Part shown: one piece after another, positions 1-64,000 of the stretch
How positions within the stretch are numbered: position 1 is the stretch's first letter
Layout of the letters: each line of letters begins with the position of its first letter
Source: Microcaldota archaeon
Lineage (GTDB): Archaea > Micrarchaeota > Micrarchaeia > Anstonellales > Bilamarchaeaceae
DNA length: 64,000 bases
NCBI GenBank assembly: GCA_023129075.1
Contig: JAGMCT010000010.1
Span: forward strand, 1 to 64,000
Reading direction: 5' to 3'
Position numbers and translations under genes: made by a program
The notes under the pieces: model-generated
What the model was told of the DNA's origin: nothing
Database searches by the model: none
Seen by the model: only the letters and a program-made list of their open reading frames with translations

Positions 1-766
1 TTATTATTCCCTGCCCTACTTTCTTTCCCATCTTATCCAGTTCAATCTGAAACAGGGTAGGTTTGGACGGCACTTTTTTGAGTTCTTTTGCAATCTTTCC
101 AATCTCTGTTCTCATCCCTGTTAAAGCAACAACTGCCTTTGCATTTCCGCTGCATACAAAGGTGTTTGTAAAGACCATATTCCTTCTTTCAGCAAGCGAG
201 GTTTTCCCCTCAAGTATCCTGGTATTCTTGCGCATAGGAAGACTTTCCCCGGTAAGAACCGCCTCATCAACCACCAGTTCACTGCTCTCTATTATTCTTG
301 CATCTGCAGGAATCTCATCCCCTTCTTCAATAAGTATAATATCTCCAGGTACAAGTTCTTCGGCATTTATCTCCTGCACCTTTCCGTCCCTGATAACCCT
401 TGCTTTCACAACAGCCATCTTTTCAAGTTCTTCAAGACTTTTTTCTGCTTTATAGTTCTGAAAGAATCCAAATAATCCGTTCATTAATACAATAAGCACG
501 ATAAGTCCGCCGTCAAAAAGATATGTTTCGTCTCCATAGGCAATTCCAAGCCCAAAGGACAATACCGCAGCTGCGATAAGCACAAGTATAAGAAAATCCG
601 TGAACTGCTCAAGAAATATTTTCCATATATTTATTTTTTTTCCTGTATCTATTTTATTCGGGCCGAATTCCTTAATTCTTTTCTCAACCTGCCTTTTTGT
701 AAGCCCGTTCTTTTCTGTTCCCAGCTCCTTTAATACGTCTTCTATTCTTCTTGCATAGTAGTTCAT
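1..766 (-). CDS. P-type cation-transporting ATPase, N-terminal part (truncated by window edge)
   Basis: Minus-strand reading from ATG at 766: MNYYARRIEDVLKELGTEKNGLTKRQVEKRIKEFGPNKI...VPGDIILIEEGDEIPADARII...VDEAVLTGES; canonical P-type ATPase N-domain and actuator motif TGES. Confidence 0.9.
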   Translation of the reverse strand, partial: MNYYARRIEDVLKELGTEKNGLTKRQVEKRIKEFGPNKIDTGKKINIWKIFLEQFTDFLILVLIAAAVLSFGLGIAYGDETYLFDGGLIVLIVLMNGLFGFFQNYKAEKSLEELEKMAVVKARVIRDGKVQEINAEELVPGDIILIEEGDEIPADARIIESSELVVDEAVLTGESLPMRKNTRILEGKTSLAERRNMVFTNTFVCSGNAKAVVALTGMRTEIGKIAKELKKVPSKPTLFQIELDKMGKKVGQGII

Positions 767-1308
767 ATTATTTCCCCTCTTGCCTGCTCCAGCTGGATTC
801 TTGCGACATCCTGCTTTCTTCTTAATTCAGGAAGAAGAGCACCTGAAAATCTTAATCCAATCAATGCATCATAAATTTTCCCCATAATGCTGAAAATCTC
901 CTTTGCTTTTTTCTTGTTCCCTTTCCTAAGCATCTCATACATTTCTCTTTTAAGCTCCCCAATAACATCAAGCAGTCCCAATAAATATGCTTCTTCGCTT
1001 ACCCCGAGTTTTTTCCTGCCGGCTATTTTCTTTTCCATCATTATTCCGTAAAGCACCCTTGCTTCCGTATACTCTGATTCCATGTGCTTAAGCCTTCCTC
1101 TCCAATCCTTCTTTTTCAGCCGTGTTATCCCTTCCTTAGCTTTTCTTATCAGCACGTCCGCCTCTTTGAATTTCTGATTGTGTATAAGTGTTATTGCCTT
1201 TGAACACATTCTTACTATCTCTCTTTCTTTTCTTATTATCTCGTCAAGTTTTTCCTCTTTCTTGATCAGCTTTTCCTCTATATCCTTTATCTCGTTTTCC
1301 AGCTTCAT
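763..1308 (-). CDS. Translin-family-like alpha-helical protein
   Basis: 181 aa, all-helical, 'RxLKHMESEYTEARVLYGIM...YLLGLLDVIGELKREMYEML' resembles archaeal translin-like proteins; overlaps start of P-type ATPase by 4 nt. Confidence 0.55.
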   Translation of the reverse strand: MKLENEIKDIEEKLIKKEEKLDEIIRKEREIVRMCSKAITLIHNQKFKEADVLIRKAKEGITRLKKKDWRGRLKHMESEYTEARVLYGIMMEKKIAGRKKLGVSEEAYLLGLLDVIGELKREMYEMLRKGNKKKAKEIFSIMGKIYDALIGLRFSGALLPELRRKQDVARIQLEQARGEII

Positions 1309-1342
1309 ATTATCCCTTCTTTATATTCCATTAAAACATTTT

Positions 1343-2221
1343 TCAATTTATGGTTGTTCCTTTTTCCCAATCCCCTGCATTTTCTATGGATGTAATAATT
1401 ACTTTTTTTCCTCCCTTTTCAAGAAATTCAATCCCAGCCTCTATTTTCGGTTTCATACTTCCTTCAGCAAAATGCCCTTCTTCAAGGTATTTTTTTGCTT
1501 CTTCTTTTGAAATTAAAGAAAGTTTTTTCTGATTTTCTTCCCCAAAATTCAAATAAATACCATCTACAGAAGTAATGATGAGCAGGATTTCTGCCCCAAT
1601 CCCATTTGCAAGAAGCTGTGATGCTTTATCCTTGTCTATTACTCCTTCAATTCCTTTTAGTGTATCTCCTTCGATTACAGGGATTCCTCCACCCCCTGAA
1701 GCAACAACTACAACGTCCTTTTCCAGAAGCATTTTTATAATCTGCATCTCCACGATTTTCAATGGTTTTGGGGAAGCGACAATCTTTCTCCATCCCCTTC
1801 CGGCATCATAAAACATTCCCTCTTGTTTTTGCTCATAAAAAGGTCCAATCGGTTTTGCCGGGTTTGAGAAAGCAGAATCATTTTCATCAACAACTACCTG
1901 AGTTATGACTGTTGCAGTCTCCTTTTTGCTAAGGTTTCTGAGTGTTTGCTGTAAAAGGTAACCAAGCTGTCCCTGAGTCATTGCACCGCACACATCCAAA
2001 GGTATTGCAGGAGCATCCCCTGTTTTCTGCTGTAAAAGAAGATTCCCCACCTGCGGACCGTTTCCATGCGTTAGTACTATAGAATACTTTTCAAAGAAAG
2101 GCAGGAGTTTTTCACAGGTTTTTTTTATGTTTTTCAACTGCTGTTCTGTAGTTCCTTCCTCTCCTTTGCTGAGAATTGCATTTCCCCCGAGAGCAACCAC
2201 AATCCTTTCCTTTGGGTTCAT
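1343..2221 (-). CDS. arcC: Carbamate kinase
   Basis: 292 aa; 'VALGGNAIL', 'LTHGNGPQVGNLLLQQ', 'VVASGGGGIPVIE', 'VIDKDKASQLLA' are carbamate kinase motifs. Confidence 0.92.
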   Translation of the reverse strand: MNPKERIVVALGGNAILSKGEEGTTEQQLKNIKKTCEKLLPFFEKYSIVLTHGNGPQVGNLLLQQKTGDAPAIPLDVCGAMTQGQLGYLLQQTLRNLSKKETATVITQVVVDENDSAFSNPAKPIGPFYEQKQEGMFYDAGRGWRKIVASPKPLKIVEMQIIKMLLEKDVVVVASGGGGIPVIEGDTLKGIEGVIDKDKASQLLANGIGAEILLIITSVDGIYLNFGEENQKKLSLISKEEAKKYLEEGHFAEGSMKPKIEAGIEFLEKGGKKVIITSIENAGDWEKGTTIN

Positions 2222-2272
2222 ATTCTCACTTCAATCGCGTTGTTTTAAATTCTTTCCTTGTAATCCTTCTTT

Positions 2273-3733
2273 ATGGGCCTCCTGAACAAATTTACTGCTC
2301 TTCTTTTTTATGGAGCAATCCCTCTTCTGATTCCTGCGGCCTACGGCTACTACCTTGGAGAAGAAATCTGGCGCACAATGGCCCAGGTTATCCTTGTAAT
2401 GATGCTTCCTTCTTTACCCTCTATTCTTATTAATTTTGCAAGAAATACTTATACCCTATTTACCTCAATATTAAATCTCATTTTTAGAAGGGAGGCCCCA
2501 TGGAATTACGCCACGCTCATAGACCTTTCTAAATTAAAGGAACAGGTTTCCCAGCTAAGATTGGGAGAGGCATTAGCACTTACCTCTCTTGCATGGATTA
2601 TTATCCCTCTTATTTCTGCATGGCCCTATCTCCATGCAGGCTATGCCCCCACCGATGCATTCTTTGAGAGCATGAGCGGTTGGACCTCAACCGGCCTGAG
2701 TGTTATAGATGCTCCGGAAACCCTACCGCAATCCCTTATCCTTTACAGAAGCATAACTCAATGGATTGGAGGACTCGGAATAATAGTTCTTATGCTTGCG
2801 GTGTTCAAAGGAAAGGAAGGAAGGCATCTCTTAAGGGCCGAAGGAAAGGATTCCCTGGATGTTGGAATAGAAAAAACAGCAAAAAGTTATTGGGGAATCT
2901 ACATATTCCTTACTCTTGTCGGCATTGCAGTCCTTCTCTTTTTCGGAATGGACATCTTCAATGCCATAAACCTTTCCTTTTCAGGTATAAGCAACGGGGG
3001 TTTCTTCCCTTTCTCTGATTACGCTTTTACAGATGCACAAAAAGTAACGCTTGCATGCCTGATGTTTCTGGGAGCCCTTAGTTTTGTATTCCACAAAAAA
3101 ATTCTTTCCTTTAAATTCAGGGCTTTATTTAGTGAAGAATTCCTTTTCTTTCTTGTTATTATCGGCGTCTCTGTTTCCCTTATTTATTGGATTGGAATGG
3201 ATGACCCATACAATAGTTTCCTTAATGCGGTTTCTGCTGTTGCTTCCGGAGGATTTGCAATAGGCGACCTTTCAATAATGCATGAATTCTCTAAATATGT
3301 TCTTATTCTCCTGATGATAAGCGGTGGAATGTACGGAAGCACCTCAGGAGGAATAAAAATATGGAGGCTTCTGGTCGCTGTAAAGGCCGTTCTGTTAAGA
3401 ATTAGGTCTTTTTTTCTGCCCTCTGGAGCGGTACAGGTTGTAAAGGTAGAGGGTTCCCCTGTTCACACGGACCTGCTCATGGAATCCATAATATATGTTT
3501 TTGCCTATGTTTTTCTTCTTCTTTTCGGAGCAGGAGTATTCATTGCAACAGGAAAAGGAATGGTTGATTCTCTTTTCATAGTTGCCTCTTCTCTTGGAAA
3601 TGTGGGCCTCTCCACACTTCAGGTCTCCTCCATGGGCGAGATTACTAAATATTGTATAATATTCTTTATGTATATAGGAAGGATAGAAATCTTCCCTACT
3701 CTTGCTTTGGTTAGGTTTATACTGAAAAGGTAA
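2273..3733 (+). CDS. trkH: TrkH-family potassium uptake protein
   Basis: 486 aa polytopic; 'FFESMSGWTSTGLSV', 'RSITQWIGGLGIIV', 'GGMYGSTSGGIKIWR', 'LGNVGLS' selectivity-loop motifs. Confidence 0.92.
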   Translation: MGLLNKFTALLFYGAIPLLIPAAYGYYLGEEIWRTMAQVILVMMLPSLPSILINFARNTYTLFTSILNLIFRREAPWNYATLIDLSKLKEQVSQLRLGEALALTSLAWIIIPLISAWPYLHAGYAPTDAFFESMSGWTSTGLSVIDAPETLPQSLILYRSITQWIGGLGIIVLMLAVFKGKEGRHLLRAEGKDSLDVGIEKTAKSYWGIYIFLTLVGIAVLLFFGMDIFNAINLSFSGISNGGFFPFSDYAFTDAQKVTLACLMFLGALSFVFHKKILSFKFRALFSEEFLFFLVIIGVSVSLIYWIGMDDPYNSFLNAVSAVASGGFAIGDLSIMHEFSKYVLILLMISGGMYGSTSGGIKIWRLLVAVKAVLLRIRSFFLPSGAVQVVKVEGSPVHTDLLMESIIYVFAYVFLLLFGAGVFIATGKGMVDSLFIVASSLGNVGLSTLQVSSMGEITKYCIIFFMYIGRIEIFPTLALVRFILKR

Positions 3734-3806
3734 TCCTTTCTGGAAATTGAAATTCCGGGCGGTAGTATTATAAAAATATCAACTCTATATATGCATCTGT
3801 GGTCTT

Positions 3807-4418
3807 ATGGGAAAGGTAATTATTTTAGGAGCAGGAAGGGTAGGAACCTCTTTATTAAAACTTCTTGAAGAAAGAAAGCACAAGATTACTGTAGTGGAAG
3901 AGAGCAAGGAGCTCTGCGATAAATTAGCAGAGGATAGCTCTGCAATGGTCATAAGAGGCGATGCAACAGACCCGAACCTTCTTGATGAATTAAAACTCAA
4001 GGATATGGATTATGTTTTTGCAGTAACCGGAAGCGAAGAAACCAATTTCCTTGCAAGCGCCTATGCAAAACACGCAGGTGCAAAAAGGGTAATCTCAAGG
4101 GTAACCTCAGCAAAACATTCCAAGCTTTTGGAAAGATTGGGTGTTGAATCCGTTGTTTCTGAATTCACCCTTGCAGCAGAGCTTGCAAACCGTGTTTCTT
4201 CCCCTATAATACATCGGCTTCTCAATCCTTTGGAGAGCAAAATAGAATTAATAGAAAAGGAAGTGGACAGGTGGTCAAAGGGAAAGACGGTTGCTGAATT
4301 GGACAAGGATAAGAATCTTACTGTTGCGGCTCTTTTCAAGGAGAATCATTTTATTATTCCAAACCAGGATGTAGTATTGGAAGAAGGAATGAAGATGGTT
4401 CTTATAAGGAAAAGATAG
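3807..4418 (+). CDS. trkA: TrkA-like K+ transport NAD-binding protein (TrkA_N + TrkA_C)
   Basis: 203 aa; 'KVIILGAGRVGTSLLKLLEERKHKITVVE' Rossmann motif; adjacent to trkH. Confidence 0.9.
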   Translation: MGKVIILGAGRVGTSLLKLLEERKHKITVVEESKELCDKLAEDSSAMVIRGDATDPNLLDELKLKDMDYVFAVTGSEETNFLASAYAKHAGAKRVISRVTSAKHSKLLERLGVESVVSEFTLAAELANRVSSPIIHRLLNPLESKIELIEKEVDRWSKGKTVAELDKDKNLTVAALFKENHFIIPNQDVVLEEGMKMVLIRKR

Positions 4419-4422
4419 AGGG

Positions 4423-4482
4423 ATAGGAAGACAATAGCATAACAATATAATAGGTAAAAGATAAAGAATAGTCTTCCTATCT
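4423..4482. repeat. Inverted repeat GATAGGAAGAC...GTCTTCCTATC after trkA; partial third copy TAGGAAGAC at 4501-4509
   Basis: Exact 11-bp inverted repeat read in sequence (4423-4433 / 4472-4482). Confidence 0.7.
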
Positions 4483-4646
4483 CTTTTATATTAATATAAT
4501 AGGAAGACATAAGAAAAAGAATAATATAAGAAAAAGAAAAGATAATATATATTGTATTTATGTCCGTTCTTTGCCTTTATCCCTTTCGTTTATCAACGTA
4601 ATACTTTCTGAATATTATAAATATTTGTTTACAATTCTACATAACC

Positions 4647-4656
4647 TTTATAAATA
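4647..4656 (+). promoter_or_regulatory. Putative archaeal TATA box (TTTATAAATA) for the S-layer gene
   Basis: 'aacctttataaatattcc' about 150 bp upstream of the GTG start; a second TATA-like motif (attataaatatt) lies about 35 bp further upstream. Confidence 0.55.
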
Positions 4657-4680
4657 TTCCCTTAAACTCTTTTCTTGAAC

Positions 4681-4800
4681 TCAGTAGGGATATCCCTATA
4701 AGTTCTCCGCGGACTAATTGTTTGCGGATATGGGCCGGAGAAAAACAAGCCACCGTTAAAAATTTTTTAGCGGCCCAAAAGGTGGCTAAGAGGTGAAAAC
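4681..4800 (+). promoter_or_regulatory. Probable structured 5' leader of the S-layer mRNA
   Basis: About 120-nt non-coding leader with TCCGC...GCGGA, CCGTTAAAAA/TTTTTTAGCGG and GCCACC(4749-4754)/GGTGGC(4781-4786) complementarities, then SD-like GAGGTG before GTG. Confidence 0.5.
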
Positions 4801-7599
4801 GTGAAAAATGTAAACTTTAGGAAAATTGGGGCAATTGTTGCAGGCGCAACAATTCTCGCAAGTTCGGTTGCATTTGCCGGCGGTCTCATGTATGGAGACA
4901 CACAGCTGACAAATGACGACGGCCAGCCACTCGTAAAGATTGTGGTTGGTGAGAATGCAGCAGCCAGCGATGGTGTTGCAGCTGCCTACATTGCATCTAC
5001 GATTGCAAATGAGGCATACAAGTCCACAACTCTTACAGCAGAGGTAGTGGGTGAGGCAACATGTGATGTTGGTGAAGGTGAAGAAGGAGAAACCGCAGGA
5101 ACCTGCTCTGTAATAGAGGGTTCTGAGAAGGTAAACCTTCAGGTCACAGTCCCAGGCGCAGGCATTGGAGGAGTACATTCCTTTGAGGCAGCAATCGGAG
5201 ACTACATCGACAGGGAATTAAAGACAAGAAACACAACTGATGACCTTCTTGATGATGATGAAGGTTACATCGTAATTGATGAATACGATGATACGGATGC
5301 AAACCCGTTCCAGACAACTGCAGGTGTTGGAGGAAACAACGGTGGTTTCCTTGATGGCTTTGCAGATGATGAGGGTGAGAACATTGCTATGTACAAGATT
5401 GGTGCAGGTGAATTTACACCATTTGCAGCAAAGATGGTAATGGACTCAACCGCAGGAAATGAATGGGAAGAGGAACAGGCTGTATGGTTCAACGGAGAAA
5501 ACGAGTGGGTAGAATCTGATGATGAACTTCAATCAAACATAGAGTTTGCAGCATACACAATCATCTTTGACCCATCAGGAGACTACGGAATTCCATTGTG
5601 TCCTGGAGATGAAGGAACTCCTCTTACGACGCAGAATGCAGGTGTTACGGTTTGTGACGACATTGATTCACTTCCAGCACACAAGGTATATCTAAACTTC
5701 CTTGGAGAAGACTGGGTAATCAGCGAGGTTGAAGACCTTGATGATACTGGTCCTGCAGGCGGTATCGATGGAGAGACCTACAGGCTTGACAGTGCAATCA
5801 TTAAGCTTGCAAAAGAAGCAGTTTCAGGTATCCTTAACGTAGGAGACGAGCTTGATGCAGGCACAGGATACAAGGTAAGACTGGACGATATTTCAAGGGA
5901 AACAGGCGCACAAAACGTGCACCCTGCAATTATCTCTGTAATTGATGCATCCGGAAACGTTGTATGCCAGGACCAGGTAAACCCTGGAGATACAAGGGAT
6001 GACCTTTGTTCTGTAAGCACTGGAATAAAACTCCACGTTTACCAGACAGCACCAGGTCTTAACTTCATTGCTAAGTGGGCAGATTTGGCCATTTACTCTG
6101 ATGAAATAGAGCTTGAGGATGGAGAAACATTCCTTGATGATGAAGGAGAGGACAGCGAATGGGAAGTAGTTCTTGGTTTCTCACAGAAGGGTGACTGGGC
6201 AGCAGGCGATTCTGATGAAGCAGAATACCTTAGAACGATTATGCTGTTCAACGATGACGGTGAGGATGAACTTGAGGATGGAGACAGCTTTGGAGTAACC
6301 GATGTTGAGGGTTATATGCCTTGGTCACTTACATACGATGGTATTGATGACTCAGGTACTGAATATGACTCACTTCAGTATAAGTTCAAGGATTCCAAGA
6401 AGTTCACTGTAAGAAACGCAACAGGAGAAACCTGTGTAGTAGAGGCAGATTGGGTAGAGGTAACCACAAGCAAAGGCGAGTTCAAGATAACCGCTCCATT
6501 TTACAATGAGGTAGCGGGAGGCATGAAGAAGGGTACAAAGATGTGGGTGCTCTACGATGACACAACATCTACTGGAGACACAACATGTCTTGGTCTTGAT
6601 GCTGCAGGAAACGGAACTGTTGTTATTGAAACAGATGACAACGGAGACGACAAGTACTGGTTCTATGCTGCAGATGACCCTCTTGTAGTTGACTACAAAT
6701 GGGCAGGTCCTGAAGGCCATATCCTTGTATATGATGACAGTGAATATACTGGAGGAGCAGGAGATGAGTACGTAGACCTTACCCTTGTAGGGAATGCAGG
6801 TGAATACAAGAACCCAACAGACCTTGATGTTGTTGATGCACTTTCAACATCTGTTGTTGATGACAACGGCTTCAAGCTCTACACAGTGGACGATGATGAC
6901 GAGGACAAGGTTCTCCTTAACATGGCAGAGGAAGCAGATTCAGAGGATGCAAGGGATTTAACAATGTTCTACAACATCGGAAACTACGAAGACAACAATG
7001 AATACGAGGAAGGATTTATATCCCCAAGAGGTACAGAGTTCGCAGATGGTGCAGAATCTTCAAGAAAGTTCTCTGTTCCAAAACACCTTTTGTATACAGG
7101 ATACACCTTCGCAGCAGCTGACTCAGAGGATGCAGACCCAGACACAAACACATACCTTCTTGGTGAGGGTGATGAGCAGGCAGTCGGAACCACAGGTGTA
7201 ACAATAAAGGTTCTTGAGATAACAGAACAGCTTACACCATGCACCATTGGAGAAGCAGGCGAAGCACCTCTATGCACACCAAACATGGGAGCAGTTTCTG
7301 CTGTGATTATGCCAGAGAACACACCATCCGTTGAAGCATCAGTTCCATACAAGCTTACAAGCAACCTTGTAGTGCTTGACTCTGATGCAACAGCACTTGA
7401 CAGCGGTGTGGTAGTCACAGTCGGTGGAGATGTAGCAAACACAGTAACTGCAGATGCTATTGAGGGCGCTGAAGTGGACTTCACAGCAACACCTGTTGTA
7501 GTGAAGGCAATTGGCAACAAGATTGTTGTTGCTGGTCTAAACGCAGAGGACACCCTTGCAGCAGCAGAGCAGTTTGTTGGTGAACTCCAGAGGGCCTAA
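4801..7599 (+). CDS. S-layer protein (archaeal/methanococcal-type S-layer family), acidic, secreted
   Basis: 932 aa, GTG start; signal-like N-terminus 'RKIGAIVAGATILASSVAFAGG'; C-terminus 'VVVKAIGNKIVVAGLNAEDTLAAAEQFVGELQ' typical of S-layer family C-termini; very Asp/Glu rich. Confidence 0.85.
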   Translation: MKNVNFRKIGAIVAGATILASSVAFAGGLMYGDTQLTNDDGQPLVKIVVGENAAASDGVAAAYIASTIANEAYKSTTLTAEVVGEATCDVGEGEEGETAGTCSVIEGSEKVNLQVTVPGAGIGGVHSFEAAIGDYIDRELKTRNTTDDLLDDDEGYIVIDEYDDTDANPFQTTAGVGGNNGGFLDGFADDEGENIAMYKIGAGEFTPFAAKMVMDSTAGNEWEEEQAVWFNGENEWVESDDELQSNIEFAAYTIIFDPSGDYGIPLCPGDEGTPLTTQNAGVTVCDDIDSLPAHKVYLNFLGEDWVISEVEDLDDTGPAGGIDGETYRLDSAIIKLAKEAVSGILNVGDELDAGTGYKVRLDDISRETGAQNVHPAIISVIDASGNVVCQDQVNPGDTRDDLCSVSTGIKLHVYQTAPGLNFIAKWADLAIYSDEIELEDGETFLDDEGEDSEWEVVLGFSQKGDWAAGDSDEAEYLRTIMLFNDDGEDELEDGDSFGVTDVEGYMPWSLTYDGIDDSGTEYDSLQYKFKDSKKFTVRNATGETCVVEADWVEVTTSKGEFKITAPFYNEVAGGMKKGTKMWVLYDDTTSTGDTTCLGLDAAGNGTVVIETDDNGDDKYWFYAADDPLVVDYKWAGPEGHILVYDDSEYTGGAGDEYVDLTLVGNAGEYKNPTDLDVVDALSTSVVDDNGFKLYTVDDDDEDKVLLNMAEEADSEDARDLTMFYNIGNYEDNNEYEEGFISPRGTEFADGAESSRKFSVPKHLLYTGYTFAAADSEDADPDTNTYLLGEGDEQAVGTTGVTIKVLEITEQLTPCTIGEAGEAPLCTPNMGAVSAVIMPENTPSVEASVPYKLTSNLVVLDSDATALDSGVVVTVGGDVANTVTADAIEGAEVDFTATPVVVKAIGNKIVVAGLNAEDTLAAAEQFVGELQRA

Positions 7600-7606
7600 A
7601 CCCCTC

Positions 7607-7638
7607 TCTTTTTTTCTTTTTTCTTTTTTTCTTTCTCG
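7607..7638 (+). terminator. Poly-T archaeal terminator after S-layer gene
   Basis: Run 'ctttttttcttttttcttttttctttc' directly after the stop codon. Confidence 0.5.
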
Positions 7639-7683
7639 AAAAAACAAAACACTTTTAAATAACCAGCGAGCAAGTATTACCAC

Positions 7684-9042
7684 ATGAATTCTAAAACTAC
7701 TACAAAACAACCTAGTAATCCTATTGCTGTAAGAGTTAGTCCTTTTGATACAAACCTGTTGGATTCTGCAAGATTTAAGGGTTCTTCAGAACAGACTGTA
7801 GCAGGTTACCTTGGGAAGATAATAAGCACCTACACTAAACATCATTTTACAGATAAGAGCGAGAAGGAAGTAAATGACGGCATAAGATTAATCAAGAGAG
7901 CATATGAGATAGCTAAGGAGGAGCACCAGGACCAGGAAAGGGATGATGGGACCCCATACATTTTTCATCCTTTGCAGGTGGCTTTAATGACTGCAGAGAG
8001 AAAGTTCCCGGCCTTTGTTGTTGCAGCCGCCCTTTTGCATGATGTTCTTGAGGATACAAAAAAACAAACCTCTTATCAGGACCTAAAAAAAGAACTCAGC
8101 CAAAAAGTAGCAGATTTGGTTGCACGGATTACCAAGCCCAAATGGTCTGCGGGTGAGTGGGTTATGCCTATACATGAAAGTTATCCTCTCCTGAAGCACA
8201 CAATAGACCTCCGTAAAAAGGAAGAAAGGAATGAGGTTTTTTATTCTGCATTGTTTCATTCAAAGAATGGAGAAAGAACAGATGAAATGGTTTACGCAAT
8301 TAACATCAAGCTTTATGATGTTTTTCACAACATGCACAATCTTGATGGTGTTGCAGGAGAGAAGAGAGGAAGGGTGGTGAGAAAAACCCTTAAGAAAGCA
8401 TACTGGCTTGCCCAGCGATTTTTTCCTGAACCTGATTTATGGACATTTAGTAATACCCTCCTTGAATCAGTTAAGAAAGAAAAAGCAAGGGCTAAACGGA
8501 ATAATAACATCCCTTCGCTTAAGGGATGGGAAGAATGGGAAAGAACCCTTACTTTGGAGCCCAAATCCAAATCCATATTGATAGTTTTCAATCACAGACT
8601 AAACCTGAGTAAATCGGATATAAAATCCCTTCCTATTGTCGGCACCCCCCACATTTCAATATATGGAGATATAAACCATTTGTTCGCATTGGGCTGGCTT
8701 GAAATAGGTTTCCCCCCAGGAGTCCACCTAACAGGTCCTCTGTTGAGAAAATATCTTCCGGAAAGTCACAGAATTATTAAAATGCAGAGTTTGGTTCCGA
8801 TAAGTTCAGGGGTGCACGAGCAGATGTTTTTAGTAACCGGCTTCAAAAAGATTCCCGAAAAAATAAAAATGGAAAATGGAGTCCTTTACACAGAGGGAGA
8901 GAAGTTGAGTATTCGTTCATATCGATTTAGAGATTTAAAGGAGAAATATGTCGAACAATTTGAACAAATGAAAAAAGAATACAAAGAGTTTAAAGAAGGT
9001 TTGAGGGTGCTTATGCATGAAATCTACCCAGAACAAAAATAG
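7684..9042 (+). CDS. HD-domain protein of the SpoT/MESH1 type (putative (p)ppGpp hydrolase-like)
   Basis: 452 aa; 'RAYEIAKEEHQDQERDDGTPYIFHPLQVALMTA...VAAALLHDVLEDT...INIKLYDVFHNMHNLDG' matches the SpoT HD layout; no recognisable synthetase domain. Confidence 0.75.
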   Translation: MNSKTTTKQPSNPIAVRVSPFDTNLLDSARFKGSSEQTVAGYLGKIISTYTKHHFTDKSEKEVNDGIRLIKRAYEIAKEEHQDQERDDGTPYIFHPLQVALMTAERKFPAFVVAAALLHDVLEDTKKQTSYQDLKKELSQKVADLVARITKPKWSAGEWVMPIHESYPLLKHTIDLRKKEERNEVFYSALFHSKNGERTDEMVYAINIKLYDVFHNMHNLDGVAGEKRGRVVRKTLKKAYWLAQRFFPEPDLWTFSNTLLESVKKEKARAKRNNNIPSLKGWEEWERTLTLEPKSKSILIVFNHRLNLSKSDIKSLPIVGTPHISIYGDINHLFALGWLEIGFPPGVHLTGPLLRKYLPESHRIIKMQSLVPISSGVHEQMFLVTGFKKIPEKIKMENGVLYTEGEKLSIRSYRFRDLKEKYVEQFEQMKKEYKEFKEGLRVLMHEIYPEQK

Positions 9043-9580
9043 TGTTTATCCTCCTTCTGAAGACAGCTTCCTTCTCGCAGAGACCACTAAACACCTAAAG
9101 GGAAAAATCCTGGATATGGGGACAGGTCCTGGTTTTATTGCAATAACCAATGCACTTCTTAACCCTTCCAATCAGGTTACTGCAGTTGATATAAATCCAA
9201 AAGCTCTTTTTTCTGCCAGAGAAAATGCAGAAAAAAAGAATCTTAATATTCATTTTATAGAATCCGACCTTTTTTCAAACCTGAAAGGAAGATTTGACTA
9301 TATACTTTTCAATCCCCCTTACCTCCCTTCTAAAAAAACACAGGAATTAGCTCTGGATGGGGGAAAAGAAGGAAGTGAAATAATCCTCAGGTTTCTTGAG
9401 CAGGCAAAGAATTTCCTTTCTCCAGAAGGAAATATATTCCTTCTTCTGAGTTCTTTTAACAATCCTGAAAAGCTTAAGAAAAAGGCAGAACAGATAGGTT
9501 ATACTCTAAGAGAAATAAAAAGAAAAAACCTGTTTTTTGAAACCCTTTATGTGTGGAAACTCTCAAAGAACAATGTATAA
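9017..9580 (+). CDS. HemK2/Mtq2-type class I methyltransferase
   Basis: 187 aa; 'VYPPSEDSFLLAE', 'ILDMGTGPGFIAI', 'DYILFNPPYLPS' (NPPY); overlaps preceding ORF by 26 nt. Confidence 0.88.
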   Translation: MKSTQNKNSVYPPSEDSFLLAETTKHLKGKILDMGTGPGFIAITNALLNPSNQVTAVDINPKALFSARENAEKKNLNIHFIESDLFSNLKGRFDYILFNPPYLPSKKTQELALDGGKEGSEIILRFLEQAKNFLSPEGNIFLLLSSFNNPEKLKKKAEQIGYTLREIKRKNLFFETLYVWKLSKNNV

Positions 9581-10645
9581 ACTGCTTCTTTTCCCAAGGG
9601 TTATTGCAGTTTCTCCAGAAAACTCAAAGGTTTTTGCGATTCCTTTTTCTATTTTTATGTCCTGTCCTGTTTTGAGCTCTTTTCCTTTTCCCTCAAATAA
9701 ATAGATAACACCTTCATTCCCTTCAGAATCATTTACCAGAACCCTTGTAAAAACATCCGTTATCTTCTTGGTTCTCTGGTATTCAAGGTTTTCTACCTTT
9801 CTTACTATAAGGATATCCGTGGTTACACTTCTCATCCCGCTTTTAAGCTCAAGCAGAGAAGTGATGTTAACCTCTTTAAATCTCCTTTTTGCAAGTTTAA
9901 ATGCAATTGCTATTTCATCCTCTGCATTCTTCAGCATCTTTTTCCTGACCTGCTCCATAATCTTTTCATCTCCTTCAGAAGCCATCATCGTATCATAAGC
10001 AAGCCTGAAGAGTGTATTGCCTGAGGGTCCTTCCTCTTTTTTCTCCTCAAAAACCTCAGCAATTTCTTCTCCGCCTTCCAGTTCAGAAAGCGCCTTCTGC
10101 ACATCAATCTCTCTTTTTCCTACTTCCCCTAATTCTATTTCTTCAATCTCCTCAACTTCCTTTTTCTCACCGACAATATCATCTACATCAGAAAGCGCCT
10201 CAACATAAGATGAGAGAAGCTCCTGCATTTCCCCTGACTTTCCTCTTCTTTCCCTTACCACTTTTAGGTATATCTTTTCTATTGTTGGCATCATCTTTTT
10301 CTTTAAGAATTCTGCTTTTTTTGCCCCGAGTTTCCTTTCAAATATCTTTTCTATAGGTTTGAGGATTTTTGCCCTCCTGCTTTCATCTATTTTCTTTATC
10401 TCTTCCTTGTGGGGTGAGCCGAATATATCTGCAAAACTCATTAGTTCTGGTTCGTTTCTGTTTTCTTTAAGTATTTTTTTTGCGGTTTCCCTGACTTCTT
10501 TATCTTTATCATAAGTTAATTCAATAAGAGCAAACATCGCTCCAGGGTCCTCCAATTTTCCTATTTCCTCAGCAGTTTTTTTCCTTACCTTGGGACTTTC
10601 ATCAAAAGTAAGCGAGATAAGTCTTTGAAGTTCTTTTTTATTCAT
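9563..10645 (-). CDS. HEAT-repeat protein with C-terminal OB-fold-like domain
   Basis: 360 aa; N-terminal HEAT repeats 'SPKVRKKTAEEIGKLEDPGAMFALIELTYDKDKEVRETAKKIL'; C-terminal beta-rich 'ITSLLELKSGMRSVTTDILIVRKVENLEYQR...VFTRVLVNDSEGNEGVIYLFEGKGKELKTGQDIKI' RPA/OB-like. Confidence 0.6.
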   Translation of the reverse strand: MNKKELQRLISLTFDESPKVRKKTAEEIGKLEDPGAMFALIELTYDKDKEVRETAKKILKENRNEPELMSFADIFGSPHKEEIKKIDESRRAKILKPIEKIFERKLGAKKAEFLKKKMMPTIEKIYLKVVRERRGKSGEMQELLSSYVEALSDVDDIVGEKKEVEEIEEIELGEVGKREIDVQKALSELEGGEEIAEVFEEKKEEGPSGNTLFRLAYDTMMASEGDEKIMEQVRKKMLKNAEDEIAIAFKLAKRRFKEVNITSLLELKSGMRSVTTDILIVRKVENLEYQRTKKITDVFTRVLVNDSEGNEGVIYLFEGKGKELKTGQDIKIEKGIAKTFEFSGETAITLGKRSSLYIVL

Positions 10646-11330
10646 CCTTTCCCTCTAATATACCTCTAAAAAGGCATAGCAGGCTTTTTCCCTCCTCATT
10701 TGTAGGCACGGCCCTTCCGAGCACATTCTTGAAGGAGGAGACAACCTTTTCCTTTTTTCTGATGTCTATTTTATCCACTATACTTTTAAATATGTTCTCC
10801 AATGCCTGTTTTTCCGGGTTTCCCATACCAGGGTACTTCCCTGTTTCTCCCCCTTTCTTTGCAAGTTCATAGAGTACTATGGCAACTGCATGAGAAAGGT
10901 TCAGCACCCCATAGCTTTTGGAGGTTCCTATTGTTATGAGCCGGTCGCACAGTTTCAATTCTTCTGAGTTCAGCCCTATTCCTTCTCTTCCGAAGACAAT
11001 TGCGACCTTTTTTCCATTGTATTTCCAGCTTTCCTTTTTGAATTCCTCAAGTTTTTCAACAGTTCTTATTATGTTTCTGTGTCTTTTCCTTACAGCAGTG
11101 GTGCCTATAACTGAGTCCATATCCAAAACCGCATCCTTCAGACTCCCGAATGTTCTGGTTTTCTTCACCACGTCAGCTGCGTGTTTTGCATACATAAGAA
11201 AAGGAAGCCGTGTATCGCATTTTGGGTTTACTATTCTTAGATTCCCCTTACCAAAGTTTTTCATCACCCTGGCAATCATCCCCAGGTTTATCCCGTATTC
11301 CGGTTCAACTACAACAACGAAAATTTTCAT
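10638..11330 (-). CDS. TrmH/SpoU-superfamily RNA 2'-O-methyltransferase (TrmJ-like)
   Basis: 'VVVEPEYGINLGMIARVMKNFG', 'VAIVFGREGIGLNSEELKLCDRLITIGTSKSYGVLNLSHAVAIVLYEL' SPOUT motifs; start chosen at internal Met. Confidence 0.88.
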   Translation of the reverse strand: MKIFVVVVEPEYGINLGMIARVMKNFGKGNLRIVNPKCDTRLPFLMYAKHAADVVKKTRTFGSLKDAVLDMDSVIGTTAVRKRHRNIIRTVEKLEEFKKESWKYNGKKVAIVFGREGIGLNSEELKLCDRLITIGTSKSYGVLNLSHAVAIVLYELAKKGGETGKYPGMGNPEKQALENIFKSIVDKIDIRKKEKVVSSFKNVLGRAVPTNEEGKSLLCLFRGILEGKDE

Positions 11331-11448
11331 ATTATGCACCTTCAAGGAAACTCATTTACCTGTGGATACATGGTTGACGTCTCCCAATAGTTTTTAAACT
11401 TTTACTATTTATATCCCTAAAACTAATAAAACCTTTTCTGTGATAACC

Positions 11449-11976
11449 ATGAATATAGAGGAAATTGAAGCAAGAGTGAAAGAACTTGAAGAAAAGAAAA
11501 CAAAACTCATTAATGATATTAAGAAGAATTATGCCCGTATTAGATATAAGAAGTACGAGGAAAAAGCCCTGCTTCCGCTTCTCAAACAAAGCGAAAATGT
11601 AAAGATTGATCCTCTCAGGAAACAGTTAAGAGTGCTTGAATTTAAGATAGCAACCCAGGCATATACCTCAAAAATAGAAAAAGAGCTTATAAAAGAGGTC
11701 CTGAAGATAGAAGAAAAGCTTGGGAATGTAAGACATATAGAAAAGGCTAGGAGAAAGAAAAGATACATAGATAGGGATATTAGTGAATGCGATGAAGATA
11801 TCAAAAGAATAGAGGAGAAATTGAAGGTTATAAGGACTGAATTAAAGGGCCTTTATCCAAAGGCGAAATCAGCCAGAGAAGGCAAGAAGCACGGAATAAT
11901 ATTTGGAGAAAAGCCCGATACATTCGTTTCCCTGGAAGACATTGTTGTAATAGAGGACAAGACAAAAAAGAAATAA
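11449..11976 (+). CDS. Coiled-coil protein of unknown function
   Basis: About 175 aa, almost entirely charged heptad-like helices ('ARVKELEEKKTKLINDIKKNYARI...'). Confidence 0.6.
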   Translation: MNIEEIEARVKELEEKKTKLINDIKKNYARIRYKKYEEKALLPLLKQSENVKIDPLRKQLRVLEFKIATQAYTSKIEKELIKEVLKIEEKLGNVRHIEKARRKKRYIDRDISECDEDIKRIEEKLKVIRTELKGLYPKAKSAREGKKHGIIFGEKPDTFVSLEDIVVIEDKTKKK

Positions 11977-11980
11977 TTAC

Positions 11981-12355
11981 TTATTCCATCACATTTTCTA
12001 TTATTTTTTTATGGTCAGCTGCTAATTCAGGTAATTCACCTATTTCAAACCAGCCTACCTCTTTTGCATCATCCCCTGCTTTTGGGATCCCCGTATACTC
12101 GCATAGGAAAACAATGGATATTACTTTTCTCGGGTCCCTTCCAGGGTCTGAATAAACCCCTGCCAATTTTTTTATTTTTACATCCAAACCTGTTTCCTCC
12201 TTTGTTTCTCTTATACATGCTTCCTCAGCACTTTCCAAATCCTCTACAAGTCCCCCTGGGAGGGCCCACATATCCTTAAACGGTTCATGCCCTCTTTTTA
12301 TAAGAAGTATCTTGTTTCTCTTGAGTATAATACAGTCTACAGCTATCGGTCTCAT
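11981..12355 (-). CDS. NUDIX hydrolase
   Basis: 124 aa; Nudix box 'GLVEDLESAEEACIRETKEETGL'. Confidence 0.92.
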   Translation of the reverse strand: MRPIAVDCIILKRNKILLIKRGHEPFKDMWALPGGLVEDLESAEEACIRETKEETGLDVKIKKLAGVYSDPGRDPRKVISIVFLCEYTGIPKAGDDAKEVGWFEIGELPELAADHKKIIENVME

Positions 12356-12410
12356 AAGAATCCCTATCTTTCAGGAAACTTTAAATCAATTACTATACAC
12401 CTTTACCAGT

Positions 12411-13736
12411 ATGGATTTGGGAAAAGGACTAAGACAGCTTATCTCCAAGATAACAAAAAAACCTTATATAGATGAGTCAGAGGTAAAACTATTCATAAAG
12501 GACCTGCAGAGAATACTTATATCCTCAGATGTAGAAGTAAAGCTGGTCTTCCAGCTCTCAAAGAATATAGAAAAAAGGGCATTGACTGAGGAAAAAAAAC
12601 AGGGACTTACATTACGCGAGCACCTGCTGAAGGTTGTTTATGATGAGCTTGTTGCCCTGATGGGCGAATCCTATTCTCCAAGGATTGATAAGCACAAGGT
12701 TCTTCTTCTCGGTTTATTCGGCTCTGGAAAAAGCACAACCGCATCCAAACTTGCATATTTTTACAAAAAGAAAGGCCTTTCTGTTCTCCTTGTAGGGGCT
12801 GATGTTGAAAGGCCCGCTGCGCAGGAACAGCTTGAACAGCTGGCATCCCAGATTGAGGTTGAGTATTTCACAATAAAAGGAGAAAAGGACGCCTCAAAAA
12901 TAGTTGATGAAGCCCTTAAAAATTCAAAGGAAAATGTGATAATTGTTGACTCCGCCGGCAGAAGCGCCTTTGATGGAGAACTAAAAGATGAATTAAAAGG
13001 AATATCTGATTCCCTGAAACCTGATGAATCCTTTCTTGTTGTAAGCGGGGACATAGGCCAGGTTGCTGGAAAACAGGCAAAAGAATTCAGTGAAGCCCTC
13101 CCTATTACAGGAGTAGTTGTTACAAAGATGGATGGGAGAGGAAAAGGGGGAGGAGCCCTTAGTGCTGTGGCTGCCACAGGCTCAAAAATCGCATTCATAG
13201 GCACAGGCGAAAAAAAGGATGATTTTGAAATATATAATTCTTCAAAGTTTGTGGAGAGGCTGCTTGGAATTCCTGATATTGAAGGTCTTATGGAGAAGAT
13301 GAAGCATATAGCAGAGAGTGAGAAACTTGAGCAGAAGCAGTTTGAAAAATTCACCATAAAGGCATTCTACCAGCAGATGAAAGCCGCCAAAAAGATGGGC
13401 CCTCTTGATGGTGTTTTTTCAATGATGGGTCTTTCCGATGTTCCTGAAGAGGTTTTGCACCAGGGTGAAACAAAACTCAAGCGGTTTGAAGCAATCATAA
13501 ATTCCATGACCGAAGATGAAAGGGAGAATGCCGAGCTTGTGAAAAAAAGCAAAAGCAGAATAGATAGGATCTCAAAAGGAGCAGGAGTAGCTTCCGAAGA
13601 GGTGCGAGAGTTTCTTTCCCAGTTCTTTAAGATGGAGGGCATGTTCAAGCGCTTTAAGAAAGACAGGGGCTTTAGAAAAAAATTAGAGAAAATGATGGGG
13701 CAGACAGGTATGAATCTCGGCGGTTTTGGAGGTTAG
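12411..13736 (+). CDS. srp54: Signal recognition particle protein SRP54
   Basis: 'GLFGSGKSTTASKLA', 'DSAGR', 'VVTKMDGRGKGGGALSA', 'GTGEKKDDFE', Met-rich M-domain to 'MMGQTGMNLGGFGG'; the longer ORF start at 12312 is likely spurious. Confidence 0.92.
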   Translation: MDLGKGLRQLISKITKKPYIDESEVKLFIKDLQRILISSDVEVKLVFQLSKNIEKRALTEEKKQGLTLREHLLKVVYDELVALMGESYSPRIDKHKVLLLGLFGSGKSTTASKLAYFYKKKGLSVLLVGADVERPAAQEQLEQLASQIEVEYFTIKGEKDASKIVDEALKNSKENVIIVDSAGRSAFDGELKDELKGISDSLKPDESFLVVSGDIGQVAGKQAKEFSEALPITGVVVTKMDGRGKGGGALSAVAATGSKIAFIGTGEKKDDFEIYNSSKFVERLLGIPDIEGLMEKMKHIAESEKLEQKQFEKFTIKAFYQQMKAAKKMGPLDGVFSMMGLSDVPEEVLHQGETKLKRFEAIINSMTEDERENAELVKKSKSRIDRISKGAGVASEEVREFLSQFFKMEGMFKRFKKDRGFRKKLEKMMGQTGMNLGGFGG

Positions 13737-13739
13737 AAT

Positions 13740-14720
13740 ATGAGAAAAATGGAAAACCTTGAGTATTCCTATTTTATAAATGAACTCAGGATTCTTGAAA
13801 ACAGCTTTTTCAAAAAAGCATTTGAACCTTCTCCAGGAATAATCCAACTCAGGTTCAGGGCAGGCGAACTTCTCATTCATTTGGGAACTGCCATGTATTT
13901 TTCAAAACATATAGCATCTGAAAAGGAACCCACCTCTTTTATAATGAAACTCAGGAAGGAATTGGAAAACCGCAAACTGCTTTCGGTTTTCCAGCATAAA
14001 AAGGACCGCATAATAATATTCTCTTTTGGAGAAAAAGAACTCATAGTGGAGATGTTCGGAAACGGAAACTTGATATTAACAGAGAACGGAAAGATACTTG
14101 CAGTGAGGTATCCAAGGGAATGGAAAGGCCGTTCTCTTAAATATAGGGAAGAATACAGGTTCCCTCCCTCCGAGCAGTTTGAGATAACCGAATTAAAGCA
14201 GCACCTCTCAGAAAAACCCGTCGGTGCAATCCTCAAAAATCTGGATATAGGTATGAAATACGTGAAAATCCTTTTAAAGATTGCGGAAATCGCACATTCA
14301 AAAAAAGGAAATCTGCTTACAGATGAAGAATTAAATAAGATACAATTGGCATACAACACTCTTATGGATTCACAGAAGCCAATCCTTGCTGAAGATGATT
14401 ACTCTTTGTACGGAGAAGGAAAGCATTATAGTTCTTTTTCAGAATTGCTTGAGAGGTTCTACCAGCACAATCTAGAACACAAGGAAGAAAAAAAGGAAAA
14501 TCAAGACGAGAAGATTCTTAGACATCAGTTTGACAGGCTAAGTCAGCTGGAGGAGGAAGAAAAGCAGGCAAAGCAAAAGGCAGATTATATCTATTCCAAA
14601 TATATTGAAGTAAGTGAAATATTGGATGCTTACAAAAATGGAAAACTGGATTCAGTAAAGGAAAAATATAAAATAAAATGGAAGAATAAAGAAAAGAAAG
14701 AAATAGAGATAGAACTTTAA
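13740..14720 (+). CDS. NFACT/RqcH-like protein, N-terminal (NFACT-N) plus coiled-coil only
   Basis: 326 aa; 'YFINELR...FFKKAFEPSPGIIQLRF...GNGNLILTENGKILAVRYPREWKGRSLKYREEYRFPP' NFACT-N-like; ends right after a coiled coil. Confidence 0.7.
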   Translation: MRKMENLEYSYFINELRILENSFFKKAFEPSPGIIQLRFRAGELLIHLGTAMYFSKHIASEKEPTSFIMKLRKELENRKLLSVFQHKKDRIIIFSFGEKELIVEMFGNGNLILTENGKILAVRYPREWKGRSLKYREEYRFPPSEQFEITELKQHLSEKPVGAILKNLDIGMKYVKILLKIAEIAHSKKGNLLTDEELNKIQLAYNTLMDSQKPILAEDDYSLYGEGKHYSSFSELLERFYQHNLEHKEEKKENQDEKILRHQFDRLSQLEEEEKQAKQKADYIYSKYIEVSEILDAYKNGKLDSVKEKYKIKWKNKEKKEIEIEL

Positions 14721-15124
14721 GGCTGTTCTTTGTCCAAAAGATAGTACTTCACGATTTCCCTTGCCCTTTCATAACCTTTGCTGACTGTCAGACCAAAAAT
14801 GACATTTTTTCCGTCTTTTGAAACCAGATGCACATTATCCAGATTTATTTCTGCATCAGAAAACATCTTGCTAATCTCAGCAAGGTGTCCTGGTTTATCT
14901 TTGATATTTATAAAAAATGTATCATGTTCACTTACCTTGAAACCATTCTTTTGAAGGACGTTCTTTGTTTTTTCCCTGTTTTTTACAAGAACATTTATAA
15001 CGGCCTTTCCACCGACCGAAGTGGCAGATACGGATTCAATATTTATATTTGATTTTCCAAGAAGATAAGATATATCTGCCAAAAGACCAATTTTATCATC
15101 TGAAATAATTGATACTTCTTTCAT
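14717..15124 (-). CDS. ACT-domain regulatory protein (two ACT repeats)
   Basis: 'MKEVSIISDDKIGLLADISYLLGKSNINIESVSATSVGGKAVINV...FFINIKDKPGHLAEISKMFSDAEINLDNVHLVS'; start at second Met. Confidence 0.85.
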   Translation of the reverse strand: MKEVSIISDDKIGLLADISYLLGKSNINIESVSATSVGGKAVINVLVKNREKTKNVLQKNGFKVSEHDTFFINIKDKPGHLAEISKMFSDAEINLDNVHLVSKDGKNVIFGLTVSKGYERAREIVKYYLLDKEQP

Positions 15125-15140
15125 ACATCCCACCCCCGCT

Positions 15141-15437
15141 TCAAAAGCGATACAATTGTATATATGGCACACTGTTTATATACTGTACAGCCCCTTCGTC
15201 GGCAAGTCCGAGTTCTTTTATGATTCCAACAACCTTCACTCCGACTGCAACCACAGAATCAAATACTTCCAATTCTCCTACAACTTCCGATTTTCGTACT
15301 ACTCTCCCCACGAAAAATCCTTTATGAGCACTCAAATCCATTTCAACCTCCCTTTCCTTTAATATCTTTCCAATTAATTCTTTATCACATATTCCTATTA
15401 TTCTTTTTCCATCCCTTTCGTTTATTTTTATATACAT
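15141..15437 (-). CDS. DUF424-family archaeal protein
   Basis: 98 aa; 'RIIGICDKELIGKILKE...GFFVGRVV...LGLADEGAVQYINSVPYIQ' DUF424-like. Confidence 0.75.
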   Translation of the reverse strand: MYIKINERDGKRIIGICDKELIGKILKEREVEMDLSAHKGFFVGRVVRKSEVVGELEVFDSVVAVGVKVVGIIKELGLADEGAVQYINSVPYIQLYRF

Positions 15438-15488
15438 ATTTCAATAATATCCGCTACCATTTTAAATTATTACATTTATTCTTTTTCC

Positions 15489-16829
15489 ATGGAGTCAAAA
15501 CCAGGAGATAAGGTAAGGATAAAGACAGATAAAGGAACCTATGAAGGCAGACTTATGCCTTCAAAAGAAGGGCATGTGCTCAAGCTGGACACAGGATACA
15601 ATGTCGGATTTAGTGATAAAGTAAAGGTTGAACTCGTAGAAAAGTATATTGCCCCCGAAAAAGAAAATCCTGAAACAGGAGAAGGCGAGATTGTAATAAT
15701 AGGAATGGGCGGAACGATTTCCTCAAAGGTTGACTATAATACCGGGGGCGTCCATCCGCATTTAAGTCCAAAAGACCTACTCAAATTATTTCCCGAACTT
15801 TCTTCCTTTCCTTCTATAAAAACAATTCCTTTATTCTCTATTCTTTCAGAAGATATGAATTATAGGTTCTGGCAGCAGGCTGCTGAAGTAGTCTATAAAG
15901 AGATAAAGAACGGCGCCAAAGGAATAATAATCCTTCATGGAACAGATACCATGTCATATTCTTCTGCAGCACTCTCATTTATGCTCAGGCAGACACCTGT
16001 TCCTGTGGTTTTTGTAGGGGCCCAGAGAAGCTCTGACAGGCCTTCATCTGATTCCCGCCTTAACCTTATGAATGCAGTTTTTACTTCCACCAATAATATT
16101 GCAAATGTTGGTGTGATTATGCATGCAACAACAAATGATGATTATTCATTCTTTCATTTGGGAACAAGAGTAAGAAAGATGCATACCTCGGCCAGGAATG
16201 CATTCAAATCTATTGGGGTTCCCCCCCTTGCAATGGTTGATTACCGCAGAAAGATGTTTGAACAGCTTTCACCTGCAAGAGAAAGAGATATGAAAAGAAA
16301 AACATTATTTGATAAAAGGTTCAACCCAAATGTTGCAATGATTTATATCCACCCAGGAATAAAACCAAAGCTTATAGATTCGCTTTCTTCCTATGATGGG
16401 GTCGTCCTTGTTGGAACCGGATTAGGGCATGCTCCGACAAATCCTAACAAACACCCTTTTGCAACTAGTATCCTTGAAAATCTGAAACAGCTCATCTCAA
16501 GCAACATTCCGGTTATTATGTCATCTCAAACCATAGAAGGAAGACTCAACCTGAATGTTTACAGTGCAGGCAGACTGCTTTCAGAAGCAGGAGTAATAGG
16601 GAGCATGATGGACTGGACCCCTGAAACAGCTTTTATAAAGCTTTCCTGGATTCTCGGCCATGAGAAAAAAATAGATAAGGTAAAGGAAGAGATGCTTACT
16701 CCTCTGGAAGGAGAGATAACAAAGAGAAGTGCAATCCTGTCAACTACCTATCTACAAGTAGATAAGCTTGCTCAACCACACGTGGGAGCAATAGGCTGGT
16801 TGACAGACAGCCCGTTAATAGAGGTATAA
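15489..16829 (+). CDS. gatD: Glu-tRNA(Gln) amidotransferase subunit D
   Basis: 446 aa; 'GDKVRIKTDKGTYEGRLMPS' N-domain, 'IIGMGGTISSKVDYNTGGVHP', 'ILHGTDTMSYSSAALSFM' asparaginase-like motifs; extra C-terminal residues read into the TnpB element. Confidence 0.95.
   Translation: MESKPGDKVRIKTDKGTYEGRLMPSKEGHVLKLDTGYNVGFSDKVKVELVEKYIAPEKENPETGEGEIVIIGMGGTISSKVDYNTGGVHPHLSPKDLLKLFPELSSFPSIKTIPLFSILSEDMNYRFWQQAAEVVYKEIKNGAKGIIILHGTDTMSYSSAALSFMLRQTPVPVVFVGAQRSSDRPSSDSRLNLMNAVFTSTNNIANVGVIMHATTNDDYSFFHLGTRVRKMHTSARNAFKSIGVPPLAMVDYRRKMFEQLSPARERDMKRKTLFDKRFNPNVAMIYIHPGIKPKLIDSLSSYDGVVLVGTGLGHAPTNPNKHPFATSILENLKQLISSNIPVIMSSQTIEGRLNLNVYSAGRLLSEAGVIGSMMDWTPETAFIKLSWILGHEKKIDKVKEEMLTPLEGEITKRSAILSTTYLQVDKLAQPHVGAIGWLTDSPLIEV
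16749..16764. repeat. Perfect palindrome TATCTACAAGTAGATA at the 3' end of the TnpB element
   Basis: 7-bp arms around AA/TT, starting 7 nt past the TnpB stop codon. Confidence 0.75.
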
Positions 16830-17930
16830 CGATGCAGAATATTGAAAGAAGCATTGATGTCGGCGTTGAAGGATGCCTTGCAGGCTTTACATCTGAAAAT
16901 ATCTCCAATTCTCTGTCCTCTCCTGAGACTTCCACAGACAGAACAAGTCTTAGAAGTATTTTTTGCTCTCACATATTCAATAGCAACCCCGTATTCCTCT
17001 CCTTTATATTCAAGGAATTGCTGGAGTTGATGGAAAGCCCAGTTGGAGAAGAGCCAGTTCTGTTTTCTTCTGTGCCTTGCGTATCTTATCCCCTTCAAAT
17101 TTTCCAGGACAATTACTCCATCTTTCCCTGCATCTTCAATCAATCTCTTGCTAATGCAGTGGTTGATATTACGCATAAACCGTTTCTCCTTGCCAGAGAC
17201 CTTCTTAAGGTGTCTTCTGGCAGAGCGAGTGCCTTTGCTCTGCAACCTACTGCGAAGTTTAACATAACGCTGTTTAATCCTGAAAGTTTCTTTGCCATCA
17301 ACAAGCCAGTTCTCACTTGTGGCAATCAAATTGTTTATTCCCCTGTCAACCCCTATGATGTTTCCTGTTTTATTGGAAGGAGTGAAGTTCCTTTCAATAG
17401 AAATCATAAGCCTGAGTTTTCTGTCTTTGCAGAGAACAAGGTTGCTTTCTTTAATATCCCAGTCAACATATTTTTGAAAATACTTAGGAACTTTAAGGTT
17501 TACCTTCAATCTTCCATTAAGGGTAAGAAGGTTTGCTCTGCTCTCTTTAAAGAAAATGTTACTACTCCTCTTATCATAATGGATACAGGTCCCCTTAAAT
17601 TTAGGTCTTTTTCCTTTATCCTGAACAGCACGTTTAACAGAGACGCAAGCATATTTATTGGCAATTATTGCAAGTTGTGCAGGGAGCTTGAATTTCTTCC
17701 TAACATTGTGATAAACAAACTTATGCATACGAAAGCAATTGCTATCCTTATGCTCATAGCAACTTTCAACAATTTCATTCTGAGCTTGAGACATATTATC
17801 CATTGCTTTGAGCAGAACATCTCTCTGTTCTGCTGTTTCGTCGAGAACTGTTTGTATAGTTTTCAACATAGTAATAGATGTGAAAGGGAACTACTTAAAC
17901 CTTCCCCCCAATTCCTCCCACCTACAAGTA
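16752..17930 (-). mobile_element. Orphan IS200/IS605-type TnpB element (no TnpA) bounded by direct repeat CTACAAGTA
   Basis: CTACAAGTA at 16752-16760 and 17922-17930 brackets the TnpB gene; terminal palindrome at the 3' end. Confidence 0.65.
16772..17869 (-). CDS. tnpB: TnpB RNA-guided nuclease / IS605 OrfB transposase
   Basis: 365 aa; RuvC-I 'GVDRGINNLIA', RuvC-II 'VLENLKGIR', zinc finger 'CSVCG...CKAC', RuvC-III 'NADINASFNI'. Confidence 0.93.
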   Translation of the reverse strand: MLKTIQTVLDETAEQRDVLLKAMDNMSQAQNEIVESCYEHKDSNCFRMHKFVYHNVRKKFKLPAQLAIIANKYACVSVKRAVQDKGKRPKFKGTCIHYDKRSSNIFFKESRANLLTLNGRLKVNLKVPKYFQKYVDWDIKESNLVLCKDRKLRLMISIERNFTPSNKTGNIIGVDRGINNLIATSENWLVDGKETFRIKQRYVKLRSRLQSKGTRSARRHLKKVSGKEKRFMRNINHCISKRLIEDAGKDGVIVLENLKGIRYARHRRKQNWLFSNWAFHQLQQFLEYKGEEYGVAIEYVRAKNTSKTCSVCGSLRRGQRIGDIFRCKACKASFNADINASFNILHRYTSINGLSVNQPIAPTCG

Positions 17931-17955
17931 AATGGGTCTCCTTGGAGGTGCTTAT

Positions 17956-19743
17956 ATGAAATGCGGTATAGAGATTCATCAGCGCCTTGCAACAGAAAAA
18001 TTATTCTGCAGATGTCCTTCAATACTCTCTGATTCAGAACCTTTTAAGGAGATAAAAAGAAGACTTTTTGTTGTTGAAAGCGAAACCGGAGAAATAGACA
18101 GAAGCGCAAAAGAACAGCAGGAAAAAAAGCAGGAGTTTACTTATCAAATTTTCAATGAAAACTGCTGTCTTGTTGAGACTGATGAGGAACCCCCCCATGA
18201 AATGAATAAGGACGCCCTTTTGATAGTTCTTGGGATTGCACAGCAGATGAACTCCAATATTGTGGAAGAAGTGCACACCATGAGAAAACTGGTTATTGAC
18301 GGAAGCAACACCTCTGGTTTTCAGAGGACCTCTTTAATAGCTCTTGGTGGAAAACTTGAAACTTCAGAAGGAGATGTCGGAATGCTCACTCTTGTTTTGG
18401 AGGAAGAAAGTGCAGGAATAGTCTCTGAAAACAATGGTTCAAGAACCTACCGCTTGGATAGACTTGGTATCCCTTTAATAGAGATTGCAACTGCCCCGGA
18501 TATAAAAAACGGAAAACATGCAAAAGAGGTTGCTGAGAAGATAGGGATGATGCTCAGAGCCACTGGAAAGGTTGCAAGAGGTATTGGAACAATAAGACAG
18601 GACCTGAATGTTTCAATTGAGAATGGTGCAAGGGTTGAAGTAAAAGGAGTGCAGGAGTTGAAATCCATTCCTTTGTATGTTGAGAATGAGGCAAAAAGGC
18701 AGGAAAACCTGCTCGTAATAATAAAGGAATTGAAGAGCAGGCTTGGAGAAGGATGGAAATCAAAAGCAAAACCTATTGAACTTACAATTATTTTCTCTTC
18801 AACAAAAAGCAAATTCATAAGCAACTTGGTAAAAAAAGGAGCAGGAGTTTTTGGAATAAAACTTGAAAAACATTCCTCTCTTTTGGGAAGTGAGTTGAAT
18901 CCCAATAGAAGATACGGTTCAGAGCTAAGCGATTATGCAAAACTGGCAGGAGTAAAAGGCATTATCCATTCAGATGAGGACATGGAAAAGTATTCTATTT
19001 TAGAAAGCGAATGGAAAGAAATCCAGGATTCCCTTAACTGTTCAAAAGAGGATGGGTTTGCAATGGTTGTTGCTGAAAAACAAACTGCAGTCAGAGCCTT
19101 TGAACATGTTCTTAGAAGGGCAGAGATGTTTTTTGTCCCTGAAGAAACCAGGAAGGCAAATCCTGATGGAACCTCCTCTTATATGCGGCCTCTTCCAGGA
19201 AGAGCAAGGATGTATCCAGAAACCGATATTCCTCTGATTAAAATAACAAAACCTCTGCTTTCCGAAGCAAGAAAAACAGCAGGAGAAGGAGCAGAAAAGA
19301 AAATGAAAAGACTTTCCTCTCTCCTCAATGAAGACCTCGCAAAAAAAATATTCAGGTCTCCACTGCTCCCTGTATTTGAGCAGCTTATTAAGAAAGGAGC
19401 AGAACCCAAACTCGCAGTCACAACACTCACAGAAACCCTTGTTTCCCTGAGAAGGGAAGGCTTTGAACTTAAGGACCTCTCTTTTATTGAAAAAGTTCTT
19501 TCAATTTACAATGAAAAGAAAATAACAAAAGCAGCAATTCCTGAAATAATAAAATACCACATCCAATCCAAAGAAACTGCAGAAGCAATAATAAAAAAAC
19601 ACAATTTAGGTTTGCTTTCATCGGAAGAGATGGACAGGATAATCAAGGAGTGCAAAGGCGATATAAAAAGAATAATGAGCAAATACCGTTTGAGATTAGA
19701 TCCAAAGGAACTTATGAAAAAAATAAAGGGTAGTGGCAGATGA
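17956..19743 (+). CDS. gatE: Glu-tRNA(Gln) amidotransferase subunit E
   Basis: 'CGIEIHQRLATEKLFCRCPS', 'MRKLVIDGSNTSGFQRTSLIALGG', 'RLGIPLIEIATAPDI', 'GTIRQDLNVSI', 'MYPETDIPLIKI'; SD-like GGAGGTG 5 nt before ATG at 17956. Confidence 0.95.
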   Translation: MKCGIEIHQRLATEKLFCRCPSILSDSEPFKEIKRRLFVVESETGEIDRSAKEQQEKKQEFTYQIFNENCCLVETDEEPPHEMNKDALLIVLGIAQQMNSNIVEEVHTMRKLVIDGSNTSGFQRTSLIALGGKLETSEGDVGMLTLVLEEESAGIVSENNGSRTYRLDRLGIPLIEIATAPDIKNGKHAKEVAEKIGMMLRATGKVARGIGTIRQDLNVSIENGARVEVKGVQELKSIPLYVENEAKRQENLLVIIKELKSRLGEGWKSKAKPIELTIIFSSTKSKFISNLVKKGAGVFGIKLEKHSSLLGSELNPNRRYGSELSDYAKLAGVKGIIHSDEDMEKYSILESEWKEIQDSLNCSKEDGFAMVVAEKQTAVRAFEHVLRRAEMFFVPEETRKANPDGTSSYMRPLPGRARMYPETDIPLIKITKPLLSEARKTAGEGAEKKMKRLSSLLNEDLAKKIFRSPLLPVFEQLIKKGAEPKLAVTTLTETLVSLRREGFELKDLSFIEKVLSIYNEKKITKAAIPEIIKYHIQSKETAEAIIKKHNLGLLSSEEMDRIIKECKGDIKRIMSKYRLRLDPKELMKKIKGSGR

Positions 19744-20504
19744 AAGAAAAACCATTAACTGAATCCCAAGAGAAAAAGATAAGAGCAGCTGCAGAAAAAA
19801 TTTTCAGCCCTACCTCCATGGTACAAATAAAATCTCTCGGCATTCTCCTAGATTATGCTGAAGGAGGAAGGGACATCTCCGCTGCAATTCCCCAGCTTGC
19901 AAAGACCATGGAAGAAAATTTTGGGAGGCAGGCCGCCAGAATTCTTTTATTGACCCTTCTAAATGAAAAAACAAAAGAAAAGACACTGGAATCTATTATA
20001 CAAACACTTGAAAGCAGAAACCCAAGAGCAAGGGAGAATGCAGTTTGGATTCTTAAAAAATTTGCTGGAAAAAAAGCAGTTATTTTTCTCTCTGCAATTC
20101 CTGCTCTTGCAAAGGCACTTGAAGACGAGAATATAGAAGTAAGAAAGGAAGCCTTCCAGACTCTTGCAAACTTTGTTGAGAATTGGAATTTTTCATCCGC
20201 TAACCTCCATCATTTTCTTAAGGCTATTATCAAAGGAAGTAAAGATGAGAATGCAGAAGTAAGATGGAATGCTAATGCGATTCTTGAATACGTTAAAAGA
20301 GAAAGCATGAATAAGTCAAAGGAAGAACTACTTAGATTTCTAAGAAAAACAAAAAGTTCTCCTGAGTTCAAAGAATTTGCAAGGAAAATCTTTAATGAGT
20401 GGCTTCAAAAACAAAATAAAGAAACAGAACTGCAAATCCCACGAAATATGAGAAAACCACTAGAGAAACCTTTGGGAAGGAGTATGAAAAAGCTTAAAAA
20501 TTAA
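19740..20504 (+). CDS. HEAT-repeat protein
   Basis: 254 aa; repeats 'NPRARENAVWILKKFAGKKAVIFLSAIPALAKALEDENIEVRKEAFQTLANF'; overlaps gatE stop by 4 nt. Confidence 0.75.
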   Translation: MKEKPLTESQEKKIRAAAEKIFSPTSMVQIKSLGILLDYAEGGRDISAAIPQLAKTMEENFGRQAARILLLTLLNEKTKEKTLESIIQTLESRNPRARENAVWILKKFAGKKAVIFLSAIPALAKALEDENIEVRKEAFQTLANFVENWNFSSANLHHFLKAIIKGSKDENAEVRWNANAILEYVKRESMNKSKEELLRFLRKTKSSPEFKEFARKIFNEWLQKQNKETELQIPRNMRKPLEKPLGRSMKKLKN

Positions 20505-20537
20505 TGTTTGTATTCATTAAGTCTTATAGGTGTTCAT

Positions 20538-21017
20538 ATGAAAAAAGAGATAAATGTAATAGTTGAAGGCGGAAAAGCATCTGCCGGTCCTCCTCTTGGT
20601 CCTGCACTCGGTCCGATGGGAGTAAATGCAGGCCAGGTGGTTGCCAAGATAAATGAAGAAACCAAAGAGTTTGAGGGCATGAAAGTTCCGGTCACTGTAA
20701 TTGTAGAAACCTCTGACAAATCATTCGAAATAAAGATAGGAAGCCCACCTATTTCCGAACTTTTGAAAAAATCTGCAGGAGTGCAGAAAGGAACAGGTTC
20801 AAAGGAAACCGTTGGGAATATCTCTTTGGATGACCTTGTAAAGGTTGCAAAGGGAAAAACCAAAACCTCTCTTTCCGTAGACCTTAAGGGAACAGTTAAG
20901 GAAGCAGCAGGAAGCTGTAAGAGCTTAGGTTTAACCATTGAAGGAAAAGACCCAAGAGAGATTATAAGAGAGATTGATGATGGAAAGCATGATTCTCTCT
21001 TTAAAGTGGGAGCATGA
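20538..21017 (+). CDS. rpl11: 50S ribosomal protein L11
   Basis: 'INVIVEGGKASAGPPLGPALGPMGVNAGQVVAKINEET...SCKSLGLTIEGKDPREI' L11 signature. Confidence 0.97.
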   Translation: MKKEINVIVEGGKASAGPPLGPALGPMGVNAGQVVAKINEETKEFEGMKVPVTVIVETSDKSFEIKIGSPPISELLKKSAGVQKGTGSKETVGNISLDDLVKVAKGKTKTSLSVDLKGTVKEAAGSCKSLGLTIEGKDPREIIREIDDGKHDSLFKVGA

Positions 21018-22600
21018 GATTCCTTATTCTTTTTTTACTTCTTGTTTCCCTTCCTTTCGCCGAGATTGCAGGAGAAACCGAACTGGCAAAACCCCTTACT
21101 ACAAAACCCCTGGTTGCAGGAGTTTACAATATTATAGGGGCAGAGGACGGGAGGCTTTATGCTGAAGCCAACGGAATAATAAAATGGAAATATTATGGGT
21201 TACACACCATAACTGTTGACCCGATACTGCACAAGGGAAACATAATCGGCGCCTCAGGTTCAAAACTTTTTTCCTTAAAACAGATTGGTACTTTTCAATG
21301 GGCGCAGGAGCTTTCCAATATCTATGGTATTGACTCCGGGGATAAGATTTATGTCTCAACTGAGAAAGGCCTTTATGCGATTTCAGATGCAGGAAAGGTT
21401 GCATGGTGTTTTGAGACCGAGAAATCAACGGCAACAGAACCAACTGTTTCAGCAAGCTATATTATTTATGGAACAGAAGACTCCCTTTATGTATTAAGGT
21501 CAAACGGAGAGTTGTTCCACAGCATTCCTTCCGAAGGATTCTGGAATGTTAAGCCTCTCATCTACAAAAATAGGATTTACATAGGTTCGGTTGATGGGAG
21601 ATTCCATTCATATGATTTGTTCAGCGGAGAGGAAAGATGGTCTTTTGATGCACTTTATCCCATAGTTACAAACGCGGTCAACCATGGCAGCACTATAATC
21701 TTTGCTGATGAGAAAACGGTTTATGCAGTTCTTTCCGGAGAAGAGAAATGGAGGTTTGACGTAGGGGAGCAGGTTGTAAACAAAAAACTGGAAATAGGCA
21801 TGGTCTCCGGCAAAACACTTCTTTTTGTGACAACAAGAAATTCAATATATGTTCTTGATGCCGGCACAGGGCAGTTTCTTACCAAGATTACCTTTGATGA
21901 GTGGCCTACATCACCAACCCTTGATTCTCAGAAAGGAATTCTTCTGGTTGGCTCCAAGGATGGCGTTCTTTATTCGTTTAATGTAAATAGGGGATGCGGG
22001 ATAACCAATCCAAAGCAGGAGGCAGTTTTAGGATTTAGAGAATTGGAAGTAGAAGGAGTTGCATATTCCGCAAAAGGAGATTTCGAAACCTTCGTAAGGA
22101 TAAATGAAGGGGAATGGTTTTCTGTTGGTTCAGAGAATGCATTTAGTTTTGAGATGGACCCTAAGGATTATGCTTTCGGCTCTGTAGAAATAGAGTGCAG
22201 GGTAACGGATTCATCAGGCGAGGAACAGTCTCCTTATTCCAAAGTAAGATTTATACGTTCTTCATCAATAGAAGAAGAAGAGTTTGTTATTACATATCCA
22301 ACAGTTGTGAACGAGGGGGAACCCTTTACAGTACATGTTACAGACCAGTACAATCAGACTCTTAAAGAAGTAGAGGTTGTTTTCGGAGAGGATTCTTTTA
22401 TAGGGGATTCAAGTATTGAAGCAACTCTTTACGGCGGGGGAGAGCACGCAGGGGTTGTAAAAAAACAGGGTTTTGAGGATAAGGAATTTAGTGTAGAGGT
22501 AAGACCCTCAGCATTTCCTGCCTATGTAGCTTTCGGCCTTTTTTCAATAGGATTGATTGTTTTTGTATTTAATTTCTTTATTAAGAAAAAAGAAGAGTAA
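21014..22600 (+). CDS. Secreted, C-terminally membrane-anchored PQQ-like beta-propeller protein
   Basis: 528 aa; signal peptide 'MRFLILFLLLVSLPFAEIAG', repeated 'YNIIGAEDGRLYAE', 'IIYGTEDSLYVLRSNGE', 'RIYIGSVDGRFHSYDLFSGEERW', 'ILLVGSKDGVLYSFNV', C-terminal TM. Confidence 0.8.
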   Translation: MRFLILFLLLVSLPFAEIAGETELAKPLTTKPLVAGVYNIIGAEDGRLYAEANGIIKWKYYGLHTITVDPILHKGNIIGASGSKLFSLKQIGTFQWAQELSNIYGIDSGDKIYVSTEKGLYAISDAGKVAWCFETEKSTATEPTVSASYIIYGTEDSLYVLRSNGELFHSIPSEGFWNVKPLIYKNRIYIGSVDGRFHSYDLFSGEERWSFDALYPIVTNAVNHGSTIIFADEKTVYAVLSGEEKWRFDVGEQVVNKKLEIGMVSGKTLLFVTTRNSIYVLDAGTGQFLTKITFDEWPTSPTLDSQKGILLVGSKDGVLYSFNVNRGCGITNPKQEAVLGFRELEVEGVAYSAKGDFETFVRINEGEWFSVGSENAFSFEMDPKDYAFGSVEIECRVTDSSGEEQSPYSKVRFIRSSSIEEEEFVITYPTVVNEGEPFTVHVTDQYNQTLKEVEVVFGEDSFIGDSSIEATLYGGGEHAGVVKKQGFEDKEFSVEVRPSAFPAYVAFGLFSIGLIVFVFNFFIKKKEE

Positions 22601-22609
22601 AGGATAAAA

Positions 22610-22861
22610 TTATCCTACTATATCTACTCCTTCCGGCTGTACCTGGCTTACCCCTTCTATTTTTGCAATCCTTTCTTCTATCTCGTCTACTCCGCCGGAA
22701 TCGTTTATTATAAATGCTATTCTTAGAACCTTTACCCCAAAGCCGATATCCTCTTCTTCTGCAGCTGCAAGTTTCACAATCTTGTTTATTTCTTCCTTAA
22801 CCTTTTCAATATTTTCAGGGTTTTCAGGATAAATTTTTAGAGTTACTTTAACATCTCCCAT
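22610..22861 (-). CDS. Elongation factor 1-beta (aEF-1beta)
   Basis: 83 aa; 'MGDVKVTLKIYPENPENIEKVKEEI...DIGFGVKVLRIAFIINDSGGVDEIEERIAKIEGVSQVQ'. Confidence 0.92.
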   Translation of the reverse strand: MGDVKVTLKIYPENPENIEKVKEEINKIVKLAAAEEEDIGFGVKVLRIAFIINDSGGVDEIEERIAKIEGVSQVQPEGVDIVG

Positions 22862-22871
22862 GTTTCCACCT

Positions 22872-23018
22872 TTATGGCCCTTTGAATCCGCATGGACACT
22901 TGTAAGCGACCCTTGTTTTTTTGCACTGTATACACCTAACTATTTTTTTTCCGCAGTCAGGGCAGGGGAATTCTACGAACTTTTTTGTTATCTTTCCGCA
23001 TGAAATACATCTTTTCAT
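22872..23018 (-). CDS. Small zinc-ribbon RNA-binding protein (COG2888/DUF1610-like)
   Basis: 'MKRCISCGKITKKFVEFPCPDCGKKIVRCIQCKKTRVAYKCPCGFKGP' four CxxC knuckles; adjacent to aEF-1beta. Confidence 0.88.
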   Translation of the reverse strand: MKRCISCGKITKKFVEFPCPDCGKKIVRCIQCKKTRVAYKCPCGFKGP

Positions 23019-23090
23019 CTGTTCACCACTTCGCGTTTTTTCCTTAATGGGGGTAAGCACTTAAAAATCTTCCCATGTTTTCTTTTATCA

Positions 23091-23164
23091 GCCCTCATAG
23101 TCTAACCTGGATAGGACACAAGATTGCGGATCTTGGAATCCGGGTTCAAATCCCGGTGAGGGCA
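23091..23164 (+). tRNA. tRNA-Arg (anticodon GCG)
   Basis: Cloverleaf: GCCCTCA/TGAGGGC acceptor, CAAGA-TTGCGGA-TCTTG anticodon arm, CCGGG-TTCAAAT-CCCGG T-arm; CCA not encoded. Confidence 0.93.
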
Positions 23165-23227
23165 ACATTCCCTTTAGAAAAGATTTAAAAGGAGTTTTAT
23201 CCTACTCTACTCTTTAAGGTTATTAAT

Positions 23228-24883
23228 ATGGGAAAGGAGGCAGACTACAGAATTACCGAAGCAAAAAAAGGCACCCTCAGGAGAATAAGAACAAAGAATA
23301 GAATTGTAAAGGAATTCGGGAGGGCAGGTCTAAAGGTAATAAAGGCTATAGAAGCCGATAAAACTGCACAGGAGATTTCTGAAGAAACAGATTTGGATAT
23401 AGAAAAAGTCGGGGAAATACTTACTTTTATGGAGAAAAATGGAATAGTAACACTAATTCCTGTTTCTGAAGCAATACCAAGAGAGATTAAAGAGAAAGAG
23501 GAAATCAAACCTGAAGAGATTCCAGAAGAAGTAAAACCACCAGAACCAGAAGAGCTGGAACCTAAAGAAATAAAACCACTAGAACCAGAAGAGCCGGAAC
23601 CTGAAGAAATAAAACCCGAAGAAATAACACTGGAAGAAAAACCAAAAGAAGCAAAACCACCAGAAGTAGAGCCGGAAGAAGAAATTGCACCAGAATTAGA
23701 GCCGGAAGAAGAAATTGCACCAGAATTAGAGCCGGAAGAAGAAAAACCCTCTGAACCAGAAGAGCTTTTGTTTGAATCAGAAGAAAAACCAGAAGAAATT
23801 CTGCCTGTTTCTCTTGAAAAAGAATTACCAGAAGAGCCGGAACCTGAAGAAATAAAACCCGAAGAAATAACACTGGAAGAAAAGCCAAAAGAAGCAAAAC
23901 CACCAGAAGTAGAGCCGGAAGAAGAAATTGCACCAATTTCCTTTGAGGAAGAAACCGAAAAACCAGAGATTGAGGAGATGCCTACTGAAGAACCCCCAGA
24001 AGAACCCCCAGAAGAACCCCCAGAAGAACCCCCTGAGGAAGAGTCTGAGGAAGCAGGAGAATTGGAACCTTATGAAGGTATTGAAATTCCTCATGGAGAG
24101 GAAGAGAAAATCAGTTCCCCTGTATCCGTAGAGGATAAATTAAGAGGAAAATATGGAGATATTGGAGTAAAGGTATACGAACTTATAGATGGTGAAAGAA
24201 CAGCAGAAGAGATAATGAAACAGACAGGTGTTTCAGAAACCAAACTTATTGAGATACTTGATTTCATGGACAAGGAAGGAATAATAGGGTTTGAACATCC
24301 TTCTTCTTCTGCTCCAAAACCAGAGATAAAGGAAACCGGTTTTGCACCGATGCTTGATGAGCGTTTGATTCCTGCGAAAGTTCCTGAAGCAGAGGAGATG
24401 AAGGAGCGTCAGATTGATGTTCCGGTAAAGATGGGTTTTAACATAATAAAGTCCATACAACTCAGGACAAATTTTCTCCTAAAGATGGGTGAAAAAGGAG
24501 CAAGGATTTTTGATGCAATAAACGGAAAAAGAGATGTTGTTGAGATTGCAAAGACAGTAAAGGAGGCGTCTCTTATTGATATTTATAAGGTAATTGGCAA
24601 ACTCATGGAAAAGAAAGCGCTTATACTAACCCCCCTAAACCGCACAGAAATAAGAAAAAAATATGGCGAGGATGGTTATGTAGTTTACAAAAAGTATGGA
24701 AGGGAGGGAGTGCTTTTGTACGAGTTGATAGGCAGTGATATGGGCCTTGGTGAGATGGCTGTAAAGGTTTCAAAAGACAAGAAAAAGGTTGTAGATATTT
24801 TTATGTTCATACATAAACTGCTTGGAATAGACCTCCCTATAGATAAAGATATTCTTTACAAACAGGTTGGCATTACTCCATGA
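23228..24883 (+). CDS. Multi-winged-helix-like protein with Pro/Glu-rich low-complexity linker
   Basis: 551 aa; four related modules (GRAGLKVIKAIEADKTAQEISEETDLDIEKVGEILTFMEKNGIV; GDIGVKVYELIDGERTAEEIMKQTGVSETKLIEILDFMDKEGII; GEKGARIFDAINGKRDVVEIAKTV...KLMEKKAL; GREGVLLYELIGSDMGLGEMAVKVSKD...) with acidic PE linker. Confidence 0.65.
   Translation: MGKEADYRITEAKKGTLRRIRTKNRIVKEFGRAGLKVIKAIEADKTAQEISEETDLDIEKVGEILTFMEKNGIVTLIPVSEAIPREIKEKEEIKPEEIPEEVKPPEPEELEPKEIKPLEPEEPEPEEIKPEEITLEEKPKEAKPPEVEPEEEIAPELEPEEEIAPELEPEEEKPSEPEELLFESEEKPEEILPVSLEKELPEEPEPEEIKPEEITLEEKPKEAKPPEVEPEEEIAPISFEEETEKPEIEEMPTEEPPEEPPEEPPEEPPEEESEEAGELEPYEGIEIPHGEEEKISSPVSVEDKLRGKYGDIGVKVYELIDGERTAEEIMKQTGVSETKLIEILDFMDKEGIIGFEHPSSSAPKPEIKETGFAPMLDERLIPAKVPEAEEMKERQIDVPVKMGFNIIKSIQLRTNFLLKMGEKGARIFDAINGKRDVVEIAKTVKEASLIDIYKVIGKLMEKKALILTPLNRTEIRKKYGEDGYVVYKKYGREGVLLYELIGSDMGLGEMAVKVSKDKKKVVDIFMFIHKLLGIDLPIDKDILYKQVGITP
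23584..24040 (+). repeat. Coding repeats in Pro/Glu linker: a 109-bp unit duplicated (23584-23692 / 23827-23935), a 30-bp tandem, and a 12-bp tandem (GAACCCCCAGAA)
   Basis: Direct reading of near-identical blocks. Confidence 0.85.
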
Positions 24884-25250
24884 TTCTTGCCAGAGATATC
24901 CTTTCTATTGCTTTCCATCCAGACTTTTTTTTCATATTGTTTTTTTCTTTCTTGTCAAAGTAAATTGCAAGTATTTCTTTTCCTTTTGCACTGTATTCCT
25001 TTGCTTTGCTGAATCTTGTAGTTCCTGCAATCCACAATAGGAATTCCATGCTGAATTCCTTTGAAATATTTTGTTTTTTTCTAAATGCTTCTTCAGTAAG
25101 CTGTTCTGCCAAAAGAATCTCTTCTTCACTCTTTATCTTTTCAGGATTAAGGAAAACTATTTTTTTTCCTTCTGCTTCTTTGAACAATTCTTTTAGGCCC
25201 TTCTTTGTTTTCATACACACAATCTTCATGAAAAAGAATGCTTTACTCAC
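24873..25250 (-). CDS. Cgi121-like KEOPS complex subunit
   Basis: 125 aa; 'VFLNPEKIKSEEEILLAEQLTEEAFRKKQNISKEFSMEFLLWIAGTTRFSKA' resembles Cgi121 family (ELLLWLSGTRQI). Confidence 0.7.
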   Translation of the reverse strand: MSKAFFFMKIVCMKTKKGLKELFKEAEGKKIVFLNPEKIKSEEEILLAEQLTEEAFRKKQNISKEFSMEFLLWIAGTTRFSKAKEYSAKGKEILAIYFDKKEKNNMKKKSGWKAIERISLARIME

Positions 25251-25285
25251 TTATTTTAAACCTTTCCATCTTTTTATCTATTTAT

Positions 25286-25435
25286 GGCTACGGTGGTGTA
25301 GTGGCTAGCATGGGGGCCTGTGGCCGCCCGTTCTTTCTTTTGCAAAGGAAAGAAGCCGCATGGTGCCGGAAGAAAGAAAGCTCTTTCACGGGCAGCAGAA
25401 AGCCCTAGATCCGGGTTCGATTCCCGGCCGTGGCC
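25286..25435 (+). tRNA. tRNA-His (GTG) with a 77-nt intron (25324-25400) after position 37
   Basis: G-1 + GCTACGG/CCGTGGC + C73; anticodon stem GGGGC/GCCCT, loop CTGTGG|intron|A; T-arm CCGGG-TTCGATT-CCCGG; intron pairs CTGT with GCAG, giving a bulge-helix-bulge-like motif. Confidence 0.88.
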
Positions 25436-25507
25436 CTTTTTTATTATATATAAAAGAAGATAGAGAGAGAAATAAAGATAAAAGAAAAAGAAGAAAAAGA
25501 AAAGAAA

Positions 25508-25840
25508 TTATTTTGCAAGGGTTATCTCTATTGCAGAAACCTTGCTGAGACTTCCATCCTCAGAGGTGAGCTCCTCTGTTTTTATCTGGATATCTTTTAT
25601 TGTTACACCAGTAAGGAACCTGTTTTTCGTTATCTCTGCAACATCCACAGCTCTTGAGATTAATTTCCCTCTTGCTTTCAGGATTACTTCAGACATTCCG
25701 TTGTTAAATTGGGTTACTACAGCCAGAACATATCCCATCACTCCTTTTTTTCCAATAAAGACTACATTCTCGTTTTTTTTCTCTTCTGTCATTTCGTTTT
25801 CGTCTTTTTTCTCTTCTGTCATGTTTTCACCTCGTTGCAT
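25508..25840 (-). CDS. alba: Alba-family DNA/RNA-binding protein
   Basis: '[50 protein letters not shown]' Alba signature; N-terminal [20 protein letters not shown] duplication, so start ambiguous. Confidence 0.93.
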
Positions 25841-25941
25841 TAATTGGATTACAAAAGAGTGGCACTGTTTTTAAATCTTTTGGAGTTCGTTCAGCGAAAG
25901 GGTTATAAATAAAAAATGCGTTATTAATATGGTGGCTAAGA

Positions 25942-28900
25942 ATGGGTGACATACGTTTTAAGAGACGAACAGGAAATCTTGAAGAAAAATTAGGAAAGAG
26001 AGTTCCAGTTCCCAAAAGAACCCAGAGTCAACAGATTGATTTGATATATAAAAAAGCAGAGCATTTTGTTGAGGAGAATAAAAGATATGATGGATTGATG
26101 AACAAGGAAGCGGATTTGTTTGCCTGCACCCTTGTTCTTGAGATGATTCAGCAGGAAAAGGCAGTAAAGGAGCAGAAGATTTCCTTTTTGGAGATTGAAA
26201 AACCTTCAGCTTTAATATCTAGGTCTAGAAGAGCCACAAAGCTCGAAGAAGAAATCAAAAATGTTAAAGCAGAAATAGGAAAAATTGAAGAAGAGATTGG
26301 TAAAAAGCACATGGAGATTGATTCTGCTTATGAGCACCATCTTGCTGTGCTGGAGAAGACTTCCGGGATTCCGAATAAGGATATCGAGCCACTCTTTGGC
26401 ATTGCAGTATCCGCAGAGGTTACGGACAAAGCCCTGAAGAATCCATCCAAGGTTTCCATTGCCAAAAAAGCAGGCAGATTCTGGGGCCGTATTACAGGTT
26501 CGGATAGAATAAAAGAAGCAGAGAAGGTTGCAAGAGGTATGCTCAGGTCCCACGAAGCGCGTGCACTTATGGGAGAAACATTTTTCAGCAGGCAGGTATT
26601 TACCAAACTTGGATTGAATCCAGCAGGCAAATTCAAGATAAAAAATCTGGGTGCACTTAATGAATATATTGTTAATGTAAAAAAAGGCTACCCAACTGCC
26701 GAATATGAGATGCTTGCCAATGCAGTAGGGGAAGAGGTTAAGGAAGCGCAGACGAAATTTTATATGAAGGAACTTGGTTTGAAAGAACCAGGATTTATTA
26801 AGAAAAAGGCCTTAAAAGCAAAAAACCTTGGATTAATCCTATTAAAGAAGATAATAGGAGAAAAAATAGAAGGAAAACAAGGTTCTTTGGTCTCAAAGGA
26901 ATTTTGGGAATACACCCAGAAAAATGAAAAGGAATTCATAGAAAACCTGAAGAAACTCATAAATCTTGAAGAGGAGTTTACCCCCAAATTCTCGGACCTT
27001 ATGAAGAAAAGATGGGGCATCTTTCCTAAGGAATATGTAAAACTAAAGAAAGGCGTGGGAATCGGAATCGGAGAGCTGATAGCTGAGCTGGAGAGTCTTA
27101 ATGAATTGGAAAGCCACTTCGGCTTGGACATGGAGGATTTTCTCAAGAAGCATCCTTTCAAGAATTTTGAAAAGGAGTTGGAAAAGATAAGGACCCTTCT
27201 CGCTTCAGGAGAGCCCCTTGGAAAGGCGCTTAGCGAGGCATTCAAGGAAACCAAATTGTTTTCCAGAAGAAAGTTCAGCATGTTGTTCAAAAGAAGATTC
27301 GGAATTGACATAAAGAGATTAACATCTTCGGAAAAACTTTCTTATTTTTCGGATAAACGTGTTTTAAGTCTGCTTGAAGCAGGAAAAACAGAAACCCTTG
27401 GCCAGATTATTGAAAAGGCCATAAGGAAAGAGTCAGTAAATGAGGCAAACCGGCTCGTTAAATTGTATTCTGAAATCGTTGGAAAGGATACAGCTAAGGT
27501 CGTGGAGAGAGATGGAAAACTCCTCCTGCAAAAATCAGAAAAGCTTACCGAACTTTCTAATGAGCAGATAGCCAAAAAGATTTTTGGTGATTTCAAGAAT
27601 GTCTCTAAATATGTAAGTAATGATATGCTGGCTGAAAGAGCAGTTGAATTGAAAGAGCGTATCGGGCTTCTGGAAGCTGAATTGAAAAAGATGGAAGGAA
27701 AGCTCAAACCTTCCGCTCTTAAGAAATTAGAAGAATATATCGGCAGGTTAAAAATATATGAACAGATGATTGTTCTCCTCAAAAAAGGAAACAATAGAGG
27801 AGTAATACTTCTTGCATTACAGGCAGAAGGCAAAACCAGTAAAGAAGCTCTGGAAACGGTTCAGGTATTATTCGGTCCGAAGGGAAAATTCAGACATCTT
27901 GGCTTAAATTTAAAGGATAAAGCCCTCAGCATGGTAGCTGATTTTGAGGAAGGTCTTCTTGGACTGCAGGCAGAAACAGGAAAGAAGCTTCTGAAGATAG
28001 GTGAAAAAGGAGGGTTTGTTTCACCATTTTCCGAAAAAGGAACGGAGGCTTTTTCCAAGGTTGAGATTCTTTCTTCTGATATCCGGGTAAAAATAGAACA
28101 AAAATGGTCCTCCATGCTTGGGGAAAGAAGAATCTCTGTTTTCAGAAGATTCGGAGAAAAGGTTACATCCTTTTTGCGTGCCAAGCCCATCCTTTCCAAG
28201 GAGGTTCTCAATATGTTTCTGGAAGAAATTAGAGAGGTTCCTGGGAAGGCAGTTTCTTCAAGAGAGAAGCTAAGGATGCTGAGGTCTAGGGAATACATGA
28301 AGAAGATTTCATCTCCAATATGGAAGGTTGTCAGGCCTGCAATGAGCGATGCAGCGCTTGTGAGAACAGCACTTGAATCAGGGATGTACAAACAGCGTTT
28401 CCCAAGGATTTCAGGAGTAGGGGTTCTTTTCAGGACAACTATGACCGGAACGACCATTCTTTACACCAAGCGCGCTTTTTTCTTTACCGCAAATACGATT
28501 GCCTATCCTTTTGTTGAGATTGGAAGGGATTTAGGAAACATCAAAACATATGTTTTGGAAAAAGGCAAGGAGTTGTACATGGACAAAGCCCACGGCTGGA
28601 ATCAGTTTTTGAAGAGAGGGAGAGGGGGATTAGGAAAAAAAGCAAGGGCAACAGGCTGGGCTCTTTGGGAAGGAGCATTTGGTTTTGGAAGAGCAGGAAA
28701 AGACCTGGCAAGAGGAGTCCTGAGAAGATGGAAACCACTGGCTGTTTTAACGGTTCTTACTGTTACACCTTATTATATTTACAAAGAATATTCAAGCCCG
28801 GAGGGCACACTCCAGAAATTCTTCGGGAAGGAGGAGGCGCCCACAAGGATTGTTAAGAAAGGCGGAGAAAAGAAATCCGTAGTCCATCCAAGAAGTAAGG

Positions 28901-29208
28901 AATCCCTTGCTAAGTTTAGAGGGGTAGAGTTTGGAGTAAAGAAGAGTATTGGAGAGGACCTTTACAATAAATACAGAAAAGGCATCAGAAAGAGAGCAAG
29001 TGAAGCAGTTAAAAAGAAGGAAGATACGACAAAGGTAATAAAAGAGTTGAAAGAATTGATTTCTCTAACTGAAAGTACTGTTGCTATGCTAAAGAAGACT
29101 GAGCTTGGTATGATTAGTTATGGGGAAGGAGGACTTGAAGAGGATGTTTTTGACGCCCTTATAGATGGCAGTTCTTCTGAAGAAATAGTTAATATTTTTA
29201 AAGAGTAA
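25942..29208 (+). CDS. Giant helical/coiled-coil protein of unknown function with C-terminal hydrophobic segments
   Basis: 1088 aa uninterrupted; K/E-rich helices; hydrophobic segments near 'TTMTGTTILYTKRAFFFTANTIAYPFVEI' and 'WKPLAVLTVLTVTPYYIYKEY'. Confidence 0.8.
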   Translation: MGDIRFKRRTGNLEEKLGKRVPVPKRTQSQQIDLIYKKAEHFVEENKRYDGLMNKEADLFACTLVLEMIQQEKAVKEQKISFLEIEKPSALISRSRRATKLEEEIKNVKAEIGKIEEEIGKKHMEIDSAYEHHLAVLEKTSGIPNKDIEPLFGIAVSAEVTDKALKNPSKVSIAKKAGRFWGRITGSDRIKEAEKVARGMLRSHEARALMGETFFSRQVFTKLGLNPAGKFKIKNLGALNEYIVNVKKGYPTAEYEMLANAVGEEVKEAQTKFYMKELGLKEPGFIKKKALKAKNLGLILLKKIIGEKIEGKQGSLVSKEFWEYTQKNEKEFIENLKKLINLEEEFTPKFSDLMKKRWGIFPKEYVKLKKGVGIGIGELIAELESLNELESHFGLDMEDFLKKHPFKNFEKELEKIRTLLASGEPLGKALSEAFKETKLFSRRKFSMLFKRRFGIDIKRLTSSEKLSYFSDKRVLSLLEAGKTETLGQIIEKAIRKESVNEANRLVKLYSEIVGKDTAKVVERDGKLLLQKSEKLTELSNEQIAKKIFGDFKNVSKYVSNDMLAERAVELKERIGLLEAELKKMEGKLKPSALKKLEEYIGRLKIYEQMIVLLKKGNNRGVILLALQAEGKTSKEALETVQVLFGPKGKFRHLGLNLKDKALSMVADFEEGLLGLQAETGKKLLKIGEKGGFVSPFSEKGTEAFSKVEILSSDIRVKIEQKWSSMLGERRISVFRRFGEKVTSFLRAKPILSKEVLNMFLEEIREVPGKAVSSREKLRMLRSREYMKKISSPIWKVVRPAMSDAALVRTALESGMYKQRFPRISGVGVLFRTTMTGTTILYTKRAFFFTANTIAYPFVEIGRDLGNIKTYVLEKGKELYMDKAHGWNQFLKRGRGGLGKKARATGWALWEGAFGFGRAGKDLARGVLRRWKPLAVLTVLTVTPYYIYKEYSSPEGTLQKFFGKEEAPTRIVKKGGEKKSVVHPRSKESLAKFRGVEFGVKKSIGEDLYNKYRKGIRKRASEAVKKKEDTTKVIKELKELISLTESTVAMLKKTELGMISYGEGGLEEDVFDALIDGSSSEEIVNIFKE

Positions 29209-29235
29209 GGAGTATATATATTGGATGGTGGTTAT

Positions 29236-30792
29236 ATGAAAAAAACTAAAACAAAGATGGAAAAACGAAAAGCACAAGCTAAAGGGATTAAAGCACGTAT
29301 TGATGAGAAGGGAAAAAAAACTCTTGCTAAATTGGGGAATTTATTGGGGCGTCCTGCCAGCCCGACAACAAGGAGCAGTAAGAAAGGACCAGCAAGGACT
29401 GCACCGACAACAAAGGGCGTTAAGAAAGGACCTGCAACAAGAACTGCAATTAGTATGAAGAAGTCGTCCACAAAAACAATGATAAGCGAAAGACCGGTCT
29501 CAGGAACCAGAGTAAGCATGAAGCCAACAAAAAGGAAACCAAAACCAGTAGAAATTACACCCAAAGATATAGAAAAAATGAAAAAAGGAAAATTTATTCT
29601 TATCTCTCCGAAAGGGAGAAGATATTACTATAATGATATCAAAGCAGAATTAGAAACTGGAAAAGAATCATGGAAATTCAAAAGACTGAATGAAAAAGGA
29701 AAAAACCTTACTATTTTTGGGGTGGTCAAGGGAAGGCTTAACAAAGGATACAAAATGTTTCCTCCTCCCGGAGCTGTTCCTAAGAAGAAGGAACCCAAAA
29801 AACTCAAGAGAATAATCGTTTCCCCTAAAAAAGGAGAAGCCCAGAAAAAGGCAGATGAATTCTGCAGTGCATTGGATTCAAAGAAACCGGTGTTTAGTTA
29901 TGGTTCAAAAGGAAAGGAAAGAAATCTTTTTATGGATTTGCCTGCCCACACCAAAGAAATTCAGGAGCAATGGAAAGGAATGATTTTAGTAGAGAAATCC
30001 GAGTTCAAAAAGAAACTCTCAATCTATTTTTCTGCAGCAGGAAGCGGAAAGGTAGGTGTAAAGACCCTTGCTAATTTGATAGACTTAACAATGAGGAAGA
30101 ACCGCCATTTGAAGAATGTATGGACTGCTTTGAAAGAAACAAGGAACTGGAGGGTTGTTGGCGCCCAGTGGAAAAGAGCCTATATATATAATAAGATTCT
30201 AAAGGAATACAAGGAAGCCCCAAAACCACCAGTAGAAAAAAAAGCAGTAGAAAAGAAGCCAAAAGTAAAAGAAGAAAAAGAAAAAAAGAAACCAGAGAAA
30301 AAGAGACCGGAGAAAAAGAAACCGCCAAAAGTTGATACTATCTCAGGAGCAGCCCCCATTGTAAAAAAGAAGGATGCATTGCCACCAAAGAATGTAAAGA
30401 TATCCAAAAAGATTCAAAAAGCTGTTGATAAACTTGAGGAGAAATTAGAAGGCGAGGATAAAAAAGAGGTTACTACAGCACTTAAGAAAATAATCTCTGA
30501 ACACTGGGAAGGCTCACTTCAGATGAAGGATCTTGCAAAAGAGCTACTTAATGAACTAAAGGAAGGTCTTCCTAAAAAGGAGTATGATGAGTTGGCTGAG
30601 AAATTTCATCATAGGGGTTATGTTTCAGTGATTCATGCTTATTGGAATAATCTGCATCCAAAACCTGTCTTAAAAAAGGAAAAGCCAGCCAAACCCGAAG
30701 AAAAATTGGATGTAGAAGAAGCAGTGAGTGTAGATGAGGAAGCAGAACCCGTTATTGGTGATGAAGGATTTGATCTTTCAGAAGGAGCATAA
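29236..30792 (+). CDS. Lys-rich basic protein of unknown function
   Basis: About 518 aa; basic N-terminal repeats 'TTRSSKKGPARTAPTTKGVKKGPATRTA', K/P/E linker, helical C-terminus. Confidence 0.75.
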   Translation: MKKTKTKMEKRKAQAKGIKARIDEKGKKTLAKLGNLLGRPASPTTRSSKKGPARTAPTTKGVKKGPATRTAISMKKSSTKTMISERPVSGTRVSMKPTKRKPKPVEITPKDIEKMKKGKFILISPKGRRYYYNDIKAELETGKESWKFKRLNEKGKNLTIFGVVKGRLNKGYKMFPPPGAVPKKKEPKKLKRIIVSPKKGEAQKKADEFCSALDSKKPVFSYGSKGKERNLFMDLPAHTKEIQEQWKGMILVEKSEFKKKLSIYFSAAGSGKVGVKTLANLIDLTMRKNRHLKNVWTALKETRNWRVVGAQWKRAYIYNKILKEYKEAPKPPVEKKAVEKKPKVKEEKEKKKPEKKRPEKKKPPKVDTISGAAPIVKKKDALPPKNVKISKKIQKAVDKLEEKLEGEDKKEVTTALKKIISEHWEGSLQMKDLAKELLNELKEGLPKKEYDELAEKFHHRGYVSVIHAYWNNLHPKPVLKKEKPAKPEEKLDVEEAVSVDEEAEPVIGDEGFDLSEGA

Positions 30793-30798
30793 TAAAAA

Positions 30799-31260
30799 AT
30801 GAATTGGATTCAACATTTGATTGTAGGAGCCCTCGCAGGGCTTATCCTTTGTTTTTTTATTAGCGTTCCTATCCAGTTTGCTATAATCCTTATTATTTTT
30901 TCTGCTTTTTCTGCCCTTGCACCTGATATAGACCACAGCTCAAGCAAGATAAGGCAGATTGCTGATTTCACTGTCCCTGTTTTCTCCCTATTTTTTGCAT
31001 TCTTCAGCACATGTTCTGATTTTTCCTGTGTAGTTGCAAACTGGATGGAGATAATAAAAACAGCATTAATCTTCACAGGAGTATATGCAATAATAATGAT
31101 TTACCTAAAGCCAAAGCATAGGGGGATTACTCACACCATCCTATTTTCCTTTATCTACGGTGCAATCCTTTTCTTTTTGGCAGGATGGTATTTTGCTCTT
31201 GCCGGTTTTGTTGGTTATTTTTCCCATCTTCTTGCAGACAGACATATAAGACTTATTTGA
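30799..31260 (+). CDS. YdjM/DUF457-like membrane metal-dependent hydrolase
   Basis: 153 aa; 'SALAPDIDHSSS', 'HRGITHTILFS', 'FSHLLADRH'. Confidence 0.8.
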   Translation: MNWIQHLIVGALAGLILCFFISVPIQFAIILIIFSAFSALAPDIDHSSSKIRQIADFTVPVFSLFFAFFSTCSDFSCVVANWMEIIKTALIFTGVYAIIMIYLKPKHRGITHTILFSFIYGAILFFLAGWYFALAGFVGYFSHLLADRHIRLI

Positions 31261-31382
31261 ATGAATTTGGCCCTGAAAGCCTGATACTCTTTTTTATTCC
31301 TTTCTGAATAAAATAATAATTATATGATGAGATGCAGGTTTCCTGACGGCTTCTTTTTCTTTTAAAAGAAATGGGAGTGGAG

Positions 31383-31407
31383 TGATGAGAACCTGGAGCT
31401 CTGAATG
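31383..31407. repeat. Direct repeat A copy 1 (TGATGAGAACCTGGAGCTCTGAATG)
   Basis: Identical 25-mer at 33787-33811. Confidence 0.9.
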
Positions 31408-31423
31408 AAACTTTTTCGGGTTG

Positions 31424-31522
31424 CCTAAAAATTTTCATCAAAAATTGAGAAAAGAAAGGTCTGGTGGAACCCCAAAGAAAACATTTTTCATATAATTTTT
31501 TGTCTTTCTAGAGTAACTATAA
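31424..31522. repeat. Direct repeat B copy 1 (about 100 bp, imperfect)
   Basis: Closely similar to 33935-34033 (shared core GAAAAGAAAGGTCTGGYGGAACCC...ACATTTTT.ATAT...TTTTTGTCTT). Confidence 0.85.
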
Positions 31523-31691
31523 TTGAGTTTTCTCATCAATTCTTCACCAGTTATCCTACTTTCAATAAAAATGAGAAAGAAAAGATAATGAGGAAATTGT
31601 TTTTTTGAAGAAGGAAAAATAGCGGAAACACCGGAAATGAGGTGTATAGATAGTATTTAAAAGAAAAAGCATCTTGTTTAAATCGATTGAA

Positions 31692-32513
31692 ATGTTTGAA
31701 AAAGAACCCAAACCGTTTGTTAAATGGGCAGGAGGTAAACGTCAGTTACTAGACATTTTACTTAAAAATATACCTGAATCTTTTTCTAATTACCATGAAC
31801 CTTTTGTTGGGGGCGGAGCTTTGTACTTTAGGTTGTGGTCTGAAGGATTAATCAAGAAGGCACATCTCAATGATTACAACCCAGAATTAATGGAAGCATA
31901 TAGGGTAATAAAAAGCAGGCCCAGTGAATTGATAGAAGAACTAAAATCAACAAAATACAGGAATGAAAGCGAAACATACTATGGAATAAGAGCAGAAACA
32001 CCAAGAGATTCAATTGAAAAAGTCGCACGTTTTTTGTATCTTAATAAAACTGCTTTTAATGGTCTTTATCGTGTTAATTCCAAAGGTGGCTTTAATGTTC
32101 CCTTTGGAAAATATAAAAATCCGAAGATTTGCAACGAAGAAAACATTATGTTAGTTTCGGAGGCATTGAAAAAAGCAACTTTGTTTAATGATGATTTTTC
32201 AATTGTTTTGAAATATGCTAAACCTAAAGATTTTGCTTATTTTGATCCTCCGTACTATCCAATATCTAAGACATCGTCATTTACGAATTATACTAAATTA
32301 GATTTTACAGAAGAAGATCAGAGGAGATTACAATCTGTTTATTCTCAATTGGATAAGAAGGACATTCACGTGATGTTAAGCAATAGTGCAGCGCCATTCA
32401 TAACGGAGCTTTATTCAAATTATAATACGGTTGGGGTTATGGCAAGAAGAGCAATTAACTGCAAGGCCGATAAAAGGGGGCCAGTTCCAGAAATTGTGGC
32501 TTTGAATTACTGA
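31692..32513 (+). CDS. D12-class (Dam/DpnM-like) DNA adenine N6-methyltransferase
   Basis: 'KPFVKWAGGKRQLLDILLKNIP...YHEPFVGGGALYF...LNDYNPELMEAY...FAYFDPPYYP' . Confidence 0.93.
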   Translation: MFEKEPKPFVKWAGGKRQLLDILLKNIPESFSNYHEPFVGGGALYFRLWSEGLIKKAHLNDYNPELMEAYRVIKSRPSELIEELKSTKYRNESETYYGIRAETPRDSIEKVARFLYLNKTAFNGLYRVNSKGGFNVPFGKYKNPKICNEENIMLVSEALKKATLFNDDFSIVLKYAKPKDFAYFDPPYYPISKTSSFTNYTKLDFTEEDQRRLQSVYSQLDKKDIHVMLSNSAAPFITELYSNYNTVGVMARRAINCKADKRGPVPEIVALNY

Positions 32514-32521
32514 GGTTAACA

Positions 32522-33250
32522 ATGAGATTGGAACCTGGCGATTTTGAAGTTCAATATAATACTGTGTGGTCTTTTCCTGATAGAGGAGATTGGGCAACTC
32601 ACAAAGGGGATTACAGGGGTAATTTTTCACCATATATACCTAGGAACATTTTGTTACGTTATTCAAAAGAAGGAGATTTAGTTTTTGATCAGATGTGTGG
32701 AAGCGGCGTTACTCTTGTAGAATGTAAATTATTACATAGAAACGCCATTGGTTTTGACATAAATGAGGAAGCAGTTGACTTGGCAAGGAAAAGATTAAAT
32801 TTTGATTTTAAAACTGGCTCAAAACAAAACGTAAGGGTGGAAGATGCACGAAAGTTACCTCTAAAAGATAATTCCATTGACTTAATCATAACCCATCCAC
32901 CCTATTTGGATATAATAAGGTATAACCCCAAAAACAAGAAGGACGTTTCAAACATTCATAATGTTGATAAGTTTATTGTAGAAATGAGAAAGATAGCAGA
33001 CGAATCATATAGAGTATTAAAACCTAAGAAATACTGTGCAATTTTAGTTGGTGATACGAGAAGAAATGGAATGTACCTTTCTCTGGCCTATAAAGTAATG
33101 CAGACGTTTCTTGAAGCTGGATTTAAACTTAAAGAGGACGTAATCAAGAAACAATGGCATTGCACAAGTACTCCTTATTGGAGGAAACAATCAGAAAAAT
33201 ATAACTTTCTTTTGATAATGCATGAGCATTTGTTTATCTTCAGGAAATAG
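32522..33250 (+). CDS. Second DNA methyltransferase (N4-cytosine/N6-adenine type)
   Basis: 242 aa; 'DLVFDQMCGSGVTLVECKLLHRNAIGFDINEEAV', catalytic 'DLIITHPPYLDIIRY'. Confidence 0.85.
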   Translation: MRLEPGDFEVQYNTVWSFPDRGDWATHKGDYRGNFSPYIPRNILLRYSKEGDLVFDQMCGSGVTLVECKLLHRNAIGFDINEEAVDLARKRLNFDFKTGSKQNVRVEDARKLPLKDNSIDLIITHPPYLDIIRYNPKNKKDVSNIHNVDKFIVEMRKIADESYRVLKPKKYCAILVGDTRRNGMYLSLAYKVMQTFLEAGFKLKEDVIKKQWHCTSTPYWRKQSEKYNFLLIMHEHLFIFRK

Positions 33251-33254
33251 AGGA

Positions 33255-33758
33255 TTATGCCTTTCCCCTAGTGGCAGTGTTCACAACTGAAAATCTATCT
33301 CTTTCTCCAAAATCCGTATACAGTTTCTTTGTTAATGAGCCTTTTGGATAATTGGTTTTTTCTTGTATCATTATCAGCTCTGTAACTACTAATAGAAATT
33401 CTACACTGAACTCACCCACTTTGTTTAAGCCAGCAAATACTTTCTCGTCGCCTTTCTTAAAAACCTGTAATCGTGGTGGGTAATAATTGATGGGTTGTAG
33501 TTTATCGAAAACTTCTAAAAGTTGGTTTCTAAGCTTTATTGTTAGTTCCGGAGCATGTGCATATTTAACATACATTTCAACAATCAAATGAATGTGTTTT
33601 GGCGTTCGTTCACGTTTACCTTTACCTTTTGTTTTGTATTTGACTATAAAGTCGTATTTTGATTCAGTTTTCTTACCTGGGAGTATGTAAATTTCTGTAC
33701 CTTCCCCAGTTGTATACAGCAGTATTTTTTCCGTCATAGGAAGATACAAGATTATCAA
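33255..33758 (-). CDS. Unknown protein convergent to the methyltransferases; candidate cognate effector
   Basis: 167 aa intact ORF lying within the repeat-bounded cassette; no family recognised. Confidence 0.65.
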   Translation of the reverse strand: MIILYLPMTEKILLYTTGEGTEIYILPGKKTESKYDFIVKYKTKGKGKRERTPKHIHLIVEMYVKYAHAPELTIKLRNQLLEVFDKLQPINYYPPRLQVFKKGDEKVFAGLNKVGEFSVEFLLVVTELIMIQEKTNYPKGSLTKKLYTDFGERDRFSVVNTATRGKA

Positions 33759-33786
33759 CCTTTAAAAACAGCACCCATCACTTGCC

Positions 33787-33811
33787 TGATGAGAACCTGG
33801 AGCTCTGAATG
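33787..33811. repeat. Direct repeat A copy 2
   Basis: Exact 25-bp match to 31383-31407. Confidence 0.9.
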
Positions 33812-33929
33812 TCAGCCCAAGGGGGTGCTAATGTTTATATATAACCCCCTTAGTCCGACACCGCCCAAACCCCCAATGGTTTACCTCCGGCCGTTAGGAA
33901 AAATATTCCATTACTGTTGTCAGCCTAAG
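33811..33929. repeat. Insertion-like unit bounded by GTCAGCCYAAG direct repeats (period 108 bp), with internal AAGGGGGT...AACCCCCTT hairpin
   Basis: GTCAGCCCAAG 33811-33821 and GTCAGCCTAAG 33919-33929; sits between repeats A and B only in the downstream copy. Confidence 0.55.
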
Positions 33930-33934
33930 TGGTT

Positions 33935-34033
33935 CCCAAAAAGTTTCATCAAAAAGTAAGAAAAGAAAGGTCTGGCGGAACCCAAAAGAAAAACATTTTT
34001 TATATATTATTTTTTGTCTTCTAAAGTAATCAT
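33935..34033. repeat. Direct repeat B copy 2
   Basis: See 31424-31522. Confidence 0.85.
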
Positions 34034-34123
34034 AGCTGTATATCATCAACTGCCTTTATAAAAAAATATCTTGGAATAAGGTTTTTTTACTCACTTCAGT
34101 TGAGAACATTGAATTAATCTGTT

Positions 34124-35242
34124 TTAACAGTTGGGACATTGAAGCTGCACGAGGTTTTCATTTGGTAACGGATTCTCATCAATATCTGTTCCGTAAATTG
34201 TCCCAATGTCATTTACCCAGTAGTAATTTGAACCGCTGTCCACTATATAATGTTCTCCAGTTTCAGGGTTGTAAACATTCTCAATGCCAAGGATGTATTC
34301 GTCCCATTTTTTGTTTAATTCATCCAGAGTTTGGCTTCTCATTTCAAATGTTGAGGAGATAATATCTGATATCTCGTTCTGGCTTTGCGCCAGAATCCCC
34401 ATTCTTTTCTGCACTTCAATCTGTTCGCGCGCGGCCCATTCTTCATCAACCTTGAACGAGCGCTGCATGTTCAGCACAAGCAATTCTGTTTTGTTCATCA
34501 GCTCAGCAGGAGCGTAGTATTCCATCACGGATGCGTACCAGATGCCAGTTCCTGATATCTCAATAAGCACGGTCCGCACGACCACTGAAGATTCTATCTC
34601 TTTTCCGTCGCTCTCGTATTCAAAGGTCAGCTCTGCCGCGGACTGCTCTGTAACCAATGGATTACCGCCCATGAGCAGGTCCGGCCGTTCCTTAACCTCT
34701 ACATTCTCTGCTTCAACACCGCTTTCCTCCAGCAGTTCAAGCGCGAAGTCCGAAGCTTCAGCATAGTTTTTCACTACCATTGGATTTGAAACCCCGCCAG
34801 ACGGGTCGTAGAAAGAGCCCTCTGTGAACCCTGTAAATTCCAGCATTGCATTAGGGGTGGCGTACATGTAACCGTACGGGTCCGCAAAAAAGAATCCCTG
34901 CCCGGATGGAGATTTTGCCTCAAATAGCACTGCCGCATCTATGTATGGCCGAACGAGCCCGGATCCCTGGCTCACGGTCCATCCTGAAGGCACCTCCAGG
35001 CTGAAAGCCCCTTCGTTAGGATCCGCGAATATCTTGAATCTTTTTACATTCACCATTGTATACTTTATCTTTGCCTGAGAACTAGGTACTTGGAAATTCA
35101 GGTCCGTGTTCCCCTCTGCGTCCTGTTCCTGTGAGCCGTTTCCTTGAATCCAATACATTCCGGCATCGTGATTCAATGGATTGGTGCAACCAGCGCTTAG
35201 CAGAAGCAAAGCGCAAATAAAGGCAACCTGCAAGAGTTTCAT
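34124..35242 (-). CDS. Putative secreted lipoprotein of unknown function
   Basis: 372 aa; lipobox-like 'MKLLQVAFICALLLLSAGC'; locally higher GC than flanks. Confidence 0.8.
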   Translation of the reverse strand: MKLLQVAFICALLLLSAGCTNPLNHDAGMYWIQGNGSQEQDAEGNTDLNFQVPSSQAKIKYTMVNVKRFKIFADPNEGAFSLEVPSGWTVSQGSGLVRPYIDAAVLFEAKSPSGQGFFFADPYGYMYATPNAMLEFTGFTEGSFYDPSGGVSNPMVVKNYAEASDFALELLEESGVEAENVEVKERPDLLMGGNPLVTEQSAAELTFEYESDGKEIESSVVVRTVLIEISGTGIWYASVMEYYAPAELMNKTELLVLNMQRSFKVDEEWAAREQIEVQKRMGILAQSQNEISDIISSTFEMRSQTLDELNKKWDEYILGIENVYNPETGEHYIVDSGSNYYWVNDIGTIYGTDIDENPLPNENLVQLQCPNC

Positions 35243-35440
35243 GTTAATCGGATTGTCTTCAAACCTTTTATAATCGTTGCCTATTTACCGCTAATAATCC
35301 AATGCAGTGGCCCTCTGAAAAAAATAAGATAGAATGCCCATCTATTTTATAAAACACAGCTTTTCAAGGCGAAAGCAGTTTTGTAGAATTGCCTTTTTGT
35401 AAACTAAAGATTATTAAATAATAAAGAGCCATACAATAAT

Positions 35441-35980
35441 ATGAAATTGATTATAATCCATGGAGCACCAGGTGTTGGAAAATATACTGTCGCAAAGGAA
35501 CTTGAAAAATCAACGAATTTTAAACTGCTCCATATACATTCTATTTATGATTTTTTGGAGAACATATTTGGTAAAGAAAAATATGAAGTAAGTCTGAAGA
35601 TCATGAATAATATGCTTTTAGATATTTTTGAAGAAGCAGCCAAATTAAAATTTGAAGGAATTATTCTTACATATGCAACACTTGCTGAGGATAACTTTTC
35701 GTTTGTAAAAAAATTATTAAAAAGATTAGAAAAATATAAAACAGATCTCTGTTTTGTGCATTTATCCTGCAATATGGGTGAATTACGTAAACGTATTCTT
35801 GCCAATTCTAGAAAAAAATTTAAGAAAACAAAAAATCTTAAAGAATTAGAATATTTACTTTCTATAAAGGATTATGGATCAACTTTTCCAAATTCAAAAA
35901 CATTAGAAGTGGATAACACAAAAATATCTCCAAAAAAAGTTGCTAAAAAAGTAATAGAACATTATTTGTTGAATAAATAA
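35441..35980 (+). CDS. P-loop nucleotide kinase-like AAA protein
   Basis: 'LIIIHGAPGVGKYTVAKELEKSTNF' Walker A at N-terminus; 179 aa. Confidence 0.75.
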   Translation: MKLIIIHGAPGVGKYTVAKELEKSTNFKLLHIHSIYDFLENIFGKEKYEVSLKIMNNMLLDIFEEAAKLKFEGIILTYATLAEDNFSFVKKLLKRLEKYKTDLCFVHLSCNMGELRKRILANSRKKFKKTKNLKELEYLLSIKDYGSTFPNSKTLEVDNTKISPKKVAKKVIEHYLLNK

Positions 35981-36074
35981 AACTGCTTCCTTTAAATTCA
36001 TTAAACCGGAATTTTATTCTTTAAGAAGATTTTTAAGGAACGAAAATTAGATTTACAAGGAAAAACAATATTTC

Positions 36075-36404
36075 TTATTTCTTTTTCTTTGAAGAGCCGT
36101 TTCTTCTTGCGTTGTATTCAAGGATTCCAACGATTCCCAATCCCACTAATATAAGCGATATGTTGCATACTTCATCTTGTGGAATGTTCCAGTTTTCAGG
36201 AGGGATGCAGGCTTCCCCTATACATTCTCCATTTATACATTCAGCAGGGATATATTGCCCACCCTCTATGCAATTTATAGTTACTGGACAATCCTCATCA
36301 ATAGTGCATCCCCCTTCCGCATATCCAATTCCAGAAAATAGCAGTATCACGTTCAGGATAAAGGCAAGACAGGACTTCATGATGTTGTTGAACCTGCGAA
36401 CCAT
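36075..36404 (-). CDS. Small Cys-containing secreted/membrane protein
   Basis: 109 aa; signal peptide, 'CTIDEDCPVTINCIEGGQYIPAECINGECIGEAC', C-terminal TM 'ISLILVGLGIVGILEY'. Confidence 0.6.
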   Translation of the reverse strand: MVRRFNNIMKSCLAFILNVILLFSGIGYAEGGCTIDEDCPVTINCIEGGQYIPAECINGECIGEACIPPENWNIPQDEVCNISLILVGLGIVGILEYNARRNGSSKKKK

Positions 36405-36443
36405 TTTTAAATCATTTTATTCTTACTAATCATTGGTGGGTAT

Positions 36444-37541
36444 ATGAAGATGCTGAAGGCGACTATTCTGGATTCAAATGAACCTGTTTCAAAGGCGCTT
36501 AATTCTCTTTTGAAAACAGGAACCATTGTTGTTATAACAAAAAACAAAAAATATTTTGGGATACTTGAAGACAGAAACCTGAAAAGAACCTTTTCAGACC
36601 CTTCAAAGATAAAATGCGGGAGCATAGCAATAAGAGCGCCTGCTATTTCAGAAGATGGAAATGTTGAGAGTATTATCACTTCATTTCTTGCTGGACATTT
36701 TAAAGGTCTCCCGGTCATAGAAAAAAATAAAATATTAGGAATATATACAAGGGCAGACCTTTTGAGGCTTCTTTCCAGAAAGAAACTTATTCCGAAAACA
36801 ACTGTTGCAGCACTAATGAAAACGCCTCTCTACACTATTGAGTATAATGAGAATATGCAAGTTGCAAAAGGACTGATGAGAGAGCTTAAGGTTCACAGGC
36901 TTGCTGTTAAGAGGAAAGGAAAGGTTATAGGAACTATCTCAACCCTTGATTTTGCGGTTATGATGCTTAAGCCCAAAGGAAGGGACCGGTTTTCCAATAT
37001 CCCAAGTCTGAAAAACCAGGACGAAAAACCTGTCTCAGATCTTGTGAGGGAAATACCTATCAAGGTAAAGGAAGACAATAGTTTGCACTCTGCAGTGAAT
37101 GAGATGGCAAAGCGCAATGTTTCGGCAGCGATAGTAATGGATTCAAGGAATAAAGCAATTGGCATACTCACCGCAGCAGATATAATGAAGTTCATAAAGA
37201 AAATTTACTTTACCAAAAGTCTCAATATCTTCATAAGCGGTCTTGGAGAAGATGAAATGATGTATTATGATGCAATTAAAGATGAGGTTGAGGCCCTTGT
37301 AAAAAAATACAAGAGCATTGAGATAAATGAGATTAACATCCATCTTAAGAAAGGAAAATCAATATACACAATGCGATTGCAACTTAGGGCTGCCAGTTTC
37401 CGTCTTTCAATGGGGACTGAGGGTTATAATGTGATAGAGGTTAGAAGAGAATTATTGGAGGAATTAAGAAGGTTGCTGAATAAAAGAAAAAGTAAGAAGA
37501 AAAGAAAAAAGGTTTTTATATACGAGAGTGAATTTGTATGA
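36444..37541 (+). CDS. Four-CBS-domain protein with C-terminal HPF-like domain (putative archaeal ribosome hibernation factor)
   Basis: 365 aa; repeated CBS motifs (GILEDRNL, LGIYTRADLLRLLS, GTISTLDFAV, IGILTAADIMKFI); C-terminal beta-alpha-beta-beta-beta-alpha pattern 'LNIFISGL...YDAIKDEVEALVKKY...INEINIHLKKG..YTMRLQLRA..FRLSMGTEGYNVIEVRRELLEELRRLL'. Confidence 0.75.
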   Translation: MKMLKATILDSNEPVSKALNSLLKTGTIVVITKNKKYFGILEDRNLKRTFSDPSKIKCGSIAIRAPAISEDGNVESIITSFLAGHFKGLPVIEKNKILGIYTRADLLRLLSRKKLIPKTTVAALMKTPLYTIEYNENMQVAKGLMRELKVHRLAVKRKGKVIGTISTLDFAVMMLKPKGRDRFSNIPSLKNQDEKPVSDLVREIPIKVKEDNSLHSAVNEMAKRNVSAAIVMDSRNKAIGILTAADIMKFIKKIYFTKSLNIFISGLGEDEMMYYDAIKDEVEALVKKYKSIEINEINIHLKKGKSIYTMRLQLRAASFRLSMGTEGYNVIEVRRELLEELRRLLNKRKSKKKRKKVFIYESEFV

Positions 37542-37969
37542 AAGAAAAAAAAGGACAGGTTAGCACAGAACTTCTTCTTGTGGTAGGCTTTGTGCTCCTT
37601 CTATTTATACCTCTTCTTTTTATCATGTATCAGCAGACAGATGCTCTGATAGAGGGCTTTTCATATCTTCATGCACACCTTGCGGTGCACAGGCTTGCCT
37701 ATCTAATTAATTCAGTTGGATATATGGGAGACGGCTCTAGTATTGTCCTGACTATTTATCTTCCACACAATGTTGAGAGTTTAGAAGTGCGCAGTTCTGA
37801 TTTATCCGCAGGAAGTGAGGTTATGGTAAAATTGAGCAAGGGAGATTCCATAGCAGTTCCTGTTTCTTTCAAAGTAGATACCTCCAAACTTGGAGATATA
37901 AAGGAGGGAAAAACAACCCTCTTATTAACGCATGAAGAAGAGAAAATAAGCATAGAGAAGAGGCAATAA
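37538..37969 (+). CDS. Class III signal peptide (pilin/archaellin-like) protein
   Basis: 143 aa; 'KEKKGQVSTELLLVVGFVLLLFIPLLFI' = KGQxSxExLLVVGF class III signal; overlaps upstream CDS by 4 nt. Confidence 0.8.
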   Translation: MKEKKGQVSTELLLVVGFVLLLFIPLLFIMYQQTDALIEGFSYLHAHLAVHRLAYLINSVGYMGDGSSIVLTIYLPHNVESLEVRSSDLSAGSEVMVKLSKGDSIAVPVSFKVDTSKLGDIKEGKTTLLLTHEEEKISIEKRQ

Positions 37970-37972
37970 CAA

Positions 37973-39190
37973 TTACCTTAGAATAACTCCTTTTCTTTTT
38001 ATAAATTTTCCATTTTCGTAAATAATTTCCCCTCTTAGGATTACCTTTTCAACTTTTCCTTTCAGTTTCATTCCCTCAAATGGACTCCACTCTGCTTTTG
38101 TATTCATTTTCTTGCCCTTTACAATCCATTCCTTTTTAGGATTCACAAATATCAAGTTTCCTAAGTATCCCTCCCTAATAATCCCTCTTTTCTTTAACCC
38201 GAATATCCTTGCAGGGTTTTCCGCCATTCTTGTTAGAATCCATTCCAGGTTTACTCTTTTTCTCATATAAGCATCAAAGAATAAATGAAAGGATGTTTCC
38301 AATCCAGGAAAGCCCTTCGCACCCCCTTTTTTATCCTTAAGAGTATGCGGTGCATGGTCGCTTCCAACCGTATCAAAAAGTTTCAGATTTTGCCAGAGCA
38401 GTTTTCTCTCCTTTATATTCCTCAATGGAGGATTCACCCCTTTCAGATAAGAAGGAAGTTTTTTTCCATCCAGAAACAGGTGATGCGGGCTTGCTTCTGC
38501 AAATCCATTCCGATATTCCTTTATTCTTTTCAACGCCCTCAGGGTGCTCACATGAGCAACATAAATATTTCTTTTTTCATATTCTGCAATAGAAAGAGCC
38601 TTTTCAACAGCAACCCATTCAGCTATAGGCTCCCTTTCAATTTTCATTTTTTCCATTGCCCTTAACATCCCCTCATCTTCTGCATGAACAACTATCGGCT
38701 TCCTCTTGTCAAATGCATGGAAGTGCTTCCACATCTCATACTCATCGGAAAGAAGCAGGTTTCCTGTGCTCTTCCCCATAAATATCTTCAGCGAAAGCGG
38801 ATTCACTTTTTTCACTTCCTTTAGATTTCCTTTTGCACCTCCAAAATGAAAACCTACATCACACCATATCTTTTTTTCCGCCTTCTTTATTTTCTCTTTA
38901 TATCTCCTATAAGTTGTTATCGGATTTTTATTATTGGGCATGTCCAAAACAGTAGTAAAACCCCCTGCAATGGCTGCCTTTGTTCCGCTTTCAAAATCTT
39001 CTTTATATTCCATTCCCATGTCCCGTAAATGCACATGCGGGTCTATTAAGCCTGGAAGCACAAGATATCCTTTTGCATCCATTCCTTTTCCTTTTATTTT
39101 TCCTATCTTTTTGATGATTCCATTTTCAATAAGAATGTTTTTCTCCACCAACCTTCCTTTCAGATAAATTTTTGCATTTTTTACAAGCAT
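37973..39190 (-). CDS. pyrC: Dihydroorotase
   Basis: 'LPGLIDPHVHLRD', 'VVHAEDEGM', 'YVAHVST', 'EASPHHLFL', 'DTVGSDHAPHT'. Confidence 0.94.
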   Translation of the reverse strand: MLVKNAKIYLKGRLVEKNILIENGIIKKIGKIKGKGMDAKGYLVLPGLIDPHVHLRDMGMEYKEDFESGTKAAIAGGFTTVLDMPNNKNPITTYRRYKEKIKKAEKKIWCDVGFHFGGAKGNLKEVKKVNPLSLKIFMGKSTGNLLLSDEYEMWKHFHAFDKRKPIVVHAEDEGMLRAMEKMKIEREPIAEWVAVEKALSIAEYEKRNIYVAHVSTLRALKRIKEYRNGFAEASPHHLFLDGKKLPSYLKGVNPPLRNIKERKLLWQNLKLFDTVGSDHAPHTLKDKKGGAKGFPGLETSFHLFFDAYMRKRVNLEWILTRMAENPARIFGLKKRGIIREGYLGNLIFVNPKKEWIVKGKKMNTKAEWSPFEGMKLKGKVEKVILRGEIIYENGKFIKRKGVILR

Positions 39191-39193
39191 GGG

Positions 39194-39763
39194 TTATACC
39201 TCTTTATCCGGGTTTAAATCCTTTATCCTTTTTCTGGTTCTCTTCATTATAAAGTTTAGCATATCCGCCTTTCCTCCGCGTTCTCTGTTCCACTCTTTAA
39301 CTATTCCAGCATAAGCTATAATCTCTTTTTTATACCTCTCTCCTCTATCGCCAGAAGGGAAGAGCGCAAACAGCAGGGAAGAGCGCAAAGGACAGCGTTT
39401 TCCGATTCTTAGCCCTCCTCCTGAGGAATAGGGATAGAGCTTACAGGAGAGAGGAGAGGATTCATGTATTGAACATCTGTTATTTTTCAGGAATATGCAT
39501 GGATGGGATTTAAGGGAAAGAATCCCCTCATTCGTAATTCCTTTCTCATGCCATTCAAGTACAAGCTCAACATTGTAATTCAGCAGCCTGGGAGCTGGAA
39601 TATCAACAAATTCTTCAATTTTTTTCCCTGTTTTTTCACTTATCCTCAATACATCAAAGGAGGTTATTGTAATAAGGTGTTCCTTGCAGCAGCCGGCATC
39701 GCAAAGAATGCAGGGGGAAAACATGCACCTATTTACCATTTCTCTTTTAAATCTATCCTGCAT
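39194..39763 (-). CDS. YkgJ-type Cys-cluster (zinc/iron-chelating) protein
   Basis: 'CCKEHLITI', 'LKSHPCIFLKNNRCSIHESSPLSCKLYPYS'. Confidence 0.85.
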   Translation of the reverse strand: MQDRFKREMVNRCMFSPCILCDAGCCKEHLITITSFDVLRISEKTGKKIEEFVDIPAPRLLNYNVELVLEWHEKGITNEGILSLKSHPCIFLKNNRCSIHESSPLSCKLYPYSSGGGLRIGKRCPLRSSLLFALFPSGDRGERYKKEIIAYAGIVKEWNRERGGKADMLNFIMKRTRKRIKDLNPDKEV

Positions 39764-39774
39764 ATTATCCCTTC

Positions 39775-40710
39775 ATGTTTGAACTGGCCATTCTGCTTGC
39801 TTCCTTTATTGCAGGTTTTTTCCTTATGATTTATTGCGGAGGCAAAGCGGTCAAGGAAGCAGAAGCCCTTGCAGTGGCACTCAACATCTCTCCGATTATT
39901 ATAGGCCTTGTTATACTCTCCATCGGCACGGACCTGCCTGAGATCGCCACCTCTATTATTTCCTCAATACAGGGACACGGGGATATAGTTGTTGGCGATG
40001 CTCTTGGTTCCTGCCTTTTGCAGATAACAGTTGTTTTTGGAGTTATCGCTATTTATTCAAGAGTTAAATCTTTTAACACCACAGAGGTTCTTTTTGCAGG
40101 TGGAGGTGCGGTTGTTGCGCTTATTGCAGGTCTTTTTATAATTTCTGATGGAAACATCCAAAGGTGGGAATCCATTTTTCTTTTCCTTGTCTATATTTGT
40201 ATAATGTTCTTCCTGAAGAACAAACTGAATAATACAGTGCCTTTGAAGAAACCACCTTTCAAGAACTATGCGATTCATTTTATTCTGATATCCATCGCCC
40301 TTACAGGTGTTCTGCTCGGCTCTTTTGTTGTTGTAAACTCCATAATCGAATTCTCGTTACTTTTCGGGATACCGGAATACTTGGTAAGTTTCTTTGGAGC
40401 AGCAATAGCTACCTCGCTTCCGGAATTGGTTATTGATTTCACTGCGATAAGAAGAGGGAAGATGAGCCTGGTTATAGGGGACCTATTCGGAAGCAACATT
40501 GTAGACTGCACATTAGCATTGGGAATCGGGCCGTTAATCGCACCTATACTTCTTTCCGTAGGCATAGCATTAACGACTGGTTTTTACCTGCTTTTTGCAA
40601 CTCTCGCAGTTATAGGCATTCTTTTATGGAGGAAAAAACTGGATATCTGGACAGGAATTGCATTCATCCTTCTTTACCTTGGTTCATACCTTACCCTTTT
40701 CTTTGTCTGA
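39775..40710 (+). CDS. Ca2+/Na+ antiporter (CaCA family)
   Basis: 311 aa; duplicated alpha repeats 'SIGTDLPEIATSIISSIQGHGDIVVGDALGS' and 'AIATSLPELVIDFTAIRRGKMSLVIGDLFGSNIVD'. Confidence 0.92.
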   Translation: MFELAILLASFIAGFFLMIYCGGKAVKEAEALAVALNISPIIIGLVILSIGTDLPEIATSIISSIQGHGDIVVGDALGSCLLQITVVFGVIAIYSRVKSFNTTEVLFAGGGAVVALIAGLFIISDGNIQRWESIFLFLVYICIMFFLKNKLNNTVPLKKPPFKNYAIHFILISIALTGVLLGSFVVVNSIIEFSLLFGIPEYLVSFFGAAIATSLPELVIDFTAIRRGKMSLVIGDLFGSNIVDCTLALGIGPLIAPILLSVGIALTTGFYLLFATLAVIGILLWRKKLDIWTGIAFILLYLGSYLTLFFV

Positions 40711-40791
40711 ATTTATTCATTGTATTCAGATTCAAGCCCAGACATAGACTTTCCCTAAAACATTTAAAGGATAACATGTATTTCTATTTCT

Positions 40792-41274
40792 ATGAAAACT
40801 CTTGTTGTATTCTATTCAAGGACAGGAACCACAAAAAAGGTCGCAAAAATGCTTTCGGTTCTTCTTAAGGCAGACCTTGAAGAGATTATAGACACAAAAA
40901 ATAGAAATGGTTTTATCAATTATTTAATCTCTACAATTGATGCAATCCAGAAAAAGTATACAAAGATAAAGAAAACAGAGAAGGACCCTGCAGATTACGA
41001 TTTGGTAGTGATTGGAACTCCAGTATGGTTCTATAATCTTCCCCCTGCAGTAAGAACATATCTTTTTGAAAACCAGATGAGATTTAGCAAAACCGCTTTC
41101 TTCTGCACCCAGAGAAGTGCAGGAGCAGAGGATATTCTTAAGGAAATGGAAGAATTATGCGAAGAAACCCCGCAAGCTTCCATGGTACTGACAAAAAGAG
41201 AGGTAATGAAAAAGGAATACTCAAAAAAACTGAAAGAATTTGTCGGTGCATTAAAGAAACCAGAGCAGAAGTAA
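40792..41274 (+). CDS. Flavodoxin-like protein
   Basis: 'TLVVFYSRTGTTKKVAKML', 'DLVVIGTPVWFYNLPPAVRTYL'. Confidence 0.88.
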   Translation: MKTLVVFYSRTGTTKKVAKMLSVLLKADLEEIIDTKNRNGFINYLISTIDAIQKKYTKIKKTEKDPADYDLVVIGTPVWFYNLPPAVRTYLFENQMRFSKTAFFCTQRSAGAEDILKEMEELCEETPQASMVLTKREVMKKEYSKKLKEFVGALKKPEQK

Positions 41275-41311
41275 GCAAAACCTTTTTATAAAGTATTACG
41301 TTTTTTTATCC

Positions 41312-42487
41312 ATGGTTGAACTTTTATCCTTCCTTATATTAATCTCGGCAGGATTATTCTTATCTGAAATTTTCCGCAGGCTTCATGTTCCATATGTTGT
41401 TGGATTGATTATTGCAGGAATCCTCATCGGTCCGTATGTTTTTAATATTCTTACAATTGATCCGATCATAGAATTCCTTGGTTCAATAGGGCTTATTTTC
41501 CTGATGTTCATGGCAGGGCTTGAGATAAGGCTTTCAAGCTTTGAAAAACTTAGGAATGGTATTGCAGGTCTTACATTGTTGAATGCATTGATACCGTTCA
41601 CAGCAGGCTTCCTTATTGCTCTTTATTTTGGATATGGTCTTCTTTCCGCATTCCTTCTTGGAATAATATTTATCTCTTCCTCAATAGCAATAGTGATTCC
41701 TTCACTGGAAAGGCACGGCCTTCTCAAATCCAGGGTGGGGCAGTCAATAGTTGCCTCAACAATCCTTGAGGATGTTCTCAGCCTTGTCCTTCTTTCTATT
41801 GTTCTTCAGAGCATCAACCCAACAACTTCAATTCCCCTGCCTATATTCTATGTTCTTCTTTTCTCAGCACTCATAGGCCTGAAATACATACTTCCAAAAA
41901 TAAGGGAATACCTTTTCCCGAGAAGCTGGAAGGAAAAATATCTGTTTGAGCAGGACCTGCGCTTCATCTTTGTAATTCTTATAGCAATAGTTGTATTCTT
42001 TGAGATACTCGGTGTGCATCCAATAATTGCAGGTTTCTTCACGGGTTTTGCCCTTTCTGAATCCATAAAAAGCGAGAAACTAAAAGAGAAACTCCATGCA
42101 ATAAGCTACGGCCTTTTTATTCCTGCATTTTTCATAATTATAGGCGCCCAGACGGATATAGGCGTTTTCCTTACAGTTGGAAGTGCTGCAGTAATAACCG
42201 CAGTCGTTCTTACTGCTTCTATCGGCTCGAAATTCATAAGCGGATGGATTGGAGGAAGATTAATGGGATTCAATTCTACTGAGAGTGCACTTGTAGGAGC
42301 TTCAACCATCCCACAGTTGAGCACCACCCTTGCGGTTGCATTCGTAGGCCTTGAATTCAACCTTCTTGACCAGCAATTAATTACTGCAATGATTGCCCTG
42401 AGTATTGTAACTACCTTTGTAGGTCCTCTGCTGGTTGCTATGATAGCAAATAAACTGAAGGAAAAGATCCCTGTTCTTAAGAAATAA
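41312..42487 (+). CDS. Na+/H+ (K+/H+) antiporter, KefB/CPA2 family
   Basis: 391 aa polytopic; 'LHVPYVVGLIIAGILIGPYV', 'LFLMFMAGLEI', 'SSSIAIVIPSL'. Confidence 0.92.
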   Translation: MVELLSFLILISAGLFLSEIFRRLHVPYVVGLIIAGILIGPYVFNILTIDPIIEFLGSIGLIFLMFMAGLEIRLSSFEKLRNGIAGLTLLNALIPFTAGFLIALYFGYGLLSAFLLGIIFISSSIAIVIPSLERHGLLKSRVGQSIVASTILEDVLSLVLLSIVLQSINPTTSIPLPIFYVLLFSALIGLKYILPKIREYLFPRSWKEKYLFEQDLRFIFVILIAIVVFFEILGVHPIIAGFFTGFALSESIKSEKLKEKLHAISYGLFIPAFFIIIGAQTDIGVFLTVGSAAVITAVVLTASIGSKFISGWIGGRLMGFNSTESALVGASTIPQLSTTLAVAFVGLEFNLLDQQLITAMIALSIVTTFVGPLLVAMIANKLKEKIPVLKK

Positions 42488-42488
42488 A

Positions 42489-42644
42489 TTACTCTTCTTC
42501 TGCAAATTTCTTGATTGCCTCTAAGTTTTCAACAATCATTTTTGCCTTTACTTTCCCGAACCTGAACGGGAATTGGTCATTTTCATTTCTCTTGATGACA
42601 ATCAGCTTGTTTCCTTTGTATTCCGTAAACTCTATTGTAGACAT
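42489..42644 (-). CDS. Small conserved-looking protein (51 aa)
   Basis: 'MSTIEFTEYKGNKLIVIKRNENDQFPFRFGKVKAKMIVENLEAIKKFAEEE' with SD-like GGTGAAAT upstream. Confidence 0.55.
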   Translation of the reverse strand: MSTIEFTEYKGNKLIVIKRNENDQFPFRFGKVKAKMIVENLEAIKKFAEEE

Positions 42645-42683
42645 AATTTCACCTTTATTATATAAATTTAAATACATTTATAA

Positions 42684-43505
42684 TTATTCCTGAATTTTTT
42701 CCAATTCAACTTCTTGGGACAAATTTTCTGTAACTCCCTTTAAATGTGCACTTCCAATTTCTGCAAGAAGCTTATCTATTTCATCCCTTTCTAATAACTC
42801 CACAATACTTTTTGCCATTACCCTATCCCGTTTGTCTATTACTGGTTCCTGGAGTTCTCCAAAATCGTATTCGTATTCGTTTTCATTTGGTATCTCCCCG
42901 ATTGTATTATAGTACTGAAAAGGAGAAATTAACAGAGAGAGTGTGAATTCACTAAATAAGAGCATTTTTTCTTTAAAAGATAGATTGTCAAAAAAATCAT
43001 TAGAACCCTCTAATGGATATATATTATAATTGTTTTTTGCAGTATGGGCCAGTGGTTTATACCACCTTCCAGACCCTAATCTATAATATAAATAAGATGT
43101 ATCAAAGAAGCCCCTATAAATCCATCCATAAATATAATTTTTTGTAGAAGTATTTTTTCTGAAACCAATACCAACTTCACATGCAAAATACTTGTGCTCC
43201 TCAATAAGTTTTTTTGCAATTTCATATTCTTTTTTTGTATACATATGTGTTTCGCCGACCAATGTCAGATATTTTTCTTTTCCATTGATATTTACTTTAT
43301 ATCCATTAATTTCCAATTCATTGATTGTCATTCCCTGCTCAATCTCAGGTTTCCTGTGTTTGAAATAATGGTAGCCAACATGAGTAGACAATGTCAAAAA
43401 TGCAGTAAGATATGCTATGCCCGCCATTCTCAGGCTCTTTTTTGCAAACCATTTTAATTTCCTGAATCTGCGGCCTTTTTCCGCAGGTTTCTTCAATTTT
43501 TTCAT
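42684..43505 (-). CDS. Membrane-anchored TraB/TIKI-superfamily-like protein
   Basis: 273 aa; N-terminal TM, 'LTLVGETHMYTKKEYEIAKKLIEE', 'KRDRVMAKSIVELL...LLAEIGSAHLKGVTENL' resembles TraB/ChaN-like GxxH/RDxxM/GxxH pattern. Confidence 0.55.
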   Translation of the reverse strand: MKKLKKPAEKGRRFRKLKWFAKKSLRMAGIAYLTAFLTLSTHVGYHYFKHRKPEIEQGMTINELEINGYKVNINGKEKYLTLVGETHMYTKKEYEIAKKLIEEHKYFACEVGIGFRKNTSTKNYIYGWIYRGFFDTSYLYYRLGSGRWYKPLAHTAKNNYNIYPLEGSNDFFDNLSFKEKMLLFSEFTLSLLISPFQYYNTIGEIPNENEYEYDFGELQEPVIDKRDRVMAKSIVELLERDEIDKLLAEIGSAHLKGVTENLSQEVELEKIQE

Positions 43506-43575
43506 ACAATACTATATAAGCACACAATTTTAAATATCCCTGTTACCCCCCTAATTGAGTTGAAAAAAAATGCAA

Positions 43576-44334
43576 TCAAAGTAGATACAAACTCAGTGCC
43601 ATCACGAACATCCCCATTATTATTCCAACTATCGACAAATGCGAGTTTTCACCTTTAAAGGTTAATGGAAGCAACTCATCAAAACTTATGAACACCATTA
43701 TACCTGCTACAAATGCTAATATAGCCGACAAAAGCATGGGAGTGAGAAAAGGACTCAGCAAAAGAAAACCTATTACTGCTCCCACAGGTTCTGCTACTCC
43801 AGAGAGAAAAGACCACATAAACGCCTTCTTTCTACTTTTTGTTGCATAAAAAATCGGCATAGAGATTGCTATTCCCTCAGGAATATTGTGTATTGCTATT
43901 GCAATTGCCAGGGGAATCCCCAGATTGACATCCTTCAATGTGGCCATGAAAGTCACAAGCCCTTCAGGAAAATTGTGTATTGCGATTCCTAAGGCAATAA
44001 AAACCCCAGCCTTCATTAATTTCCTATTTTTTTTGTCTACTTTCATATGTTCTGCGATATACTCGTGCGGAATCAGAAAATCGATAAGTGCGATGAAGAG
44101 TATTCCAGCAAAAAAGGCTAAATTCCCGAATAGAAAACCAATATCCGCAACTGCCGAAGGTAAAAGTTCAGAAAATGAGATGTAAATCATAACCCCTGCC
44201 GAAAAGCCCAATGCAATACACAGGTGGGAATCTTTAAATTTTTTAATGAATAACGCAATCAAGCTTCCGATACCTGTGGATAATCCTGCAAAGATAGTCA
44301 GCGCGAGTGCAAGCCAAATCACTGTTGTTTCCAT
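43576..44334 (-). CDS. ZIP-family metal transporter (ZupT-like)
   Basis: 'GIAIHNFPEGLVTFMA' and 'AIAIHNIPEGIAISMPI' ZIP motifs. Confidence 0.95.
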   Translation of the reverse strand: METTVIWLALALTIFAGLSTGIGSLIALFIKKFKDSHLCIALGFSAGVMIYISFSELLPSAVADIGFLFGNLAFFAGILFIALIDFLIPHEYIAEHMKVDKKNRKLMKAGVFIALGIAIHNFPEGLVTFMATLKDVNLGIPLAIAIAIHNIPEGIAISMPIFYATKSRKKAFMWSFLSGVAEPVGAVIGFLLLSPFLTPMLLSAILAFVAGIMVFISFDELLPLTFKGENSHLSIVGIIMGMFVMALSLYLL

Positions 44335-44502
44335 TTACGCACCGTTTCATTTATGTACAAATTAGTAGTACTCCAAGAAGTTTTAAAAAGATGAGTCAGA
44401 CCGTCCGTCTCTCATCATCCGCTTTCGCGTAAGAGATCACCTTTATCATCATCCTCAATTTTATCTATTGGTGCGCAAAAAATAAAAGCATGTACGGTAA
44501 TC

Positions 44503-45264
44503 CTATTCTTTTGAAATCTTCCATATCAACTTAAAATAATTTCTGAAAGAATCCGCGGTTTCCTTATTGTCTATAACTACTGCAGCAGGATTTTCCGTCC
44601 ATATTGCAATCAGTGTTTTGTTCCCGTAAATGTTGATTGCAGTGGGTGTTACAAACTCCCTTGGGATAAACCGGACATTTGCATACTTTTCGCCTTTTCT
44701 GTCCTTTCCTATGCTGTCTTGCAGGTCCTCGTTAATAATAATCCAGAGTTCCACCCCTTTTTCCTCCCTTTTTTGATGAAATTTCTTTATGAACCTCCTG
44801 AATCTTGGAAAAACCTGGGGAACCGTGCTCACTCCAAAAACATGGACTTCATCCCCTCTCTCAACACTCCTCAGCATATCGTCAAATGCACTCTTCATCC
44901 CGTTCCATCCGGTAAAAAATCTTACTTCCTGAGGTTTTTTTCCTTCCTTCTCAAGTGCAAGAATCCCTGGAATCATCTCTTTTATTTTTTTCTTTTGTTT
45001 TTCTATCTTCTTTTCCTTTTCCTCTAGAAGTTCTATCAGCCTGTCAGGAGGAGCAGCTTTGAAGTATTTTTTATTATTCTTTATTATATAGCTTGCAAGT
45101 CCCATGGAAAGCAGTCTTTCCAGGCAGAAGTAGACGGTGGATTTCTGCATCTTTATCTTTGAGATAATACCTGTGGTTGTTGTCTCCCCCAGCCCAATCA
45201 ACGCAAGGTATACATTTGCCTCTCCTTTTGTCAGCCCCAGCTCCTCAAGTTTTTTTGTTTCCAT
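44503..45264 (-). CDS. TrmB-like transcriptional regulator
   Basis: 'LEELGLTKGEANVYLALIGLGETTTTGIISKIKMQKSTVYFCLERLLSMGLASYI' TrmB HTH plus C-terminal domain. Confidence 0.9.
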   Translation of the reverse strand: METKKLEELGLTKGEANVYLALIGLGETTTTGIISKIKMQKSTVYFCLERLLSMGLASYIIKNNKKYFKAAPPDRLIELLEEKEKKIEKQKKKIKEMIPGILALEKEGKKPQEVRFFTGWNGMKSAFDDMLRSVERGDEVHVFGVSTVPQVFPRFRRFIKKFHQKREEKGVELWIIINEDLQDSIGKDRKGEKYANVRFIPREFVTPTAINIYGNKTLIAIWTENPAAVVIDNKETADSFRNYFKLIWKISKE

Positions 45265-45367
45265 GACATTATTGCTCTCTTGGAGTATTTAAACATATGT
45301 TTTTTTCGTCCAGTTAATAGACTACTTAACTATAAATTCATAGTAAGCCATATCTAATAACACCAAA

Positions 45368-46387
45368 GTGATTATTATGAAAGAACAATACATTGAACCC
45401 GAAGAACTGCAGAGGATTATTGAGCCGTTGGTAAAACCGCGGGATTATCTTGAGGAAGAGGTAAAACGATGCGAAAAAGAACTTATAAGACTTTATAATG
45501 GGCATAAATTAGGGCGCATGAGGATTGTTCATGCCCTGCTTGAACTTGGGATTGAGCCCTGTGAAGTAAGGAACACAAAATTTGGGAGGATTGCACTTCC
45601 AGTAAGAACGATTAAGGAAGCATGGAAGATGGTGATGGAGAATGAAGGACTTATAAAAACAGCAGCAAAAGTGATGGGCTATGTCTTCCCTTTCTCTGAA
45701 GATGTACTGCAGACAGTGAGGGAACACATGTTCATAGCGGCCCTGTTCTGGGATAAAAACAAAGCTAAATTTTCAACCTATTTCTTTTCCTGTCTAGGTC
45801 ATTGTAAAAGGCAGATTCTTAAAGAGAGATACCATGCAAAGGTTCCAGTTTACATTATGGAAAGATTGTACAAATTATATAAGATGAAAAAGAAATTTCC
45901 CTGGAAAACCAATGAAGAGATTGCAGAGAAGCTGGGAATTTCTGAGGAAGAACTTGGAAAACTTAAACAAATAAGCAGAATGACTTGGTCCCACTTGGCA
46001 AGGACGGATTTGGATTTTTTCCTGTACCAGGGAGAAGATGACATGGTTCTTACTGAAGGCTGGAGGAAAAAATGGACCCTAAGCAATAGGGTTCTTTCCG
46101 AAGAGCTTGTAGAAAAGCTTGAAACACACAAGCAGATAGAAGAGAGTTTGTACCAGCATGAACTTGAGAATGCAATGGAAGATGCGTTCAAGGTTCTCTC
46201 CCTTGGCAAAAAAATGGTTTTGAAGAAGAGGTTCGGTTTTGAGGATGATAAGGAGCAAACTCTGCAGAAAGTGGGCGACCATTTTGGTGTTACAAGGCAA
46301 AGAGTGGAGCAGATAGAGAAGATTGCCCTGAAAAAACTGCGCGGAGGAAAGACAGGAAAAAAACTCAAAGCATTCTTGGTGAGGTGA
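45368..46387 (+). CDS. Sigma-70 family RNA polymerase sigma factor-like protein (regions 2, 3 and 4)
   Basis: 339 aa; region 2-like 'FWDKNKAKFSTYFFSCLGHCKRQILKERYHAKVPVYIMERLYKL', region 3-like 'KTNEEIAEKLGISEEELGKLKQ', region 4-like 'AFKVLSLGKKMVLKKRFGFEDDKEQTLQKVGDHFGVTRQRVEQIEKIALKKLRG'. Confidence 0.88.
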   Translation: MIIMKEQYIEPEELQRIIEPLVKPRDYLEEEVKRCEKELIRLYNGHKLGRMRIVHALLELGIEPCEVRNTKFGRIALPVRTIKEAWKMVMENEGLIKTAAKVMGYVFPFSEDVLQTVREHMFIAALFWDKNKAKFSTYFFSCLGHCKRQILKERYHAKVPVYIMERLYKLYKMKKKFPWKTNEEIAEKLGISEEELGKLKQISRMTWSHLARTDLDFFLYQGEDDMVLTEGWRKKWTLSNRVLSEELVEKLETHKQIEESLYQHELENAMEDAFKVLSLGKKMVLKKRFGFEDDKEQTLQKVGDHFGVTRQRVEQIEKIALKKLRGGKTGKKLKAFLVR

Positions 46388-46430
46388 TTTTGGGGTTATT
46401 ATTTTAAATCCCACCCTTCAAACAATCCCC

Positions 46431-48737
46431 ATGAAAAAAATTTTTGTTCTCTTTGTTTTAGGATTACTGTTTTTACAGGGTTTTGCAAGTGCGCAGTTCT
46501 TTACTAATGCAGACGACCCTGCAGCACAGGAGGTCCTTGAGAAAACCGCACAATCTCTTGGCTGGCCCACTACTATGGCTCCAAAGACCGAAACAACAGG
46601 TATTGGATATCAGATTTCCCCTTATGGGGCTGTGCAGGACCCTGATATTTTTGCAGCGATTGCAGTTGCACAAAACGATGAGCAGGTTTTCAATATTCTT
46701 AATATACTTCAGGATAATGGGTTCAGGAGAACAACCTACCAGGGAAGGGATGCGGTAATAATGCACCCAGGAGACCAGATATGCAACCCAAAACAAGGAA
46801 CGCAGTTGTGGTGGATTCTTGAATGGGTTAGAGGAGCTGCAACCGTTATTGCACAGGCATTGGGAACAGAAAGTTTTAATGCAGAAGAGATTTGCTTTGA
46901 CTCTTATGAAACATACGGCTGGAGATGCGGAAAATATCTTTTTATTGTGCAGGACCAGACAGATGCTGGAAATGGAGCATCAATAGCAAATAGCCTATAC
47001 TTAAGGGCAGAAGAGGCAAACCTCTGCGGTATAGAGGATTCGGTTGTTATTCTAGTGGAATCCTCAGATAGGTCAGGAGTAAAAACCCTTTCCCATTTCC
47101 AGGATATTGCCCAGGAGGTCAATGCATATTACAGCTACAATGGATATGGAGAAATAGGGTTCACCTACACATTCTTTGATGCTGACGGTGCAATGGGTTC
47201 AGATGACTGGTATACATTGAGCCAGCCAGCCAATTCATACAAATGGAGCAGTTTTATAGGTGCAGCAATAAAAAAAGCATTCACAAACAAGGACCTTCCT
47301 GAACATGTTTATCTTGAAAGGATTGTTGTTGTGCATCCGGGCAAAGGATCTCAGATGGGTGGAGGCCCGAAGGATACCTTCTTCTCTGCATGCATGTGGA
47401 TGAATCCAAGTGAGGTTTATGAGGTCCAGGGGCTGAACAACAAGATAAAGATACATGCAAAAAACGTTGTAATGGTAAGCGAATACGATGAGGTAGGGAC
47501 ATGGGCGCATGAATTCGGCCATACATTATATGGAAAGAATATTCAGCAGAACGGTCCTGGGCAGGTTTACCGCATTGTTGATAGATATAACTATGATAGT
47601 AATCCCTCAAGGAAATACGGTTCAATCTGGTCCTGGGGGCTTATGGGAACAGGAAATTGGTGGGGAAACCCTTCCCAGACCTCGCCGGTTCACATGAGCG
47701 GTTTTACAAAAGAAGCTGCAAATTGGTTAAGGTACAAAACAATAACCGAGTTTGATAAAACCTATACAGAAATCTCTCTTGAAAATAAGAACATGGGAGA
47801 CACCATTCTAAGGATTGATGACCCGCAGAAAGCAGATGCAAGATTCTTTTATATTATGGAAGCAAGGGATTCCTCTGTTGCTTTCGGGGCTCCTGAATCC
47901 GGTGTTGTACTATATAAAGTAGGATATGATACTACATACAATCATTATGTTGTCAATAATATCTGGCCTCAGAAAGGAAAGACAATAGGCAAGGTAAGTG
48001 AAGGCGAATATGTTATACCTACACTCAATTCGGTTTCAGGAAATGGCTCTGAGTACATAAATGTTCCTGCAAAGTTCAAGATTACACTGCAGTCCGAAAG
48101 CACTTCTCCTTACGAGGCAGAGATTGTAGTTGAGGAATACATTCCCCTGAACTTAAATGGTGTTATTACTACACCCAAGGCATTGATGAATTTATTGGGA
48201 GGGCTTATTGCAGGGACCCCTCTTCCAATGGCGCCTCCGGATTCCTTTGCAAACATACTGGGCCCGATACCACAATTGGACCTGCATGCTTATGATTCAT
48301 ATGGAAATCACGTAGGCATGAATTATGAAACCGGAGAATATGAAAACCAGATACCTGGAGCCATTGCTTCAGGAGATTTGAAGGATGATGAGGAATGGAT
48401 TTTCGTTCCGGAAGGTATGGATGTAAGATATGAACTTTCAGCAGAAAGGGCAAAGCAGTATCTTGAGAATAATCCTGAAGATGTTTCGGACTTTGAACCG
48501 GAAAAAGCAGAGCTTACATATGTGAAATTTGATGCATCCGGAGCAATGTATGTTGCCGATGGCGGAACTACAACAGTATCTCCAAATGTGCATACAAACC
48601 TTAAGCCTGCGGATGACCCTTCTCTGGATTATAGACCTGATAATATTCCCGGACTAAACAACAATGAGGAACCGTGCTGCTGCTTCCCTGCATTCATTTT
48701 GCTTGGGTTGGGACTGCTTGCAATAAAATATAAATAA
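46431..48737 (+). CDS. Secreted M6-like (immune inhibitor A-like) zinc metalloprotease with C-terminal anchor
   Basis: 768 aa; signal peptide; 'TWAHEFGHTLYGKN' HExxH; 'WSWGLMGTGNWWGNPSQTSPVHMSGFTKEAANWL' M6-type block; C-terminal 'CCCFPAFILLGLGLLAIKYK'. Confidence 0.8.
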   Translation: MKKIFVLFVLGLLFLQGFASAQFFTNADDPAAQEVLEKTAQSLGWPTTMAPKTETTGIGYQISPYGAVQDPDIFAAIAVAQNDEQVFNILNILQDNGFRRTTYQGRDAVIMHPGDQICNPKQGTQLWWILEWVRGAATVIAQALGTESFNAEEICFDSYETYGWRCGKYLFIVQDQTDAGNGASIANSLYLRAEEANLCGIEDSVVILVESSDRSGVKTLSHFQDIAQEVNAYYSYNGYGEIGFTYTFFDADGAMGSDDWYTLSQPANSYKWSSFIGAAIKKAFTNKDLPEHVYLERIVVVHPGKGSQMGGGPKDTFFSACMWMNPSEVYEVQGLNNKIKIHAKNVVMVSEYDEVGTWAHEFGHTLYGKNIQQNGPGQVYRIVDRYNYDSNPSRKYGSIWSWGLMGTGNWWGNPSQTSPVHMSGFTKEAANWLRYKTITEFDKTYTEISLENKNMGDTILRIDDPQKADARFFYIMEARDSSVAFGAPESGVVLYKVGYDTTYNHYVVNNIWPQKGKTIGKVSEGEYVIPTLNSVSGNGSEYINVPAKFKITLQSESTSPYEAEIVVEEYIPLNLNGVITTPKALMNLLGGLIAGTPLPMAPPDSFANILGPIPQLDLHAYDSYGNHVGMNYETGEYENQIPGAIASGDLKDDEEWIFVPEGMDVRYELSAERAKQYLENNPEDVSDFEPEKAELTYVKFDASGAMYVADGGTTTVSPNVHTNLKPADDPSLDYRPDNIPGLNNNEEPCCCFPAFILLGLGLLAIKYK

Positions 48738-48750
48738 AAAGGAAAAAACC

Positions 48751-50265
48751 CTAAACCAGGGGACAGCAACGTTCCACCGCATTAACAATAGTGTTGCTGT
48801 TTACTAATTGTTCAATTGCTTCAATATCCGGATAAAGTGGTCTGTCTTCTTTTATGAATGGAGAAATCCTCCGTATCACTTCCTTTGCAGAACCCGTTGC
48901 AGAGCCTATCTCTTTTTTCCTCAAATCCAGTGCCTGTGCAGCAGCCATGAATTCAACAGCAATCACCTTCTGTGTGTTCCCAAGAATATTCCTGATTTTA
49001 AGTGCAGTATTAGTGCCCATGGAAACAAAATCTTCCTGGTCTGCTGCTGTTGGTATTGAGCCAATGGAAGTAGGTGTGCAGAGCATTCTATTTTCATTCA
49101 CTAAAAATGCTGCAGTGTATTGTGGAATCATTATGCCAGAATCAAGACCAGCACTTTCAATAAGAAATGCAGGCAGGCCGTTGCTGAGATTTTTATTCAG
49201 CAACCTATTGATTCTTCTTTCAGACATTACAGCCATTGTTGCGATTGAGATTGCAAGCATTTCAAGCGGTATTGCCAATGGAGTTCCCTGGAAATTTGCA
49301 CCTCTGCAATAATACCCGCCTTCTTCACAAGGGATAAATAATGGATTGTCACATGCGCCATTCAGTTCTATTTCCACTTGTGTTTTTACATATTTTATAC
49401 TATCCTTGAGGGTTCCCAACACCTGTGGTATTGACCTTAAGCTGTATGCATCCTGCACCCTTGTTACACCTTTAAGCAATGCTGAATCCTTTAGCAACCC
49501 CCTCATGTTTTTCCCCACTTCAACCGCACCGTTAAAGCCCCGCATTGCAAGCAATTTTTTGTCAAATTGTTCCAGTACTCCAAGAAGCGCTTCAAAACTC
49601 ATGGCTGCAGCTATCTGGGCATTTTTCAAGAGGTTCTCGCTTTCGTATATCTCAAGCGCAGCCAACCCGGCAATAAGGTTTGAACCATTGATTACTGCCA
49701 ACCCGTCTCTTTCTTCATATTCAATAGGTTTAAGACCTCCTTTTTCAAGCGCCTGTTTTGCAGGAATCCTTTTTCCTTCGCATAAACACTCTCCTTCCCC
49801 AAGCGGTACGAGCATCGCCTGTGCAAGCGGTCCCAAGTCCCCTGATGCCCCAACTGAAGCAGGATACATCACCGGAGTTATCCCTTTATTCAGCATTTTA
49901 ATAAGGAATTCCACTACTTCCAGCCGGACACCTGAAACACCTTTGCAGAGCACATTAATCCTTGATGCGATGGCTGCCCTTACAATCTCTTTTTGGAGCG
50001 GCTCGCCAGTACTTGCTGCGTGGCTGTAAACAATCTTTTTTGAGAATGTTTTCAGGTCTTCTCGTTTTAGTTTAACGTTTGCCAGCTCGCCGATTCCGGT
50101 GTTGAGACCATATACAGGCTCGTCTTTCTCCAGAAGTTCTTCAATTACCTTTCTGCTCTTTCTGATTTTTTCCCTGGTCGCTTCATTTATGCTTATCTGT
50201 TCATCTTCCTTTGCTATTTTAGCAAGTTTTTCAACATTGAGTGTTTCTCCATCCATTTCTATCAT
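48751..50265 (-). CDS. hutH: Histidine ammonia-lyase / aromatic amino acid lyase
   Basis: 'YGLNTGIGELANVKL', MIO motif 'SVGASGDLGPLAQAML', 'NGSNLIAG', 'QDAYSLRSIPQVLG', 'GANFQGTPLAIPLEMLAI'; start moved to MIEMDGETLNVEKLA. Confidence 0.9.
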   Translation of the reverse strand: MIEMDGETLNVEKLAKIAKEDEQISINEATREKIRKSRKVIEELLEKDEPVYGLNTGIGELANVKLKREDLKTFSKKIVYSHAASTGEPLQKEIVRAAIASRINVLCKGVSGVRLEVVEFLIKMLNKGITPVMYPASVGASGDLGPLAQAMLVPLGEGECLCEGKRIPAKQALEKGGLKPIEYEERDGLAVINGSNLIAGLAALEIYESENLLKNAQIAAAMSFEALLGVLEQFDKKLLAMRGFNGAVEVGKNMRGLLKDSALLKGVTRVQDAYSLRSIPQVLGTLKDSIKYVKTQVEIELNGACDNPLFIPCEEGGYYCRGANFQGTPLAIPLEMLAISIATMAVMSERRINRLLNKNLSNGLPAFLIESAGLDSGIMIPQYTAAFLVNENRMLCTPTSIGSIPTAADQEDFVSMGTNTALKIRNILGNTQKVIAVEFMAAAQALDLRKKEIGSATGSAKEVIRRISPFIKEDRPLYPDIEAIEQLVNSNTIVNAVERCCPLV

Positions 50266-50269
50266 AGAT

Positions 50270-50518
50270 TCACCCGGTTGTTGGCGTGTACATTGCCCGT
50301 GCCTGCCCGTATTCATCTTCCAATTCTTCCATGGCCTGCTTGTTCTGTTCTGTTGGTTTTTGCTTGTACTGCCTTCTTGCTGAAACCAGTTGTTTGAACA
50401 CTGCAGTTACTTCACCATCCTTTCCAAATGGGTCGTATCTTCTTAGAGAAGCAAATTTCTCCATTCCCACATTTGTTCCATTTCCATTTTCTTTTTTGTT
50501 TTTTTGTTTATTTTTCAT
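50270..50518 (-). CDS. Small basic protein upstream of hutH
   Basis: 82 aa; ATG overlaps the stop of an upstream AbrB-like frame (ATGA-type coupling). Confidence 0.5.
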   Translation of the reverse strand: MKNKQKNKKENGNGTNVGMEKFASLRRYDPFGKDGEVTAVFKQLVSARRQYKQKPTEQNKQAMEELEDEYGQARAMYTPTTG

Positions 50519-50824
50519 ATTAACACCTCCTTTACATTCTTTGAAATATTCCTTCCCTTTTCCACAATCTCAGAAGAGGCATCCACTTTTTTCATTTCTA
50601 ACACTAGCGAATCCTCTTTTGCTTTGCAGATGGTAAGAAGCACCAAATCCCCTGGATTAGCCAGACCTATCTTTCGCCTGATTTTTTCTGGGATTACAAT
50701 TCGGAATTTTTTATCTGGTTTAATGATGAACAGAAGTAGAACTACCTAGGTTTGACTTAAAGCAGGGGCTTTCCCCAGTATTTTTCTTTCCTTTGTTCTT
50801 TCCTTTGTTTTTTGTTCTGTTCAT
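50515..50824 (-). pseudogene. AbrB/MazE-like swapped-hairpin protein, apparently frameshifted or lacking a normal start
   Basis: Frame 50515-50745 reads VVLLLFIIKPDKKFRIVIPEKIRRKIGLANPGDLVLLTICKAKEDSLVLEMKKVDASSEIVEKGRNISKNVKEVLI with no ATG/GTG/TTG upstream of the domain; an ATG-initiated frame (50824-50720, MNRTKNKGKNKGKKNTGESPCFKSNLGSSTSVHH) overlaps it out of frame. Confidence 0.5.
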
Positions 50825-50950
50825 TTTTTTCACCTGTTCTTATTCTGGCTTTCCCACTATTTAATACTATTGTTTGTTCTTCGGTAATGATGGTATTTTA
50901 TGGAAAAAAGAGAAGTAGGTAGGCCGACATTTTTTCATTTCCTTGTCAGC

Positions 50951-51118
50951 CTAAATAAACTCTTCTATATATAATTCTACTGCTTCTTTTAGGTTTTTTA
51001 TTGCCTGTTCTATAGTATTTCCCTGACTTGCAACATCTAATTCAGGACACAGTGCAATATATTTTAATTTTCCTTTCTGGACTATAGCTGTGTAACTCAA
51101 GAATACCACTAGATACAT
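50951..51118 (-). CDS. HicB-family antitoxin-like small protein (55 aa)
   Basis: MYLVVFLSYTAIVQKGKLKYIALCPELDVASQGNTIEQAIKNLKEAVELYIEEFI; HicB signature CPELDVASQG.TIEQA..NLKEAVELY; below the length cutoff of the ORF track. Confidence 0.8.
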   Translation of the reverse strand: MYLVVFLSYTAIVQKGKLKYIALCPELDVASQGNTIEQAIKNLKEAVELYIEEFI

Positions 51119-51288
51119 ATTGGTTGGTTTTCATTTATATTACTTTCGAAAGCAGTTCAAATCAACCTAAATAAACAATAAACCGAAACAGAGAAGCACT
51201 CCTTTTCTGTTTCTATAAAAAGAAATTCATGTTGTTTCTGCAAAAGGATTAAAAATCTCTTTATTCCATCTCCCTTTGGTGTACTCCC

Positions 51289-53598
51289 ATGAAGAACATA
51301 ATGTGGTTTGAGGAATTGAGCAAGGACAGCCTTGCTGAGGTCGGAGGAAAGGGCGCTAATCTAGGAGAGATGATTAATGAGGGTTTTCCTGTTCCCAATG
51401 GATTCTGCACAACAAGCGAGGCTTATTACAAACATCTTGATTATAACAATTTACGGGAAAAAATAGGAGATATGTTAAAGGATTTGGATGTTGATGATAC
51501 AGAAAAACTGCAGAGCACAGCAGAAGAAATTCGAAATCTTATCCTTGAAGGGGAGATTCCTGCAGATATAGAGGAGGACATCAGAAAGGCATACACTGAA
51601 TTGTGTGATATGAAGGGAAAGGAGGTTTATGTTGCGGTAAGGAGTTCTGCAACAGCAGAAGACCTGCCGACCGCGAGCTTTGCAGGCCAGCAGTCTACAT
51701 TCCTTAATGTCCATGGAGAAGATGGATTGGTTGAGGCAGTAAGGAAATGCTGGGCATCCCTTTTCACGGCCAGAGCAATCTTCTACAGGGTTCATAATAA
51801 TTTTGAGCATATGAAAGTAGCGCTTTCAGCGGTTGTGCAGGACATGGTCCAGTCCGAACGGGCCGGAGTACTGTTCACAGTTGACCCGGTAAGCGAAAAG
51901 GAAAATGAATTGATGATAGAGGCTGCATACGGCTTGGGAGAGGTGGTTGTTGCTGGTTCTGTTACCCCAGACACATATGTAGTGGATAAGGAAAGCATGA
52001 AAATACTGAACAAGAGGATTGCAAAGCAGACATGGATGATTACAAAGCAGGAAGGAAAGAATGTTGAGGCAGAGATAAATGAGGATAAACAGGAACTGCA
52101 GAAACTGGATGATGAGGATATTGTTGAACTTGCGGCCATGGGAAAGAAGATAGAAGAGCATTATGGAGTTCCGCAGGATATTGAGTGGGCATACGAAGGT
52201 GGAAAACTCTACATAGTGCAGTCAAGACCGATAACGACCCTGAAAAAAGAACAGAAGAAAACAGAAGAAGGAATAGATATTTCAGAGGCAAATGTTCTTG
52301 TTGAGGGTTTGGGTGCAGCACCAGGATATGGAGTTGGAAAGGTGGACCTTATTGCTTCTTCAAAGGAAATCGGCAAGATGACAAAAGGCGAAATTCTTGT
52401 TACTGAGATGACAACACCAGATTTTGTTCCTGCGATGAAAAAGGCAGCAGCAATAGTAACCAATACAGGAGGAATGACCTCCCATGCAGCAATAGTTAGC
52501 AGGGAGCTTGGAATCCCGTGCATAGTTGGCACAAAGAATGCAACCGAGGTTCTGAAAGAAGGACAGATGGTAACGGTTGATGGAACACACGGAAAGGTTT
52601 ATGAAGGAAAGATTGCAGTTGCAGAGAAAAAGGCAGAAGATAAAATAGTTGTAAGCTCAGCTCCGGTTACAGGCACAAAGATTTATGTAAACCTTGCAGA
52701 GGCTTCTCTTGCGGAGAAGGTTGCAAAGCTTCCTGTAGATGGTATTGGTCTTTTGAGGGCAGAGTTTATGATAGCTGAGATGGGTGTCCACCCAAGAAAG
52801 ATGCTTGAAGATGGAAGGGAAGAGGAATTTATAAACAATCTTGCGAACGGCATGAGGAAGTTTGCATCTGCTTTCTACCCAAGACCTGTTGTTTACCGCG
52901 CAACCGATTTCAAGACAAATGAGTACAGGAATCTTTCAGGTGGAGAAAAATACGAGCCCAAAGAAGCAAACCCAATGATGGGATACAGAGGAGCTGCAAG
53001 GTATATAGAGGATGCAGAAGTATTCAAGATGGAATTAAAGGCATTAAAGAAAGTAAGGCATGAATTCGGACTAAGGAACCTCTGGCTCATGATTCCTTTT
53101 GTAAGAAGGATAGGAGAGCTAAGGGCGATTCATGATATAATGAGGGAAGTGGAACTCTATAGGACAAGGGATTTCCAGTTGTGGATAATGGTTGAGGTTC
53201 CAAGCACAGTATTTATTATAGATTCCTTCTGCAAAGAGGGAATAGATGGAATTTCAATAGGAACAAATGACCTTACCCAGCTTGTTCTTGGAATAGACAG
53301 AGATAATACAACACTGGCAAGCGGATTTGATGAGAGAAACGAAGCAGTACTCAGAGCGGTAAGGCATGTTATAAAAACAACAGCAAAATACGGAATAACA
53401 TCTTCCCTCTGCGGGCAGGCGCCGAGCGTTTATCCTTCCTTTGCAGAAAAACTCGTTGAATTCGGAATCACAAGCATTTCAGTGAATCCTGATGCTGTTG
53501 AAAGAACAAGGAGGATTGTGGCTTCGGTTGAACAGAAAGTAATGTTAAAAAGACTGGCAAAGCTTTCAAAAGAAGATGAAGAGGAATTTTCCATTTGA
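51289..53598 (+). CDS. ppsA: Phosphoenolpyruvate synthase
   Basis: 769 aa; 'VGGKGANLGEM', 'VAVRSSATAEDLPTASFAGQQ', 'TNTGGMTSHAAIVSRELGIPCIVG', 'SSLCGQAPS'. Confidence 0.96.
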   Translation: MKNIMWFEELSKDSLAEVGGKGANLGEMINEGFPVPNGFCTTSEAYYKHLDYNNLREKIGDMLKDLDVDDTEKLQSTAEEIRNLILEGEIPADIEEDIRKAYTELCDMKGKEVYVAVRSSATAEDLPTASFAGQQSTFLNVHGEDGLVEAVRKCWASLFTARAIFYRVHNNFEHMKVALSAVVQDMVQSERAGVLFTVDPVSEKENELMIEAAYGLGEVVVAGSVTPDTYVVDKESMKILNKRIAKQTWMITKQEGKNVEAEINEDKQELQKLDDEDIVELAAMGKKIEEHYGVPQDIEWAYEGGKLYIVQSRPITTLKKEQKKTEEGIDISEANVLVEGLGAAPGYGVGKVDLIASSKEIGKMTKGEILVTEMTTPDFVPAMKKAAAIVTNTGGMTSHAAIVSRELGIPCIVGTKNATEVLKEGQMVTVDGTHGKVYEGKIAVAEKKAEDKIVVSSAPVTGTKIYVNLAEASLAEKVAKLPVDGIGLLRAEFMIAEMGVHPRKMLEDGREEEFINNLANGMRKFASAFYPRPVVYRATDFKTNEYRNLSGGEKYEPKEANPMMGYRGAARYIEDAEVFKMELKALKKVRHEFGLRNLWLMIPFVRRIGELRAIHDIMREVELYRTRDFQLWIMVEVPSTVFIIDSFCKEGIDGISIGTNDLTQLVLGIDRDNTTLASGFDERNEAVLRAVRHVIKTTAKYGITSSLCGQAPSVYPSFAEKLVEFGITSISVNPDAVERTRRIVASVEQKVMLKRLAKLSKEDEEEFSI

Positions 53599-53675
53599 TT
53601 TTTTTATTCTTCTTTTTCTCCTTTCCTTTTTTCTAATCAATAACTTTTTATTCCTATTTACTTTATTTATAACCA

Positions 53676-54941
53676 ATGAGTGCAATCATCAATCCCTTAG
53701 CGAATCCCGAGATATTTTTATTGGTTGGGGCCGCATACATGATATCTGTCCTAGTTGTTGTGCTATATCATCTTTTTGCAAAACTTATGCAGTCTCCTAA
53801 TCTGGATGCATTGTATAAAGAAGAACTTAACCAGATTATATTAACCAGTGCTATAATTGGTTTGTGGGGAGTATTAGCAGGTCTTGCAATAACATTTTCT
53901 TCTGCCATTGCAGGCACTGCAGGAGAAATAGGGCATATAGAACTTGCTTATTATGCACTTGATATATTAAACAACAGGGTCGTGGATGCTTACTTAACAT
54001 TTTACAAAACAGAATTGGTTGTTGGTTTTGTGTCCACCCTTGGGCTTTCTATCCCGCTTCCCATGCCGGTAGCAGCAATAATATGGGTTGGTATGGCTCC
54101 GCCTGCAGGGATAAGCTTGCTCAGCAATGCTTTGATAACCCTGATAGAATCAACAGGAATGGCGTTGGGGCTTTTATTCGCAAGAAAACTTCTGCTTGAA
54201 TTTTTCAAGTATATAATCCCCGGGGCTTTGCTTCCTTTGGGCCTTTTCCTGCGTGCATTCCCGTTTACAAGAAAAACCGGTTCCTCCCTTGTAGCCATCT
54301 GTTTTGTCGGCTTTTTTGTATTTCCTCTTTCAATACTCCTTACCCATTCACTTATATTTGATTACTACAAAGCTCCGGTTCTTATCCCTATGAGCTCTTC
54401 AACAGCATTCTGTATGGATGAGGATGAGTTTGAGGATTGGGAGGAAAAGATTCTTGAATTTTCAGAAGAGAATAAACAGACTTTCAGCGACATACAAGGT
54501 GCAATTGAGGAGGAGATAGAGGAAGGGTCTGCAATAAAGGAAAATGCAGGGGACGAATCCTGGTTCAGCATCAGGTCCGTTGATAATCTTTTCAGAGCCG
54601 CAGCAGATAAGGTTGGACTGCTTGGAGCATATGATTCTATTAAATGGGCGCTCGGCAGTTTCGCTGATTTTTTCCTAATCTTTTGGGATACTAGTGCATT
54701 TCTTTGGGAGTCCAGGGAATGGTCATTTGATTTTTTATTTTCATACATACTTCTTCCCTATGGGTTCGGAGCATTTGCATTTGAAGAGGTGATGGAATTA
54801 ATTCCAAATGCAGCCCAGATAGTAGTGCTTACATTGGTTACTTTTGTGATTGAAATAATAATTTCAGTTACAATGTATAGAAATATATCCCTTGCAATAA
54901 AAGGAGAAATGGATATCTTAGGATTTACAAAATTGGTGTGA
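53676..54941 (+). CDS. Polytopic membrane protein, paralog 1 of 6
   Basis: 421 aa; core 'IPGALLPLGLFLRAFPFTRKTGSSLVAICFVGFFVFP'; C-terminus 'EMDILGFTKLV'. Confidence 0.85.
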   Translation: MSAIINPLANPEIFLLVGAAYMISVLVVVLYHLFAKLMQSPNLDALYKEELNQIILTSAIIGLWGVLAGLAITFSSAIAGTAGEIGHIELAYYALDILNNRVVDAYLTFYKTELVVGFVSTLGLSIPLPMPVAAIIWVGMAPPAGISLLSNALITLIESTGMALGLLFARKLLLEFFKYIIPGALLPLGLFLRAFPFTRKTGSSLVAICFVGFFVFPLSILLTHSLIFDYYKAPVLIPMSSSTAFCMDEDEFEDWEEKILEFSEENKQTFSDIQGAIEEEIEEGSAIKENAGDESWFSIRSVDNLFRAAADKVGLLGAYDSIKWALGSFADFFLIFWDTSAFLWESREWSFDFLFSYILLPYGFGAFAFEEVMELIPNAAQIVVLTLVTFVIEIIISVTMYRNISLAIKGEMDILGFTKLV

Positions 54942-55882
54942 ATATGGCGTTATATCCTGGTTTGGGAACAGAATACCTTGGTATCATGGGTATAACGGTA
55001 GCCATAATGATTCTTTATATCGTTCTAGTTCGCACTATTTCTGTAATAATAAAAAGGCCTGAGTGGACCGCTTACTCAAACATAGAATTATACCAGCTTT
55101 TTATATCAGTAGGCATAATGGTTCTTGCATTGGGGATAGCAGCAGGAACGCAGGTTTTCTTTGAAGAAGCCCTTGGAAAAAAGGCTTCGACACCCGGAAC
55201 CTCTGCAGTAATAGAAGCAGCATCTTCTTTTATCCAGAAAAACCTGAATAGGGGCGTAATTCCCCTGCTTGTTGACCTGATGAGTCTTGAGGCAAAGTTC
55301 TCCTTCTACAATGCAGTGGAGTTAAGGACAGGTCCAACTGTATGGAACTGGACAATAAAGATGTATCCAGGTCTTGAGGCAATAATTAATTCAGTAAGGG
55401 TGCTTTTTTTCACTGTAATGGTGATGTATGGAACTACAAGCGTTCAACTTTTTATTCTTTATTTGATAGATGCCGTTATGTATCCCTTTGTTCTGCCTGC
55501 AGGGGTGGTGCTTAGGTTCATACCGCAGACAAGGGATGCTGGAATATTTCTTATAACGCTTGCAATAGTGTTCCAGAACATCTATCCTGCGCTTTATGTA
55601 ATAAGTGAAATGGCTCTTGATGATATATGGGCAATCCAGGAGTGGGGTTCCTCATTTGAACCTTATTCCTCGCTTTCTTCTTCTCCACCTGCCATGTTTT
55701 CTTCAGCCATGACAGTGGTGCAGATTCCTGTTGTGCATCTGTTCAATTATGTTTTCCTGGTGCCTTTTTTTGAAGGAGTCGCAACCATCTCTTTGGTAGG
55801 TCTTTTTATTCCTTCTTTAGTAATGACATTATCCACTGCATTTGTAAACGCGCTCACGCGATTCTTTACAGGAAAGGGATAA
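54938..55882 (+). CDS. Polytopic membrane protein, paralog 2 of 6
   Basis: 314 aa; core 'YPFVLPAGVVLRFIPQTRDAGIFLITLAIVFQNIYP'; 4-nt overlap with previous gene. Confidence 0.85.
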   Translation: MNMALYPGLGTEYLGIMGITVAIMILYIVLVRTISVIIKRPEWTAYSNIELYQLFISVGIMVLALGIAAGTQVFFEEALGKKASTPGTSAVIEAASSFIQKNLNRGVIPLLVDLMSLEAKFSFYNAVELRTGPTVWNWTIKMYPGLEAIINSVRVLFFTVMVMYGTTSVQLFILYLIDAVMYPFVLPAGVVLRFIPQTRDAGIFLITLAIVFQNIYPALYVISEMALDDIWAIQEWGSSFEPYSSLSSSPPAMFSSAMTVVQIPVVHLFNYVFLVPFFEGVATISLVGLFIPSLVMTLSTAFVNALTRFFTGKG

Positions 55883-55885
55883 AGG

Positions 55886-57061
55886 ATGGACCCATTTGCT
55901 TCTATAAATTTTGACTGGTTCCTTTTCGGAGGGCTTATTATTCTTGTAAGCGGAGCGCTAAGCACCATTGTCTACTTAATCGGTATTATCCTTATGAATG
56001 AGAATGTAAAGACATGGGCAAAAACAGAGTTTGTGGAGCTTTTCTTTTCCATGTTTTTTCTTGCTGCAACGGTTCCGCTCGTGCTTTCCACGGTTTCTGC
56101 TGCTGATGTTTTCTCTGCTTCTATATACCCTTCTACATATTCTGATTGCATCTGTGCCGGTAATTGTGCGACTCCTGAGATGGCCAGTATAATGCAGGAA
56201 ACAATGCCTAAAGATGCACCCTGCCACATAAAGTTAGCAATAGATTTTCTTCAGGAAACCTTTAGGGAAAGCAAGGATTTTATGAAAAGTATGTTTAAAA
56301 CATATGTCATCTGGTCGTTTCTTTCTTCCATATCCTTTAACATGGATTATGTGGGCGGTGCTGCAACAGGAAGCTTCAATTTTTCTCCGTTCCAGCCTTT
56401 CATGGCAATCCAGCTTGAAATAATCGCTTATATGTTTGATTTTCTTATAAAAACGATGTTCATACTCAAGTTTCAGGAGATATTAATGGGTTTCATTTCC
56501 ACTGCTCTTTTCCCTGTGCTTCTTATCTCAGGGCTCGTGCTTCGCTCCCTTTACCTCACCAGAAGACTCGGAGGTCTCCTGATGGCCATAGCAATCTCGC
56601 TTTATTTTATTTTTCCGATGTTTTATGTTCTTGGGGGAATCGTTCTTCACCACCTGCAGGATAATGGAAATGGACATGCAATCTCTGCCTTTTATGTTAA
56701 AGCAGATGGACAGCTTGGAAAAATGCTGGATGATGATTCCTTTGAGGATGCAGAAAACCTTGCTGATGCAAAGAAAAAGATATGCAACGCAAAAACGAAC
56801 CTTGATATAGACAATATCCAGGGAGGCTTTGAGCAGGTTTATTCTCTTTATAACGAAGTAAAGGTTCTTGATGCGGACGCGATTTCGGATTCCGGGTGGA
56901 TAATGGGTGAAGGAGGAATAATTGATGGAACTTCCAGAGTTATGTTTTTCAGTTTTTTCTTCTCGTTTCTTTCGCTGATGTCAACAATAGCAGCGGTAAG
57001 GTCGCTTTCTCCAATGTTAGGAGGGGATGTTGAGATAGCAGGCTTAACTCATTTGGTGTAA
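55886..57061 (+). CDS. Polytopic membrane protein, paralog 3 of 6
   Basis: 391 aa; core 'FPVLLISGLVLRSLYLTRRLGGLLMAIAISLYFIFP'; C-terminus 'DVEIAGLTHLV'; Cys-containing external loop 'CICAGNCATPEMASIMQETMPKDAPC'. Confidence 0.85.
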   Translation: MDPFASINFDWFLFGGLIILVSGALSTIVYLIGIILMNENVKTWAKTEFVELFFSMFFLAATVPLVLSTVSAADVFSASIYPSTYSDCICAGNCATPEMASIMQETMPKDAPCHIKLAIDFLQETFRESKDFMKSMFKTYVIWSFLSSISFNMDYVGGAATGSFNFSPFQPFMAIQLEIIAYMFDFLIKTMFILKFQEILMGFISTALFPVLLISGLVLRSLYLTRRLGGLLMAIAISLYFIFPMFYVLGGIVLHHLQDNGNGHAISAFYVKADGQLGKMLDDDSFEDAENLADAKKKICNAKTNLDIDNIQGGFEQVYSLYNEVKVLDADAISDSGWIMGEGGIIDGTSRVMFFSFFFSFLSLMSTIAAVRSLSPMLGGDVEIAGLTHLV

Positions 57062-57063
57062 AT

Positions 57064-58200
57064 ATGAAAAGATTATTGTTTTTCTCTTTGCTTCTGCTTT
57101 CGGTGTTTGCCCAGATTGAAGCAGAGAATCCTGCTTCTTCCCCTGAATCAATTAATGATGTATGGGAGCAGGCAAAAGGAACGGTTGATGAGTTCACATC
57201 CTCCATGGATACATGTGCGAAAAAAGAAACGCTTGACATGGTTGCACCGGTTCTTATAATAACGATGATTGTTGTGTTCGGAATAATGGGAACCTACCTT
57301 GCAGGTGATTTGCTCTTCCTCCCGCAGTTGAAAGCAATAGCAAAGCAGGAGGGTTATGAGGTTATAGTTACGGTTTTCATAGTGGTTGCTTTTATCTCTT
57401 TTGTAGGGCTCACCAATGATAGCGTTGCCTATAATATCATGGGAGACGTTTCACAAGAACAACCAGGTATTTTTACCAAGGCAATGGATTATTCCAATAT
57501 AATGGTTGCAAAGATAAGCCAGGATATAACCTCGCTTGCCCTGATAACCAATTTTATATATATGGTTTATTCGGCTCCATTCAGGATAGGACCCATAAAC
57601 CTTAATTTCAGGTTTCAGATAGGACCGATGCTTAAACCAATTGTAGATGGTCTTATCCTCTCTTCACAAAGCCTTTCTCTTGCATTGATGGAATGGATGG
57701 CAAACTCCCTTTTATTGTGCTATGTAAAGCAGTGGTTTTTACCATTTGTTCTGCCGATGGGCATTTTCATGAGGTCTATTCCGCAGACAAGGGGGGCAGG
57801 AAATGCACTTATCTCATTTGCATTTGCAAGTTTTTTTGTATATCCGGTTCTTCTTAACATAAGTTTTGAAGCATACAAATTGAAATACGGGCATCTTCTG
57901 CAGGCAGGGAGTCAGAGCCAGATACAGTTTATTCTTGACAATTATGTGAAGGCCAATTTCGTTGGTCTTTCTATGATTTCAATTTTCATGAGAAATATAA
58001 TACTCTCTACAGGGGTTCTGTTCTGGTTCGGGCTTATTGAAGTACTAATGTATGTATTCATAGATACAATCTACACGGTTTTCATATTGAGCCTTTTCCT
58101 TCCTGCAGTGAATTTCTTTATCTATTTCACAGTTGCAAAGGAGATATCCAAGTTTCTCGGTACTGAGGTGAATATAAGCATGTTTACGAGGTTGATATGA
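57064..58200 (+). CDS. Polytopic membrane protein with N-terminal signal peptide, paralog 4 of 6
   Basis: 378 aa; 'MKRLLFFSLLLLSVFAQIEAE'; core 'LPFVLPMGIFMRSIPQTRGAGNALISFAFASFFVYP'; C-terminus 'EVNISMFTRLI'. Confidence 0.85.
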   Translation: MKRLLFFSLLLLSVFAQIEAENPASSPESINDVWEQAKGTVDEFTSSMDTCAKKETLDMVAPVLIITMIVVFGIMGTYLAGDLLFLPQLKAIAKQEGYEVIVTVFIVVAFISFVGLTNDSVAYNIMGDVSQEQPGIFTKAMDYSNIMVAKISQDITSLALITNFIYMVYSAPFRIGPINLNFRFQIGPMLKPIVDGLILSSQSLSLALMEWMANSLLLCYVKQWFLPFVLPMGIFMRSIPQTRGAGNALISFAFASFFVYPVLLNISFEAYKLKYGHLLQAGSQSQIQFILDNYVKANFVGLSMISIFMRNIILSTGVLFWFGLIEVLMYVFIDTIYTVFILSLFLPAVNFFIYFTVAKEISKFLGTEVNISMFTRLI

Positions 58201-59303
58201 TGGAGCCCATAAGCCAGGCAATATGTCCTTCATCCGGGATTTCCTCCCTTTTCTTTCTTCCGGACTGGCAGTTTCTTTCATTCCTTGCGGTGCTCATTTC
58301 AGCATCTATACTATTTCTTTTGTATGTACTAAACCGTGCATTTGAGAATAAAGAAGGAGAGGCTTGGGTTAAACTTGAGATATATGAAACATTCATAACT
58401 TTGGGCCTGATTGTTCTTCTGGCGCTTGCTGTGGATGCATTGTGCAGTATAAATGTGGGATTCCTTTTCTCGGGATATCCCCTTTCAAGTTACACAGGTG
58501 GAACGGCACTCACACTGCAACCGTTCAGCGAGATAGGAATGGATGAATCCTTTTTTGATGTGGGCCTTATCTACCTTGATGAGTATAGTGATGCCGTTGT
58601 AACAGCCCAAACAATACTTTTCAGTTTTTACTCATACTTAAATTATATAACATCCATGACATTTACCCACCAGCCAATAGGTTTAGGCACCGTAACCCAG
58701 CCCACAGCGGGCTTCGGCACAATGATAAATTCAGTATTCATTACTGCATTGAACGGCATGGTTATTTCATATTTGGTAAACAAGACGCAGATGCTGGTTT
58801 ATTATTTCGGTCTTTATGGTTTTGTAAAATACTTCCTTCCGCTTGGAATAGTGCTCAGGTCTTTTACCCCAACAAGAAAGATAGGCGGAACTTTGATAGG
58901 AATAGCAGTTGGTTTTCTTTTGATTTATCCGATTCTTTTGACTGTTAATAAGATAACTATTGCAAAACCCTTTAATGATACAATTGAGGGAGTTTCAGGT
59001 TCCATTGGAAAAGCATGGGACTCAGCTTCTTATGAATTCTTTAACATATGGGAAAGTGTTGATTCTTCCGCTTGGGACATGGTTCTGCATGCCCCTGTTT
59101 TATTCTCCCATGCACTGGGTGGTTTTGTAAGCTTTGGGGTTCTTATGTTCATATTCCAGACCGCAAATTTATTTTCTCTTGTTGCTTTTGGAGGCTATGT
59201 ATTCCCTGCGTTCAATGCACTTGTGCTTGCAACAGGCATAAGGTATTTAAGCAGGTTCTTCGGTGAGGAGATAGATATAACAAATCTTACGAGGTTGATA
59301 TGA
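58197..59303 (+). CDS. Polytopic membrane protein, paralog 5 of 6
   Basis: 368 aa; core 'VKYFLPLGIVLRSFTPTRKIGGTLIGIAVGFLLIYP'; C-terminus 'EIDITNLTRLI'; 4-nt overlap. Confidence 0.85.
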   Translation: MMEPISQAICPSSGISSLFFLPDWQFLSFLAVLISASILFLLYVLNRAFENKEGEAWVKLEIYETFITLGLIVLLALAVDALCSINVGFLFSGYPLSSYTGGTALTLQPFSEIGMDESFFDVGLIYLDEYSDAVVTAQTILFSFYSYLNYITSMTFTHQPIGLGTVTQPTAGFGTMINSVFITALNGMVISYLVNKTQMLVYYFGLYGFVKYFLPLGIVLRSFTPTRKIGGTLIGIAVGFLLIYPILLTVNKITIAKPFNDTIEGVSGSIGKAWDSASYEFFNIWESVDSSAWDMVLHAPVLFSHALGGFVSFGVLMFIFQTANLFSLVAFGGYVFPAFNALVLATGIRYLSRFFGEEIDITNLTRLI

Positions 59304-60259
59304 TGGACCCTGAAACAATCAGCATTATTTCAATTATCGTTCTGCTTTCCATAAGCGGTGCTGTAGGAATGTTTCTTTTATCCAGAATATTCCAGGTGAA
59401 GCGCCTTGAGCAGGTTGCCAGGGCAGAATTAATATTTGCAATCTCAACGGTTTTTCTTGTTGCTTTTTTTATAGGGATGGTTACCTATGGAGAGGAAAAA
59501 GCAGTTCTTATAGTGAAGGATATAATAGAGCACCAATATTCCATGGAAGGAGAGCAGGCCCCTGAATTTCTTTCGGGTGTTACTCTTATAGGCATTACAA
59601 AGATTTACATGGCTGAGTTATACGGCTGTCTTAAATTTATCTATGCTTCTGCGTACTGGTTTAACATAATCCCGGAATTCGGAACCGCACTTACCTATGA
59701 TGTTTTTATGCACGATGTATTGAGCGGATGGGCATGGAAACCCCTTACTTCAGTGTTCCATTACCTTGCCTCAACCTCTGCTTTTATGGCGCTTCTTTAT
59801 TTCCTTTTTGTCCATATTCTTAATTTCATCCAGGCTGCAGCAATACCTCTTTTCCTTCCATTAGGAATACTTCTCAGGGCATTCCCCCCTACAAGAGGAG
59901 TCGGGGCATATATACTTTCTTTTTCTCTTGGGTTCTATCTTGTTTTCCCATTTGCTTATATAATTGCTATGTCACTTACTCCTCTCAATGTATGCACCAT
60001 GCCGGATACAGAGGAGTTTGGATGCGTGACTGTCTCCCCAGGGTTGGCAAATTATATGGTTTTGGAGGCAGAGAATTCAGAGCAGGAGATGACTGATGCC
60101 TATGTTAATCTCTGGAGGGATTTAGGAGGGCTTACAGCCAATCTTTGCTGTCTCCCTTTCATAACAATGATGATGACATTGAGTTTCATACTTGCGACCA
60201 CCAATTTATTCGGTGCAAATCTTCCTGAAGTAGGAAGGGGTTTCATAAAATTAATATAG
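59300..60259 (+). CDS. Polytopic membrane protein, paralog 6 of 6
   Basis: 319 aa; core 'IPLFLPLGILLRAFPPTRGVGAYILSFSLGFYLVFP'; C-terminus 'EVGRGFIKLI'; 4-nt overlap. Confidence 0.85.
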   Translation: MMDPETISIISIIVLLSISGAVGMFLLSRIFQVKRLEQVARAELIFAISTVFLVAFFIGMVTYGEEKAVLIVKDIIEHQYSMEGEQAPEFLSGVTLIGITKIYMAELYGCLKFIYASAYWFNIIPEFGTALTYDVFMHDVLSGWAWKPLTSVFHYLASTSAFMALLYFLFVHILNFIQAAAIPLFLPLGILLRAFPPTRGVGAYILSFSLGFYLVFPFAYIIAMSLTPLNVCTMPDTEEFGCVTVSPGLANYMVLEAENSEQEMTDAYVNLWRDLGGLTANLCCLPFITMMMTLSFILATTNLFGANLPEVGRGFIKLI

Positions 60260-60264
60260 GTGAT

Positions 60265-61101
60265 TTGATGGATATCTTCAATGAATTTTTTATAGAGCCC
60301 ATAATAATGAAAACAGGCTATAATATTGTAAATACGCTTGTTTATGCTCTTATTGCAGTAGTTTCAGTGTATTTTCTTTTCTACCTTTTCAAAAAAAATA
60401 GGATTTCAATAGACTGGAATTTTGTAAAGAATATCCTTCCATTTATATTTTTTGGTTCAACCATGCGTGTTGTTACCGATGCCATAGATGCAGGTGTTTT
60501 TCAGCCTATCACCCCTTTGCATGAATTCATACTTTCATCCCATATCTATGATTATGGTTTTGTTACAGTAAGCCCGGGTATATACATACTTACTGCTGTT
60601 ATTACCCTGTTCTCGGTTTTTCTATTTTATAGGATAAATAAACCAGAATATGTATTCTACACAGGAACACTTCTTTTCCTTTTTCATCTCCTTCTTTTAA
60701 TTCCATTTATGGGGTTTATTCTTCATGCTATTCCAGTAATAATACTTGCAGCAATTCCTTTGTATCTTTCATACATTTATTTCAGAAATAAGGAAGATGC
60801 AATGGTAGTTGGGGCGCATGCTCTTGATGGTGCAGCAACATTTTACATAATAGATATATTCTCCGGCATAAGCGGAAAAACCTATTTTGAACAGCATGTT
60901 TTCCCAAGATTTTTAGGTGAGTTTGCAGGAACTTATTTTGGGTTTTACCTTGTAAAGGTTCTGCTTCCCCTGGCTGCGGTTTACCTGATAAGAAAAGAAA
61001 GGATGCAGAGCGATGAAAAAACCTATATACTTCTTATACTTATGATAATAGGCCTTGCCCCGGGAATGAGAGACCTGCTCAGGATGGTGATAGGTACATG
61101 A
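60265..61101 (+). CDS. DUF63-family membrane protein
   Basis: 278 aa polytopic; 'ILPFIFFGSTMRVVTDAIDAGVF', 'VVGAHALDGAATFYIIDI', 'LGEFAGTYFGFYLVKVLLPLAAVYLI' DUF63-like. Confidence 0.75.
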   Translation: MMDIFNEFFIEPIIMKTGYNIVNTLVYALIAVVSVYFLFYLFKKNRISIDWNFVKNILPFIFFGSTMRVVTDAIDAGVFQPITPLHEFILSSHIYDYGFVTVSPGIYILTAVITLFSVFLFYRINKPEYVFYTGTLLFLFHLLLLIPFMGFILHAIPVIILAAIPLYLSYIYFRNKEDAMVVGAHALDGAATFYIIDIFSGISGKTYFEQHVFPRFLGEFAGTYFGFYLVKVLLPLAAVYLIRKERMQSDEKTYILLILMIIGLAPGMRDLLRMVIGT

Positions 61102-61862
61102 GTCTTTCTCTTGTAGGTCTTGGACTCTCCCTTGACATAACCCTTAAAGGTATGGAAGAGCTAAAAAAAGCAGAAGTAATCTTTGCAGAGATTTACACCT
61201 CCCCTATAAACAGGGATTATATTAATTTTCTTGAAAAGGCTTCAGGAAAAAAAATAGAAATGATAGGAAGGGATGAGGTTGAATCGGATTTCTTAATAAA
61301 ACATGCAAGGGAAAAGAAGGTTGTGCTTCTTGTGGTTGGTGACCCTTTGATGGCAACAACGCATTCGTCTCTTATTTTTGAAGCTGAAAAGAATAAAATC
61401 CATACAAAGATAATCTGCAATTCATCCATAATAACTGCAGCTGCAGGTGCTTCCGGCCTGCAGGCATACCGCTTTGGAAAAACAGCAACCCTTAGCTATT
61501 GGAGAGAAAAATACCAGCCAACTTCATCCCTTGATATTATAGAAAAGAACCTTTCCATAGATGCACATACGCTTGTGCTTCTGGATGTTGCTGAGGATAT
61601 GGGCGGTCCAATGGATGGGAAGCACGCCCTTGAACTGCTTGAAAGGATGCAGGATAAAAGAGGAAAAAATATTCTTGAAAAAATAATCGTTTTGAGCAGG
61701 ATTGGTTTTGAAGAAGAAAAGATATCTTATGGCACAATAAAAGAACTTGGAAAAAAGGATCTTGGAAAACCCCTTTTCTCTTTAATAATTCCTGCTTCAT
61801 TCCATCCTGCAGAAAAGGAATTCCTAATGCTCAAAACTTTCAAAAATAAGGTCGCTGAATAA
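61098..61862 (+). CDS. dphB: Diphthine synthase
   Basis: 'SLVGLGLSLDITLKGMEELKKAEVIFAEIYTSP', 'VLLVVGDPLMATTHSSLIFEAE', 'YRFGKTATLSYWREKYQPTSSLDIIEKNL'. Confidence 0.95.
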   Translation: MSLSLVGLGLSLDITLKGMEELKKAEVIFAEIYTSPINRDYINFLEKASGKKIEMIGRDEVESDFLIKHAREKKVVLLVVGDPLMATTHSSLIFEAEKNKIHTKIICNSSIITAAAGASGLQAYRFGKTATLSYWREKYQPTSSLDIIEKNLSIDAHTLVLLDVAEDMGGPMDGKHALELLERMQDKRGKNILEKIIVLSRIGFEEEKISYGTIKELGKKDLGKPLFSLIIPASFHPAEKEFLMLKTFKNKVAE

Positions 61863-62372
61863 ATATTTTGACCTTTCTTCGGTCCTTACTCTTGTGTATT
61901 CGCTTCCCGAGAGCAGAGACCCGCTTTCCGGATTAATAAGATAATTTTCATCTTTCCATTTGAAATAGACGTACGGCCTTTTTGAGGTAAGAAGAACAGC
62001 CGAGCTTTCAGAGCCAAATGCCCTTAAAAGAGATGCAAGAAGGATTGCCTGTTCTCTTGTTTCCGCTGCCTTTATCAAATCTATTTCCTCAAAACTAAGA
62101 TAAAATTCAACAGGCATATGAACGTTTTCTATTCCCTTTATATATTCTGTTGCTTTTTCAACAGCAGAGAAAAAGTGGTTGTCATAGTTATAGGGCTGTA
62201 TCCCCTCCAGAAGTCTTTCTTTTAATGCTTTAATAAATTCATTATAAGGCGAAACCATAAGTCTTAATTCAGAAACAGAGCGGTACTCTTTTTCCTCAAT
62301 CTCTTTTTTGTACCTTTCCACCATCCTTTGGTATATTTTGCACAGTTTTTCTTCCATAGTTGTTTTTTTCAA
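61824..62372 (-). CDS. Unknown protein, possible divergent transglutaminase-like fold
   Basis: 182 aa; 'KAAETREQAILLASLLRAFGSESSAVLLTSKRPYVYFKWKDENYLINPESG' has transglutaminase-like spacing but no obvious Cys nucleophile; 3' end overlaps dphB by 39 nt. Confidence 0.5.
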   Translation of the reverse strand: MKKTTMEEKLCKIYQRMVERYKKEIEEKEYRSVSELRLMVSPYNEFIKALKERLLEGIQPYNYDNHFFSAVEKATEYIKGIENVHMPVEFYLSFEEIDLIKAAETREQAILLASLLRAFGSESSAVLLTSKRPYVYFKWKDENYLINPESGSLLSGSEYTRVRTEERSKYLFSDLIFESFEH

Positions 62373-62397
62373 TCCTTATTAAAATAGTTTGCCCTGT

Positions 62398-62997
62398 CTA
62401 TTCCTGCTTATCAACACAGTAGGCTGCATGTTTAACAGCGTAACCAGCAAAAATATTTCTATAGTATGCCACATCCGTTAGTTTTAGCCCTAAACCTTGA
62501 AAAAGAACCCTCCACTCACCATCAGTTTTGTTTGAGTGGGGATGCCCAAAAAATTCAAGGTTCATCAAACTGTCTATGATGTAAGTAGTGTACTTTTGGA
62601 AGATGTTGGTATATATATCTTCTATGATTATTATTCTTTTGGAAACCCTCATAGCTTCTTCAACGATTTTTTCAGGGTTTGGTGTGTGGTGCAGGACCAT
62701 AAGCAGTAAAGCGCAATCAAATCTATCATCTTCAAAAGGAATTCTGTCGCCATTATAAATAAGCGGTTCTATTCCTTTCACAAAACTCATATCTTTGATA
62801 TCCAAAGGCAAGACGTTTATGTTTAGGTCATTCAAGGCTTCGGAAACGGTGCAGATTCCTGCTCCTATATCCAGCACCCTAGCATCACCAGGGATGTATT
62901 TCTTTATCTGTTTTACTATATTCCTTGCCCTGAGCCTGCCTACTTTCTGAATTACTTTGTGTAGTAGTTTGTTCTGCCTAAGGATTTCTAAAAGCAT
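62398..62997 (-). CDS. Class I SAM-dependent methyltransferase
   Basis: 'ARVLDIGAGICTVSEALNDLNINVLPLDIKDMSF...CALLLMVLHHTPNPEKIVEEAMRV'. Confidence 0.88.
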   Translation of the reverse strand: MLLEILRQNKLLHKVIQKVGRLRARNIVKQIKKYIPGDARVLDIGAGICTVSEALNDLNINVLPLDIKDMSFVKGIEPLIYNGDRIPFEDDRFDCALLLMVLHHTPNPEKIVEEAMRVSKRIIIIEDIYTNIFQKYTTYIIDSLMNLEFFGHPHSNKTDGEWRVLFQGLGLKLTDVAYYRNIFAGYAVKHAAYCVDKQE

Positions 62998-63059
62998 GAA
63001 AAGAGATCCGCGCCATAGGTTTTTAATTCTGTATGCTTTAATGCCTTTTTGGTGCTCTC

Positions 63060-64000
63060 ATGTCTATAGAAAATTATGTTGATGTCAACACAAAGCTGAT
63101 AGGACAGGAGATGGAAAGATATATTCCAAAAGAGCCCAAAGAAATTTATTCAATCATCAGGGAATTTATATCCAGGGGGGGTAAACGGGTAAGACCAATA
63201 CTTCTTCTCACTGTTGTGCAGGCCGTTGGAGGAGGACTGAAAACAGCGCTTCCTTATGCCGTGATTCTTGAATTATTCCATAATTTTACCTTAATTCATG
63301 ATGATATAGAGGATGGCTCTCAAGTCAGAAGAGGAAAACAAACCCTGCACATCTCGCACGGCATCCCTGTTGCGTTGAATACAGGAGATGCTCTTTACAC
63401 CCTTGTTATGAATTCATTACTCACTATTCCTGATGATAAGGAAAGGCTTCTGACTGCTTCAAGGATGCTCACAGCTTCATTTAGAGAAGTGGTGGAAGGC
63501 CAGGGAATAGAACTGGAATGGTACAGAACCAATAGAATGAATATAGAAGAATATGAGTATTTTGAGATGGTTAAAGGAAAAACAGCCTCTTTAATCGGGC
63601 TTTCCTGCTCCCTTGGAGCCTATCTGGGCGGAGCAGATAAAAATACAATTGAAAAAATGGATTCCTTTGGAAAAAACATTGGGCTTTCCTTCCAGATACG
63701 GGATGATGTTCTGAATCTCATTGGCAGTGAAGAGAAGTATAAGAAGGAGATAGGGGGAGATGTAAGGGAGGGAAAGCGCTCTTTAATTTCTCTACATGCA
63801 CTCAATCACCTTCCTGAAGATGAAAAGGAAACTCTGAAAAATATCCTTCTTGCAAAGGAAAATTCCGATGATGAGATAAAAGGGGCAATTGAACTAATGA
63901 AAAAAGCAGGTTCAATAAAATATGCTTCAGGAGTGTCCGAAGATTTGCATAAGCAGGCGCTGGAAGCACTTGAAATTCTTCCGGAGTCAGAACACAAAAT
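63060..64000 (+). CDS. Polyprenyl (geranylgeranyl-type) diphosphate synthase, 3' end beyond window
   Basis: Reading from ATG 63060: 'MSIENYVDVNTKLIGQEMERYIPK...RGGKRVRPILLL...LIHDDIEDGSQVRRGKQTLHISHG...FQIRDDVLNLIG'. Confidence 0.93.
   Translation, partial: MSIENYVDVNTKLIGQEMERYIPKEPKEIYSIIREFISRGGKRVRPILLLTVVQAVGGGLKTALPYAVILELFHNFTLIHDDIEDGSQVRRGKQTLHISHGIPVALNTGDALYTLVMNSLLTIPDDKERLLTASRMLTASFREVVEGQGIELEWYRTNRMNIEEYEYFEMVKGKTASLIGLSCSLGAYLGGADKNTIEKMDSFGKNIGLSFQIRDDVLNLIGSEEKYKKEIGGDVREGKRSLISLHALNHLPEDEKETLKNILLAKENSDDEIKGAIELMKKAGSIKYASGVSEDLHKQALEALEILPESEHK

Follow-up and report, generated by a model that had tools for sequence, protein, structure and literature searches.

The stretch of DNA analysed here (the window: 64,000 nucleotides from a contig of a Micrarchaeota archaeon) encodes a protein which is confirmed as a sigma-70 homologue over regions 2-4. 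With its relatives it forms a separate clade, and this clade, together with the gene arrays and multi-sigma-4 proteins of the relatives, is the most unusual part of the finding and lies beyond the view of a preliminary description of the locus. Sigma factors and the TBP/TFB pair are usually regarded as two answers to promoter recognition that exclude each other. Our proposed explanation, which we hold to be about evenly balanced between right and wrong, is that a bacterial sigma has been re-tooled as an initiation factor, accessory or alternative, which binds DNA sequence-specifically and acts beside TBP/TFB without replacing them.

The open reading frame (ORF) occupies 45368-46387 of the forward strand, with 339 residues when counted from the GTG at 45368; an in-frame ATG at 45377 (MKEQYIEPEE..., 336 residues) is the likelier start. 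The gene and its surroundings comprise the following features:

44503-45264, reverse strand: TrmB-family regulator, divergent neighbour of the sigma gene (TrmB match)
45293-45286: TATA-like element TTTAAATA of the divergent TrmB gene (from sequence)
45330-45337, forward strand: archaeal TATA-box-like element CTATAAAT upstream of the sigma gene (from sequence)
45377-46387, forward strand: diverged sigma-70 family protein, 336 residues (Pfam, NCBIfam, PHROG, hhalign)
45377-45616, forward strand: N-terminal extension of about 80 residues, no bacterial sigma counterpart detected; the sigma profile match begins at residue 81
45617-45829, forward strand: sigma region 2 equivalent, residues 81-151 (hhalign, residue comparison)
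45848-45976, forward strand: weak sigma region 3 equivalent, residues 158-200 (Pfam Sigma70_r3 E 0.005, below cut-off; hhalign)
46160-46342, forward strand: sigma region 4, a helix-turn-helix, residues 262-322 (Pfam Sigma70_r4, 3.7e-14)
46400-46409: TATA-like element TATTTTAAAT of the protease gene (from sequence)
46431-48737, forward strand: M6-type secreted metalloprotease, downstream of the sigma gene (NCBIfam; TATA-like element)

Region 4 matches Pfam Sigma70_r4 (PF04545) at 52.4 bits (cut-off 24.1), far beyond chance. The protein also matches the RpoD C-terminal domain model TIGR02393 of NCBIfam (1.5e-20), lies just above the cut-off of the sigma-70 superfamily model TIGR02937 (43.2 against 42.9 bits), and finds its best PDB sequence matches in bacterial SigA chains (2.6e-14). 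A Pfam Sigma70_r2 (PF04542) search with the window protein gave no match. Residues 81-332 align with the PHROG_351 sigma-factor family (9.4e-23), a profile of 16 relatives compared with bacterial RpoD by hhalign scored a probability of 99.7 (E 2e-26, residues 81-336), and Sigma70_r2 was matched independently by four of the 16 family members (best 5.6e-6). On account of the PHROG_351 and hhalign results we regard the homology over regions 2-4 as established at the level of sequence; regions 2 and 3 appear detectable through profile methods only, the homology being nevertheless real. The preliminary description had read regions 2 and 3 upstream of a nearly textbook region 4, a reading which the profile comparisons support more weakly than was implied. 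It had also offered an absence of region 2 and region 4 HMM matches as grounds for abandoning the identification; such an absence was found for the Pfam region 2 model with the window protein alone, and not with the family or with other libraries. The N-terminal extension is common to two close relatives (G009 and G008) and mostly absent, in alignments, from a third (G003).

A single-sequence AlphaFold2 model of the protein was set aside (pLDDT 45.6). An alignment-based model of modest confidence (pLDDT 71.6) had SigA/RpoD chains as its best PDB matches, but it was built on a viral-contig sigma alignment and is thus biased toward a sigma match and partly circular, and its domain arrangement is untrustworthy (TM about 0.33).

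The genome is archaeal. Its 987,661 bases in 25 contigs (93% complete) hold one TBP, one TFB and a TFE-alpha match, together with a single locus for the large subunits of RNA polymerase (RNAP), where Rpo2 and Rpo1 each show the archaeal-type split; a search of this genome for a second, bacterial large subunit found none. The region 4 match, the profile homology and this machinery uphold the earlier identification of a sigma-70 family member on an archaeal chromosome. The sigma gene sits on a 78-kb contig with archaeal genes, including SRP54, GatD/GatE and an archaeal S-layer-type protein, and in codon usage it does not stand out from the rest of the window, which disfavours a very recent import. 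No other sigma-like gene was found in its genome. A second Sigma70_r4 match, on contig 3, was rejected as a 115-residue helix-turn-helix ORF, presumably DUF134-like, and not a sigma.

Across 60 upstream regions, TATA-like hexamers peak between -30 and -26 from the start codons (17 in this bin, 0-8 in the others), which is the picture of leaderless archaeal promoters. Given its own TATA box and this genome-wide peak, the sigma gene is itself most likely transcribed through TBP/TFB. Bacterial -35/-10-like sites around it numbered 5, against 2.8 +/- 1.9 in shuffles, which is not meaningful. The metalloprotease is probably independent of the sigma gene's promoter, since it has a TATA-like element of its own. 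A conserved sigma-TrmB gene pair was considered and demoted: TrmB-type regulators have many paralogues (three copies in the window's genome, G000, and seven in G003); the one that faces the sigma gene in G003, in head-to-head orientation, is yet not the best match; and the neighbours in G008 and G009 differ. The sigma-TrmB link is only suggestive. A conserved neighbour or target gene, sought across the relatives' loci, was not found. Elsewhere in the window of this small archaeal genome, a histidine ammonia-lyase (HutH) scores above the NCBIfam cut-off (48751-50316, reverse strand), and two ORFs of 1088 residues (25942-29208, forward) and 372 residues (34124-35242, reverse) have no Pfam match.

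Relatives were sought in 301 genomes of the class, which are all the genomes of the phylum in the set. More than a tenth of these carry sigma-70 genes of some kind; the family profile matched (1e-5) in 33 and Pfam Sigma70_r2 in 37. Conventional sigma-70 genes occur in G077, G006, G097, G121, G279, G292, G293 and others, sometimes several per genome, and some of those in the phylum lie deep within contigs longer than 100 kb. The tree, built on region 2-4 columns, set 21 rows of the diverged clade beside conventional archaeal sigmas (14), bacterial sigmas (10) and a single sigma from a phage. In it the window sigma was placed with 20 relatives in one clade (support 99/97), all from its own taxonomic family and with no bacterial sequence among them; the conventional archaeal, bacterial and phage sigmas fall outside. 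Within the clade, the window sigma and those of G003, G009 and G008 form a subgroup (95/95) and are single-copy in their genomes, while the remaining members belong to one sister genus (g8) and stand in arrays. A further g8 genome (G030) has a fragment only, which was counted in the profile search and left out of the tree. The family counts at least 43 genomes, of which 10 carry the clade, namely the window's and nine others; the clade is therefore not essential core machinery. Single-protein scans of genome and viral collections with window-type queries returned a distant Clostridia sigma only, and nothing viral.

These results bear on the concern that a bacterial gene has been wrongly joined to an archaeal contig, an artefact to which a protein of bacterial origin in a 25-contig draft would lend itself. 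We find it hardly credible. A chimeric contig is very unlikely because the same diverged clade, free of bacterial sequences, occurs in the nine other genomes, and these independent homologues bring contamination close to refuted. In addition, the 78-kb contig places archaeal SRP54 and GatD/GatE around the gene, so that the flanking-gene check asked for by the preliminary description speaks for an archaeal origin of the contig, while an archaeal TATA box precedes the gene and its codon usage is ordinary.

Residue positions are given below for E. coli RpoD followed by the window sigma, with family counts over the 21 rows of the clade. The two proteins share 20% identity in region 2 (14 of 70 positions). 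Kept are N383 (N89), L386 (L92), D403 (D109) and Q406 (Q112), and in region 2.3 F427 (F132), S428 (S133), T429 (T134) and Y430 (Y135), as well as D126; N383, L386 and D403 are preserved in most rows of the clade, and D403 also in 13 of the 14 conventional archaeal sigmas. At position 419 the aromatic is preserved by exchange (F419 to W125; tryptophan in 20/21 rows, some aromatic in 21/21), and position 430 is aromatic in 19/21. In bacteria, the pocket for the flipped -11 base consists of F419, Y430, W433 and W434, with W433 serving as the wedge (PMC7057261), and wedge dyads rank WW > HW > QR (PMC10216364). The window sigma has lost this W-dyad (W433 to S138, W434 to C139), and its -10 reading residues are replaced (Q437 to H142, T440 to R145). 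Contact with the clamp is made by sigma 403/406/407/409 and beta' R275/E295/A302 (PMC8321222). The changes here are E407 to T113 and N409 to R115 in the sigma and I/L/H in this archaeon's Rpo1' at the three clamp positions; the archaeal flap is 7 residues shorter at the position of the tip helix, and both bacterial docking surfaces differ. Region 4 keeps R584 (R307), R586 (R309) and Q589 (Q312), with E585 changed to Q308 and R588 to E311. Within the family, conservation of region 2 equals or exceeds that of region 4 (mean column information 1.96-2.15 versus 1.81-1.83 bits).

Compared with a functional group 1/2 sigma, the window protein thus has the -11 pocket aromatics (W125, Y135) and lacks W433/W434/Q437/T440, and its clamp contact is incomplete, two of D403/Q406/E407/N409 being kept. 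By this residue comparison and the clamp and flap differences, the flipped-base pocket is partly preserved, whereas changes have affected the wedge, the residues that read the -10 element and some of the contacts that a bacterial sigma makes with its polymerase; the changes at the polymerase interface lie on both sides, in sigma E407/N409 and in clamp R275/E295/A302. A near-textbook character holds for region 4 and does not extend to region 2, and "complete sigma factor" is too strong a term for a protein with these losses.

The main rival to our explanation is a stand-alone DNA-binding repressor or activator, in which the helix-turn-helix of region 4 alone would matter, region 2 would be a relic or a part serving dimerization or ligand binding, and the polymerase would not be contacted. 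We consider this unlikely, although a serious contender. Region 4 is the strongest match of the protein, the W-dyad and -10 reading residues are lost, the bacterial docking surfaces are absent from this archaeon's RNAP, and in some relatives a single region 2 is followed by about eight region-4-like units, which would be hard to use in a holoenzyme. Set against these points are the conservation of region 2 in the family and the retained aromatics of the -11 pocket.

The relatives show further departures from single-copy sigma genes. G016 carries seven consecutive, strongly diverged sigma-like genes (contig 13, 21.9-29.0 kb; L031:3853-11137) with 16-36% pairwise identity; their recognition helices vary between copies, and a C-terminal AGELREHL-like tail is common to most. 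Smaller arrays occur in G024, G027 and G020. The arrays are flanked by genes for a UbiD-family decarboxylase (a UbiD/DUF498 pair in G016) and aconitase X, which belong to the archaeal mevalonate pathway, and lying between these genes they are evidently chromosomal. G020 (L036:7059-10091) and G007 (L073:4727-7705) encode proteins of about 1000 residues in which one N-terminal sigma region 2 is followed by about eight region-4-like units, although region 2 of the G007 protein and some of the region-4-like units give weak signals; the two share 24.5% identity over 881 positions (2e-54). A search of phage and plasmid records for such poly-sigma-4 proteins returned nothing comparable and one single sigma-4 match. 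In two other proteins (698 and 594 residues) a long N-terminal half of uncharacterised kind precedes the sigma unit. A helicase-like protein of G005 (L077:1-2043, G005:C147) has a sigma-4-like domain at its C-terminus.

Diversification of this kind might also befit a conflict gene, that is, a fast-changing protein directed against partner cells or against viruses, which might for instance disrupt bacterial or viral transcription. The low identity among the seven G016 copies points in this direction, as does a weak match to MzaA, which resembles a sigma and belongs to a defence system. We judge it improbable nonetheless: the MzaA match amounts to no more than common sigma homology (60.9 bits versus an NCBIfam cut-off of 800), window-type queries found no relatives in the viral contigs searched, no defence or mobile genes were recognised beside the window sigma, and the arrays are located between core metabolic genes.

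In our favoured reading, a re-tooled sigma working beside TBP/TFB, an ancestor of the archaeal family would have acquired a bacterial sigma-70, RpoD-like in region 4, and its descendants retained it, the transfer presumably having run from bacteria to archaea. Region 4 would dock on a -35-like operator with an altered base preference, region 2 would retain part of the pocket for a single-stranded base, and its changed clamp-facing helix may touch the clamp of the archaeal RNAP, giving the factor a regulatory role beside TBP/TFB. The region 2-4 homology, archaeal machinery, TATA boxes, monophyletic clade, kept aromatics and two-sided interface changes support this explanation. Against it stand the replacement of the bubble-opening W-dyad by S/C, the shorter flap and different docking surfaces, the limited occurrence of the clade in the family, and the lack of a conserved neighbour or target at the loci compared. 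We think it rather unlikely that the family possesses a sigma class of its own, with a re-made region 2 on the RNAP clamp that selects or opens promoters with TBP/TFB or in their stead, and with the arrays and multi-sigma-4 proteins of the sister genus reading different operators.

A monophyletic archaeal sigma clade with an altered polymerase-facing surface makes sigma function on an archaeal polymerase directly testable, and allows the rewiring of a transferred transcription factor to be examined. Sigma diversification can be followed as a natural experiment in the arrays and poly-sigma-4 proteins, and the whole offers an uncommon and testable instance in which a part of the bacterial transcription apparatus adapts to archaea.

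The presence of sigma-70 in DPANN archaea is already known and by itself not new. PMC6126073 credits Rinke et al. 2013 with the first archaeal sigma factors, and many DPANN genomes, especially Woesearchaeota, carry sigma-70 according to PMC8204110, with mis-binning ruled out and no anti-sigma found. The preliminary description, which named the 2013 study, was right to call the gene rare rather than wholly unprecedented, but the prior record is broader than it allowed. Like the DPANN sigma-70 proteins of PMC8204110 (fam00359), the window sigma is encoded on an archaeal chromosome beside TBP/TFB/TFE with no anti-sigma known; the available text gives no account of this clade, of gene arrays or of multi-sigma-4 proteins. 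Conventional archaeal sigmas (G077, G006, G097) come from the same phylum and share regions 2 and 4 with it, but usually retain W434 (10/14), have the DL.Q.G motif more often than the window's clade, and group with bacterial sigmas. The C-terminal sigma-70-like part also matches MzaA of the MZA anti-phage system (PADLOC, 4e-10, 36.6 bits), with the whole-length score far below the NCBIfam cut-off and no MZA partners seen near the gene. As in bacterial group 1/2 sigma-70 (RpoD/SigA, RpoS), the regions run in the order 2-3-4, with an FSTY motif in region 2.3 and RFG...TL..VG..FGVTR.R..QIE..AL.KLR in region 4. Unlike these, the window sigma has no detected regions 1.1/1.2 and a different N-terminal 80 residues, W433/W434, Q437, T440, E407 and N409 are replaced, and its cell has an archaeal RNAP with TBP/TFB. 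The literature searched contained no report of the diverged clade, the array expansion or the poly-sigma-4 proteins, which may still be published. What looks new here is a separate, one-family clade of sigma proteins in which aromatics of the -11 pocket are kept, the W-dyad is gone and the contact with the polymerase is partly lost.
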